Assembly: GCF_015354405.1 (NCBI RefSeq)
Contig: NZ_JADKYP010000065.1
Coordinates: 1-33,531 of the forward strand
Direction: 5' to 3'
Source of the DNA: Nocardia sp. BSTN01
Lineage (GTDB): Bacteria > Actinomycetota > Actinomycetes > Mycobacteriales > Mycobacteriaceae
DNA: 33,531 nucleotides
The notes under the pieces are model-generated. The model did not search any database. It was not told the DNA's origin and saw only the letters and a program-made list of their open reading frames with translations. A program made the translations under genes and the position numbers. Positions 1-33,531 of the stretch are shown in pieces. Within the stretch, counting starts at the first letter, position 1. The number at the start of each line of letters is the position of its first letter.

Positions 1-493
1 CACCACCGCGATCCAGGCGCAGGACTTCTTCTTCCGCAAGATCGCCCGCGACCGTGGCGTGGCGCTGGCCCATGTGGCCGGCCAGGTGCAGAAGTTCATC
101 GATTCGGAGGCCGGCAACGGCCGCCTGAAGGGCGAGCGCAAGCTGCTGGCCACCGCGCTCGAGGATGTGCAGGCCATGGCCGCCACCCTGACCGGTCACC
201 TGATGGGTGCGCAGGAGGACGCCAAGGAGCTGTACAAGGTCGGCCTGGGTTCGGTCCGCTTCCTGATGGCGGTCGGTGACCTGCTGATCGGCTGGCAGTT
301 GCTGCGTCAGGCCGAGATCGCCATCAAGGCGCTCGACAACGGCGCCACCGGCTCCGACGAGGCCTTCTACACCGGCAAGGTCGCGGTCGCGCAGTTCTTC
401 GCCCGCAACGTCCTGCCGGAGCTGACCGCAACCCGCACGGTGCTGTCCAACCTGGACAACGACGTGATGGAGCTCGACGAAGCGGCCTTCTGA
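1..493 (+). CDS. fadE5: Acyl-CoA dehydrogenase, FadE5-type (C-terminal part)
   Basis: The reading frame is open from base 2, so the window starts inside the gene and only about the last 163 residues are present. The visible part matches the C-terminal extension of long (about 600 aa) acyl-CoA dehydrogenases of the FadE5 class: an all-helical region with [11 protein letters not shown] at its start, and a tail with [19 protein letters not shown] followed by an acidic end finishing in EAAF. Family knowledge: these FAD enzymes catalyse the first oxidation of acyl-CoAs in beta-oxidation. The FAD-binding core and catalytic glutamate lie upstream and cannot be checked. In M. tuberculosis fadE5 is a neighbour of fadA2; here it is on the plus strand and separated from fadA2 by nine kilobases. 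A strong hairpin follows the stop codon. Confidence 0.85.
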
Positions 494-520
494 TCGCCTT
501 CTCGACCACCACGTGAAACA

Positions 521-560
521 CAGCGGCCCCGCCTCTCGCATTCGGGAGGCGGGGCCGCTG
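521..560 (+). terminator. Rho-independent-like terminator after fadE5
   Basis: A perfect 15-bp inverted repeat (521-535 with 546-560) lies 28 bases after the fadE5 stop. Three further pairs, one of them G-T, extend it inward to leave a 4-base loop. There is no long T tract, as is usual in high-GC actinomycetes. Confidence 0.75.
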
Positions 561-746
561 TCGTCCCGGCACGCCGGGACCGCCGGTCCTGCACCGGAAT
601 CGAGGCGGGGTAATAATGACGGCACTGGAGTGCCGAGACAGCGCCGTGCCATGCCGATGTGACGAGGGTTTCGTCGGCATATCGCACGCCGTCGGCCGAG
701 GGCAGGCACAATACCCACGGCGCGACTCATGGAAGGAATTCGGAGT

Positions 747-1829
747 ATGAGACGACTGTCCGCACTGGCTGGAGCTTGCGCGGCGGTCGCGCTGCTGGGC
801 CTGACGGCATCGCCGGCCGGAGCCGACCCGAACAACATCAATCCGATTCCGGGGCTGAACGGCATCAACGGATTGCCGCCGCTCCCGGGCCCGACGCAGG
901 CGGTCTACCAGGCCACCGGGATGGCCTCGCCGAACCGGACCCAGAACCAGAACGTGCTCGGCACCGACCTCGGCATCATGTGGGACGACGGGCGCGGACA
1001 GATGATCACCGCCTACGGCGACACCGCCGGACTCGGCGTGCCGAACGTCCTGGCCGGCAGCATCTGGGCGTGGCGCTCGAACGTGCTGTTCCGCAGCCCG
1101 GCCGGCGCGGACCCGTCGGGTGGTGTGAATTACACGAGCTTCGTGGACAATCCGCTGCCCAGCCCGAAGATTCCGGGTATCGAGATCAGTTTCATTCCGA
1201 CCGCGGGCATCTCGGTCAACGGCGTGCAGTACATGTCGATGATGTCGGTGCGCGAATGGGGTCCCGACGGCCACTGGGACACCAACTTCTCCACGATGGC
1301 CGTCTCCGGTGACGACGGCCAGACCTGGGCGCAGCTGCCGACCACCCGCCGCGGCAACGAGAACGGCTTCCAGAGCTTCCAGCAGAACGCCTTCCTGAAG
1401 GCCGGCGGCTACGTCTACAAGTACGGGACCCCGGCGGGCCGCAACCAGCCCGGATTCATCTCCCGGGTCAAGGACGCCGATATCGCCAATATCGACGCCT
1501 ACGAGTACTGGGACGGCGGCGCGTGGAAGCCGAAGGACGCCAATGCCGCCAAGCCGATCGTCGGCGGCGTGGGCGAGCTGTCGGTGCAGTGGAACGCGCA
1601 TCTGGGCCAGTACGTGATGCTGACCACCGATCCCTTCGATTCGGTGGTCATGCGGACCGCGCCGAACCCGGAGGGCCCGTGGAGCGCGCCGCGCGTGCTG
1701 ATCGATGTACGCGATCTGCCGACCATGTACGCGCCGATGATCTATCCGTATCAGACCGGCAGCGACCTGTACTTCCTGCTGACCATGCACAACCAGTACA
1801 ACGTCGTACTCATGCGCACGCCGCTGTAG
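747..1829 (+). CDS. Secreted DUF4185 domain protein
   Basis: A 360-residue exported protein. The ATG at 747 is chosen because GGAAGG lies about ten bases before it and because it begins a clean signal peptide: MRRLS, a hydrophobic stretch and an ASPAGA cleavage site near residue 27. An upstream in-frame ATG at 729 would bury this signal. The mature part has the DUF4185 pattern of repeated beta-propeller-like strands: LGIMWDDGRGQMITAYGDT near residue 75, then motifs describing exposed loops such as YMSMMSVREWG and a C-terminal MYAPMIYPYQ segment. DUF4185 proteins of mycolata are secreted and of unknown function; the fold recalls sialidase or glycosidase five-bladed propellers. No catalytic assignment is made. 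It stands alone between two strong hairpins, so it is probably transcribed singly. Confidence 0.85.
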   Translation: MRRLSALAGACAAVALLGLTASPAGADPNNINPIPGLNGINGLPPLPGPTQAVYQATGMASPNRTQNQNVLGTDLGIMWDDGRGQMITAYGDTAGLGVPNVLAGSIWAWRSNVLFRSPAGADPSGGVNYTSFVDNPLPSPKIPGIEISFIPTAGISVNGVQYMSMMSVREWGPDGHWDTNFSTMAVSGDDGQTWAQLPTTRRGNENGFQSFQQNAFLKAGGYVYKYGTPAGRNQPGFISRVKDADIANIDAYEYWDGGAWKPKDANAAKPIVGGVGELSVQWNAHLGQYVMLTTDPFDSVVMRTAPNPEGPWSAPRVLIDVRDLPTMYAPMIYPYQTGSDLYFLLTMHNQYNVVLMRTPL

Positions 1830-1876
1830 GCGGCGGGAGCCGGAGTCGACGGGCGCAAGCCCGGAGGATACGTAGA

Positions 1877-1925
1877 CGGCTCCGTGCGGTTGCCGGGTCG
1901 GGGGTCTGGCAACTGCACGGAGCCG
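1877..1925 (+). terminator. Hairpin terminator after the DUF4185 gene
   Basis: An inverted repeat of about 18 bp (1877-1894 with 1908-1925) contains one G-T pair and a 13-base G-rich loop. It lies 48 bases after the stop codon. A short AT stretch (attat) follows downstream but there is no U run. The rest of the 1830-2107 gap shows no gene. Confidence 0.65.
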
Positions 1926-2107
1926 ATCTGATTATCGGGGCCGGGCTCCGGGCGTTACACGATTCGTCTCGACACCGGAGAAATTCTCGATCGTGGCACC
2001 GAGGACAATCGAGGGCGAGTGCGGTGCGGGGCGCTGATCTCACGCCGCGGGGCAGCAGCAAGCCGAGCTCGGACCCGCCGAAGCTCGGACGACTCGAGGA
2101 GAAGAGT

Positions 2108-3136
2108 ATGCAGCTGGGAATGATCGGGCTCGGCCGAATGGGTGCCAATATCGTGCGGCGCATCGTCAAGGACGGGCACACCGCGGTCGGCTACTCCCGG
2201 CACGAGGACCAGATCAAGGAATTCACCGACGAACTGGGCGACAGCTTCCAGGGTGCGACCGACTACCCGGCCTTCATCGCTCTGCTCGAGAAGCCGCGCG
2301 TGGTCTGGGTGATGATTCCGGCCGGCGCGACCGGCGCGGTCATCGACCAGGTCGCCGACCTGCTGGAGCCGGGCGACATCATCATCGACGGCGGCAACAG
2401 CCGCTACCACGAGGACATCCAGCGGGCGGCGGCGCTGGCGCCCAAGGGGATCCACTACCTCGATATCGGCACCTCCGGCGGCGTGTGGGGTCTGGACCGC
2501 GGCTACTGCCTGATGATCGGCGGCGAGGCCGAGCAGGTCGCCCACCTGGAGCCGCTGTTCCGGTCGATCGCCCCGGGTGTCGACGCCGCCGAACGAACCC
2601 CCGGTCGCACCGGTGAGCCCTCCCCCGCCGAGCAGGGCTACCTGCACTGCGGCCCGGCAGGTGCCGGGCATTTCGTGAAGATGGTGCACAACGGCATCGA
2701 ATACGGCGCGATGGCGGCCTACGCCGAGGGGCTGAACATCCTGCACAAGGCCAATATCGGCAAGGAACGCGACGACGCGCATTCGGCCGAGGTGTCCCCG
2801 CTGGAAAACCCCGAGTACTACCAGTTCGACATCAACGTGCCCGAGGTCACCGAGGTGTGGCGGCGCGGTTCGGTGGTCGCGTCCTGGCTGCTGGACCTGA
2901 CCGCGGCCGCACTGCACGCCGACCCCGACCTGACCAGCTTCGGTGGGCGGGTGTCGGATTCGGGTGAGGGCCGCTGGACCATCCACGCCGCGATCGACGA
3001 GGGCGTGCCCGCGCCGGTGCTCTCGACCGCGCTGTACGAGCGGTTCTCCTCGCGCGGTGAGGCGCTCTACGCGGACAAGGTGCTCTCGGCCATGCGCAAG
3101 GCGTTCGGCGGGCACAACGAGCTGCCCGGCAAGTAG
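2108..3136 (+). CDS. gnd: 6-phosphogluconate dehydrogenase, short (NAD-type, decarboxylating)
   Basis: A 342-residue enzyme of the short GndA/Gnd2-like class, which lacks the long C-terminal tail of the 470-residue NADP enzyme. The ATG at 2108 has GAGGAG (2097-2102) six bases upstream; the open frame runs further upstream but without other support. Residues 4-15 hold the Rossmann motif GLGRMGANIVRR, followed by IIDGGNSRYHED and DIGTSGGVWGL for substrate binding, and the catalytic Lys-His-Asn segment in GAGHFVKMVHNGIEYGAM. It oxidatively decarboxylates 6-phosphogluconate to ribulose 5-phosphate in the cytoplasm. This class usually prefers NAD; that is inferred from length and not tested. The gene sits between hairpin-terminated DUF4185 and lpqI and has no obvious pathway partner nearby. 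Confidence 0.92.
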   Translation: MQLGMIGLGRMGANIVRRIVKDGHTAVGYSRHEDQIKEFTDELGDSFQGATDYPAFIALLEKPRVVWVMIPAGATGAVIDQVADLLEPGDIIIDGGNSRYHEDIQRAAALAPKGIHYLDIGTSGGVWGLDRGYCLMIGGEAEQVAHLEPLFRSIAPGVDAAERTPGRTGEPSPAEQGYLHCGPAGAGHFVKMVHNGIEYGAMAAYAEGLNILHKANIGKERDDAHSAEVSPLENPEYYQFDINVPEVTEVWRRGSVVASWLLDLTAAALHADPDLTSFGGRVSDSGEGRWTIHAAIDEGVPAPVLSTALYERFSSRGEALYADKVLSAMRKAFGGHNELPGK

Positions 3137-3173
3137 AGGCCGACCACGGATAGGTTCCGGCGCCCCGAACGGC

Positions 3174-3179
3174 TACGGT
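3174..3179 (+). promoter_or_regulatory. Candidate -10 element of lpqI (leaderless)
   Basis: TACGGT fits the actinobacterial TANNNT -10 pattern and ends six bases before the lpqI ATG, and no Shine-Dalgarno sequence is present. This spacing predicts that transcription starts at or next to the A of the start codon. Confidence 0.4.
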
Positions 3180-3185
3180 CGGTCC

Positions 3186-4361
3186 ATGCGCACCGTTGCC
3201 GGGATCGTTCTCGCAGTAGCCGCAGTCACCCTCGCGGGCTGCTCCGGTGGTGGCTCCAGCTCCACCGCCACGACCAGCCCCAGCGCCGCACCGGGCACCA
3301 CGGGCGCGACCGGAGGCACCGTCGCGACCACCACGACCGGTAATCAGCAGGACTGCGCCGCAGGCTATCTCGCGCAGTTCACCACCCGGCAGAAGCTGGC
3401 GCAGTTGCTCACCGTGGGCGTCAAGAACGCCGCCGACGCCGCACAGGTGGTGCGCGGGGAACAGGTCGGCGGCATCTTCGTCGGCAGCTGGACCGACCAG
3501 TCCATGCTGTCCGACCAGGGCCTCGACCAGGTGACGGCCGCCGCGCGCACACCGCTGATGGTGACGATCGACGAAGAAGGCGGCCGGGTCTCGCGGTTAC
3601 AGAACCTGATCGGGCAGGCGCCCTCGGCCCGGGTCGCCGCGCAGACCATGACGACCGAGGAGTACTACCAGCAGAGCCTGACCCGCGGTCAGGCCATGAA
3701 GAAGCTGGGCATCACCGTCGACTTCGCGCCCGACGTGGACGTCAGCGACGAGCCCGACGACGCGGTGATCGGCGACCGCTCCTACTCCCAGGATCCGCAG
3801 GTCGTCACCGAATACGCCGGCGCCTACATCCGGGCCATGCACGATGCCGGTGTCGGTGCGGTGATGAAGCACTTCCCCGGCCACGGACACGGATCGGGCG
3901 ATTCCCACACCGGTGCGGTGCGCACGCCCCCGCTGGATCAGATGCAGCAGGTGGATCTGGTGCCGTTCCGGAATCTGATCGATTCCGGCGCCGCGGTGAT
4001 GGTCGGTCATCTCGACGTTCCCGGTCTGACCTCGCCCAACGTTCCCGCGAGCATCAGCCCGGAGGCGATGGCACTGCTGCGCCAGGGCACCGGCTACAAC
4101 GCCCAGCCCTACGACGGACCGATCTTCACCGACGACCTGAGCGGCATGGCGGCGATCACGGCCCGGATGGGCATCGAGGACGCGGTCGCCGCCGCCCTGG
4201 AGGCCGGCGCCGACGACGCGCTGTGGATCAGTACCGACGCCGTCAGTTCGGTGCTGGACCGGCTCGAGCAGGAAGTTCGCGACGGGAAACTGACCATGAA
4301 GCAGGTCGACGACTCGGTCCTGCGGGTGGCCAAGTACAAAGGCATCCAGCTCCCCTGCTGA
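3186..4361 (+). CDS. lpqI: Lipoprotein beta-N-acetylglucosaminidase, GH3 family (LpqI/NagZ)
   Basis: A 391-residue surface lipoprotein. The N terminus is a type II signal peptide with lipobox LAGC, cysteine about residue 19, followed by a Ser/Thr/Gly-rich linker to about residue 55 and then a GH3 TIM barrel. Key motifs: IDEEGGRVSRL for substrate binding, KHFPGHG at 228-234, the Asp-His dyad D239/H241 in GDSHTG (acid/base of the NagZ subgroup), and the nucleophile Asp of FTDDLSGM near residue 316. The enzyme removes N-acetylglucosamine from muropeptide-type substrates during peptidoglycan recycling. It matches M. tuberculosis LpqI in size and in having the TetR gene next to it. There is no Shine-Dalgarno; translation is probably leaderless. 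Confidence 0.93.
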   Translation: MRTVAGIVLAVAAVTLAGCSGGGSSSTATTSPSAAPGTTGATGGTVATTTTGNQQDCAAGYLAQFTTRQKLAQLLTVGVKNAADAAQVVRGEQVGGIFVGSWTDQSMLSDQGLDQVTAAARTPLMVTIDEEGGRVSRLQNLIGQAPSARVAAQTMTTEEYYQQSLTRGQAMKKLGITVDFAPDVDVSDEPDDAVIGDRSYSQDPQVVTEYAGAYIRAMHDAGVGAVMKHFPGHGHGSGDSHTGAVRTPPLDQMQQVDLVPFRNLIDSGAAVMVGHLDVPGLTSPNVPASISPEAMALLRQGTGYNAQPYDGPIFTDDLSGMAAITARMGIEDAVAAALEAGADDALWISTDAVSSVLDRLEQEVRDGKLTMKQVDDSVLRVAKYKGIQLPC

Positions 4362-4404
4362 GCCCGGCTTCAGCGAATCGGTGGCAATTCGTTGTTCTCC
4401 GAAA

Positions 4405-4420
4405 CTTACCTTGGAGTAAG
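4405..4420. promoter_or_regulatory. TetR operator, copy 1 (autoregulatory site)
   Basis: CTTACCTTGGAGTAAG is an imperfect palindrome 32 bases before the TetR start codon. Read on the other strand it is CTTACTCCAAGGTAAG, differing in two central positions from the site at 9320-9335. Its right arm overlaps a TANNNT -10 hexamer (TAAGAT, 4417-4422), so a bound repressor would block this promoter. Confidence 0.75.
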
Positions 4421-4452
4421 ATAGGGGTTTCGATATGGGCTAGGAGTGGTGG

Positions 4453-5052
4453 ATGGCAGGCGGAACGAAGCGGCTTCCCAGGGCGGTTCGTGAGCAGCAG
4501 ATGCTGGACGCCGCCGTCGAGGTCTTCTCCCGAAAGGGATACCACGACACGTCGATGGATGCCATCGCGGCCGAGGCCAAGATCTCCAAACCGATGCTGT
4601 ATTTGTACTACGGCTCCAAGGACGAACTGTTCCGGGCGTGCATTCAGCGCGAGAGCGCGCGCTTCATCGAGGCCGTCGCGGTGGCCGGCAATCCCAAGCT
4701 GACCCCGCACGAGCAGTTGCGCGCCGGCCTCGAGGCGTTCCTGTCCTATGTCGACAACAACCGGCTGTCGTGGTCGGTGCTGTACCGGCAGGCCCTGGGG
4801 CAGCAACCGTTCGCCTCCGAGATCGCGAACAGTCGCGAGCGCATCATCGAACTGACCGCGAAACTGCTCGAGTCGAGCGCCAAATATGCCGAGCCCGGAA
4901 TGGATTTCGACATCGTCGCGGTGGCGGTGATCGGTGCGGGCGAGGCGATCGCCGACCGGATCGCCAGCGGTGAGGTCGATGTCGCCAGCGCTGTCGACCT
5001 GCTGGACAATCTGGCCTGGCGCGGTCTGGCCGGTAAGAAGAAAGCCGAGTAG
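4453..5052 (+). CDS. TetR/AcrR-family transcriptional regulator
   Basis: A 199-residue regulator. The ATG has TAGGAG (4441-4446) six bases upstream. The N-terminal winged-free HTH covers about residues 14-60: MLDAAVEVFSRKGY, then MDAIAAEAKISKPMLYLYYGSKDELF, the classic TetR helix-turn-helix. The rest is an all-helical ligand-binding domain that I cannot match to a ligand. It is the positional counterpart of M. tuberculosis Rv0238 (between lpqI and htdX-fabG4). A palindrome in its own promoter recurs in the fabG4/fadA2 promoter, so it is probably an autorepressor that also controls the fatty-acid genes, with an acyl-CoA as a reasonable but unproven ligand. DUF5685 follows 53 bases later in the same direction and may be co-transcribed. 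Confidence 0.93.
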   Translation: MAGGTKRLPRAVREQQMLDAAVEVFSRKGYHDTSMDAIAAEAKISKPMLYLYYGSKDELFRACIQRESARFIEAVAVAGNPKLTPHEQLRAGLEAFLSYVDNNRLSWSVLYRQALGQQPFASEIANSRERIIELTAKLLESSAKYAEPGMDFDIVAVAVIGAGEAIADRIASGEVDVASAVDLLDNLAWRGLAGKKKAE

Positions 5053-5105
5053 ACACCGGCGAAACGCGCCGTCCGACTTGCGCGGCGCCGTCGGCACCTG
5101 CCAGA

Positions 5106-6836
5106 GTGCGGATTGCACAGATGGCCGGATTGCCGATGCGGCCGGGGTTCTACGGGGCGGAATTGTTCGGACTTCTCACGCCGTGCGCGCACAGCGCGGC
5201 GAAATACGGCCTGGATGCGGCAGATTGGCGCACGCATATGTGCGGACTGTGCCTGGGCCTGCGCGACGGGCACGGGCAGCTGGCCCGCACCGCGACCAAT
5301 ACCGACGCGATCGTGCTGAATGTGCTCACCGAAGCACAGACCGGTGCCGCCGCGCGGACCGCGGCCGGGCCGTGTGCGCTGCGCGGTATGCAACGTGCCT
5401 CGGTCGCCGCGGCCGGATCCCCCGGGGTGCGGCTGGCGACGACCGCGTCACTGTTGCTGGGAGCGGCCAAGATTCGCGACCATGCCGACGACGGCGACGC
5501 GGGTCCGCTCGCCCGGCGGCCCATGCGGAAGGTGGCCGATCGCTGGTTCGCCTCCGCCCGCGCGAACGCCGCCGACATCGGGCTGGATATCGAACCGCTC
5601 ATCGCCGCGATCGGCCGCCAAGCGGAACTCGAGCGGGCAGTGCAGTCGCACACTGTGTCCGATGGGCACAGACACGACGCGCCGGCGGGGCAACCACGCG
5701 CTCGCACCGCGTACCGCACCCGTGTCGTCCAGGGTGCGACGTCCGGCATCCCGTCGGATAACACCGAATTATGCTCGCCGACAGTAACTTTCACGCCGGT
5801 AGAGCTCCTCGCTACTCTCACCGAGCCGACGCAGACGTGTGCCGCGGAGTTGTTCGCCCATAGTGCGGTACTGGCGGGCCGCCCGGAGAATACGCGGGCC
5901 CTGCGAGAGGTCGGTCGGCACTTCGGGCGCATCGCTCACCTGGCCGACGCCATCGAAGATCTCGACGACGATCGCCGCCGGAATCGCTTCAATCCGCTGC
6001 TCGCCACCGGAGTGAGCGCCGAAGAGGCGCACAGCCTGCTGCGTGAATCCGATGCCGAAATCCGCCGTGCCCTGCACCGGGCGAAACTCGCGCACGTTCC
6101 CGCCATCCGCTGGCTGTTGCTCGATCCGTTGCGCGGCGTCGTCCGGAAGCTGGGCCGAGCCGCGGCCGTAGCGTGCGGCGACGCGACATCTGCCTGCGGC
6201 TGCGGAAAGCGCGGCGGCCGAACACTTTCCGACGGCGCCGATGCCGACGCGGCAGTACAGCTGCTGGGCTACCCCGTGGCAGCCGGGCACATTCGCCCGT
6301 CGGCAGCCGCGGCGGCGCCGGCCGGCATCGGCGAAGTCCGCTTCCGCACCGGCGAGGCGGTTACGGCGCAGCAGCCCTATCAGCCGAATCCCTACCAGCC
6401 CGCGCCCTATCCGGCGCCACCGCCGTATCAGCCGAATCCCGCTGGGCCGCAGGTGGATCCGTCACCCTACCCCGGTCAGGATCCGTATCCCGCGAGCCCG
6501 GTGCAGCCCTACGACATCCCGCCGCCGTTCGGTGATCGCCCGCCGAGCGATCCGTATCCCCCCTCGGACGAGCCACCGCACGAGCCTCCGCGACGACCCA
6601 CCTTCTGGCAGGGAATCGGGATCATCTGCGGGGCGTACTGCACCGGATACGCCTGCTGTGCCGGGCACCGGCGGCCGTGCAGCGGGGAACACCGGGATGC
6701 CTGGCTGCAGCGGTGCGACTGCGATTGCGATTGTTGCGACTGCGGTGACTGCGAGGGCTGTGGCGATTGCTGCAGTTGCTGCAACGGTTGCGGCGACTGT
6801 GACTGCGATTGCTGCGGCTGCGACTGCAGTTGCTGA
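5106..6836 (+). CDS. DUF5685 family protein with Pro/Tyr-rich linker and 20-Cys tail
   Basis: Up to 576 residues. The body matches DUF5685: LFGLLTPCAHS, then HMCGLCLGLRDGHGQLAR and TNTDAIVLNVLTEAQ, and later LADAIEDLDDDRRRNRFNPLL, an acidic cluster in helical context. Four candidate starts exist (GTG 5106, ATG 5121, ATG 5136, TTG 5163); homologues typically begin at the Met-Phe-Gly equivalent, which favours TTG 5163, but no ribosome site decides. From about residue 415 the protein becomes Pro/Tyr/Gln-rich with repeated PYQPNP-like units, then a short segment with five cysteines (about 505-525). It ends in 41 residues of which 20 are Cys, alternating with Asp and Gly. The function is unknown. 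The tail suggests metal or Fe-S binding or heavy disulphide content; this is inference. Homologues with Cys-rich tails are known in actinobacteria. Confidence 0.85.
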   Translation: MRIAQMAGLPMRPGFYGAELFGLLTPCAHSAAKYGLDAADWRTHMCGLCLGLRDGHGQLARTATNTDAIVLNVLTEAQTGAAARTAAGPCALRGMQRASVAAAGSPGVRLATTASLLLGAAKIRDHADDGDAGPLARRPMRKVADRWFASARANAADIGLDIEPLIAAIGRQAELERAVQSHTVSDGHRHDAPAGQPRARTAYRTRVVQGATSGIPSDNTELCSPTVTFTPVELLATLTEPTQTCAAELFAHSAVLAGRPENTRALREVGRHFGRIAHLADAIEDLDDDRRRNRFNPLLATGVSAEEAHSLLRESDAEIRRALHRAKLAHVPAIRWLLLDPLRGVVRKLGRAAAVACGDATSACGCGKRGGRTLSDGADADAAVQLLGYPVAAGHIRPSAAAAAPAGIGEVRFRTGEAVTAQQPYQPNPYQPAPYPAPPPYQPNPAGPQVDPSPYPGQDPYPASPVQPYDIPPPFGDRPPSDPYPPSDEPPHEPPRRPTFWQGIGIICGAYCTGYACCAGHRRPCSGEHRDAWLQRCDCDCDCCDCGDCEGCGDCCSCCNGCGDCDCDCCGCDCSC

Positions 6837-6868
6837 TCGGGCCGCCGATCGCCGGCCCGGACCGACGA

Positions 6869-6950
6869 CAGCCGCCCACCTTTTCGCCTTCGCCACATAT
6901 CGAATCCCCCATGCGATCCGATATGCGGCCGCCGAGAAGGTGGGCGGCTG
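6869..6950. terminator. Nested inverted repeat between convergent genes (bidirectional terminator)
   Basis: A perfect 14-bp stem (6869-6882 with 6937-6950) encloses 54 bases that contain an inner 7-bp stem (6896-6902 with 6919-6925). It occupies the 133-base gap between the convergent DUF5685 and htdX genes, 32 bases after one stop and 19 bases after the other. It probably terminates both transcripts. Confidence 0.6.
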
Positions 6951-6969
6951 TTCGTGTGCCGTTCGCTGC

Positions 6970-7839
6970 TCAGTGCAGCGTCGCGGTCAGATGAGGGTAG
7001 CCCTTCTTCGGATGTTTCAGCGACAGATCCCAGCCCTCTGCGGTCTGGTCGGCGTAGACGTTGACCGTGGACGGCAGCAGGATCGGCTTGCCGAATTTCA
7101 CCGCGTAGGCCGTCTTCGCGGGCACCCGGCCCTCGATGACACCGAGGATCGCGGCGGCCGACCACATGCCGTGAGCGATCGACCGCGGGAAGCCGAAGGC
7201 CTTCGCCCCGAGCGCCGACATGTGGATCGGGTTGCGGTCACCGGAGGCGGCCGCGTAGCGATGGATCATCGCCTGGTCGACCTTCAGCGTGCGCAGCGGC
7301 GGCGGGGGCACCTCGTCCGGCTTCGGCGCCGCCTTCGGGCCACCGGACAGCGAGGTGCGCTGCTGGTGCAGGAAGGTGGTGACCTGCCGCCACACCAGTT
7401 CACGCCCCACGCTGATCTCGCTGATCGCGTCGACCAGCAGACCCTTCGGATGCTCGCGCAGGTTCTCCACGTGGGCACGGATGTCGAGCGGTTCGCTGAC
7501 CGAGATCTCGCGGGTGCGCTCGATCAGATTCTCCGCGTGCACCGCGCCGACCGCGACGAACGGGAAGTCCCGGGCCACCACCAGCTGCATCACCACGGGG
7601 AAGGTGAGCACGAACGGATAGGTCAGCGGCAGGGAGTCGCCGAAGCGCAGCCCGGTCGCGTGGCAGTAGGCGGCGAGGTGGTCGGGATCGACGCGGACGC
7701 CGTTCCATTCCACCGCACGGTCCGGAATCTCGGATTTGCGCGCCGACACCAGCGGCAGCGGAACGGCACCCAGGGCGGCCTTGAGATACAGGCTGCCGGT
7801 CTTGGGCGGCTCGTTCAGCGAGATGGTCTGGGTTGCCAC
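6970..7839 (-). CDS. htdX: MaoC-like double-hotdog (3R)-hydroxyacyl-thioester dehydratase (HtdX-type)
   Basis: A 289-residue protein with an N-terminal hotdog lacking catalytic residues and a C-terminal hotdog carrying the hydratase-2 motif: YAAASGDRNPIH (Asp about 199, His about 204) followed by GFPRSIAHGM. It interconverts (3R)-hydroxyacyl and trans-2-enoyl thioesters in fatty-acid synthesis or reverse beta-oxidation in the cytoplasm. The GTG start at 7839 is one base after the fabG4 stop, indicating translational coupling. Size, order and strand relative to fabG4 are as in M. tuberculosis Rv0241c (HtdX, about 280 aa). An alternative name would be simply MaoC/dehydratase domain protein. Confidence 0.92.
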   Translation of the reverse strand: MATQTISLNEPPKTGSLYLKAALGAVPLPLVSARKSEIPDRAVEWNGVRVDPDHLAAYCHATGLRFGDSLPLTYPFVLTFPVVMQLVVARDFPFVAVGAVHAENLIERTREISVSEPLDIRAHVENLREHPKGLLVDAISEISVGRELVWRQVTTFLHQQRTSLSGGPKAAPKPDEVPPPPLRTLKVDQAMIHRYAAASGDRNPIHMSALGAKAFGFPRSIAHGMWSAAAILGVIEGRVPAKTAYAVKFGKPILLPSTVNVYADQTAEGWDLSLKHPKKGYPHLTATLH

Positions 7840-7840
7840 G

Positions 7841-9202
7841 TCAGGCTCCGATCATGGCCTGGCCGCAGACGCGAACGATGTTGCCGTTCACCGCATTCGA
7901 GGCCGGGCTGGCGAAGTAGGCGATGGTCTCGGCGACGTCCACGGTCTGCCCGCCCTGCAGCAGCGAGCTGAGCAGCCGGCCCGCCTCACGGGTGCCGACC
8001 GGAATGGCGGCGGTCATCGCGGTCTCGATGAAACCGGGGGCGACGGCGTTGATGGTGATGCCCTTCTCGGCCAGCTTGGGCGCCTCGGCGTTCACCATGC
8101 CGATGACACCGGCCTTGGAGGCGCCGTAGTTGGTCTGGCCGCGGTTGCCGGCGATACCGGCGATCGAGGACACGTCGATCACCCGGCCGCCCTCCTTCAG
8201 CGCACCCTTGGCCACCAGGCCCTCGGTAATGCGGTGCGGCGCGGCCAGATTGACGTTGAGCACGGCATCCCAGCGGGCGGCGTCCATGTTCGCGAGCAGC
8301 TTGTCGCGGGTGATGCCGGCGTTGTGGACGATGATGTCGACGCCGCCGAAGCGCTCGGTGGCGAATTCGGCGATCTTGTCCGCGGCATCGGCGGCCGTGA
8401 CGTCGACCGCGAGCGCGGTGCCGCTGACCTTGTTGGCGGTCTGCGACAGCGCCTCGCCGGCGGCCGGGATGTCGGCGACGATCACGGTGGCGCCGTCGCG
8501 GGCGAACACCTCGGCGATGGTCGCGCCGATACCGCGGGCGGCGCCGGTGACCACGGCGACCTTGCCGTCGAGCGGCTTGGTCCAGTCGATGCCGGCGGCG
8601 GCGTTGTCGTCCTTGCCGACCCGGAAGACCTGGCCGTCGACGAACGCCGACTTGGCCGAGAGGATGAAGCGCAGGGTCGACTCCAGACCGGTGGCGGCCG
8701 CGGCGGCCTCCGGGTGCAGGTAGACCAGGTTGGCGGTGGCGCCGCGCAGAAGTTCCTTACCCACGCTGCGGGAGAAGCCCTCCAGCGCGCGCTGCGCGAT
8801 CTGCGCGTCGACACCGCCCGCGAGTTCCGGCGTGGTGCCGACCACCAGCACGCGGCCGGAGGGGGCGATCGAGCGCATGGCCGGCTGGAAGAACTCGAAC
8901 AGCTGCGACAGTTCCTCGACGGTGCCGATGCCGGTGGCGTCGAAGACCAGTGCGCCGACCTTCACGCCCTGGGTGGGGGCGTCGACGAAGGTGTAGTCCG
9001 ACAGCAGGGTGCGCGCGGCGTCGGCGACGCGGCCCTTACCGCCGAGCAGGACCGGGCCGGGCAACGCCGGCTCGCCCGGGGCGTAGCGGCGCAGCTTCTC
9101 CGGCTGCGGCAGGCCCAATTTGCCGGCCAGGAAGGCGCCGGGGGCGGAATTGACGAACGAACCGTAAAGGTTGGGAGCGCCCTTGCTCTTGCTGGCTGCC
9201 AC
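7841..9202 (-). CDS. fabG4: 3-oxoacyl-ACP/CoA reductase FabG4 (two-domain SDR)
   Basis: A 453-residue high-molecular-weight FabG, like M. tuberculosis FabG4 (Rv0242c, about 454 aa). Residues 1-205 form the flavodoxin-like N-terminal domain (with [16 protein letters not shown] and VLVVGTTPE). From about 212 a classical SDR ketoreductase follows: [16 protein letters not shown] for cofactor binding, HNAGITRDK, and the catalytic Ser of DVSSIAG with Tyr/Lys of NYGASKAG (about 358/362). Long FabGs of this class usually prefer NADH. It reduces 3-oxoacyl thioesters to (3R)-hydroxyacyl thioesters. The start is GTG at 9202, with a purine-rich stretch containing AAGGAG and AGGA just upstream. It leads the two-gene operon with htdX and is transcribed from the divergent promoter carrying the TetR-type palindrome. 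Confidence 0.95.
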
Positions 9203-9319
9203 TGTTCCTACCTTCTCCTTGTGTCGAATGTGGACGATCTGGACGTCTGCCGTTTCCGTATCTCCCCATTACCCCGCGCGTTGTAGCCCACATCTCCGGG
9301 GTACGGTGTCGACAATTAA

Positions 9320-9335
9320 CTTACTCCAGAGTAAG
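9320..9335. promoter_or_regulatory. TetR operator, copy 2 (fabG4/fadA2 divergent promoter)
   Basis: CTTACTCCAGAGTAAG has perfect 7-bp arms, extending to 9-bp arms at 9318-9337. It lies in the 303-base gap between the divergent fabG4 and fadA2 starts. TANNNT hexamers occur on both strands within or beside it (TAAGTT on plus at 9332-9337 and its mirror on minus), so one bound dimer could shut both promoters. I see no small gene in the rest of 9203-9505. Confidence 0.75.
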
Positions 9336-9505
9336 TTTAATGTAAACCGACGGAATCGCCGGCAGTGCGGTCGGCCCTGGTACCGACTTCATCCCCACCA
9401 TGCGGCATTCCCGGCTCCGGACTGAGAAAACCTGACGAGACAGCGCCTACCCACCCGCCGGCTCCGCAAGCTCCGCCGGCCAGACCGTCCACCAAGGAGA
9501 CTCGA

Positions 9506-10843
9506 GTGACTACCAAAGCCCGTTCGGCGAAGACCGCACCATCGAGCAGCCGGGCCGACAAGGCCAAGCAGGCCAAGCCTGTCGCCGTCCTCGGCGGTAA
9601 CCGCATCCCGTTCGCTCGCTCCGACGGCCGGTACGCCCACGCCTCGAACCAGGACATGTTCACCTCCGCGCTGAACGGCCTGGTCAGCCGATTCGGGCTG
9701 CAGGGCGAGCGGCTCGGCATGGTCGTCGGCGGCGCGGTGCTCAAGCGGGTCGGCGAGCACGGCATGGTCCGGGAGAGCGTGCTGGGCAGCGAACTGTCGC
9801 CCTACACCCCCGCGCACGATCTGCAACTGGCCTGCGGCACCGGCCTGCAGTCGATCGTCACCGTCGGCGACGCCATCGCGCTGGGCCGGATCGAGGCCGG
9901 TATCGGCGGCGGCACCGACACCACCTCCGACGCGCCGATCGGTGTGAGCGAATCCATGCGCGAATGGATGCTCGACGCCAACCGGGCCCGCAACAACAAG
10001 GATTACGTCAAGCTCGTCGGCCGGCTGCGCCCGAGCATGGTGGGCATCGAGATCCCGCGCAACGCCGAGCCGCGCACCGGCCTGTCGATGGGTGATCACG
10101 CCGCGATCACCGCCAAGGAGTTCGGGATCGCCCGCGAGGCGCAGGACGAACTGGCCTACCTCTCGCACAAGAACATGGCCGCCGCCTACGACCGCGGCTT
10201 CTTCGACGACCTGGTCACCCCGTTCCTGGGCCTGACCCGTGACGACAACCTGCGCCCGAACTCCTCGCTGGAGAAACTGGCCACCCTGAAGCCGGTCTTC
10301 GGCAACAAACTCGGCGACGCCACCATGACCGCCGGCAACTCCACCCCGCTCACCGACGGCGCCTCCGCGGTACTGCTGGGCAGCGAGGAGTGGGCCGCCG
10401 AGCGCAACCTGAAGCCGCTGGCCTACCTGGTCGACAGCGAAGTGGCGGCGGTCGACTACGTCTGGGGTCCGGACGGTCTGCTGATGGCGCCGACCTACGC
10501 GGTGCCGCGCCTGCTCGCCCGCAACGGCCTCACCCTGCAGGATTTCGACTACTACGAGATCCACGAGGCGTTCGCCTCGGTCGTGCTGGCCACCCTGCAG
10601 GCGTGGGAATCCGACCAGTACTGCAAGGAGCGGCTGGGCCTGGACGGCGCCCTCGGAGCGATCGACCGCACCAAACTCAATGTCAACGGCTCCTCGCTGG
10701 CGGCCGGGCACCCGTTCGCCGCGACCGGTGGACGCATCATCGCCCAGACCGCGAAGCAGTTGGCGGAGAAGGGTTCCGGACGCGCGCTGATCTCCATCTG
10801 CGCCGCCGGCGGCCAGGGTGTGGTCGCCATCCTGGAGCGCTGA
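9506..10843 (+). CDS. fadA2: Acetyl-CoA acetyltransferase / 3-ketoacyl-CoA thiolase FadA2
   Basis: A 445-residue thiolase, the size of M. tuberculosis FadA2. The GTG at 9506 has AAGGAG (9494-9499) six bases upstream; the open frame extends to 9365 but without support. A Lys/Ala/Ser-rich N terminus of about 25 residues precedes the thiolase fold. The nucleophilic cysteine is C110 in QLACGTGLQS, the histidine is H402 in SLAAGHPFAATGG, and the second cysteine is C432 in SICAAGGQG. It cleaves 3-oxoacyl-CoA or condenses acetyl units, in the cytoplasm. It is divergent from fabG4-htdX and shares the palindromic operator, so dehydratase, reductase and thiolase are probably controlled together. Confidence 0.95.
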   Translation: MTTKARSAKTAPSSSRADKAKQAKPVAVLGGNRIPFARSDGRYAHASNQDMFTSALNGLVSRFGLQGERLGMVVGGAVLKRVGEHGMVRESVLGSELSPYTPAHDLQLACGTGLQSIVTVGDAIALGRIEAGIGGGTDTTSDAPIGVSESMREWMLDANRARNNKDYVKLVGRLRPSMVGIEIPRNAEPRTGLSMGDHAAITAKEFGIAREAQDELAYLSHKNMAAAYDRGFFDDLVTPFLGLTRDDNLRPNSSLEKLATLKPVFGNKLGDATMTAGNSTPLTDGASAVLLGSEEWAAERNLKPLAYLVDSEVAAVDYVWGPDGLLMAPTYAVPRLLARNGLTLQDFDYYEIHEAFASVVLATLQAWESDQYCKERLGLDGALGAIDRTKLNVNGSSLAAGHPFAATGGRIIAQTAKQLAEKGSGRALISICAAGGQGVVAILER

Positions 10844-10873
10844 TCCGCGACGCCGCTCGGCGCGTATGACGAA

Positions 10874-10908
10874 ACGACGCCGGCCCGTATCGAACGGGCC
10901 GGCGTCGT
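10874..10908. terminator. Terminator hairpin after fadA2
   Basis: A perfect 15-bp inverted repeat (10874-10888 with 10894-10908) with a 5-base loop, 30 bases after the fadA2 stop. It also lies just beyond the end of the convergent small gene that stops at 10941, so it may serve both. Confidence 0.8.
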
Positions 10909-10940
10909 CGTATTTCCGGAGAACGTCCGGAAGCTCGAGA

Positions 10941-11246
10941 TCAGGGCAGAATCTGCGGCACGGCATCCGGTGCGAGGACGCCCACCAGCAAACCGACGAG
11001 GGCGCCCTGGAATGCGGGCCCGAGAGCGCACAGCGGAATGAGCGGAATTCCCACAATGGTGGCCGCGCAGACGACGGCCCCGAATACGGCACCGACAGCG
11101 GCACCCGCGGCCGCGCCATTGGCGAGCGGATCATGATTGGCCGCATTGGGATTGGTGGCGATGTCCTGCGCGGCGACGGCCGCCACCGGCTGCGCGACCT
11201 CCGCGGCGGTCGCCTCATCCGACACAGCGGCGGCCGACTGCGCCAC
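10941..11246 (-). CDS. Small Ala/Gly-rich hypothetical protein with hydrophobic core
   Basis: An open frame of 101 residues from GTG 11246 with no ribosome site. The first 45 residues are Ala-rich and polar; residues about 50-95 are a glycine-alanine hydrophobic stretch (NGAAAGAAVGAVFGAVV, then VGIPLIPLCALGP) that could form one or two membrane segments. I do not recognise it beyond similarity in style to small exported Nocardia hypotheticals. Those usually have a signal peptide, which is missing here: reading upstream in frame gives Cys/His/Arg-rich sequence running into the sigma-factor gene. It could be an N-terminally truncated remnant or start at an unrecognised codon. Confidence 0.45.
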   Translation of the reverse strand: MAQSAAAVSDEATAAEVAQPVAAVAAQDIATNPNAANHDPLANGAAAGAAVGAVFGAVVCAATIVGIPLIPLCALGPAFQGALVGLLVGVLAPDAVPQILP

Positions 11247-11289
11247 CGGCGCCGCGGCGAACCGGTCGAATCCGTGTCCGCACCGACAG

Positions 11290-12270
11290 TTATCGCGCGG
11301 GCGGCGGGACCGCGATCGTCAGGGTGTCCAATCGGGCCGGGTCGGCGACGACGTCGTAGGCGGCCACCCGATCCTCCCGCACGGTGAGCAGAAGGACCGC
11401 CGCCAGTGTCCCGTGGGGTGCCACCACCAGGCCCAGCCGACCGTCGACCAGGGCGAGGCCCGCCACGCGAGAACGACTGCGCAGCAGCACCGTTTCCTCG
11501 GCCACCGCCGCCGCACCGCGCACGACGGACGCGATGCCGGGCGGCAGCATCGCGGGGTCCGCGGTGCGTACGACATCGGGCGCGAGAACCGCGAGCAGGG
11601 CGCCGAGGTCGCCGGCCCGTGCCGCCGACAGGAATGCGGTGACCACCTCGCGATGGCGGGCGAGTTCGGCCGTGGGCGTCACGGTGTCGCCGCGCACGCG
11701 GTGGCGGGCGCGACTGGCCAGCTTCTTCGTCGTCGCCGCGGTCCGGCCCACGATCGGGGCGATCTCGTCGAACGGGACGGCGAACATGTCGTGCAGTACG
11801 AAGGCGACACGCTCGTCCGGGCTCAGCGTGCGCAACACCACCAGCAGCGCGCGGCCGACCGAATCCGCCAGTACCGCTTCGGCTTCCGGTTCGGTGAAGA
11901 CGACGGGAGGGCCCGCACCTGCGGAGTCGAGCGCGCCGGATCCGTCCGCGGGGTCGACGAGCTCCTCTCGCCGCGCGGCTCGGGAACGCAACTGGTCCAA
12001 GCAGATTCGCGAGACGACGGTGGTGAGCCACGCCGCGAGATTGCCGATCCCGAGCGCCTCCGCCGGATCTTCGTCCGCCGCCCCCTTGCCCGCCGCGCCC
12101 CGCTCACCATGCTGCGTCCCGGTCGTACCCGTGGCCCGGTCGAGGCGCAGCCAGGCTTCCTGCACCGCGTCCTCGGCCTCGTTCAGTGAGCCCAGCATGC
12201 GGTAGGCGAGAGCGCGCAGCAGCTCGCGGTGTTCTTCGAAGCGCCGCGCCAGCTCGTCCCGATCGCGCAC
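11290..12270 (-). CDS. ECF sigma factor with C-terminal SnoaL-like domain (ECF41/ECF56/SigJ type)
   Basis: 326 residues. Region 2 is at about 5-75 (MLGSLNEAEDAVQEAWLRL, then LAAWLTTVVSRICLDQLRSR), region 4 at about 135-185 (FAVPFDEIAPIVGRT, then TTKKLASRARHRVRG), and from about 195 an NTF2/SnoaL-like domain ends in VVADPARLDTL. Such sigma factors carry no separate anti-sigma factor; the C-terminal domain regulates activity. The WLPEP linker and DGGGR motifs typical of ECF41 are not evident, so the related ECF56-like group is also possible. The GTG start at 12270 is preceded by AAGGTGA. The divergent neighbour encodes a DoxX-like membrane protein and is its likely target; a promoter-like GGTCACC-N16-CGTC lies between them. 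Confidence 0.9.
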   Translation of the reverse strand: MRDRDELARRFEEHRELLRALAYRMLGSLNEAEDAVQEAWLRLDRATGTTGTQHGERGAAGKGAADEDPAEALGIGNLAAWLTTVVSRICLDQLRSRAARREELVDPADGSGALDSAGAGPPVVFTEPEAEAVLADSVGRALLVVLRTLSPDERVAFVLHDMFAVPFDEIAPIVGRTAATTKKLASRARHRVRGDTVTPTAELARHREVVTAFLSAARAGDLGALLAVLAPDVVRTADPAMLPPGIASVVRGAAAVAEETVLLRSRSRVAGLALVDGRLGLVVAPHGTLAAVLLLTVREDRVAAYDVVADPARLDTLTIAVPPPAR

Positions 12271-12271
12271 C

Positions 12272-12298
12272 GGTCACCTTTCTCGGCCCCCGCACGTC
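12272..12298 (+). promoter_or_regulatory. Candidate ECF-sigma promoter of the DoxX gene
   Basis: GGTCACC (12272-12278), a 16-base spacer and CGTC (12295-12298) closely resemble the ECF41 consensus TGTCACA-N16-CGTC as I recall it. It points at the DoxX gene, whose start is about 100 bases downstream, and abuts the start of the sigma gene. Confidence 0.5.
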
Positions 12299-12400
12299 GA
12301 ACCGGATGTGGGAAGGATTCGCCCTGTTCGCCCGCGCCGTGGGCTCGGACCCACCTCTTCACGATCGCAGATCAGGGCGCCGAACGAGCAGGAGGGTGTC

Positions 12401-12748
12401 ATGCACACCGCATATCTGACCGTCACGATCGTCGCCGCCGTGGTGATCTTCGGGGCGACCGTCGTCGACATCGTCAACCCGGAGTGGGTGCGCGGCAATA
12501 TGCGCAGCTACGGGGTACCGGACTGGGCGTTGATGCCGTTGGCGGCGATCAAGGCCGCGGGCGCACTGGGGCTGCTGGCCGGGCTGGTGTTCCCGGCGCT
12601 CGGCCTGGCCGCGGCCGTCGGCCTGGTGCTGTATTTCGTCGGTGCGGTGATCACCATCGTGCGGGCACGCTGGTACGCGCATCTGCCGTATCCGATGCCG
12701 TGCCTGGTCCTGGCGTCGGCGGCGGCCTGTCTGGTCGCATTCGCCTGA
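12401..12748 (+). CDS. DoxX-like small membrane protein
   Basis: 115 residues, with AGGAGG (12390-12395) five bases before the ATG. Four hydrophobic segments are visible (about 3-22, 46-63, 66-88 and 97-114), with the family pattern NPEWVRGNMRSYGVP after the first, IKAAGALGLLAGL in the second and RARWYAHLPYPMP in the last loop. DoxX-like proteins are four-helix inner-membrane proteins; some act with oxidoreductases in thiol or oxidative-stress balance, but the biochemical role is not settled. It is divergent from the ECF sigma gene with a matching promoter, so it is probably part of that sigma factor's response. Confidence 0.85.
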   Translation: MHTAYLTVTIVAAVVIFGATVVDIVNPEWVRGNMRSYGVPDWALMPLAAIKAAGALGLLAGLVFPALGLAAAVGLVLYFVGAVITIVRARWYAHLPYPMPCLVLASAAACLVAFA

Positions 12749-12778
12749 CGCGGGCCCGGGATTCACGGCGCGCCCGGC

Positions 12779-13240
12779 TCACGCGGCGATGCGCTCCACC
12801 GCTGCCACGACCTCCGACAGCAGCGGCAGCGATTCGTCACGCTGAGGTGCGCGCGCCCACCACCGGCCCTCGTGGGTGTGCCGCCCGAATCCGGTGGGCA
12901 GAATGACATTGCTGCGATGGGATCCGATATCGACGCCGTGGCGTTCCAATCGCAGGGTCCGATCCACATCCGGATAACCGTCGAATACCGCGATGAACGT
13001 TCGACGCGGTGGATGTTCGCGCACCAGCACCGGCCCCGGAATGCCGCGCACGGTCAATTCACCGAGGACCAGCGCACCGAGCGGTTCCGGCGTATTCACC
13101 GCGGCGACCGAGTCGCCCAGCGGTAACACCACATATCCCGGCGAGGTGACGCGCACATAGGGTAATCCGAACAGCTCACGATAGGTGTCAGCCCAATCCT
13201 GTGGCGTAGCAATCTCTTTCAATCGCACGATGCACCTCAC
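12779..13240 (-). CDS. Hypothetical protein, about 150 aa
   Basis: Up to 153 residues from GTG 13240; a second GTG at 13228 has GAGG upstream and gives 149 residues beginning VRLKEIATPQDW. No signal peptide or membrane segment. The sequence alternates short beta-like stretches (YVVLPLGDSVAAVNTPE, GPVLVREHP, TFIAVFD) and ends in a helix (LPLLSEVVAAVERIA), suggesting a small soluble alpha/beta protein. Its VVPLG-like core faintly recalls the N-terminal part of actinobacterial primase/polymerase-like proteins, but the match is too weak for assignment. It is convergent with the DoxX gene (30-base gap) and divergent from the stress-protein gene across a 328-base gap rich in palindromes. Confidence 0.65.
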   Translation of the reverse strand: MRCIVRLKEIATPQDWADTYRELFGLPYVRVTSPGYVVLPLGDSVAAVNTPEPLGALVLGELTVRGIPGPVLVREHPPRRTFIAVFDGYPDVDRTLRLERHGVDIGSHRSNVILPTGFGRHTHEGRWWARAPQRDESLPLLSEVVAAVERIAA

Positions 13241-13320
13241 TCACTGTCCATCTCCCGGCGCCGTACCCCGGCTCCGTTCGTCGGTTGTTCCAGTGAATAC
13301 CGGAAATCACAGCAGTTACA

Positions 13321-13339
13321 CGTGATTCGGTGAATCACG
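13321..13339. promoter_or_regulatory. Inverted repeat upstream of the minus-strand hypothetical
   Basis: CGTGATTC-GGT-GAATCACG is a perfect 8-bp-arm palindrome about 80-100 bases upstream of the minus-strand gene ending at 12779. It may be an operator; no regulator is assigned. Confidence 0.4.
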
Positions 13340-13382
13340 CGCGAATTGTCAGCCACGAGTGAGGTTCAGCACACAGTCCGAT

Positions 13383-13418
13383 CGGTCCGGACCGAATGGT
13401 CGCATTCGGTCCGGACCG
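13383..13418. promoter_or_regulatory. Double palindrome upstream of the universal stress protein gene
   Basis: Two copies of the self-palindrome CGGTCCGGACCG lie in opposed 16-base arms (13383-13398 and 13403-13418) that are perfect reverse complements around a 4-base loop. Centres are 24 bases apart. This could be paired operator sites or a stable hairpin. The rest of the 13241-13568 gap shows short CGAAT repeats near 13446-13465 but no gene. Confidence 0.55.
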
Positions 13419-13568
13419 AAATCCGGCGACGGAACGGAACGGTTTCGAATCGAATCGGCGAATACCGATCGACATCCCGCATCGACGCTGATCGCGCGAG
13501 TAGTCTCGGGGCCGCGGGTAGTCGCGGGACGCCCACACACTCACGGCACGGAGGTCCGGGAGGTCGTC

Positions 13569-14072
13569 ATGACTTGCGACTTGATGCTCATCGCGTACGA
13601 CGGATCCGAGAATGCGAAGCGGGCCGTGGAATATGCGGGCCGCTTTTTGTCCGCGCCCAGGGCGGTCGTGCTCACTGCGTGGGAGCCGATGGTGCGCCAG
13701 GCCGCGCGGCTGTCCGGACTTTCCGGGGTGATGCAGCCGGAATGGCTTCCGGACGAGGAGATCGAGGATATCGCCTACGTCGACGCCAAACAGATCAATG
13801 CCGAGGGCGTCCGGCTGGCGAAATTGGCGGGATTGAATGCGGAGCCACGCACCGCCGAATGCACCTCGACCATCTGGAATGCGATCGTCGACGTGGCCGA
13901 CGAGCTGAATGTCGACATCATCGTCGCCGGTACGCGCGGCTCCACCGGCATCCGCGCCCTGCTGCATTCGAGTGTGGCGGAGGCGGTGCTGAAGCACTGC
14001 CACCGGCCGATTCTGCTGGTGCCGCCGGGAAAGGAACCGATTCCGGTCAGCGATCTCGCCGGTCAGCTGTGA
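13569..14072 (+). CDS. Universal stress protein (UspA family), single domain
   Basis: A 167-residue protein with GGGAGG (13558-13563) five bases before the ATG. The N terminus MTCDLMLIAYDGSENAKRAV is the Usp first strand and DGS motif. The C-terminal half has DIIVAGTRGSTGIRALLHSSVAE and HCHRPILLVPPG, the usual nucleotide-binding loop and last strand. The second half of the G-2x-G-9x-G(S/T) ATP motif is altered (HSS where GS is usual), so ATP binding is uncertain. It probably acts in the cytoplasm under stress. It is monocistronic, with a strong paired palindrome upstream. Confidence 0.9.
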   Translation: MTCDLMLIAYDGSENAKRAVEYAGRFLSAPRAVVLTAWEPMVRQAARLSGLSGVMQPEWLPDEEIEDIAYVDAKQINAEGVRLAKLAGLNAEPRTAECTSTIWNAIVDVADELNVDIIVAGTRGSTGIRALLHSSVAEAVLKHCHRPILLVPPGKEPIPVSDLAGQL

Positions 14073-14151
14073 CGGTGCCGCTCCCCTGCACATGAGTCTG
14101 CCCACATGAGATCTGCGTCGCTACCCGGGCGCCGCCCGTTCCGGACACGAC

Positions 14152-14157
14152 TATGGT
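14152..14157 (+). promoter_or_regulatory. Candidate -10 element of entC (leaderless)
   Basis: TATGGT fits TANNNT and ends nine bases before the entC ATG, with no Shine-Dalgarno sequence between them. Confidence 0.35.
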
Positions 14158-14166
14158 CGGGAAACT

Positions 14167-15267
14167 ATGGACGGCTTTCTGCTCGCACAACCGGGGGGCG
14201 TGGTCCGTACGACCGGCCTCCGGCGCGCATTCGACGATGCGCGGCGTGCGGCGGCGGCCCTGCGTGCGGGTGCGGCGGAACTGATCGTCGGCGCGATCCC
14301 GTTCGATCCGGGCGATGCGGCCGCCCTGTGTGAACCGGAACAGGCGCAACACAGCGCGGGCCCGTGGCGCCCGGCCGCGGTGCCACCGCTGCCCGAGGTC
14401 CGGGTCGTCGCGGAAATCCCCAGCCCGGCAGAACATGTGGCCCGGGTGACGAAACTGGTGGAGCAACTGTCGGATCCGGCGCAGCCGTTACGCAAGGTGG
14501 TCGCCGCACGCTCGTTGATCGCGCAGGCGCGGCAGCCGCTCGAACCCGAGGTGATCGCCGCGCACCTGCTGGTTCGCCATCCCCAGGCCAACGTCTTCGC
14601 CGTCGATCTGACACCCGCCGGCCGGACCGGCGCCCATCTGGTCGGCGCCACACCGGAAGTGCTGGTCGCCCGGCACGGCGACACCGTCACGCTGCGTCCG
14701 CTGGCCGGGACACTGCCCCGGCACGCCGATCCCGCCGTCGATGCCGAACGGTCGCGAGAATTGTTGTCCAGTACCAAGAATCGCGACGAACACGCCTTCG
14801 TCATCGAGTGGATCCGGGAACAACTCACCCCGGTCTGCGCCGAACTCACGATCCCCGAGGGCCCCGAGCTGATCAACACCGCCGAGGTCTGGCATCTGGC
14901 GACACCCATCACCGGCCGGCTGCGTGACCCCGCCACCACCGCGCTCGACCTGGCTCTGCTGCTGCATCCCACGCCCGCGGTCTGCGGGACCCCCACCGAC
15001 CTCGCCCTGCGAACCATCACCGAATACGAGGAGCCGCGCGGGTTCTACGGCGGCGCGGTCGGCTGGTGCGATGCCCGCGGCGACGGTGAATGGGTGGTCT
15101 CGATCCGCTGCGCCGACGTGTCCGCGGACGGGCGCACCGTGCAGGCCTACGGTGGCGGCGGCATCGTGGCGGCGTCCGACCCGCGCACCGAACTCGACGA
15201 GACGACGGCCAAACTGCGCACTCTGTTGAACGGGCTGGCCTGCGCGGTACCGGACCAGCCGAGCTGA
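14167..15267 (+). CDS. entC: Isochorismate synthase (EntC/MenF type)
   Basis: A 366-residue chorismate-utilising enzyme of the size of mycobacterial EntC. Visible motifs run in family order: LRKVVAARS (general-base Lys), GATPEVLV, RPLAGTLPR, NRDEHAFVIEWI, the AEVWHLATPITGRL segment, HPTPAVCGTPT, EYEEPRGFYGGAVGW (Mg-binding Glu) and GGGIVAASDP. It converts chorismate to isochorismate in the cytoplasm, feeding menaquinone or the salicylate / dihydroxybenzoate unit of siderophores. Neighbours give no pathway context: no men, mbt or nrps genes lie nearby, so the product's destination is open. It lacks a ribosome site; a TANNNT hexamer nine bases upstream suggests a leaderless or very short leader mRNA. 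Confidence 0.92.
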   Translation: MDGFLLAQPGGVVRTTGLRRAFDDARRAAAALRAGAAELIVGAIPFDPGDAAALCEPEQAQHSAGPWRPAAVPPLPEVRVVAEIPSPAEHVARVTKLVEQLSDPAQPLRKVVAARSLIAQARQPLEPEVIAAHLLVRHPQANVFAVDLTPAGRTGAHLVGATPEVLVARHGDTVTLRPLAGTLPRHADPAVDAERSRELLSSTKNRDEHAFVIEWIREQLTPVCAELTIPEGPELINTAEVWHLATPITGRLRDPATTALDLALLLHPTPAVCGTPTDLALRTITEYEEPRGFYGGAVGWCDARGDGEWVVSIRCADVSADGRTVQAYGGGGIVAASDPRTELDETTAKLRTLLNGLACAVPDQPS

Positions 15268-15393
15268 TCGGGGCTGCTCGGAGGGCGCATGAGGGCCCAC
15301 CGACCGGCGGGTTGCCGTGCTGCGTGCCGCCTGCGGCCCGCCCATGTTGTAGGTTGGCTCGCAAGACGCCTGTGTCGATGTTGGGAGTACGCG

Positions 15394-15564
15394 ATGAAGT
15401 TTGCCGTCCCGGGGGTTGCGAGCGCCGTCGCCGGAGCGCTGCTCGGCGTGATCGCGGTGTTCGTCGTCGTGACGGCGACAGCGCAGAATTCGCGGCCCGA
15501 GGTGGATCGCAGTGGCGACGCGTCGTCGTCGCTGCTGAACAACGTTGAGTACGGCGCGCGCTGA
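15394..15564 (+). CDS. DUF2613 small membrane/exported protein
   Basis: 56 residues with GGGAG upstream of the ATG at 15394. One hydrophobic segment covers about residues 6-30 (VASAVAGALLGVIAVFVVVTATA), followed by a polar tail ending LLNNVEYGAR. DUF2613 genes sit immediately upstream of aftD throughout mycolata (Rv0236A in M. tuberculosis). Its last 20 bases overlap the proposed aftD start, implying translational coupling. A role as a small partner of AftD is an inference from this constant pairing; the function is unknown. Confidence 0.9.
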   Translation: MKFAVPGVASAVAGALLGVIAVFVVVTATAQNSRPEVDRSGDASSSLLNNVEYGAR

Positions 15565-18500
15565 CGCTGCGCCCGCCGCTGCCCCCTCCGCCGACTCCCG
15601 TTCCTCGGCCACCGCACCATTGGGCCGGCGTTGGTTCGCCGGTACCGTTCTCGCCGCCTTCCTGCTGACGTTTCTGCAGGCACCCGGCCTTACCGTCGCC
15701 GACACCAAATACGATCTCGCCCAGAATCCGGTCGGATTCCTGCAGCGCGCCGCCCACCTGTGGAGCAGTCAGGCGCCGATGGGCCAGGTGCAGAACCAGG
15801 CGTACGGATATTTCTTCCCGCACGGCGCGTTCTTCTCGCTGGGCCATGTGCTGGGCCTTCCGGCATGGGTGACCCAGCGGATGTGGTGGGCGCTGCTGAT
15901 TCTCGCCGGCTTCTGGGGCATCGTCCGGCTGTGCGAGGTGCTGGGCGTCGGCACCCGCGGTTCCCGGGTGGTCGCGGCGGTCGCGTTCGCGCTCTCGCCG
16001 CGGGTGCTGACCACGCTCGGATCCATCTCCTCGGAAACCCTGCCGATGATGCTGGCCCCGTGGGTGCTGCTCGCACCGGCCGCGCTGGGCGTCGTCGGGA
16101 TGCCGCGGATCCATGCCGTCCGGTCCGGATGGCGGCGACTGCTGCCGCACCGGCCGACCGCCGAATCGGTCTCGATGCGGGGTGTGACCTCGCCCGCGGC
16201 GAGCGCCCTCGCGCTGGCGCTGATGGGCTCGGTCAACGCGGTCGCGACGGTGGCCGCCTTTCTGCCCGCGGCGCTGTGGTGGGCGTCGTATCGCCCGAAT
16301 CGCACCTGGTGGCGCTTCACCCGGGCATGGCTTCCGCTGTTGATTCTGGGCACCTTCTGGTGGGTGGTGCCGCTGCTGGTGCTCGGCAGGGTGAGTCCGC
16401 CGTTCCTGGACTACATCGAATCCTCCGGCGTGACCACCCAGTGGGCGTCGCTGGGTGAGGTGTTGCGTGGCACCGACAGCTGGACGCCGTACGTCTCACC
16501 GGAGCGGATCGCGGGCGCGGTGCTGGTCACCCAGCCCGCGGCGGTGCTGGCGACCGGCGCGCTCGCGGCGGCCGGAATGGCCGGGCTGGCGCTGCGTTCC
16601 ATGCCGGGACGCGGACGGTTCACCCTCGTTCTGATCGTCGGCCTGGTCGGCATCTGTGCCGGATACGCCGGGCAGCTCGGCGGGCCGTTCGCCGAATCGG
16701 TGCGGATCTTCCTGGATTCCGGCGGCGCCCCGCTGCGCAATGTGCACAAGCTGGAACCGCTGATCCGGATCCCGCTGGTGATCGGGCTCGCTCATCTGCT
16801 GCGCCGGGTGCCGCTGCCCGCCTCGGTGCCGATGCCGGTGTGGCGCAGCGCCTTCGCACATCCGGAACGCAACCGGATGGTCGCGGTGGCGGCGCTGCTA
16901 CTGGCGGCGCTGGCCCTGTCGACCTCGCTGGCATGGACCGGGAAGCTCGCCCCGCGCGGCGCCTACGACAAGGTGCCGGCCTACTGGCAGCAGACCGCGG
17001 ACTGGCTGGCGCACAATGCCTCCGACACCCGGGCGCTGGTGGTGCCCGGAGCGCCGTTCGGCAGCCAGATCTGGGGTCTGACCCGTGACGAACCGCTGCA
17101 GGCCCTGGCCCACACGCCGTGGGCGGTCCGCGATGCCGTGCCCCTCACCCCGCCGGGGGCGATCCGGGCGATGGATTCGGTGCAGCGGCTGATCGCCGAC
17201 GGCCGGCCCTCCACGGGACTCGCTCCGACGCTGATCGATCAGGGCATCGGAATCCTCGTGCTGCGCAACGATCTCGACCCCGACACCTCCCGCTCCACCC
17301 GCCCGATGCTGGCGCACGAGGCGATCGAGGGTTCGCCCGGGATCACCAAGGTCGCCGAATTCGGCAACCCGATCGAGGTGGGCCACGGCGACGGACTGGT
17401 CGCCGATGGTGATCTGCGCCCGACGTATCCCGCGATCGAGATCTACCGGGTGAGCGACGGCGACAGCGGGCAACCGGCCGACATCCGCAGTGGTCCCGGC
17501 GCTCCCGCCAGCTTCCCCGGGGCGCGGACCGTACCGCTGCATTCCGTGCCGGTCGTTCAGGGCGGTCCGGAAGTACTGGAACGCCTGCGTCGCACCGGTT
17601 CCGGCGCGGACGGTCCCACCCTGCTCGCCGCCGATGCCGCACGCGCCGGACTGACTCCCTCGGCGACCACGATCACCGATACCCCGATGGATCGCGAGGC
17701 CGATTTCGGGCGGGTGGACAACCACAATTCGGCGTTGCGCGCGCCCACCGACGCCCGACGCACCCACAACCTGGTCCCGGACTACCCCGTACCCGGCGCT
17801 CAGCCGGTGGAGGGGCAGTGGTCCGGCGCCACCGTCACGGCCTCCAGTTCCGCGGCCGATGCCACTCAGCTCGGCGGCGCTGCCCCGGGAAGTTCGACCG
17901 CGGCCGCCTTCGACGGTGACCCGAGTACCGCGTGGTTGAGCACCAGTGCCGAACACGCTGTCGGACAATGGCTCCGGCTCGGCCTCGACCATCCGATCCG
18001 GGCCGGGGCACTCCAGGTGACCACCAGTCCCGCCGCGATCGGCGATCCGGTGAAGTGGATCGAGGTGCGCACCGCCAACGGCACGGTGGCCGCGCGGATA
18101 TCGGAACCCGGAGCGCCGGTGTCGGTTTCGCTGCCTCCGGGGCGCACCGACTGGCTCACCGTCACCGCGACCCGCACCGAGAACGGCACCGGCGGTGGGC
18201 AATTCGGTATCAGCGAGGTACAGCTGTTCGACTATTCGAATCGTGACGCGCCGACGCCGGTTGCCATTCGCCACCGCACGGTGCTGCCGCCCGTTCCGGC
18301 CGGAACGCCGGTGCGCGGCTGGAATCTGGGACAGGAATTCCCCGGTCGCAGCGGATGTTTCGACGCGCCGGATCGCGTGCGCTGCAGTAAGGGGCTCGCG
18401 CTGCCCGCCGAGGAACCGGGCGCCTTCGAACGCACACTCGATGTCCCGGACCCGGTGACGGTCGCACCGCGGCTGACCCTGCGCACCCGGCAGGGCCCGG

Positions 18501-20410
18501 CGCTGGAAAGTCTGCTGACCGATCCCGAGCGGCCCATCGCCCGGGGCAAGGCCGATGTCGGCGATCTGCGCGGTTCGGCCTTCGCGGCGACCGACGGCGA
18601 TCCGCGCACCAGCTGGATCGCCCCCGAGGACACCGTGCGCAATCGCACCGGCGCCAAACCGACGCTGACCGTTGCGCTGCCGCGCCCGGAACTGATCACC
18701 GGCCTCGAGGTGACCCCGCCGATGGGCGCACTGCCCGCGCGGCCGACCTCGATCGCGGTGAATCTCGGTGACGGGCCGCAGGTTCGCGAGATTCCGCCCG
18801 CACCGAAGGGGCGCGATCCGGAGGCGACGGCCGAATCACCGGGCCGCACCTCGCCGACCGCCACACCGCCTCGGGACGCACCCGCCCCGCAGCCGAAGTC
18901 GACCGACACCCCGGCGCCGATGTCGGCACCGCCGACTCCGGTCCGGCTGGAGCTGCATCCGTACGTCACCGACCACATCGAGATCAGCATCGATACCTGG
19001 AAGCCGGTGCTGGACCGCACCGCACTCGGCCTCACCCAGGAGCAACCGCCGGGCCTGGCGGAAGTGTCCGTTCTCGGACCGGACTATCCGGCGCCCGCTC
19101 CCGGCGACCGGCCGGTGACGGTGGACTGCGACCACGGCCCGACCCTCGCGGTCGCGGGGCGGGTGCTGCACACGAGCGTGACCGCGACGGCCGATGAATT
19201 GCGCACGGGGAAGCCGGTTTCCGCCACCGTATGCGCGCCCGGCGACACCGCGAACGACGGTGCCACGGTCGACCTCCCGGCCGGTTCCGTCGACGTCACC
19301 GTCGCTCCGACCGAACTGTTCTCGGTCGACGAATTGCGGTTGGACAATACGGCTTTCGCGCCCGACGGCGCCGCCGCTCCCCCGGCACCGGCTACGGACG
19401 GTGGCGATGCGACGCGGCCGGCACACGACGGTGACGAAGCAACCGGCGCGGCTGGGCCCGCCGCCGACCGCCTCGCGCCGGAGTCGGCCGGCGGCGCCGA
19501 ACGCCCGGCCGGCATCGACGCGCCGACCGGCGATCGCCTGCTGGTGGTGCCGCTCAGTACCAATGTCGGCTGGACCGCGCACACGGGGGACGGCCACACG
19601 TTGCGGCCCGTCGTGGTCGACGGGTGGAAGCAGGGGTGGGTGATTCCCGCCGCCGCGCACGGCCCGGTGACCGTGGGATTCCCGATCGACCGCTGGTATC
19701 GCGTGGCCATCTTCGGCGGCTTGCTCCTGCTGATCCCACTGGCGCTGCTGGCTTTGCCGGTGCCCGGGCGACTGCGTAAATGGTTGGGGCACAATCGAAA
19801 CCACCGCACGGACGAACTGCCGCAGGACGAGACCACGCCGCTCCCGGCGGAAGGCGGAACACCCGGCGACACCGCCCTGTCGGCGGCCGACTCGCCCGCC
19901 CCGGCGGATGGTGCACCGACGACGGCGGACGGTGCCCTCGCGCACGGAGTCGGCGGCGGCACGACGCCCCGGCCGGACGGTGCTTCGAGCGCATCCGACG
20001 ATCACACCGACAATCCCGTGACCGCCGTCCTGGCACCGGCCTCCTCGGCCGTGTCCTACGACCCACCGCCCCGGACCTGGAACAGCTGGTGGCTGAGCGC
20101 CGCCGGTGTGTTGATCGCCGCCTTGCTCATCGCCGGCCCGATCGCGACGGTGTGCGCCGCGATCGGTGTCGTCGCGGTGCGGATGCTGCCGCAGGCGCCG
20201 CTCGCCCTCGCCGTGCTGGCCGGCGCCGGAACGATCCTGGGCGAAGCCGCGCTCTCCACGGGGCCGTGGCGGTCGGGAGAGGTCTATATGGGTGGCTCGC
20301 TGTGGGCGCAGTTCCCGGCGCTGGTGGCCGTGGTCGCCGTGGGCGTCGCCGCACTGCCCGCCCGGAAACCGTGGGGGCGGGCCGGTTCCACTACCCGAAC
20401 CGGCGTTTGA
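15545..20410 (+). CDS. aftD: Alpha-(1->3)-arabinofuranosyltransferase AftD (GT-C)
   Basis: 1621 residues, longer than the roughly 1400 of mycobacterial AftD. The start is TTG at 15545, overlapping DUF2613; no better start is seen. The first helix (about 30-47) is followed by the loop DTKYDLAQNP, then about ten more membrane segments to residue 465. A long extracytoplasmic part follows with two discoidin/F5-8C-like domains: about 755-900 (AFDGDPSTAWLS) and about 1000-1080 (ATDGDPRTSWIA). Four or more helices close the protein after 1385. The extra length is in three Pro/Ala/Thr/Asp-rich stretches (about 1080-1130, 1270-1335 and 1415-1505). AftD adds arabinofuranose from decaprenyl-phospho-arabinose to cell-wall arabinan and LAM. 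The 3' end overlaps the convergent acyltransferase gene by 20 bases. Confidence 0.95.
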   Translation: MSTARADAAPAAAPSADSRSSATAPLGRRWFAGTVLAAFLLTFLQAPGLTVADTKYDLAQNPVGFLQRAAHLWSSQAPMGQVQNQAYGYFFPHGAFFSLGHVLGLPAWVTQRMWWALLILAGFWGIVRLCEVLGVGTRGSRVVAAVAFALSPRVLTTLGSISSETLPMMLAPWVLLAPAALGVVGMPRIHAVRSGWRRLLPHRPTAESVSMRGVTSPAASALALALMGSVNAVATVAAFLPAALWWASYRPNRTWWRFTRAWLPLLILGTFWWVVPLLVLGRVSPPFLDYIESSGVTTQWASLGEVLRGTDSWTPYVSPERIAGAVLVTQPAAVLATGALAAAGMAGLALRSMPGRGRFTLVLIVGLVGICAGYAGQLGGPFAESVRIFLDSGGAPLRNVHKLEPLIRIPLVIGLAHLLRRVPLPASVPMPVWRSAFAHPERNRMVAVAALLLAALALSTSLAWTGKLAPRGAYDKVPAYWQQTADWLAHNASDTRALVVPGAPFGSQIWGLTRDEPLQALAHTPWAVRDAVPLTPPGAIRAMDSVQRLIADGRPSTGLAPTLIDQGIGILVLRNDLDPDTSRSTRPMLAHEAIEGSPGITKVAEFGNPIEVGHGDGLVADGDLRPTYPAIEIYRVSDGDSGQPADIRSGPGAPASFPGARTVPLHSVPVVQGGPEVLERLRRTGSGADGPTLLAADAARAGLTPSATTITDTPMDREADFGRVDNHNSALRAPTDARRTHNLVPDYPVPGAQPVEGQWSGATVTASSSAADATQLGGAAPGSSTAAAFDGDPSTAWLSTSAEHAVGQWLRLGLDHPIRAGALQVTTSPAAIGDPVKWIEVRTANGTVAARISEPGAPVSVSLPPGRTDWLTVTATRTENGTGGGQFGISEVQLFDYSNRDAPTPVAIRHRTVLPPVPAGTPVRGWNLGQEFPGRSGCFDAPDRVRCSKGLALPAEEPGAFERTLDVPDPVTVAPRLTLRTRQGPALESLLTDPERPIARGKADVGDLRGSAFAATDGDPRTSWIAPEDTVRNRTGAKPTLTVALPRPELITGLEVTPPMGALPARPTSIAVNLGDGPQVREIPPAPKGRDPEATAESPGRTSPTATPPRDAPAPQPKSTDTPAPMSAPPTPVRLELHPYVTDHIEISIDTWKPVLDRTALGLTQEQPPGLAEVSVLGPDYPAPAPGDRPVTVDCDHGPTLAVAGRVLHTSVTATADELRTGKPVSATVCAPGDTANDGATVDLPAGSVDVTVAPTELFSVDELRLDNTAFAPDGAAAPPAPATDGGDATRPAHDGDEATGAAGPAADRLAPESAGGAERPAGIDAPTGDRLLVVPLSTNVGWTAHTGDGHTLRPVVVDGWKQGWVIPAAAHGPVTVGFPIDRWYRVAIFGGLLLLIPLALLALPVPGRLRKWLGHNRNHRTDELPQDETTPLPAEGGTPGDTALSAADSPAPADGAPTTADGALAHGVGGGTTPRPDGASSASDDHTDNPVTAVLAPASSAVSYDPPPRTWNSWWLSAAGVLIAALLIAGPIATVCAAIGVVAVRMLPQAPLALAVLAGAGTILGEAALSTGPWRSGEVYMGGSLWAQFPALVAVVAVGVAALPARKPWGRAGSTTRTGV

Positions 20411-21590
20411 CCCACTGCCGCACCGGTTCTTCGACCAGCGCGTAACTCGCGGCGGCCAGCGGAATCGTGAAGGCGACCGTCAACGCCAGCACATGCAGGA
20501 ACCCGCCGTTGAACGGGATGAAGCCGAAGATCGGGAACATCATCGCCAGAACCACCAGATGCCAGATGAAGATGCCGTAGGACCAGCGTCCGATGGTCAG
20601 GGCCAGGCGGCTCTCCAAGAAGCGGTGCCGCGCTACACCGACGACGAGCGGGGCGAGCAGGCCGAAACCGATCAAGGCCCCTAGACCCATTTTCATCGCG
20701 TACTGCCACGCCGCGGCGCGAGCCAGTCCGGCCGGTCCGGCCAGATCGGTGGCCGACAGCGCGAACGCGACCGCGGCGACCGACCACATCAGCCGGCGAT
20801 CACCGAGCCACCGCTGCCACCGCGGCGCCGAATCACCGTCCCGCGAACGCGCGCCCAGGATTTCGGCCAGTTCGGCCAGCACCATGCCCGCCGCGAACCA
20901 CGGCAGATAGCCGGGCAGCCAGTTGTCGGCGTGGATGGCGTCCGGAGTGGGCACCGGCAGGAAGTTCCAGCCCAGGCACAGCAGTCCGATCGCGGTCACC
21001 GCGAACACCCGCTGCCGCGCCGCCGAACCGCGCAACCCGGCCAGCGCCCAGGCCAGCAGCGGCAGCACCAGATAGAAGGCCACCTCCACCGACAGACTCC
21101 ACATCTGGGTGAGCCCGTCGGTGAGGGTCAGCGGGACGAAGACCTGCACCAACGCCAGATTCGCCCCCCACACGCGCAGCCCGGCCGAGTGCGCCGCGGA
21201 CGGCAGCAGGGTGAGCGCCACGCAGACCACGACCCAGTAGGCGGGCAGGATCCGAGCGGCCCGGTGCAGCAGATAGCGCCCGGCCCGCGGCGCGGTGCCC
21301 AGGCCGCGGGCCGCGGCGGCGTGCGGGCGCCACAGCAGGAAGCCGGAGAGACCGAAGAATACGGCGACGGCCATATCGAACCGCTCCCACACCCGCCCGA
21401 TCACCGGCGTTCCCGCGGCGCCGGTCTGGAAGGCCACGTGGGTCAGCACCACGCCGAGTGCGGCCAGTCCGCGCAGACCCTCCAGCGCGGGAACGAATTT
21501 CCGGGTTCCGGGGACCGCCGGAGCGGGGCGCGACGCCGGGGCAGCCGGCACGTCGGCGCTGGATGTGGCGATTTCGGGCGTTGCGGTCAT
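20391..21590 (-). CDS. tmaT: Acyltransferase-3 family membrane protein (TmaT/Rv0228-like)
   Basis: 399 residues with about ten membrane segments. The N-terminal acyltransferase-3 motifs are present: FVPALEGLRGLAALGVVLTH (catalytic His, about residue 51), FDMAVAVFFGLSGFLLWRPH, and later MWSLSVEVAFYLVLPLLAW and GRWSYGIFIWHL. The first 30 residues are Ala/Pro-rich and cytoplasmic. By position between aftD and the DUF3068 gene it corresponds to M. tuberculosis Rv0228 and, from memory, to C. glutamicum TmaT, which acetylates trehalose monomycolate before MmpL export. Substrate assignment rests on synteny only. It is convergent with and overlaps the end of aftD, and divergent from the DUF3068 gene. 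Confidence 0.85.
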   Translation of the reverse strand: MTATPEIATSSADVPAAPASRPAPAVPGTRKFVPALEGLRGLAALGVVLTHVAFQTGAAGTPVIGRVWERFDMAVAVFFGLSGFLLWRPHAAAARGLGTAPRAGRYLLHRAARILPAYWVVVCVALTLLPSAAHSAGLRVWGANLALVQVFVPLTLTDGLTQMWSLSVEVAFYLVLPLLAWALAGLRGSAARQRVFAVTAIGLLCLGWNFLPVPTPDAIHADNWLPGYLPWFAAGMVLAELAEILGARSRDGDSAPRWQRWLGDRRLMWSVAAVAFALSATDLAGPAGLARAAAWQYAMKMGLGALIGFGLLAPLVVGVARHRFLESRLALTIGRWSYGIFIWHLVVLAMMFPIFGFIPFNGGFLHVLALTVAFTIPLAAASYALVEEPVRQWVKRRFG

Positions 21591-21759
21591 CGCGGTCCAG
21601 TGTGCCCTGCCGGGTTCGCCGGCGCCCCGCGCGGCTCCCCGCGGCGCGAGCGTGGACCGCGCCTCGCCGGACGCCCGTACTTCTTCGGGGTGTTTTCCGC
21701 ACTCAGCTCGCCGGGTTAAGGTGCCGGACTGTTAGTGTCGGGGCTCACGAGTGCTTGTG

Positions 21760-21791
21760 TTATGACCGCACCCGGTTATGAGCGCACCCGG
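21760..21791 (+). repeat. 16-bp tandem direct repeat upstream of the DUF3068 gene
   Basis: TTATGACCGCACCCGG (21760-21775) is followed directly by TTATGAGCGCACCCGG (21776-21791), differing at one base. The pair ends about 20 bases before the ribosome-binding site of the DUF3068 gene, so it lies in its promoter or leader. Confidence 0.8.
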
Positions 21792-21823
21792 ACGAGGCTT
21801 GTTCGACGACGAGGAGAGTTTGC

Positions 21824-22963
21824 ATGGCACTCAGTGCCGGTACCAAGAGGACGGTGGCCTGCCTGCTCGTGGGACTCGGTGCGCTGTTGATCGTCGCAGC
21901 GATACTGATTCCGACCTACGGGGTGAGCCAGTTGGCCAAAACTCCCCTCGACCTCGAGATCACCACCATCGCATCCAACAAGCCGGACGCCACGAGCGAG
22001 GTGCTGGACGCGAAATCGCTCACCTCCGGTGAGGGCCCGGTGCAGATCGACAAGAACGTCGGGCTCATCTCGCAGCGCTTCCTCACCGTCGAGGATCCCT
22101 CGGGTAAGACCAATATGACGATCCAGGCCGGTCAGACGCTGCGCCGCAAGGACAAGACCGGTGACACCGGCCTGCTGTCGGCGATCATCGACCGCGTCAC
22201 CATCAACCGCAAGACCGGTCAGCCGATCGACGACGACCCCAACGGCTCGATCGCGACCACCGTCGACAGCAAGGGCAACAGCGTCCCGGATCCGGTGCAG
22301 CACACCGGTCTCCAGTACCGCTTCCCGATCGGCACCGAGAAGACCACGTACCCGTACTTCGACATCAACGCGCGCAAGTCGTTCGATATGAAGTTCGTGG
22401 AAGAGACCGAGATCAACGATCTGAAGGTCTACCACTTCCGCCAGCAGGTCCCGCCGACCGATCTGTCCAAGGTCACCTCCGCGCCGACCAACCGGCTCAC
22501 CTTCCCGGCCGCCAAGTGGGGCGTGCAGGGCGAGGGCGATGTCACGATGAACCGCTACTACACCAACACCCGCGACGTGTGGGTGGAGCCGAAGACCGGC
22601 ACCGTCGTGAGCGGCTCCGAGCAGCTGCACCAGTACTACGCGCGCAGCGCGGACAAGCCCGAGGTCACCGCGATCAACACCACGCTGACCTTCGATCCGG
22701 ACACCGTCCGCTCGCAGGCCGACGAGGCCCGCAAGTACATGGACCAGATCTCGCTCTACAGCCGCACACTGCCGATCATTCTCGGTGTGCTGGGCGTGAT
22801 CTCGCTGATCGCCGGTCTGATCCTGGGTCTGCGCGGCGGCGACGGCTCCTCGAAGCCGGGCCGGCTGGTCAAGAAGCCGCAGACCACCCGGCCGAGCGAC
22901 AAGCCGGGGCAGCCGTTCTCGGAAGCGCCGACGCAGCAGATCGACATCAGCAAGAACCTGTGA
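21824..22963 (+). CDS. DUF3068 membrane protein, Rv0227c/NCgl2760-like (lipomannan elongation)
   Basis: 379 residues; GAGGAG (21811-21816) precedes the ATG by seven bases. One N-terminal membrane helix (about 10-32, LLVGLGALLIVAAILIPTYG), a large outer domain of about 280 residues rich in beta structure, a second helix (about 313-336, TLPIILGVLGVISLIAGLIL), and a basic, Pro/Gln-rich cytoplasmic tail ending DISKNL. From memory, the C. glutamicum orthologue NCgl2760 is required for full-length lipomannan and LAM, and Rv0227c is essential; the biochemical role is unknown. Here it is the last gene before a strong terminator and is separated by 4.6 kb from the Rv0226c-type gene it normally adjoins. 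Confidence 0.9.
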   Translation: MALSAGTKRTVACLLVGLGALLIVAAILIPTYGVSQLAKTPLDLEITTIASNKPDATSEVLDAKSLTSGEGPVQIDKNVGLISQRFLTVEDPSGKTNMTIQAGQTLRRKDKTGDTGLLSAIIDRVTINRKTGQPIDDDPNGSIATTVDSKGNSVPDPVQHTGLQYRFPIGTEKTTYPYFDINARKSFDMKFVEETEINDLKVYHFRQQVPPTDLSKVTSAPTNRLTFPAAKWGVQGEGDVTMNRYYTNTRDVWVEPKTGTVVSGSEQLHQYYARSADKPEVTAINTTLTFDPDTVRSQADEARKYMDQISLYSRTLPIILGVLGVISLIAGLILGLRGGDGSSKPGRLVKKPQTTRPSDKPGQPFSEAPTQQIDISKNL

Positions 22964-22978
22964 TCAGCAAGAACCTGT
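22946..22978 (+). repeat. 17-bp tandem duplication across the DUF3068 stop codon
   Basis: ATCAGCAAGAACCTGT occurs at 22946-22961 and again at 22963-22978, one base apart (unit length 17). The first copy encodes the final ISKNL and the stop; the second lies wholly after it. Confidence 0.85.
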
Positions 22979-22994
22979 AGGTTCTCCGGTCGCA

Positions 22995-23030
22995 CAGTGG
23001 CTCCCCGGTTCTCGGACCGGGGAGCCACTG
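22995..23030. terminator. Terminator hairpin after the DUF3068 gene
   Basis: A perfect 15-bp inverted repeat (22995-23009 with 23016-23030) with a 6-base loop, 31 bases after the stop and just before the convergent NTF2-like gene ends. It probably works in both directions. Confidence 0.8.
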
Positions 23031-23046
23031 GCGTCTCGCGGGGCCG

Positions 23047-23481
23047 CTACCCGGCGGCCGGCCGGGTGGCGGGCTGCATGCGGAAGGTCAGCGCCTCCAT
23101 GAGGGTTCTGCGCTGGGTCTTCTGCACCGCCGCGATCCGCCATTCGCCGTCGGATTCGCGGACCACGGTGTAGGTGGCCAGCTTGCCCAGCTTCTTCGGC
23201 TGTCCTTTCGACGATTCCCCGCGGGTGACGACGACGGCGGTATCGCTGCCGTAGCGGCGGATCTCGACGATGTCGACGGTGAGCCGGGTGCCCTTCAGGA
23301 CACTGTCGAACAGGGCCTGATGCGCGCCGCCGATCTCGGTGCCACCGTGATAGACGGTGCCCAGATAGGTGACGTCGGTGGCGTCGGCGGTGAAGCAGGC
23401 GCCGTAGGCGGCGCCGTCGCCGCGGTTCCAGGCGTCGCGGCTGCGCTCGATGAGTGCGCGGATGGCGGTGGTGGTGGACAT
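23047..23481 (-). CDS. SgcJ/EcaC-like NTF2 (SnoaL-fold) protein
   Basis: A 144-residue protein with GAGGAG about six bases before the ATG at 23481. It opens with a helix typical of SgcJ/DUF4440 proteins (IRALIERSRDAWNRGDGAAYGACF), then TYLGTVYHGGTEIGGAHQALFDSVLKGTRL and the final strands TYTVVRESDGEWRIAAVQKTQR. The fold is a small cone-shaped alpha+beta pocket; members act as cyclases, isomerases or unknown binding proteins. No catalytic role can be assigned. It is clearly paralogous to the membrane-anchored gene two positions upstream (23905-24543), sharing the AH-ALF, LKG and W-RIA patterns. It is the third gene of a minus-strand operon, ten bases after the SDR fragment. Confidence 0.88.
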   Translation of the reverse strand: MSTTTAIRALIERSRDAWNRGDGAAYGACFTADATDVTYLGTVYHGGTEIGGAHQALFDSVLKGTRLTVDIVEIRRYGSDTAVVVTRGESSKGQPKKLGKLATYTVVRESDGEWRIAAVQKTQRRTLMEALTFRMQPATRPAAG

Positions 23482-23491
23482 GGTCGTCTCC

Positions 23492-23908
23492 TCAATCGGC
23501 GAGCAGGGTGAGAGCGGTTCGGCGCGGCAGCAGCCGCATGGCGGTGGTCCAGAGCCGGTTGGCCGGGCTGGTGAGTACGACGGTGACCACGGCCCGGCAG
23601 TTGAGATCGATCGTGGCGAGCGACGATTCGATCGCCACCTCGGTGAAGTCGCCGGGCACGGCGGTCCCGGCGTTGTTGACCAGCATCGCGTATCCGCCCC
23701 GATGAAGCAGCCGCGCGACCGCCGCCACACCTGCCGCGGTGGCCAGGTCCGCGGCGAGATGATCATGGCCGGGCCCGAGTTCACCGACCAGAGCCGCCAG
23801 CCGATCGGCATCCCGGGCCACGACGGTCACCGAGAAACCCTCTGTCGCAAGGGCGATGGCGAAGGCGCGGCCGATACCTGCACTCGCGCCGGTCACGAGC
23901 GCCTTCAC
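23492..23908 (-). pseudogene. Internally deleted short-chain dehydrogenase
   Basis: An intact open frame of 138 residues, but only about half the usual length of an SDR (about 250). The N-terminal half is normal: TGASAGIGRAFA (cofactor loop), ARDADRL, and MLVNNAGTAVPGDF near residue 80. After LNCRAVVTV at about residue 110 it jumps to SPANRLWTTAMRLLPRRTA, which in this SDR group belongs near the C terminus. The missing segment of roughly 110 residues would carry the catalytic Ser, Tyr and Lys, so dehydrogenase activity is not expected. The frame is kept, so the deletion is in-frame. It overlaps the upstream gene by four bases (GTGA) and is coupled to it. A shortened but useful cofactor-binding protein is possible but less likely. 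Confidence 0.75.
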
Positions 23909-24543
23909 CGTTCGGCCTCGGGCTCGGTGGCGGGGTCGAACAGAAAGGACACCCGCTCGAACACCGACTGGCGTTTCGTGTTGTGGAAACTCGCGATCCG
24001 CCAGCGGCCGTCGGTTTCGCGGACCAGCGTGTAGGTCTGGGTCTTGGACAACTCGTGCGGGCGATCACCGTCGTACCGGTCGCCCCGGCTGGTGACGATC
24101 GCGACGTCACCACCGTAGAACCGGGCGCCGAGGAACGAATCGGCCAGTTTGCTGCCCTTCAGGAAACCGCTGAACAGCGCGCGGTGCGCCTCCGTGAGAT
24201 CGCGGCGGCCGCTGTAGTAGGTGCCCACGAAGGTCGTGTAGGTGGCGTTCTCGGTGAAGGCGGTCCCGTAGGCGTCGGCGTCGTTGCGATCCCACGCGGC
24301 CGTCATCTCGCCGATGGTCGAGCACACCGCCCGCAGATCCTCGGCGCTGCCGCCCTCGGCTCGCACACTCGCGCAGTCGGCGACGCCCGTATTGCGCACG
24401 TCGGAGGTCTGATCCAGCCAGACGTATCCGCCGGCCGCGGCGATGCCGAGGCCCAGCACGGTGGCGCCGAGCGCCTTGGCCACGGTGCGGCGGCGGGATT
24501 TCTCCCGTCGGGCGGGTGCGGTGGGCTCGGTGGCGGCGGTCAT
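23905..24543 (-). CDS. Membrane-anchored SnoaL/NTF2-like protein
   Basis: 212 residues. The first 22 are basic and cytoplasmic (ARREKSRRRTVAK), followed by one hydrophobic segment (about 25-45, LGATVLGLGIAAAGGYVWL), so the rest probably faces outward or is a tethered domain. Residues about 60-200 form an NTF2-like domain: CSTIGEMTAAWDRNDADAYG, then FVGTYYSGRRDLTEAHRALF, SGFLKGSKLADSF and TYTLVRETDGRWRIASFHNT. It is a paralogue of the soluble gene at 23047-23481. It is first in the three-gene operon and divergent from a MarR gene, across an AT-rich palindromic gap. The function is unknown. Confidence 0.87.
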   Translation of the reverse strand: MTAATEPTAPARREKSRRRTVAKALGATVLGLGIAAAGGYVWLDQTSDVRNTGVADCASVRAEGGSAEDLRAVCSTIGEMTAAWDRNDADAYGTAFTENATYTTFVGTYYSGRRDLTEAHRALFSGFLKGSKLADSFLGARFYGGDVAIVTSRGDRYDGDRPHELSKTQTYTLVRETDGRWRIASFHNTKRQSVFERVSFLFDPATEPEAER

Positions 24544-24572
24544 GACGGGTCCTCTCGTGATATTCTCTGCTT

Positions 24573-24616
24573 AGAAGATTTTACTTCTTTGAAGAAGTCT
24601 CTTCGTTGAGGAAGAG
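24573..24616. promoter_or_regulatory. AT-rich MarR operator region between divergent genes
   Basis: Three overlapping or adjacent inverted repeats lie in the 94-base gap: AGAAG-N6-CTTCT (24573-24588), ACTTCTTTGAAGAAGT (24583-24598) and CTCTTC-N6-GAAGAG (24599-24616). The region is far richer in A and T than its surroundings. The second fits a typical 16-bp MarR site and would cover both promoters. Confidence 0.65.
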
Positions 24617-24637
24617 ATTACGAGAGAGGTGTGCCCC

Positions 24638-25120
24638 GTGTCAACGACGAGTCGCGAAAACGACCCCAGCCAGGTCTTTCGCCGCTATCTGAGTTCCGTT
24701 GTGCTCCATGCCCAAGCGGGTGCGAAAGCGGTCGGGCTCGGCGCCACCGACCTCTACGCGCTCAACATCCTGGAGTTGAGCGGCGCGATGACGCCGGGCG
24801 AACTCGGCGCCCGCACAGGGCTCACCACCGGGCCCACCACCCGCCTGATCGATCGCCTGGAACAGGGCGGTTACGTACGCCGGGCGCCGGATCCGGCCGA
24901 CCGGCGCAAGGTCATCGTCGAACCGGTGGACCGGCCCGCCGGCCTGGACAGCGCCCTGGCCCCGGCCCGTCGCCGGATCGGCGACATCGTGCGCGGCTAC
25001 ACCCCCGAACAGCGGGAACTGCTGTTCGACTATTTCGCCCGTGCTGCCGATGCGTATCAGCGCGCCGCCGAAGAGATCACCGCCGAGGAGATCACCGAAT
25101 CGGAGGCACCGGGCGAGTGA
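24638..25120 (+). CDS. MarR-family transcriptional regulator
   Basis: About 160 residues. GTG 24638 is preferred because GAGAGG ends eight bases before it; GTG 24629 would add three residues. The winged helix-turn-helix spans about residues 35-100: LYALNILELSGAMTPGELGARTGLTTGPTTRLIDRLEQGGYVRR followed by the wing DPADRRKVIVEP with the conserved Asp-Arg-Arg. The C-terminal helix ends in an acidic tail with an EEIT repeat (AEEITAEEITESE). It is divergent from the NTF2/SDR/NTF2 operon and probably represses both directions from the palindromes between them, releasing on an unknown small ligand. Confidence 0.9.
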   Translation: MSTTSRENDPSQVFRRYLSSVVLHAQAGAKAVGLGATDLYALNILELSGAMTPGELGARTGLTTGPTTRLIDRLEQGGYVRRAPDPADRRKVIVEPVDRPAGLDSALAPARRRIGDIVRGYTPEQRELLFDYFARAADAYQRAAEEITAEEITESEAPGE

Positions 25121-25132
25121 GTCGCCTCCCTG

Positions 25133-26476
25133 TCACTCGGCAGGTAACGGCGAAAGCTTCTCTCGCGCAGCGATATTCGTAGCACGCGGATCGCGACGGA
25201 CGGTACGGATCACCACGGTGACCACCAGCGTGGTCACGATGGCGACGATGGCGGTGGCCAGCGCGATCAATGCCGGCAGGCTGCGCACGAACGGCACGGC
25301 GACGCCCAGTTCGACCGCCAATCCAGCCCAGATGACGGCGGCCGGTGCGGTGCGGTCGGCGGCGATGGCCGACAGCAAGGCTCCCTGCAGTACCGCCAAC
25401 AGCGCGCCGGCCAGCGCGAACAACCACAGCAGATCCTGGATCGGCGCGTAGTCACGGCCCGCGAACAGCGGGGCCAGCGGCGCCAGCACGGCCGCGCCGG
25501 CCACGGCGACCAAGCCGACCGCCGCCAGCACGCCGAGGGCGGACCGCAGCGCACGCACGGAATGCTGCGGTTGCGCCATCCGCGGATACAGCACGACGCC
25601 GACGGCCTGCGGGAGCCAGAACGCGATCTTGGTGGCGATCGCGCCCAGGGCGTAGCGGCTGGCGTCCGCCTCGCCGAGGACGACGCGGGCGACGATCAGA
25701 TCCGCGGACGACAGCGCCATCAGGGCAGCCTGGACCTGGGCCGCGCGCAGGACGGCGGCCACGTCGGCGGCCCGCGCCGCCGCGATCCGCGCGCCGGTGC
25801 TCCGGACCTCGACGGGGGTCTGCGCGACCTCGACGGGGGCCTGCGCGACTTCGGCCGCGCTCGACGGCAACGGCGTCGAGCCGGCGTCCGTCGCCGAGAG
25901 TGCGATCCGGGAGATCCGGTTCGCCGCGGTGGCAGCGACCAGCAGGCCGAGAGCAGCGCACCAGAGCGCAATGGCGGCACCCGCGCCGACGGCCAGCGCG
26001 ATCAGCGCCGGAGCGACCCGGGCGATCGCCGAACCCCCGAGAACGGTTGCGAGCGAACGGAATCGGTTCGTTCCCTGCAGAATTCCCTGCTCGCCGGAGA
26101 GCAACACCAGCACCGGCGCGGCGATCAGCGCCCCGCCCGCGGCGACCGCGCTCACGTGCAGCAGCACCGCGACGGCAGGTACGAGCGCGAGCGCGACGAC
26201 CGCCACGATCATCGCGCAGCGCCGGGTCAGGCCGCGCACCGTCGCCACGGCGGCGCCGCGCACCAACTCCCGCGCGACCACGTTCTGCAGCGCCAACGCC
26301 GGTACCGCGGCCAGCAACTGCACGGCCAGCAGGCTCGCGAAGGCGCTGTAACCGGTCACGCCCAGCCAGCGCCCGGCCAGCAATTGCAGCAGATAACCGG
26401 CGATATTCGCGGTCATGGCCCCAGCGGTCACCAGGGTCATATCCGCGACCACGGGTAGACGGCGCAGGGCAGGCAT
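25133..26476 (-). CDS. MOP-superfamily (Wzx/MurJ-like) polysaccharide flippase
   Basis: 447 residues with about twelve membrane segments spread through the protein. The opening, VTAGAMTANIAGYLLQLLAGRWLGVTGYSAFASL, is the typical first two helices of the polysaccharide exporter branch; ALQNVVARELVRG and GILQGTNRFR are further family-like loops. Between helices six and seven is a loop with a tandem 7-residue repeat (VEVAQAP/VEVAQTP). Such proteins flip lipid-linked sugars across the membrane. It stands alone, convergent with MarR (12-base gap), inside an otherwise envelope-biosynthesis neighbourhood but not found at this place in M. tuberculosis. Its substrate is unknown; a lipid-linked mannan or arabinan precursor is speculative. 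Confidence 0.85.
   Translation of the reverse strand: MPALRRLPVVADMTLVTAGAMTANIAGYLLQLLAGRWLGVTGYSAFASLLAVQLLAAVPALALQNVVARELVRGAAVATVRGLTRRCAMIVAVVALALVPAVAVLLHVSAVAAGGALIAAPVLVLLSGEQGILQGTNRFRSLATVLGGSAIARVAPALIALAVGAGAAIALWCAALGLLVAATAANRISRIALSATDAGSTPLPSSAAEVAQAPVEVAQTPVEVRSTGARIAAARAADVAAVLRAAQVQAALMALSSADLIVARVVLGEADASRYALGAIATKIAFWLPQAVGVVLYPRMAQPQHSVRALRSALGVLAAVGLVAVAGAAVLAPLAPLFAGRDYAPIQDLLWLFALAGALLAVLQGALLSAIAADRTAPAAVIWAGLAVELGVAVPFVRSLPALIALATAIVAIVTTLVVTVVIRTVRRDPRATNIAAREKLSPLPAE
25805..25846 (+). repeat. 21-bp tandem repeat in the flippase gene
   Basis: Two adjacent 21-base units (25805-25825 and 25826-25846) differ at one base. On the coding minus strand they encode a duplicated 7-residue unit in a non-membrane loop of the flippase. 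Confidence 0.8.
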
Positions 26477-26557
26477 CCCGCCATGCTCCCACCTCCGCGC
26501 CGCCCGGCACAGCCGAGGCCCGCCGGTACGCGACCGCGGTGCGGTCGAGAGGGTGTT

Positions 26558-27061
26558 TCAGTCCTCGTCCACCAGCTGGCGCCGCACGTCGAGCAGGTGA
26601 TGGCGGACCTCATGGATGGTGTGGACCGCCACCCAGCGCAGTTCGCGCTCGACGCGATCGGGGTAGTTGTACAAAACCCGCCGGTTCCAGTCGTGGGCGT
26701 CGAGGCGGTCGAGAACATTCGCGAGCAGTCGCGCCGAGACGAGCAGTTCCTGAGCCACGTCGGCGGGACCCTGTTCGGCATAGCCGTCGTGATCGGCACG
26801 TTCGTCCCGGCCCATGGTGACGAGCGCCGGGCGGTCGGTGCGGCGCGCCAGCAGAACACGTTCGCGCTGCACGAGCAGTACATCCCGGACGTGGCAGCCG
26901 TACTCCAACGGCGACCACAGCTCGGGAAGCCGGCGCCGCCGCGCATCGGGGCAGTCGTTCAGCGTGGCGGCCAGTTCGGCGACTCCGGCGAGGATCGTGG
27001 TCGCGGCCCGCGGCGCCTCGTCCGGCCGGTACTGGTAACCGCATTCGGCGCATCGATCCAT
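26558..27061 (-). CDS. DinB-family protein (mycothiol-dependent type fold)
   Basis: 167 residues from ATG 27061; an ATG at 27094 would add 11 residues, but homologues begin with the MDRCAECGYQY motif. After this two-cysteine start comes a four-helix DinB bundle: WSPLEYGCHVRDVLLVQRERVLL (first metal-binding His), NYPDRVERELRWVAVHTIHE and VRHHLLDVRRQL (later His pair). DinB proteins bind a divalent metal through three His; in actinobacteria some are mycothiol-S-transferases or maleylpyruvate isomerases, others are unknown. The N-terminal CxxC looks like a separate small metal or redox site. It is divergent from a SnoaL-like gene. Confidence 0.88.
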   Translation of the reverse strand: MDRCAECGYQYRPDEAPRAATTILAGVAELAATLNDCPDARRRRLPELWSPLEYGCHVRDVLLVQRERVLLARRTDRPALVTMGRDERADHDGYAEQGPADVAQELLVSARLLANVLDRLDAHDWNRRVLYNYPDRVERELRWVAVHTIHEVRHHLLDVRRQLVDED

Positions 27062-27084
27062 CACACAACCCCCGTCTCGCCGCC

Positions 27085-27142
27085 TTGACACCATCTCAGT
27101 GAGACCATACCTTTAGTATCACTGATACGATCTCACTGTGAG
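27085..27142 (+). promoter_or_regulatory. Promoter with three palindromes between DinB and SnoaL-like genes
   Basis: TTGACA (27085-27090), a 17-base spacer and TACCTT (27108-27113) resemble a housekeeping promoter reading toward the SnoaL-like gene. Within and after it lie three perfect palindromes: TCTCAGTGAGA (27094-27104, inside the spacer), GTATC-ACT-GATAC (27116-27128) and CTCACTGTGAG (27132-27142). They probably bind a repressor that is not encoded in this gap. Confidence 0.55.
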
Positions 27143-27150
27143 GGTTTGAT

Positions 27151-27576
27151 ATGTCGATCGAGGCGAACAAGGACGTCATCCGCCGATTCATGAAGGCCGG
27201 CGACGCCCCGACGAGGGATCTACCGGCTGTCTGGGACAGCTTCACGCCGGACTGCACGTTCCCGACCCTCGCCACCCGCACCGGCCGTACCCGGTTCACC
27301 GTGGCGGACTACCGGACATTCCTGCTCGACTATTTCCGCGCGCTCCCCGACGCCACCTTCACCGTGGACGAACTGATCGCCGAGGACGACCGGGTCTGGG
27401 CCCACATCACCATCCGCGGCACCCACTCCGGGGAGCTGCGCGGCGTCCCCGCGACCCACCGGCCGGTGGAGTACACCCAGCTCGGTCTGTACACGATTCG
27501 CGACGGGAAGATCGCGGAAGCGCGGGCGGTGTTCGACGATGTGACGTTGCTGCGCCAGATCGGCGGGCAGGTGTAG
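27151..27576 (+). CDS. SnoaL-like ester cyclase / NTF2-fold protein
   Basis: 141 residues; GAGGG (27139-27143 region) precedes the ATG by about seven bases. The sequence follows the SnoaL pattern: EANKDVIRRFMKAGDA, a helix ending FRALPDATFTVDELIAEDDRVWAHITIRGTHSGELRGVPAT (turn before the pocket strands), and YTQLGLYTIRDGKIAEARAVFDDVTLLRQIG. It belongs to the polyketide-cyclase-like class, distinct from the two SgcJ-like paralogues 3 kb away. Its function is not predictable; SnoaL-like proteins are often small-molecule isomerases. It lies 54 bases before the Rv0226c-type gene but has its own palindromic promoter. Confidence 0.88.
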   Translation: MSIEANKDVIRRFMKAGDAPTRDLPAVWDSFTPDCTFPTLATRTGRTRFTVADYRTFLLDYFRALPDATFTVDELIAEDDRVWAHITIRGTHSGELRGVPATHRPVEYTQLGLYTIRDGKIAEARAVFDDVTLLRQIGGQV

Positions 27577-27616
27577 GGAGCCGGACGGGCGTCCGCGGCC
27601 GGCATTCCGGCCGACG

Positions 27617-27622
27617 TAGGGT
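27617..27622 (+). promoter_or_regulatory. Candidate -10 element of the Rv0226c-like gene
   Basis: TAGGGT fits TANNNT and ends eight bases before the GTG start at 27631; it can also be read as a weak ribosome site, so leaderless translation is only possible here. Confidence 0.3.
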
Positions 27623-27630
27623 GACTCAGC

Positions 27631-29697
27631 GTGACCGGGGCTCGAGAACACGGCGACGACACCAGAAACTCGCAGCTGCGTTCGTTCGGCGCCGCGCCGA
27701 TCTGGGCCCGGATCGTTCCCGTGGCCTACAGCCTCGCGCTCGCCCTGATGGTTGCCGGACCGCTCTTGGGCCCGGGGTATCTGCTGCTGCGCGATGGCGT
27801 GAGCACCCCCCGGTCCTACCCGACCGATGCGGCGCTGGGCTTGGGTGACGCGGCGCCGCGCGCCGTACCGCAGGACGGATTGCTCGCCGCACTGTCGGTG
27901 GTGGTGGACGGGGGGATCGTCGTCAAGACGATTCTGGTGCTGGCGCTCACGGCCGCCGGTTGGGGCGCGGCCCGGCTCGCGCACAGCCTGCTGCGGGTGT
28001 CCCTGGCGCCTCAGCTGGTCGCCGCGACGGTGGCGATCTGGAATCCCTATGTGGCCGAACGCCTTCTGCAGGGACATTGGAGCCTGCTCGCCGGATATGC
28101 GGCGCTGCCCTGGACGGTCGTCCTCGGGCAGCGGTTGCGGTCGGGCGCCGGACGGGCTCATCCGGCGACGCGTACATCGCACGGTGACACGGCGTCTGGG
28201 CCGGACGATGCAGGCAGCACGACGGCGGGGGCCGATGCCGACCGCGGGCCGCGGACAGACACCTTCGAACAGGCGCTCGGCGGCCGGGCGAGGCCGGGGT
28301 GGGTGCGTACCGCCGTGCCGTGGGCGATGCTGGGCGGCGTACTCGCCGCGGCGGGTTTGACGCCGACCGGTTCGCTGCTGGCGGGTCTGCTGGCGATCCT
28401 CACGGTGGGGCGGCGCAATGTCGTCGGCGCGGTGGCGCTGTGGCTGGTGAGCGCCGGTCCGTGGCTGGTGGCTACGGCACTGTCCGGCAGCGGGGCCGAA
28501 CCGTCGGATCCGGCGGGCGTGGCGGCCTTCGCCGCGCGGGCCGAGCCGGGGCTCGGCACTCTGGGGAGCCTGGCCGGACTGGGGGGAATCTGGAACGGCG
28601 AGGCGGTACCCAGCTCTCGGACAACGCTTTTCGCCGTGTTGTCGACTCTCGTTCTGCTGGCGATCGCGCTGTCGGGTGTGCGTGCGGTCGCGGCGCCGGG
28701 CGAACGGTCCACGCGCTATTCACGGCGAATGTTGCTGGCGCTGGCCGCGATCTGCATCCTGCTGCCGGCCCTGGGTGCGACGGGATGGGGTCTCTCGATC
28801 GGCGAATACCTGATCGAGCGCGTCCCGGGCGCCGGATTGCTGCGCGACACCCAGAAGTATGTCGCCCTTGCGATGCCCGCATATGCCCTGTGCGCTGCGG
28901 CGGGATGCCGCGCGCTCACCTCCTTCCGCCGCCGCGAGACACCGGAATTCGCGCGGCAACCTGCGTCGCAGACCGATACGGTTCACACGGACGCGCCCGC
29001 GGAATCGGCCGCGGCGCCGACGTCTCCTAGCGCCGGCAGCGAGGCCTCGCGCAACGACAGCACCGCGCGGCGGTCGAATACCCTTGCTGTACAACCACTT
29101 ATCGCTGCGCTCTTCATCGCCGCCCTGATCCTCACCCTGCCCGACCTGGCCTGGGGAGTGGGTGGCGCGCTGCGACCGGTGCACTACCCGCCGGCCTGGC
29201 AGCGGGTGGCCGCGGTGGTCGACGGCCCCGGCGACGTCGCCGTGTTGCCCGCCGGAATGTTTCGCGTATTCCCTTACAGCGGAAAGGTTCCGGTGCTGGA
29301 CCCCGCACCCCGCATGCTGCGGTCGGACGTCCTGCAGACGGGCGTCCTGCCCGTGCGGGGGCAGGTGGTGGCGGGTGAGGGCGCGCGAGCCCAGCGGGTG
29401 GAGAACCTGCTGCTCCGGGGCGCGGACCCTGCCGACCTCGCCGCCCAGGGCGTCGGCTGGATACTCGTCGAACACCGGACGCCGGGAGCGTTCGGCGATG
29501 CGAGAACCACGCTGAGCCGGCTGCAGCCGGTGTTCTCCGACGCCGATCTGACGCTCTATCGCGTACCGGCCGCACGCGAGGTGGCCCGGGCCACCGCCAC
29601 CGACCGCGCCGTGGCCGTCGCCGCACACCTGCTGTGGGCGGCTCTGCTCCTGACCGGCCTGGCGGCGGCCCTGGCCGACCGGCGACGCGGGCGATGA
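27631..29697 (+). CDS. Large polytopic membrane protein, Rv0226c-like (GT-C-like)
   Basis: 688 residues, longer than Rv0226c (about 576). The first helix (about 27-48) is followed by a loop YLLLRDGVSTPRSYPTD; then helices to about residue 450 with the signature WNPYVAERLLQGHWSLLAGYAALPW, a helix-loop element seen in GT-C membrane glycosyltransferases. A final soluble stretch (about 510-660) contains DVAVLPAGMFRVFPYSG and DPAPRMLRSDVLQTG, and one closing helix lies at about 655-680. Two polar low-complexity inserts (about 170-215 and 435-485) account for the extra size. The Rv0226c function is unknown; the architecture suggests a polyprenyl-phosphate-sugar transferase. It is transcribed toward the convergent GT4 gene, with a 48-base gap. 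Confidence 0.85.
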   Translation: MTGAREHGDDTRNSQLRSFGAAPIWARIVPVAYSLALALMVAGPLLGPGYLLLRDGVSTPRSYPTDAALGLGDAAPRAVPQDGLLAALSVVVDGGIVVKTILVLALTAAGWGAARLAHSLLRVSLAPQLVAATVAIWNPYVAERLLQGHWSLLAGYAALPWTVVLGQRLRSGAGRAHPATRTSHGDTASGPDDAGSTTAGADADRGPRTDTFEQALGGRARPGWVRTAVPWAMLGGVLAAAGLTPTGSLLAGLLAILTVGRRNVVGAVALWLVSAGPWLVATALSGSGAEPSDPAGVAAFAARAEPGLGTLGSLAGLGGIWNGEAVPSSRTTLFAVLSTLVLLAIALSGVRAVAAPGERSTRYSRRMLLALAAICILLPALGATGWGLSIGEYLIERVPGAGLLRDTQKYVALAMPAYALCAAAGCRALTSFRRRETPEFARQPASQTDTVHTDAPAESAAAPTSPSAGSEASRNDSTARRSNTLAVQPLIAALFIAALILTLPDLAWGVGGALRPVHYPPAWQRVAAVVDGPGDVAVLPAGMFRVFPYSGKVPVLDPAPRMLRSDVLQTGVLPVRGQVVAGEGARAQRVENLLLRGADPADLAAQGVGWILVEHRTPGAFGDARTTLSRLQPVFSDADLTLYRVPAAREVARATATDRAVAVAAHLLWAALLLTGLAAALADRRRGR

Positions 29698-29745
29698 AGC
29701 GCACCGATCGACAGCCCGGCCTTATCGGAAATGATCGCTCGCCGA

Positions 29746-31062
29746 TCAGCGAAGAGTCGGAGCTACCCGGTCGTCTCGCAGCGGCGCCGAGGTGGCTCCC
29801 GCCACCGTCGCACGTCCCGTGACCAGCCCCGAGACGAATCGTCCCCGAGCGGCGGCGGCCAGGACTTCGCTCACGCCGTTGCCCGTCTGCTCCCAGGAGA
29901 ACTCGCGAGCACGCGCACGCGCCTTCTCCCCCATCACCGTTCGCCCCTCGGGGTCGGCGAGAAGTTCACCCACGATGTCGGTCAGTTGCGTGGAGTCGTC
30001 CACCAGCACCCCGGTCACACCGTCGACGATCGAATCGGTGAGGCCCCGGGAACTGCGGTAGCCGATGGTCGGGACGCCGTGCTGCGCCGCCTCGATCACC
30101 GCCAGACCCCACCCTTCCTTGCGGGAGGGCAGCACCTGAACCCAAGCGCGGGACAGCAATTCGTGTTTGCGCGCTTCGTCGACGTAACCGTGGAAATCGA
30201 CCGCGTCGGCGATGCCCGAGCTGTGCGCACGCTTCTTCAGGTTGTCGGCCCACCAGCCGTCGCCGATCACGTCCAGGCGCAGGCCGGGGAGCCGGTCGCG
30301 CAGACCCGCGACCACGTCCAACGCGTCCTCGATCTGCTTGTGCGGCACCAACCTCGACAGCACCACGATGCTCGGATACGGCGTACGGGTCGTCGCCGCG
30401 CCGGTCGGGGACTGCGCGGGCACGGGCTCGGCGCCGTTGCGCACCACCGCGATTCGCGTCGCGTCCACCCCGAGCGAGGCGAGTTCCTCCGCGGAGGGCA
30501 GCGATACCGTCAGATACTGATCGCGCCGATGGACCCGCGGCGACAGTCGCGATTCGATCCACCAGCCGATCCGGCCGACCACCCGGCCCGCCACCGGCCA
30601 CTGCTCACGGTGTCCGTGATGCACCAGGACCACCGAGGGCGCGCCGGAGACCGTCCGGGCGAAGAACGGAATGCCGTTCTGGGTGTCGATCACCGCATCC
30701 GGCCGCAACCCGCGCAGCGGGCCGAAACCCAGCCGCCCGGCCGCGATGGCGGCCAGCGCTCGCGGATAGACCGTGAAGCGCCCGCCCGCGCGGCTCACCT
30801 CGATGCCGTCGACGCGCTCCCGGCGGGGCGCACCCGGATAATGCGCGGTCCGCAGCGTCACCTTCACCCCGCGCGCCGCCAACTGCGCACCCACCTGCTC
30901 CAGGTACCGCTCGCTCCCCCCGCCCTGGGGATGGCCGGTGTCGCGCCAGCACAGCAGCAGGACTTCGCGGACGTCCGCATCCGGCCGCATCTCGTTCTCG
31001 CCGTTGCCGGGCCCACGCAGCCGCGCCAGGGCAGCGCGCTCGCGGGGTCCGGTTTCGGGCAC
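29746..31062 (-). CDS. Glycosyltransferase family 4, Rv0225-like
   Basis: 438 residues; GTG 31062 has GGAGA about eight bases upstream. The N-terminal Rossmann half contains WRDTGHPQGGGSERYLEQVG (acceptor-side Gly loop) and VLVHHGHREQWP; the C-terminal half has IVVLSRLVPHKQIEDAL, VIGDGWW and the GT4 E-x7-E-like site PSRKEGWGLAVIEAAQHG (donor binding). It is a retaining cytoplasmic transferase using a nucleotide sugar. Position and orientation match M. tuberculosis Rv0225, next to mtrP and the Rv0226c-type gene, so its product probably enters the envelope glycolipid pathway; donor and acceptor are unknown. It is divergent from mtrP, with a 101-base gap. Confidence 0.9.
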   Translation of the reverse strand: MPETGPRERAALARLRGPGNGENEMRPDADVREVLLLCWRDTGHPQGGGSERYLEQVGAQLAARGVKVTLRTAHYPGAPRRERVDGIEVSRAGGRFTVYPRALAAIAAGRLGFGPLRGLRPDAVIDTQNGIPFFARTVSGAPSVVLVHHGHREQWPVAGRVVGRIGWWIESRLSPRVHRRDQYLTVSLPSAEELASLGVDATRIAVVRNGAEPVPAQSPTGAATTRTPYPSIVVLSRLVPHKQIEDALDVVAGLRDRLPGLRLDVIGDGWWADNLKKRAHSSGIADAVDFHGYVDEARKHELLSRAWVQVLPSRKEGWGLAVIEAAQHGVPTIGYRSSRGLTDSIVDGVTGVLVDDSTQLTDIVGELLADPEGRTVMGEKARARAREFSWEQTGNGVSEVLAAAARGRFVSGLVTGRATVAGATSAPLRDDRVAPTLR

Positions 31063-31148
31063 GGCAGTTCTCCAGATCGTTCACGTCGGACGACAGTGGG
31101 CTCCACCATAGCGGCCGACGGCCGTTCCGGGTCGCTGCGGTGGCCGCA

Positions 31149-31154
31149 TAGACT
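31149..31154 (+). promoter_or_regulatory. Candidate -10 element of mtrP (leaderless)
   Basis: TAGACT fits TANNNT and ends nine bases before the mtrP ATG, with no Shine-Dalgarno sequence present. Confidence 0.4.
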
Positions 31155-31163
31155 GGCGCGGCC

Positions 31164-31952
31164 ATGCTTCGATCCGACGCAACCGGACCGCGTCCCCGCT
31201 TCGCGCGCCGGGCCACCCTTCGCCGTTCCCTGCGCCTGCTGGGCAGTTTCCGCTTCGAACAAACCGACCCGGCCCGGTTCTACGGCGGTATCGCCACCGA
31301 CACCGCCGACCTCGTAGCCGATTTCTATCGGGATCTGACCGGACGGGACCTCCGCGGCACCGTGGTCGTCGACGTGGGCGGGGGCCCGGGATACTTCGCG
31401 GACGAATTCGCGGCGGCGGGCGCGCGCTACCTGCCGATCGAACCCGATCCCACCGAGATGCACGCCGCCGGGCTCACCGTCGCCGGCGCGGTGCGCGGGT
31501 CCGGCATGGCGCTGCCGATCCGCGACGACGCCGTCGACATCTGCCTGTCGTCGAATGTCGCCGAACATGTGCCGCAGCCGTGGGTGATGGCCGACGAGAT
31601 GCTGCGCATCACCAAACCGGGCGGCCTGATGGTGCTGTCCTACACGGTGTGGCTCGGACCGTTCGGTGGGCACGAAACGGGACCGTGGCACTACCTCGGC
31701 GGCGAATACGCTGCCCGCCGCTACGCCCGGCGCACCGGAAAGCAGCCCAAGAACCGCTTCGGCCGCTCGCTGTTCGCCGTCACCGCCGCCGACGGGCTGC
31801 GATGGGCGCGCGAAACCGGAGGCCGGGCCCAGATCCTCGCCACCTTCCCCCGCTACCACCCGCGCTGGGCGTGGTGGGTGACGCGCCTACCGGGCGTGCG
31901 GGAACTCCTGGTCAGCAATCTGGTCGTCGTCGCGGCCAAACCCGTCCACTGA
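31164..31952 (+). CDS. mtrP: Class I SAM-dependent methyltransferase, MtrP/Rv0224c-like
   Basis: 262 residues. A basic N terminus (RPRFARRATLRRSLRLLGSF) precedes the methyltransferase fold: motif I VVVDVGGGPGYFADEF near residue 71, the acidic ribose-binding end of strand 2 in YLPIEPDP, and DICLSSNVAEHVPQPWVMADEMLRI. From memory, the C. glutamicum orthologue MtrP (NCgl2764) is required for efficient transport of trehalose mycolates, and Rv0224c is essential; the methylated substrate is not known. Synteny with the GT4 and Rv0226c-type genes supports orthology. The gene ends 17 bases from a convergent hypothetical. It is probably leaderless. Confidence 0.9.
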   Translation: MLRSDATGPRPRFARRATLRRSLRLLGSFRFEQTDPARFYGGIATDTADLVADFYRDLTGRDLRGTVVVDVGGGPGYFADEFAAAGARYLPIEPDPTEMHAAGLTVAGAVRGSGMALPIRDDAVDICLSSNVAEHVPQPWVMADEMLRITKPGGLMVLSYTVWLGPFGGHETGPWHYLGGEYAARRYARRTGKQPKNRFGRSLFAVTAADGLRWARETGGRAQILATFPRYHPRWAWWVTRLPGVRELLVSNLVVVAAKPVH

Positions 31953-31969
31953 CGCCGCATCCGGGGGAT

Positions 31970-32254
31970 CTACTCCAGCCACCCTCGCCGCCGAGTGCGC
32001 CGAGCGGGCTCACTCCACGGCGGCTCCTGCATGGCCAGGCCGACGGTTTCCAGCGGGGTCAGGCCGACGCAGTTGGCGAGTGAGCGGACCGCCGCCACCG
32101 CCTCGGCCGCCTGCAGCGCCGCCGCCGCCTGTTCGAGCGTCAAGGTCCGGCCGGGCAGAAAGGACACCACCCAGCCCCCGGTACCGACGGACCTTGCCTG
32201 ATGTGGGGTCTGATCACTGGTCATCAGCGATCGGCCGACCACTTGCACCGCCAT
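31970..32254 (-). CDS. Hypothetical protein, 94 aa
   Basis: Chosen start ATG 32254 has GGGGAG on the minus strand about nine bases upstream; the frame continues upstream through AT-rich sequence with no coding character. The sequence has a beta-like opening (MAVQVVGRSLM), GWVVSFLPGRTLTLEQAAAALQAAEAVAAV, then LANCVGLTPLETVGLAMQEP and a strongly basic end (ARRTRRRGWLE). The central part is an Ala-rich helix. I do not recognise the family. It may form a unit with the similarly oriented small gene at 32454, 199 bases away. Confidence 0.65.
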   Translation of the reverse strand: MAVQVVGRSLMTSDQTPHQARSVGTGGWVVSFLPGRTLTLEQAAAALQAAEAVAAVRSLANCVGLTPLETVGLAMQEPPWSEPARRTRRRGWLE

Positions 32255-32331
32255 GATTCGGACTCCCCTGCGATTGCATCTGTAAAATCGTCCGATAAAT
32301 ATTTGCTCTAAGCATGCTCTGCAATCGCAGG

Positions 32332-32349
32332 AAACGCAATAGTGCGTTT
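32332..32349. promoter_or_regulatory. Palindrome in the AT-rich gap before the 94-aa hypothetical
   Basis: AAACGCA-ATAG-TGCGTTT is a perfect 7-bp-arm inverted repeat. Nearby are AGCATGCT (32311-32318) and CTGC-AATC-GCAG (32319-32330). The stretch around 32280-32360 is the most AT-rich part of this end of the window and probably holds the promoter of the minus-strand gene at 31970-32254. Confidence 0.45.
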
Positions 32350-32453
32350 TGTGAAAAGCGAACCGCGAGGTAGGATTTCGCGCCTCGCCGCTGGGCGAAC
32401 GGTCCGGGATGTCCGCTGCGCGTAGTACGTGACGCAGGGAAAGATGCGCCGAA

Positions 32454-32675
32454 TCAGTTCTCGGACAAGCGAACTCGCAGCACCGGCTGCGGATCTCCGT
32501 GCGGGCGCGGCGCCGCGAGGTCGATCTCGACCTGCCATCCGGGCGGCAGGACGGCCTGCAACCGGGCCGCGGCACGCTGCAGCGGCGTACTCGCCGTCGG
32601 CGCCGGATCCACCCCCGGATCGGCCCACCGCGCGCCGGCTAATCCTGAGACAGCATCGAACCCGAGTTCGGTCAT
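32454..32675 (-). CDS. Hypothetical protein, about 73-95 aa
   Basis: From ATG 32675 the product is 73 residues (MTELGFDAVSGLAG onward) with GGGAGG upstream on the minus strand; an upstream in-frame ATG at 32741 would give 95. The sequence has STPLQRAAARLQAVLPPGWQVEIDL, a helix followed by a strand, and a C-terminal strand PVLRVRLSEN. It is a small soluble alpha/beta protein of unknown family. It is encoded in the same direction as the 94-aa hypothetical and as the PEP carboxykinase gene upstream of it, but separated from the latter by a terminator-like hairpin. Confidence 0.6.
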   Translation of the reverse strand: MTELGFDAVSGLAGARWADPGVDPAPTASTPLQRAAARLQAVLPPGWQVEIDLAAPRPHGDPQPVLRVRLSEN

Positions 32676-32857
32676 GCCCACACCCACCTCCCACATACCC
32701 CGACCGGTCGGCCAGACAACGGAATCCACGAGCACCTGCAAGCAGTCAGTTCAGCCGAGTAGTTAATTCCCCGCAACCGCGGGGAGTATTCGTGAGATGC
32801 AGAACACATTCAGAATAGGACAAGCGCGCCATTCCGCACGCGGAACCGCGGAAATGA

Positions 32858-32898
32858 CGAGCCGCCCGCCCCGTCGCAAAGACGGTGCGGGCGGCTCG
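32858..32898. terminator. Terminator hairpin after PEP carboxykinase
   Basis: A 12-bp perfect stem (32858-32869 with 32887-32898) continues inward, after one mismatch, for five more pairs to a 5-base loop. It starts 47 bases past the carboxykinase stop on the minus strand. Confidence 0.75.
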
Positions 32899-32945
32899 CT
32901 TTCGTCGTTCGCGGGGGCCGACCGTCCCCCAGCCGGCCCTCCCGA

Positions 32946-33531
32946 CTAGCCCAGACGCTGCTTGAGCGCCTCGAATTCGTCACGCACGCCGGACGGCAGC
33001 TTCTCGCCGACGAATTCGAACCACTCCTCGATCAGCGGGATCTCCTTGCGCCACTCGTCGAGGTCGACCTTCAGCGAGGCGTCGACGTCGGCGGGGTCCA
33101 CGTCCAGACCCTCGAGGTCCAGATCGCCGGCGGTGGGCACATTGCCGATCGCGGTGGCCTCGGCCTGCGCCTTGCCCTCGATCCGGTTGACGATCCACTC
33201 CAGCACGCGGGAGTTCTCGCCGAATCCGGGCCACAGGAAGCGGCCGTCGTCGCCGCGGCGGAACCAGTTGACGTAGAAGATCTTCGGCAACTTGGTGGCG
33301 TCGGCGTTCTTGCCCAGGTTGATCCAGTGGTTCATGTAGTCGCCGACGTGGTAGCCCATGAACGGCAGCATGGCCATCGGATCGCGGCGCACGTTGCCGA
33401 CCTTGCCCTCGGCCGCGGCGGTCTGCTCGGACGACATCGTGGCGCCCATAAAGACGCCGTGCTGCCAATCGAAGGACTCGGTCACCAGCGGGATCGTGGT
33501 CTTGCGGCGGCCGCCGAACAGGATCGCCGAG
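32946..33531 (-). CDS. pckG: Phosphoenolpyruvate carboxykinase (GTP), C-terminal part
   Basis: The frame is open to the right window edge, so about the last 194 residues are seen. They contain [51 protein letters not shown] and [30 protein letters not shown], all hallmark segments of GTP-dependent PEP carboxykinase, and the C-terminal helix ends [11 protein letters not shown]. It converts oxaloacetate to PEP in gluconeogenesis. pckA (Rv0211) lies on the same side of this envelope cluster in M. tuberculosis, supporting overall synteny. Confidence 0.96.

Follow-up and report, generated by a model that had tools for sequence, protein, structure and literature searches.

In a stretch of DNA from Nocardia sp. 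BSTN01 (33,531 nucleotides, hereafter the window), one palindrome lies in front of a TetR-family gene and a similar one lies between the divergent fabG4 and fadA2 genes, raising the question of whether the TetR protein reads both and so governs its own gene together with genes for ketoreductase, hydratase and thiolase. The features on which the question turns are as follows.

1–493, forward strand: 3′ end of fadE5 (acyl-CoA dehydrogenase, PF12806); the 5′ part is on another draft contig
4405–4420, forward strand: operator of the TetR gene (fdmR), CTTACCTTGGAGTAAG, predicted by sequence and by conservation upstream of orthologues
4417–4422, forward strand: candidate −10 element TAAGAT of fdmR, its TAAG common with the right end of the operator
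4453–5052, forward strand: gene for a TetR-family repressor of 199 aa (PF00440 and PF21943), the putative FdmR orthologue
6970–7839, reverse strand: htdX-like gene for a MaoC-domain hydratase (PF01575)
7841–9202, reverse strand: fabG4, 3-oxoacyl reductase of the SDR type (NCBIfam NF006110, over cut-off)
9309–9314, forward strand: candidate −35 element TCGACA of fadA2, 17-bp spacer
9318–9323, reverse strand: candidate −10 element TAAGTT of fabG4
9320–9335, no strand assigned: common operator of fabG4-htdX and fadA2, CTTACTCCAGAGTAAG, predicted and conserved in orthologous intergenic regions
9332–9337, forward strand: candidate −10 element TAAGTT of fadA2
9341–9346, reverse strand: candidate −35 element TTTACA of fabG4, 17-bp spacer
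9506–10843, forward strand: fadA2, thiolase (NCBIfam NF006740, over cut-off)

The name htdX is presumed from the mycobacterial locus, and the gene is probably the second of the fabG4 transcript. The fadA2 start codon at 9506 is a prediction within a frame that opens at 9365. The part of fadE5 in the window shares 72% identity over 163 aa with residues 449–611 of mycobacterial FadE5.

Both palindromes were located at the positions given by a first-pass annotation of this DNA, agreeing at 14 of 16 positions on matching strands: CTTACCTTGGAGTAAG and the reverse-strand reading of the 9320 site, CTTACTCTGGAGTAAG, differ at two. The 9320 site is palindromic except for its central pair, and the 4405 site only in its five outer pairs. 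Allowing up to three mismatches, the window alone yielded eight matches, compared with a mean of 2.44 in shuffled sequence, and one of 100 shuffles reached eight. Such window-only statistics are modest and too weak by themselves, and the whole genome and its relatives were therefore used. Searching the organism's own 7.8-Mb genome for the exact pattern CTTACTNNNGAGTAAG returned six sites spread over five promoters, as one promoter holds two copies in tandem, 21 bp apart, against about 0.03 expected for independent bases and no match for the same pattern read backwards as a control, which bears out the earlier view that the repeat is unlikely to be a product of chance. The excess was gone at up to two mismatches (20 and 16 matches on the two strands compared with 14 and 18 for the backward control), indicating that only the strict form is informative. 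The genes behind the five exact promoters in the own genome are:

fabG4 and fadA2, in the window
an acyl-CoA dehydrogenase pair (L009), assigned by profile families, which we liken to FadE24/FadE23
an SDR gene (L007), matching NF005539 at E 3e-130, below cut-off, and resembling the C-terminal half of that two-domain SDR model
a second SDR gene (L008), matching NF004846 over cut-off
a DUF4442 gene (L006)

The regulon as predicted here is larger than the two promoters originally proposed. Among the places in the own genome with one or two mismatches, the promoter of the transhydrogenase gene pntAA (L010) looks convincing by sequence, with a one-mismatch palindrome in the own genome and the exact pattern in 2 of 13 other Nocardia genomes. 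A YrbE/mce promoter (L011) is also among these places. The rest resemble background, as the similar control counts indicate.

The exact pattern was present in all 40 genomes of the genus, own included, with 144 and 167 matches on the two strands and 7 for the backward control. For 13 of the 20 genus genomes with sites listed, all other than the own genome, 60 site clusters were scored (one further cluster, in G028, was left out), and 55 of them had a gene named from the own genome no more than 400 bp downstream. Four of the remaining five preceded a second thiolase, a reference added afterwards, and the last, close to the end of a contig, had no scorable gene. Beyond the genus, 40 sites were chosen by hand from the family and the order (all sites in some genomes, part of them in others), and 31 lay before homologues of own-genome targets, mainly fabG4/fadA2 and the FadE24-like gene, the homology in one case (L264) amounting to only 35% identity. 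Of the other nine, four preceded a two-domain fatty acyl reductase-type gene (assigned by Pfam in L271, with L276, L289 and L297 of similar appearance). Single sites preceded a class 2 lipase (L277), a flavin monooxygenase (L261), a PE-domain gene (L266) and, judging by eye, a dihydrolipoamide dehydrogenase-like gene (L273), and at L299 no gene was clear. Before both the 60 clusters and the 40 sites were scored, three spurious reverse-frame references were dropped and two references added. The motif is thus not common and unplaced, its exact form being rare and located in promoters.

Named loci came from one profile scan with the best 80 kept, covering Nocardia, Rhodococcus and relatives, and mycobacteria; among them, N. 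cerradoensis, N. nova and N. africana stand nearest to the window (99% TetR identity). These 80 loci held 132 positions with up to two mismatches, compared with 3 for the backward control. The fabG4 and fadA2 genes are adjacent and divergent in 71 of the 80, and the operator was found in 70 of the 71 intergenic regions (27/27 Nocardia, 20/20 Rhodococcus-group and 23/24 mycobacterial); the single miss (L181) is an artefact of extrapolated gene starts that overlap, and an exact site is present there. Upstream of the TetR gene, within 200 bp and with up to two mismatches, the operator was found in 33/33 Nocardia and 21/21 Rhodococcus-group loci of the same 80. It also precedes the TetR gene in 30 of 30 genus genomes, own included, and conservation in front of orthologues holds for both window sites. 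Among the mycobacterial loci of the 80, it was found before fdmR in 4 of 26. It is therefore absent near fdmR in 22 of 26 mycobacterial loci, indicating that autoregulation is not general; its apparent loss in most mycobacteria examined is, as a prediction from sequence, new here.

The same comparison bears on a second reading, in which FdmR is the repressor but its autoregulation is weak or absent and the fdmR site in the window is a low-affinity relic. The TetR-upstream sites are exact in 3 of the 54 Nocardia and Rhodococcus-group loci and carry one or two mismatches in 51, with fadA2 sites mostly exact. Position 6 of the fdmR site is C instead of T in 29 of the 33 Nocardia loci, which, with the mycobacterial losses, favours a relic. 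Against this, no Nocardia or Rhodococcus-group locus among the 54 lacks the site, and the Nocardia rows printed keep TANNNT in the right half despite sequence change, as TAAGAT or TAATAT. On balance, we consider a relic unlikely, and functional autoregulation in Nocardia and the Rhodococcus group remains the preferred reading.

Which protein would read these sites? The TetR at 4453–5052 appears, by sequence and gene order, to be the Nocardia counterpart of mycobacterial FdmR (Rv0238), and so a regulator of a known kind. FdmR, as Rv0238 and its M. marinum orthologue, is reportedly the subject of a 2021 study by Dong et al. in PNAS. The mycobacterial FdmR locus runs GH3 gene, TetR, htdX, fabG4, fadA2, with fadE5 nearby; in the window, with genes assigned by profile, a GH3 gene lies upstream of the TetR gene and htdX, fabG4 and fadA2 lie downstream. 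Among solved chains, the TetR matched best to 3f1b (E 6e-93), which we take to be a TetR structure from Rhodococcus jostii RHA1, followed by 6o6p and 6o6n, presumably both FasR, and, lower, by 3whb/3whc, a fatty acid metabolism regulator. For the ligand, the evidence is this sequence kinship with fatty-acid-regulator TetRs. The best match of the TetR stands well apart from paralogues, the next match in the own genome being at E 1e-18. Several named identities were rejected: the FasR model (NCBIfam NF053731) scored 90 bits (E 1.7e-25) against an equivalog cut-off of 330, the KstR model (NF033703) scored 32 bits against 280, and all 19 named TetR models listed, BetI, MftR and PsrA among them, fell below their NCBIfam cut-offs. 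FdmR is described as a long-chain acyl-CoA-responsive repressor of fatty-acid degradation (PMC12403877) and as a key regulator of fadE5 (PMC9262360), and Rv0238 is counted among five TetRs conserved in all mycobacteria analysed (PMC4482099), the examined parts of the latter paper giving no motif for it. We equated the mycobacterial gene with FdmR through PMC12403877 and gene order rather than by alignment to Rv0238 itself. The first-pass annotation had predicted an autoregulated repressor coordinating ketoreductase, hydratase and thiolase, with an acyl-CoA as its possible ligand; the conserved sites, which track the TetR gene, argue for that prediction, whereas the regulator itself is evidently of a published kind.

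The tracking was assessed in genome samples. Across the family, a TetR orthologue (E ≤ 1e-40) occurred in 53 of 61 genomes, with one match each, and the exact motif in 45 of 61: in 44 of the 53 with the TetR and in 1 of the 8 without it (Fisher p 1.8e-4, with no kinship correction). The one motif-bearing genome without the TetR is a draft estimated at 66% completeness. Among genomes sampled across the order, 23 had a TetR match at E ≤ 1e-39, and 9 of these carried the motif, compared with none of the 38 others; looser palindromes were found upstream of several more distant TetR orthologues in that sample. Running against FdmR as the reader, 9 of the 53 family genomes with the TetR are without the exact motif; the L008-type SDR site also has a different TetR gene next to it in three genomes, and two further genomes have one inside that 3-kb locus.

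A related palindrome bears on the same question. Upstream of fadE5, to which the first-pass annotation had drawn particular attention, a palindrome is indeed present, but only as a variant that may fall outside the FdmR operator class. Where the 5′ end is covered, it was found as GTTACTGGTGGGTAAC in all 15 mycobacterial loci, as variants of TTACY-N4-RGTAA in 6 of 8 loci from Nocardia (ATTACTCATCGGTAAT in N. nova) and in neither of two from Rhodococcus/Antrihabitans; the own genome carries one TTACY-N4-RGTAA variant upstream of fadE5. The relaxed core TTACYNNNNRGTAA occurs at 15 places in the own genome compared with 7 for the control, so many of the 15 may be chance. Eight are sites already named. 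The other seven include fadE5, etfB and an EtfD-like gene as clear promoter cases, a place roughly 100 bp upstream of another TetR gene (L303), one that overlaps an esterase-like gene at its start (L304) and two with no clear assignment (L301 and L302).

Of 47 etfB orthologues scored, 46 have TTACY-N4-RGTAA in the 300 bp upstream, and none has the backward control (48 loci with L354 left out; the 30 family loci are those returned, 40 genomes having matched). Its outer bases are G/C in 40 of the 46 and C/G in 6. Two genomes, G104 and G132, carry the G/C form before etfB and have no TetR orthologue, and a perfect G/C copy precedes an Fe-S oxidoreductase gene (L306) whose product, we presume, resembles EtfD. 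The G-outer class may have a reader of its own, with the six C-outer cases blurring the line, and we regard this sequence-derived idea as a lead rather than a result. Taken further, CTTACY-N4-RGTAAG read by FdmR would serve the enzymes and GTTACY-N4-RGTAAC read by a second TetR would serve etfB, etfD and mycobacterial fadE5, the second layer outliving FdmR and mycobacteria doing without FdmR self-feedback. This two-operator scheme is a tentative possibility, which we rate somewhat lower than we had because 6 of the 46 etfB sites have C/G outer bases.

Could a different TetR-family protein read the operators, with fdmR merely one of its targets? The own genome offers candidates, with 81 matches to the TetR at E ≤ 1e-3. 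The TTAC-N6-GTAA core is also found at etfB, surviving there in the two genomes without fdmR, TetR genes neighbour the L008-type SDR site (directly in L194, L031 and L021; inside the 3-kb locus in L222 and L232), and a TAC-N6-GTA motif is predicted upstream of other lipid genes (PMC3388012). However, the exact motif is absent in 7 of the 8 family genomes without fdmR, the eighth being the incomplete draft; the neighbouring TetRs are of two unrelated types and accompany one target only (four query proteins, 104 site loci); the fdmR site, though it carries one or two mismatches, is as consistent as the fadA2 site in Nocardia and the Rhodococcus group; and MadR, another acyl-CoA regulator, was rejected as the binder because its published motif, TCTGTG, differs (PMC8872791). 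The exception among the 104 site loci is L006, where a TetR-like stretch lies some 6 kb away from the site. We judge a different reader improbable, more so than a relic at fdmR.

Promoter geometry suggests how FdmR might act. Both window operators overlap TANNNT −10 hexamers, as had been noted from the sequence: TAAGAT in front of fdmR, and TAAGTT in both directions at the divergent promoter. Between 9309 and 9346, two candidate promoters interleave, TCGACA-17-TAAGTT for fadA2 and TTTACA-17-TAAGTT for fabG4. Similar fabG4/fadA2 flanks are seen in most Nocardia and several Rhodococcus-group rows printed and not in the mycobacterial rows; an operator placed on the −10 elements of interleaved divergent promoters is, on sequence grounds, new here. 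In ten Nocardia rows printed of the region upstream of the TetR gene, the −10 element is TAAGAT or TAATAT, the latter in rows whose fdmR operator ends in AAT. More broadly, the gene-facing end of the operator reads TAAG followed by NT (that is, TANNNT) in 121 of 134 distinct contexts, to be compared with a T frequency of 0.20; fabG4 and fadA2 sides were counted separately, truncated contexts excluded and nine directions set by eye. Exceptions gather on the fadA2 side, where 18 of 25 contexts are positive and 7 fail.

Of 68 one-sided sites, 66 have the T and 53 have its mirror A, indicating that the operator extends to about 20 bp with the gene-facing side under some extra constraint. As proof of a −10 element, the T two bases past the operator is weakened by these counts, the mirror A being common too. 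Nine mycobacterial loci have the operator, or its left half, directly against the ATG and a TANNNT some six bases ahead of it, an arrangement that, by its sequence, resembles a leaderless promoter. That the palindromes are mainly core promoter elements, with outer ends that are −10 hexamers facing both ways, would explain the gene-facing TANNNT but is scarcely credible, given that one-gene sites retain the whole palindrome and, in most cases, the mirror A, that 13 fixed bases far exceed a −10 hexamer, and that the exact motif is limited to few lipid genes among the Nocardia sites fetched and disappears from most genomes without fdmR.

Together, the sites, their conservation, the promoter geometry as read from sequence and the co-occurrence with the TetR gene are very probably best explained, taken whole, by an FdmR orthologue that binds the operators, occludes −10 elements, represses its own gene and is released by long-chain acyl-CoAs. 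Operator binding by the window TetR, the repression and the ligand are what we infer from this evidence. A TetR dimer would bind AnCTTACY-N4-RGTAAGnT. Since the operator covers the −10 element (TAAGNT) of most target promoters, bound repressor would exclude RNA polymerase, and occlusion is the simplest reading of how repression might work. At fabG4/fadA2, where the promoters would face each other and interleave, the operator would fill the shared spacer and both −10 elements, and a single dimer could silence both. FdmR would repress its own gene likewise, forming a negative feedback loop. Long-chain acyl-CoAs would then release FdmR and induce fatty-acid breakdown through FadA2, FabG4/HtdX, the FadE24/FadE23-like dehydrogenases, the two SDRs and the DUF4442 protein, joined in some species by a second thiolase and PntAA.

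If correct, this model provides a precise operator and a list of FdmR targets beyond mycobacteria, in genera of use in lipid and steroid biotechnology. It suggests a way for one dimer to shut two divergent promoters, as well as a loss of the regulator's self-feedback in most of the mycobacteria examined. With the sister palindrome at etfB and etfD, it also hints that electron transfer in β-oxidation is under a control layer of its own. The Nocardia/Rhodococcus regulon, with the Nocardia target set, is, as a sequence-based prediction, new here. Among the literature matches listed, titles and abstract beginnings held no description of the operator in Nocardia or Rhodococcus, a coverage that left subscription papers mostly outside.

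Several known systems invite comparison. FasR, the TetR regulator of the mycobacterial fatty-acid synthase, is the nearest named paralogue in NCBIfam and, if 6o6n and 6o6p are its entries, also among solved structures; it differs in that the targets here are degradation genes. KstR and KstR2, which govern mycobacterial lipid regulons, are also TetR repressors; their targets are cholesterol-linked, unlike those here, and conservation of KstR sites over lipid-degradation genes reaches as far as Rhodococcus and Nocardia (PMC3388012). The TAC-N6-GTA motif predicted in the same paper is alike in spacing and half-site core and differs in lying upstream of other genes (Rv3229c, Rv3230c and Rv2524c), in occurring in clusters of 2–3 and in having no regulator assigned in that section. 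Closest is FdmR itself, which shares the process of fatty-acid degradation and whose fabG4/fadA2 operator is conserved in mycobacterial loci, the comparison being one of loci rather than of the published target list or motif. By contrast with most of the mycobacterial loci among the best 80, the Nocardia and Rhodococcus gene has its own operator. Nocardia fadE5 has a variant site, and the predicted Nocardia target set includes SDRs, a DUF4442 protein, a second thiolase and pntAA.

Upstream of etfB, which encodes the electron transfer flavoprotein beta subunit, a sister palindrome of the operator, TTACY-N4-RGTAA, was found in 46 of the 47 orthologues scored (L307–L353). Its outer bases are G/C in 40 of these orthologues and C/G, as in the first class, in 6, and the carriers include two genomes without FdmR. 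In the Nocardia genome itself (G000), the second class also precedes a gene for a membrane Fe-S oxidoreductase. This protein looks like EtfD, the acceptor of ETF electrons. The sister-class sites of the own genome are as follows.

L305, 1502–1515: sister palindrome before etfB
L306, 1501–1520: sister-class palindrome before the membrane Fe-S oxidoreductase gene

A possible reader of this second class is encoded in the same genome at L303, where a relaxed palindrome, TTACCCGCCGGTAA, lies at position 1500, about 100 bp ahead of another TetR gene. Genes for two further TetR types adjoin the operator ahead of the L008-type SDR gene, or lie in its vicinity, in L194, L031 and L021 (also in L222 and L232).

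Operator-like sites were also located ahead of two other genes.

L011 (own genome), 4599–4614: palindrome with one mismatch, ahead of a permease-like gene
L266, 1501–1516: exact operator before a gene for a PE-domain protein

The former gene looks like a YrbE/MlaE-type permease gene of an mce operon, and the L266 genome is probably a Mycobacterium. Within the window, one further protein is encoded between fdmR and htdX.

Window, 5106–6836: DUF5685-type protein

Its tail (6640–6836), as read from the sequence, is strikingly rich in cysteine and aspartate, and may correspond to a metal-binding segment.

The window begins within fadE5, which in the G000 draft is divided between the ends of contigs C147 and C169. 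Ahead of fadE5, GTTACTGGTGGGTAAC was retained in every letter in all 15 mycobacterial loci covering the 5′ end of the gene (L158, L160, L163–L167, L171, L172, L175, L176, L178, L179, L181 and L182). Last, the operator or its left half adjoins the fdmR ATG in mycobacterial loci L157, L161, L162, L165, L175, L178 and L180–L182, an arrangement resembling that of a leaderless promoter.
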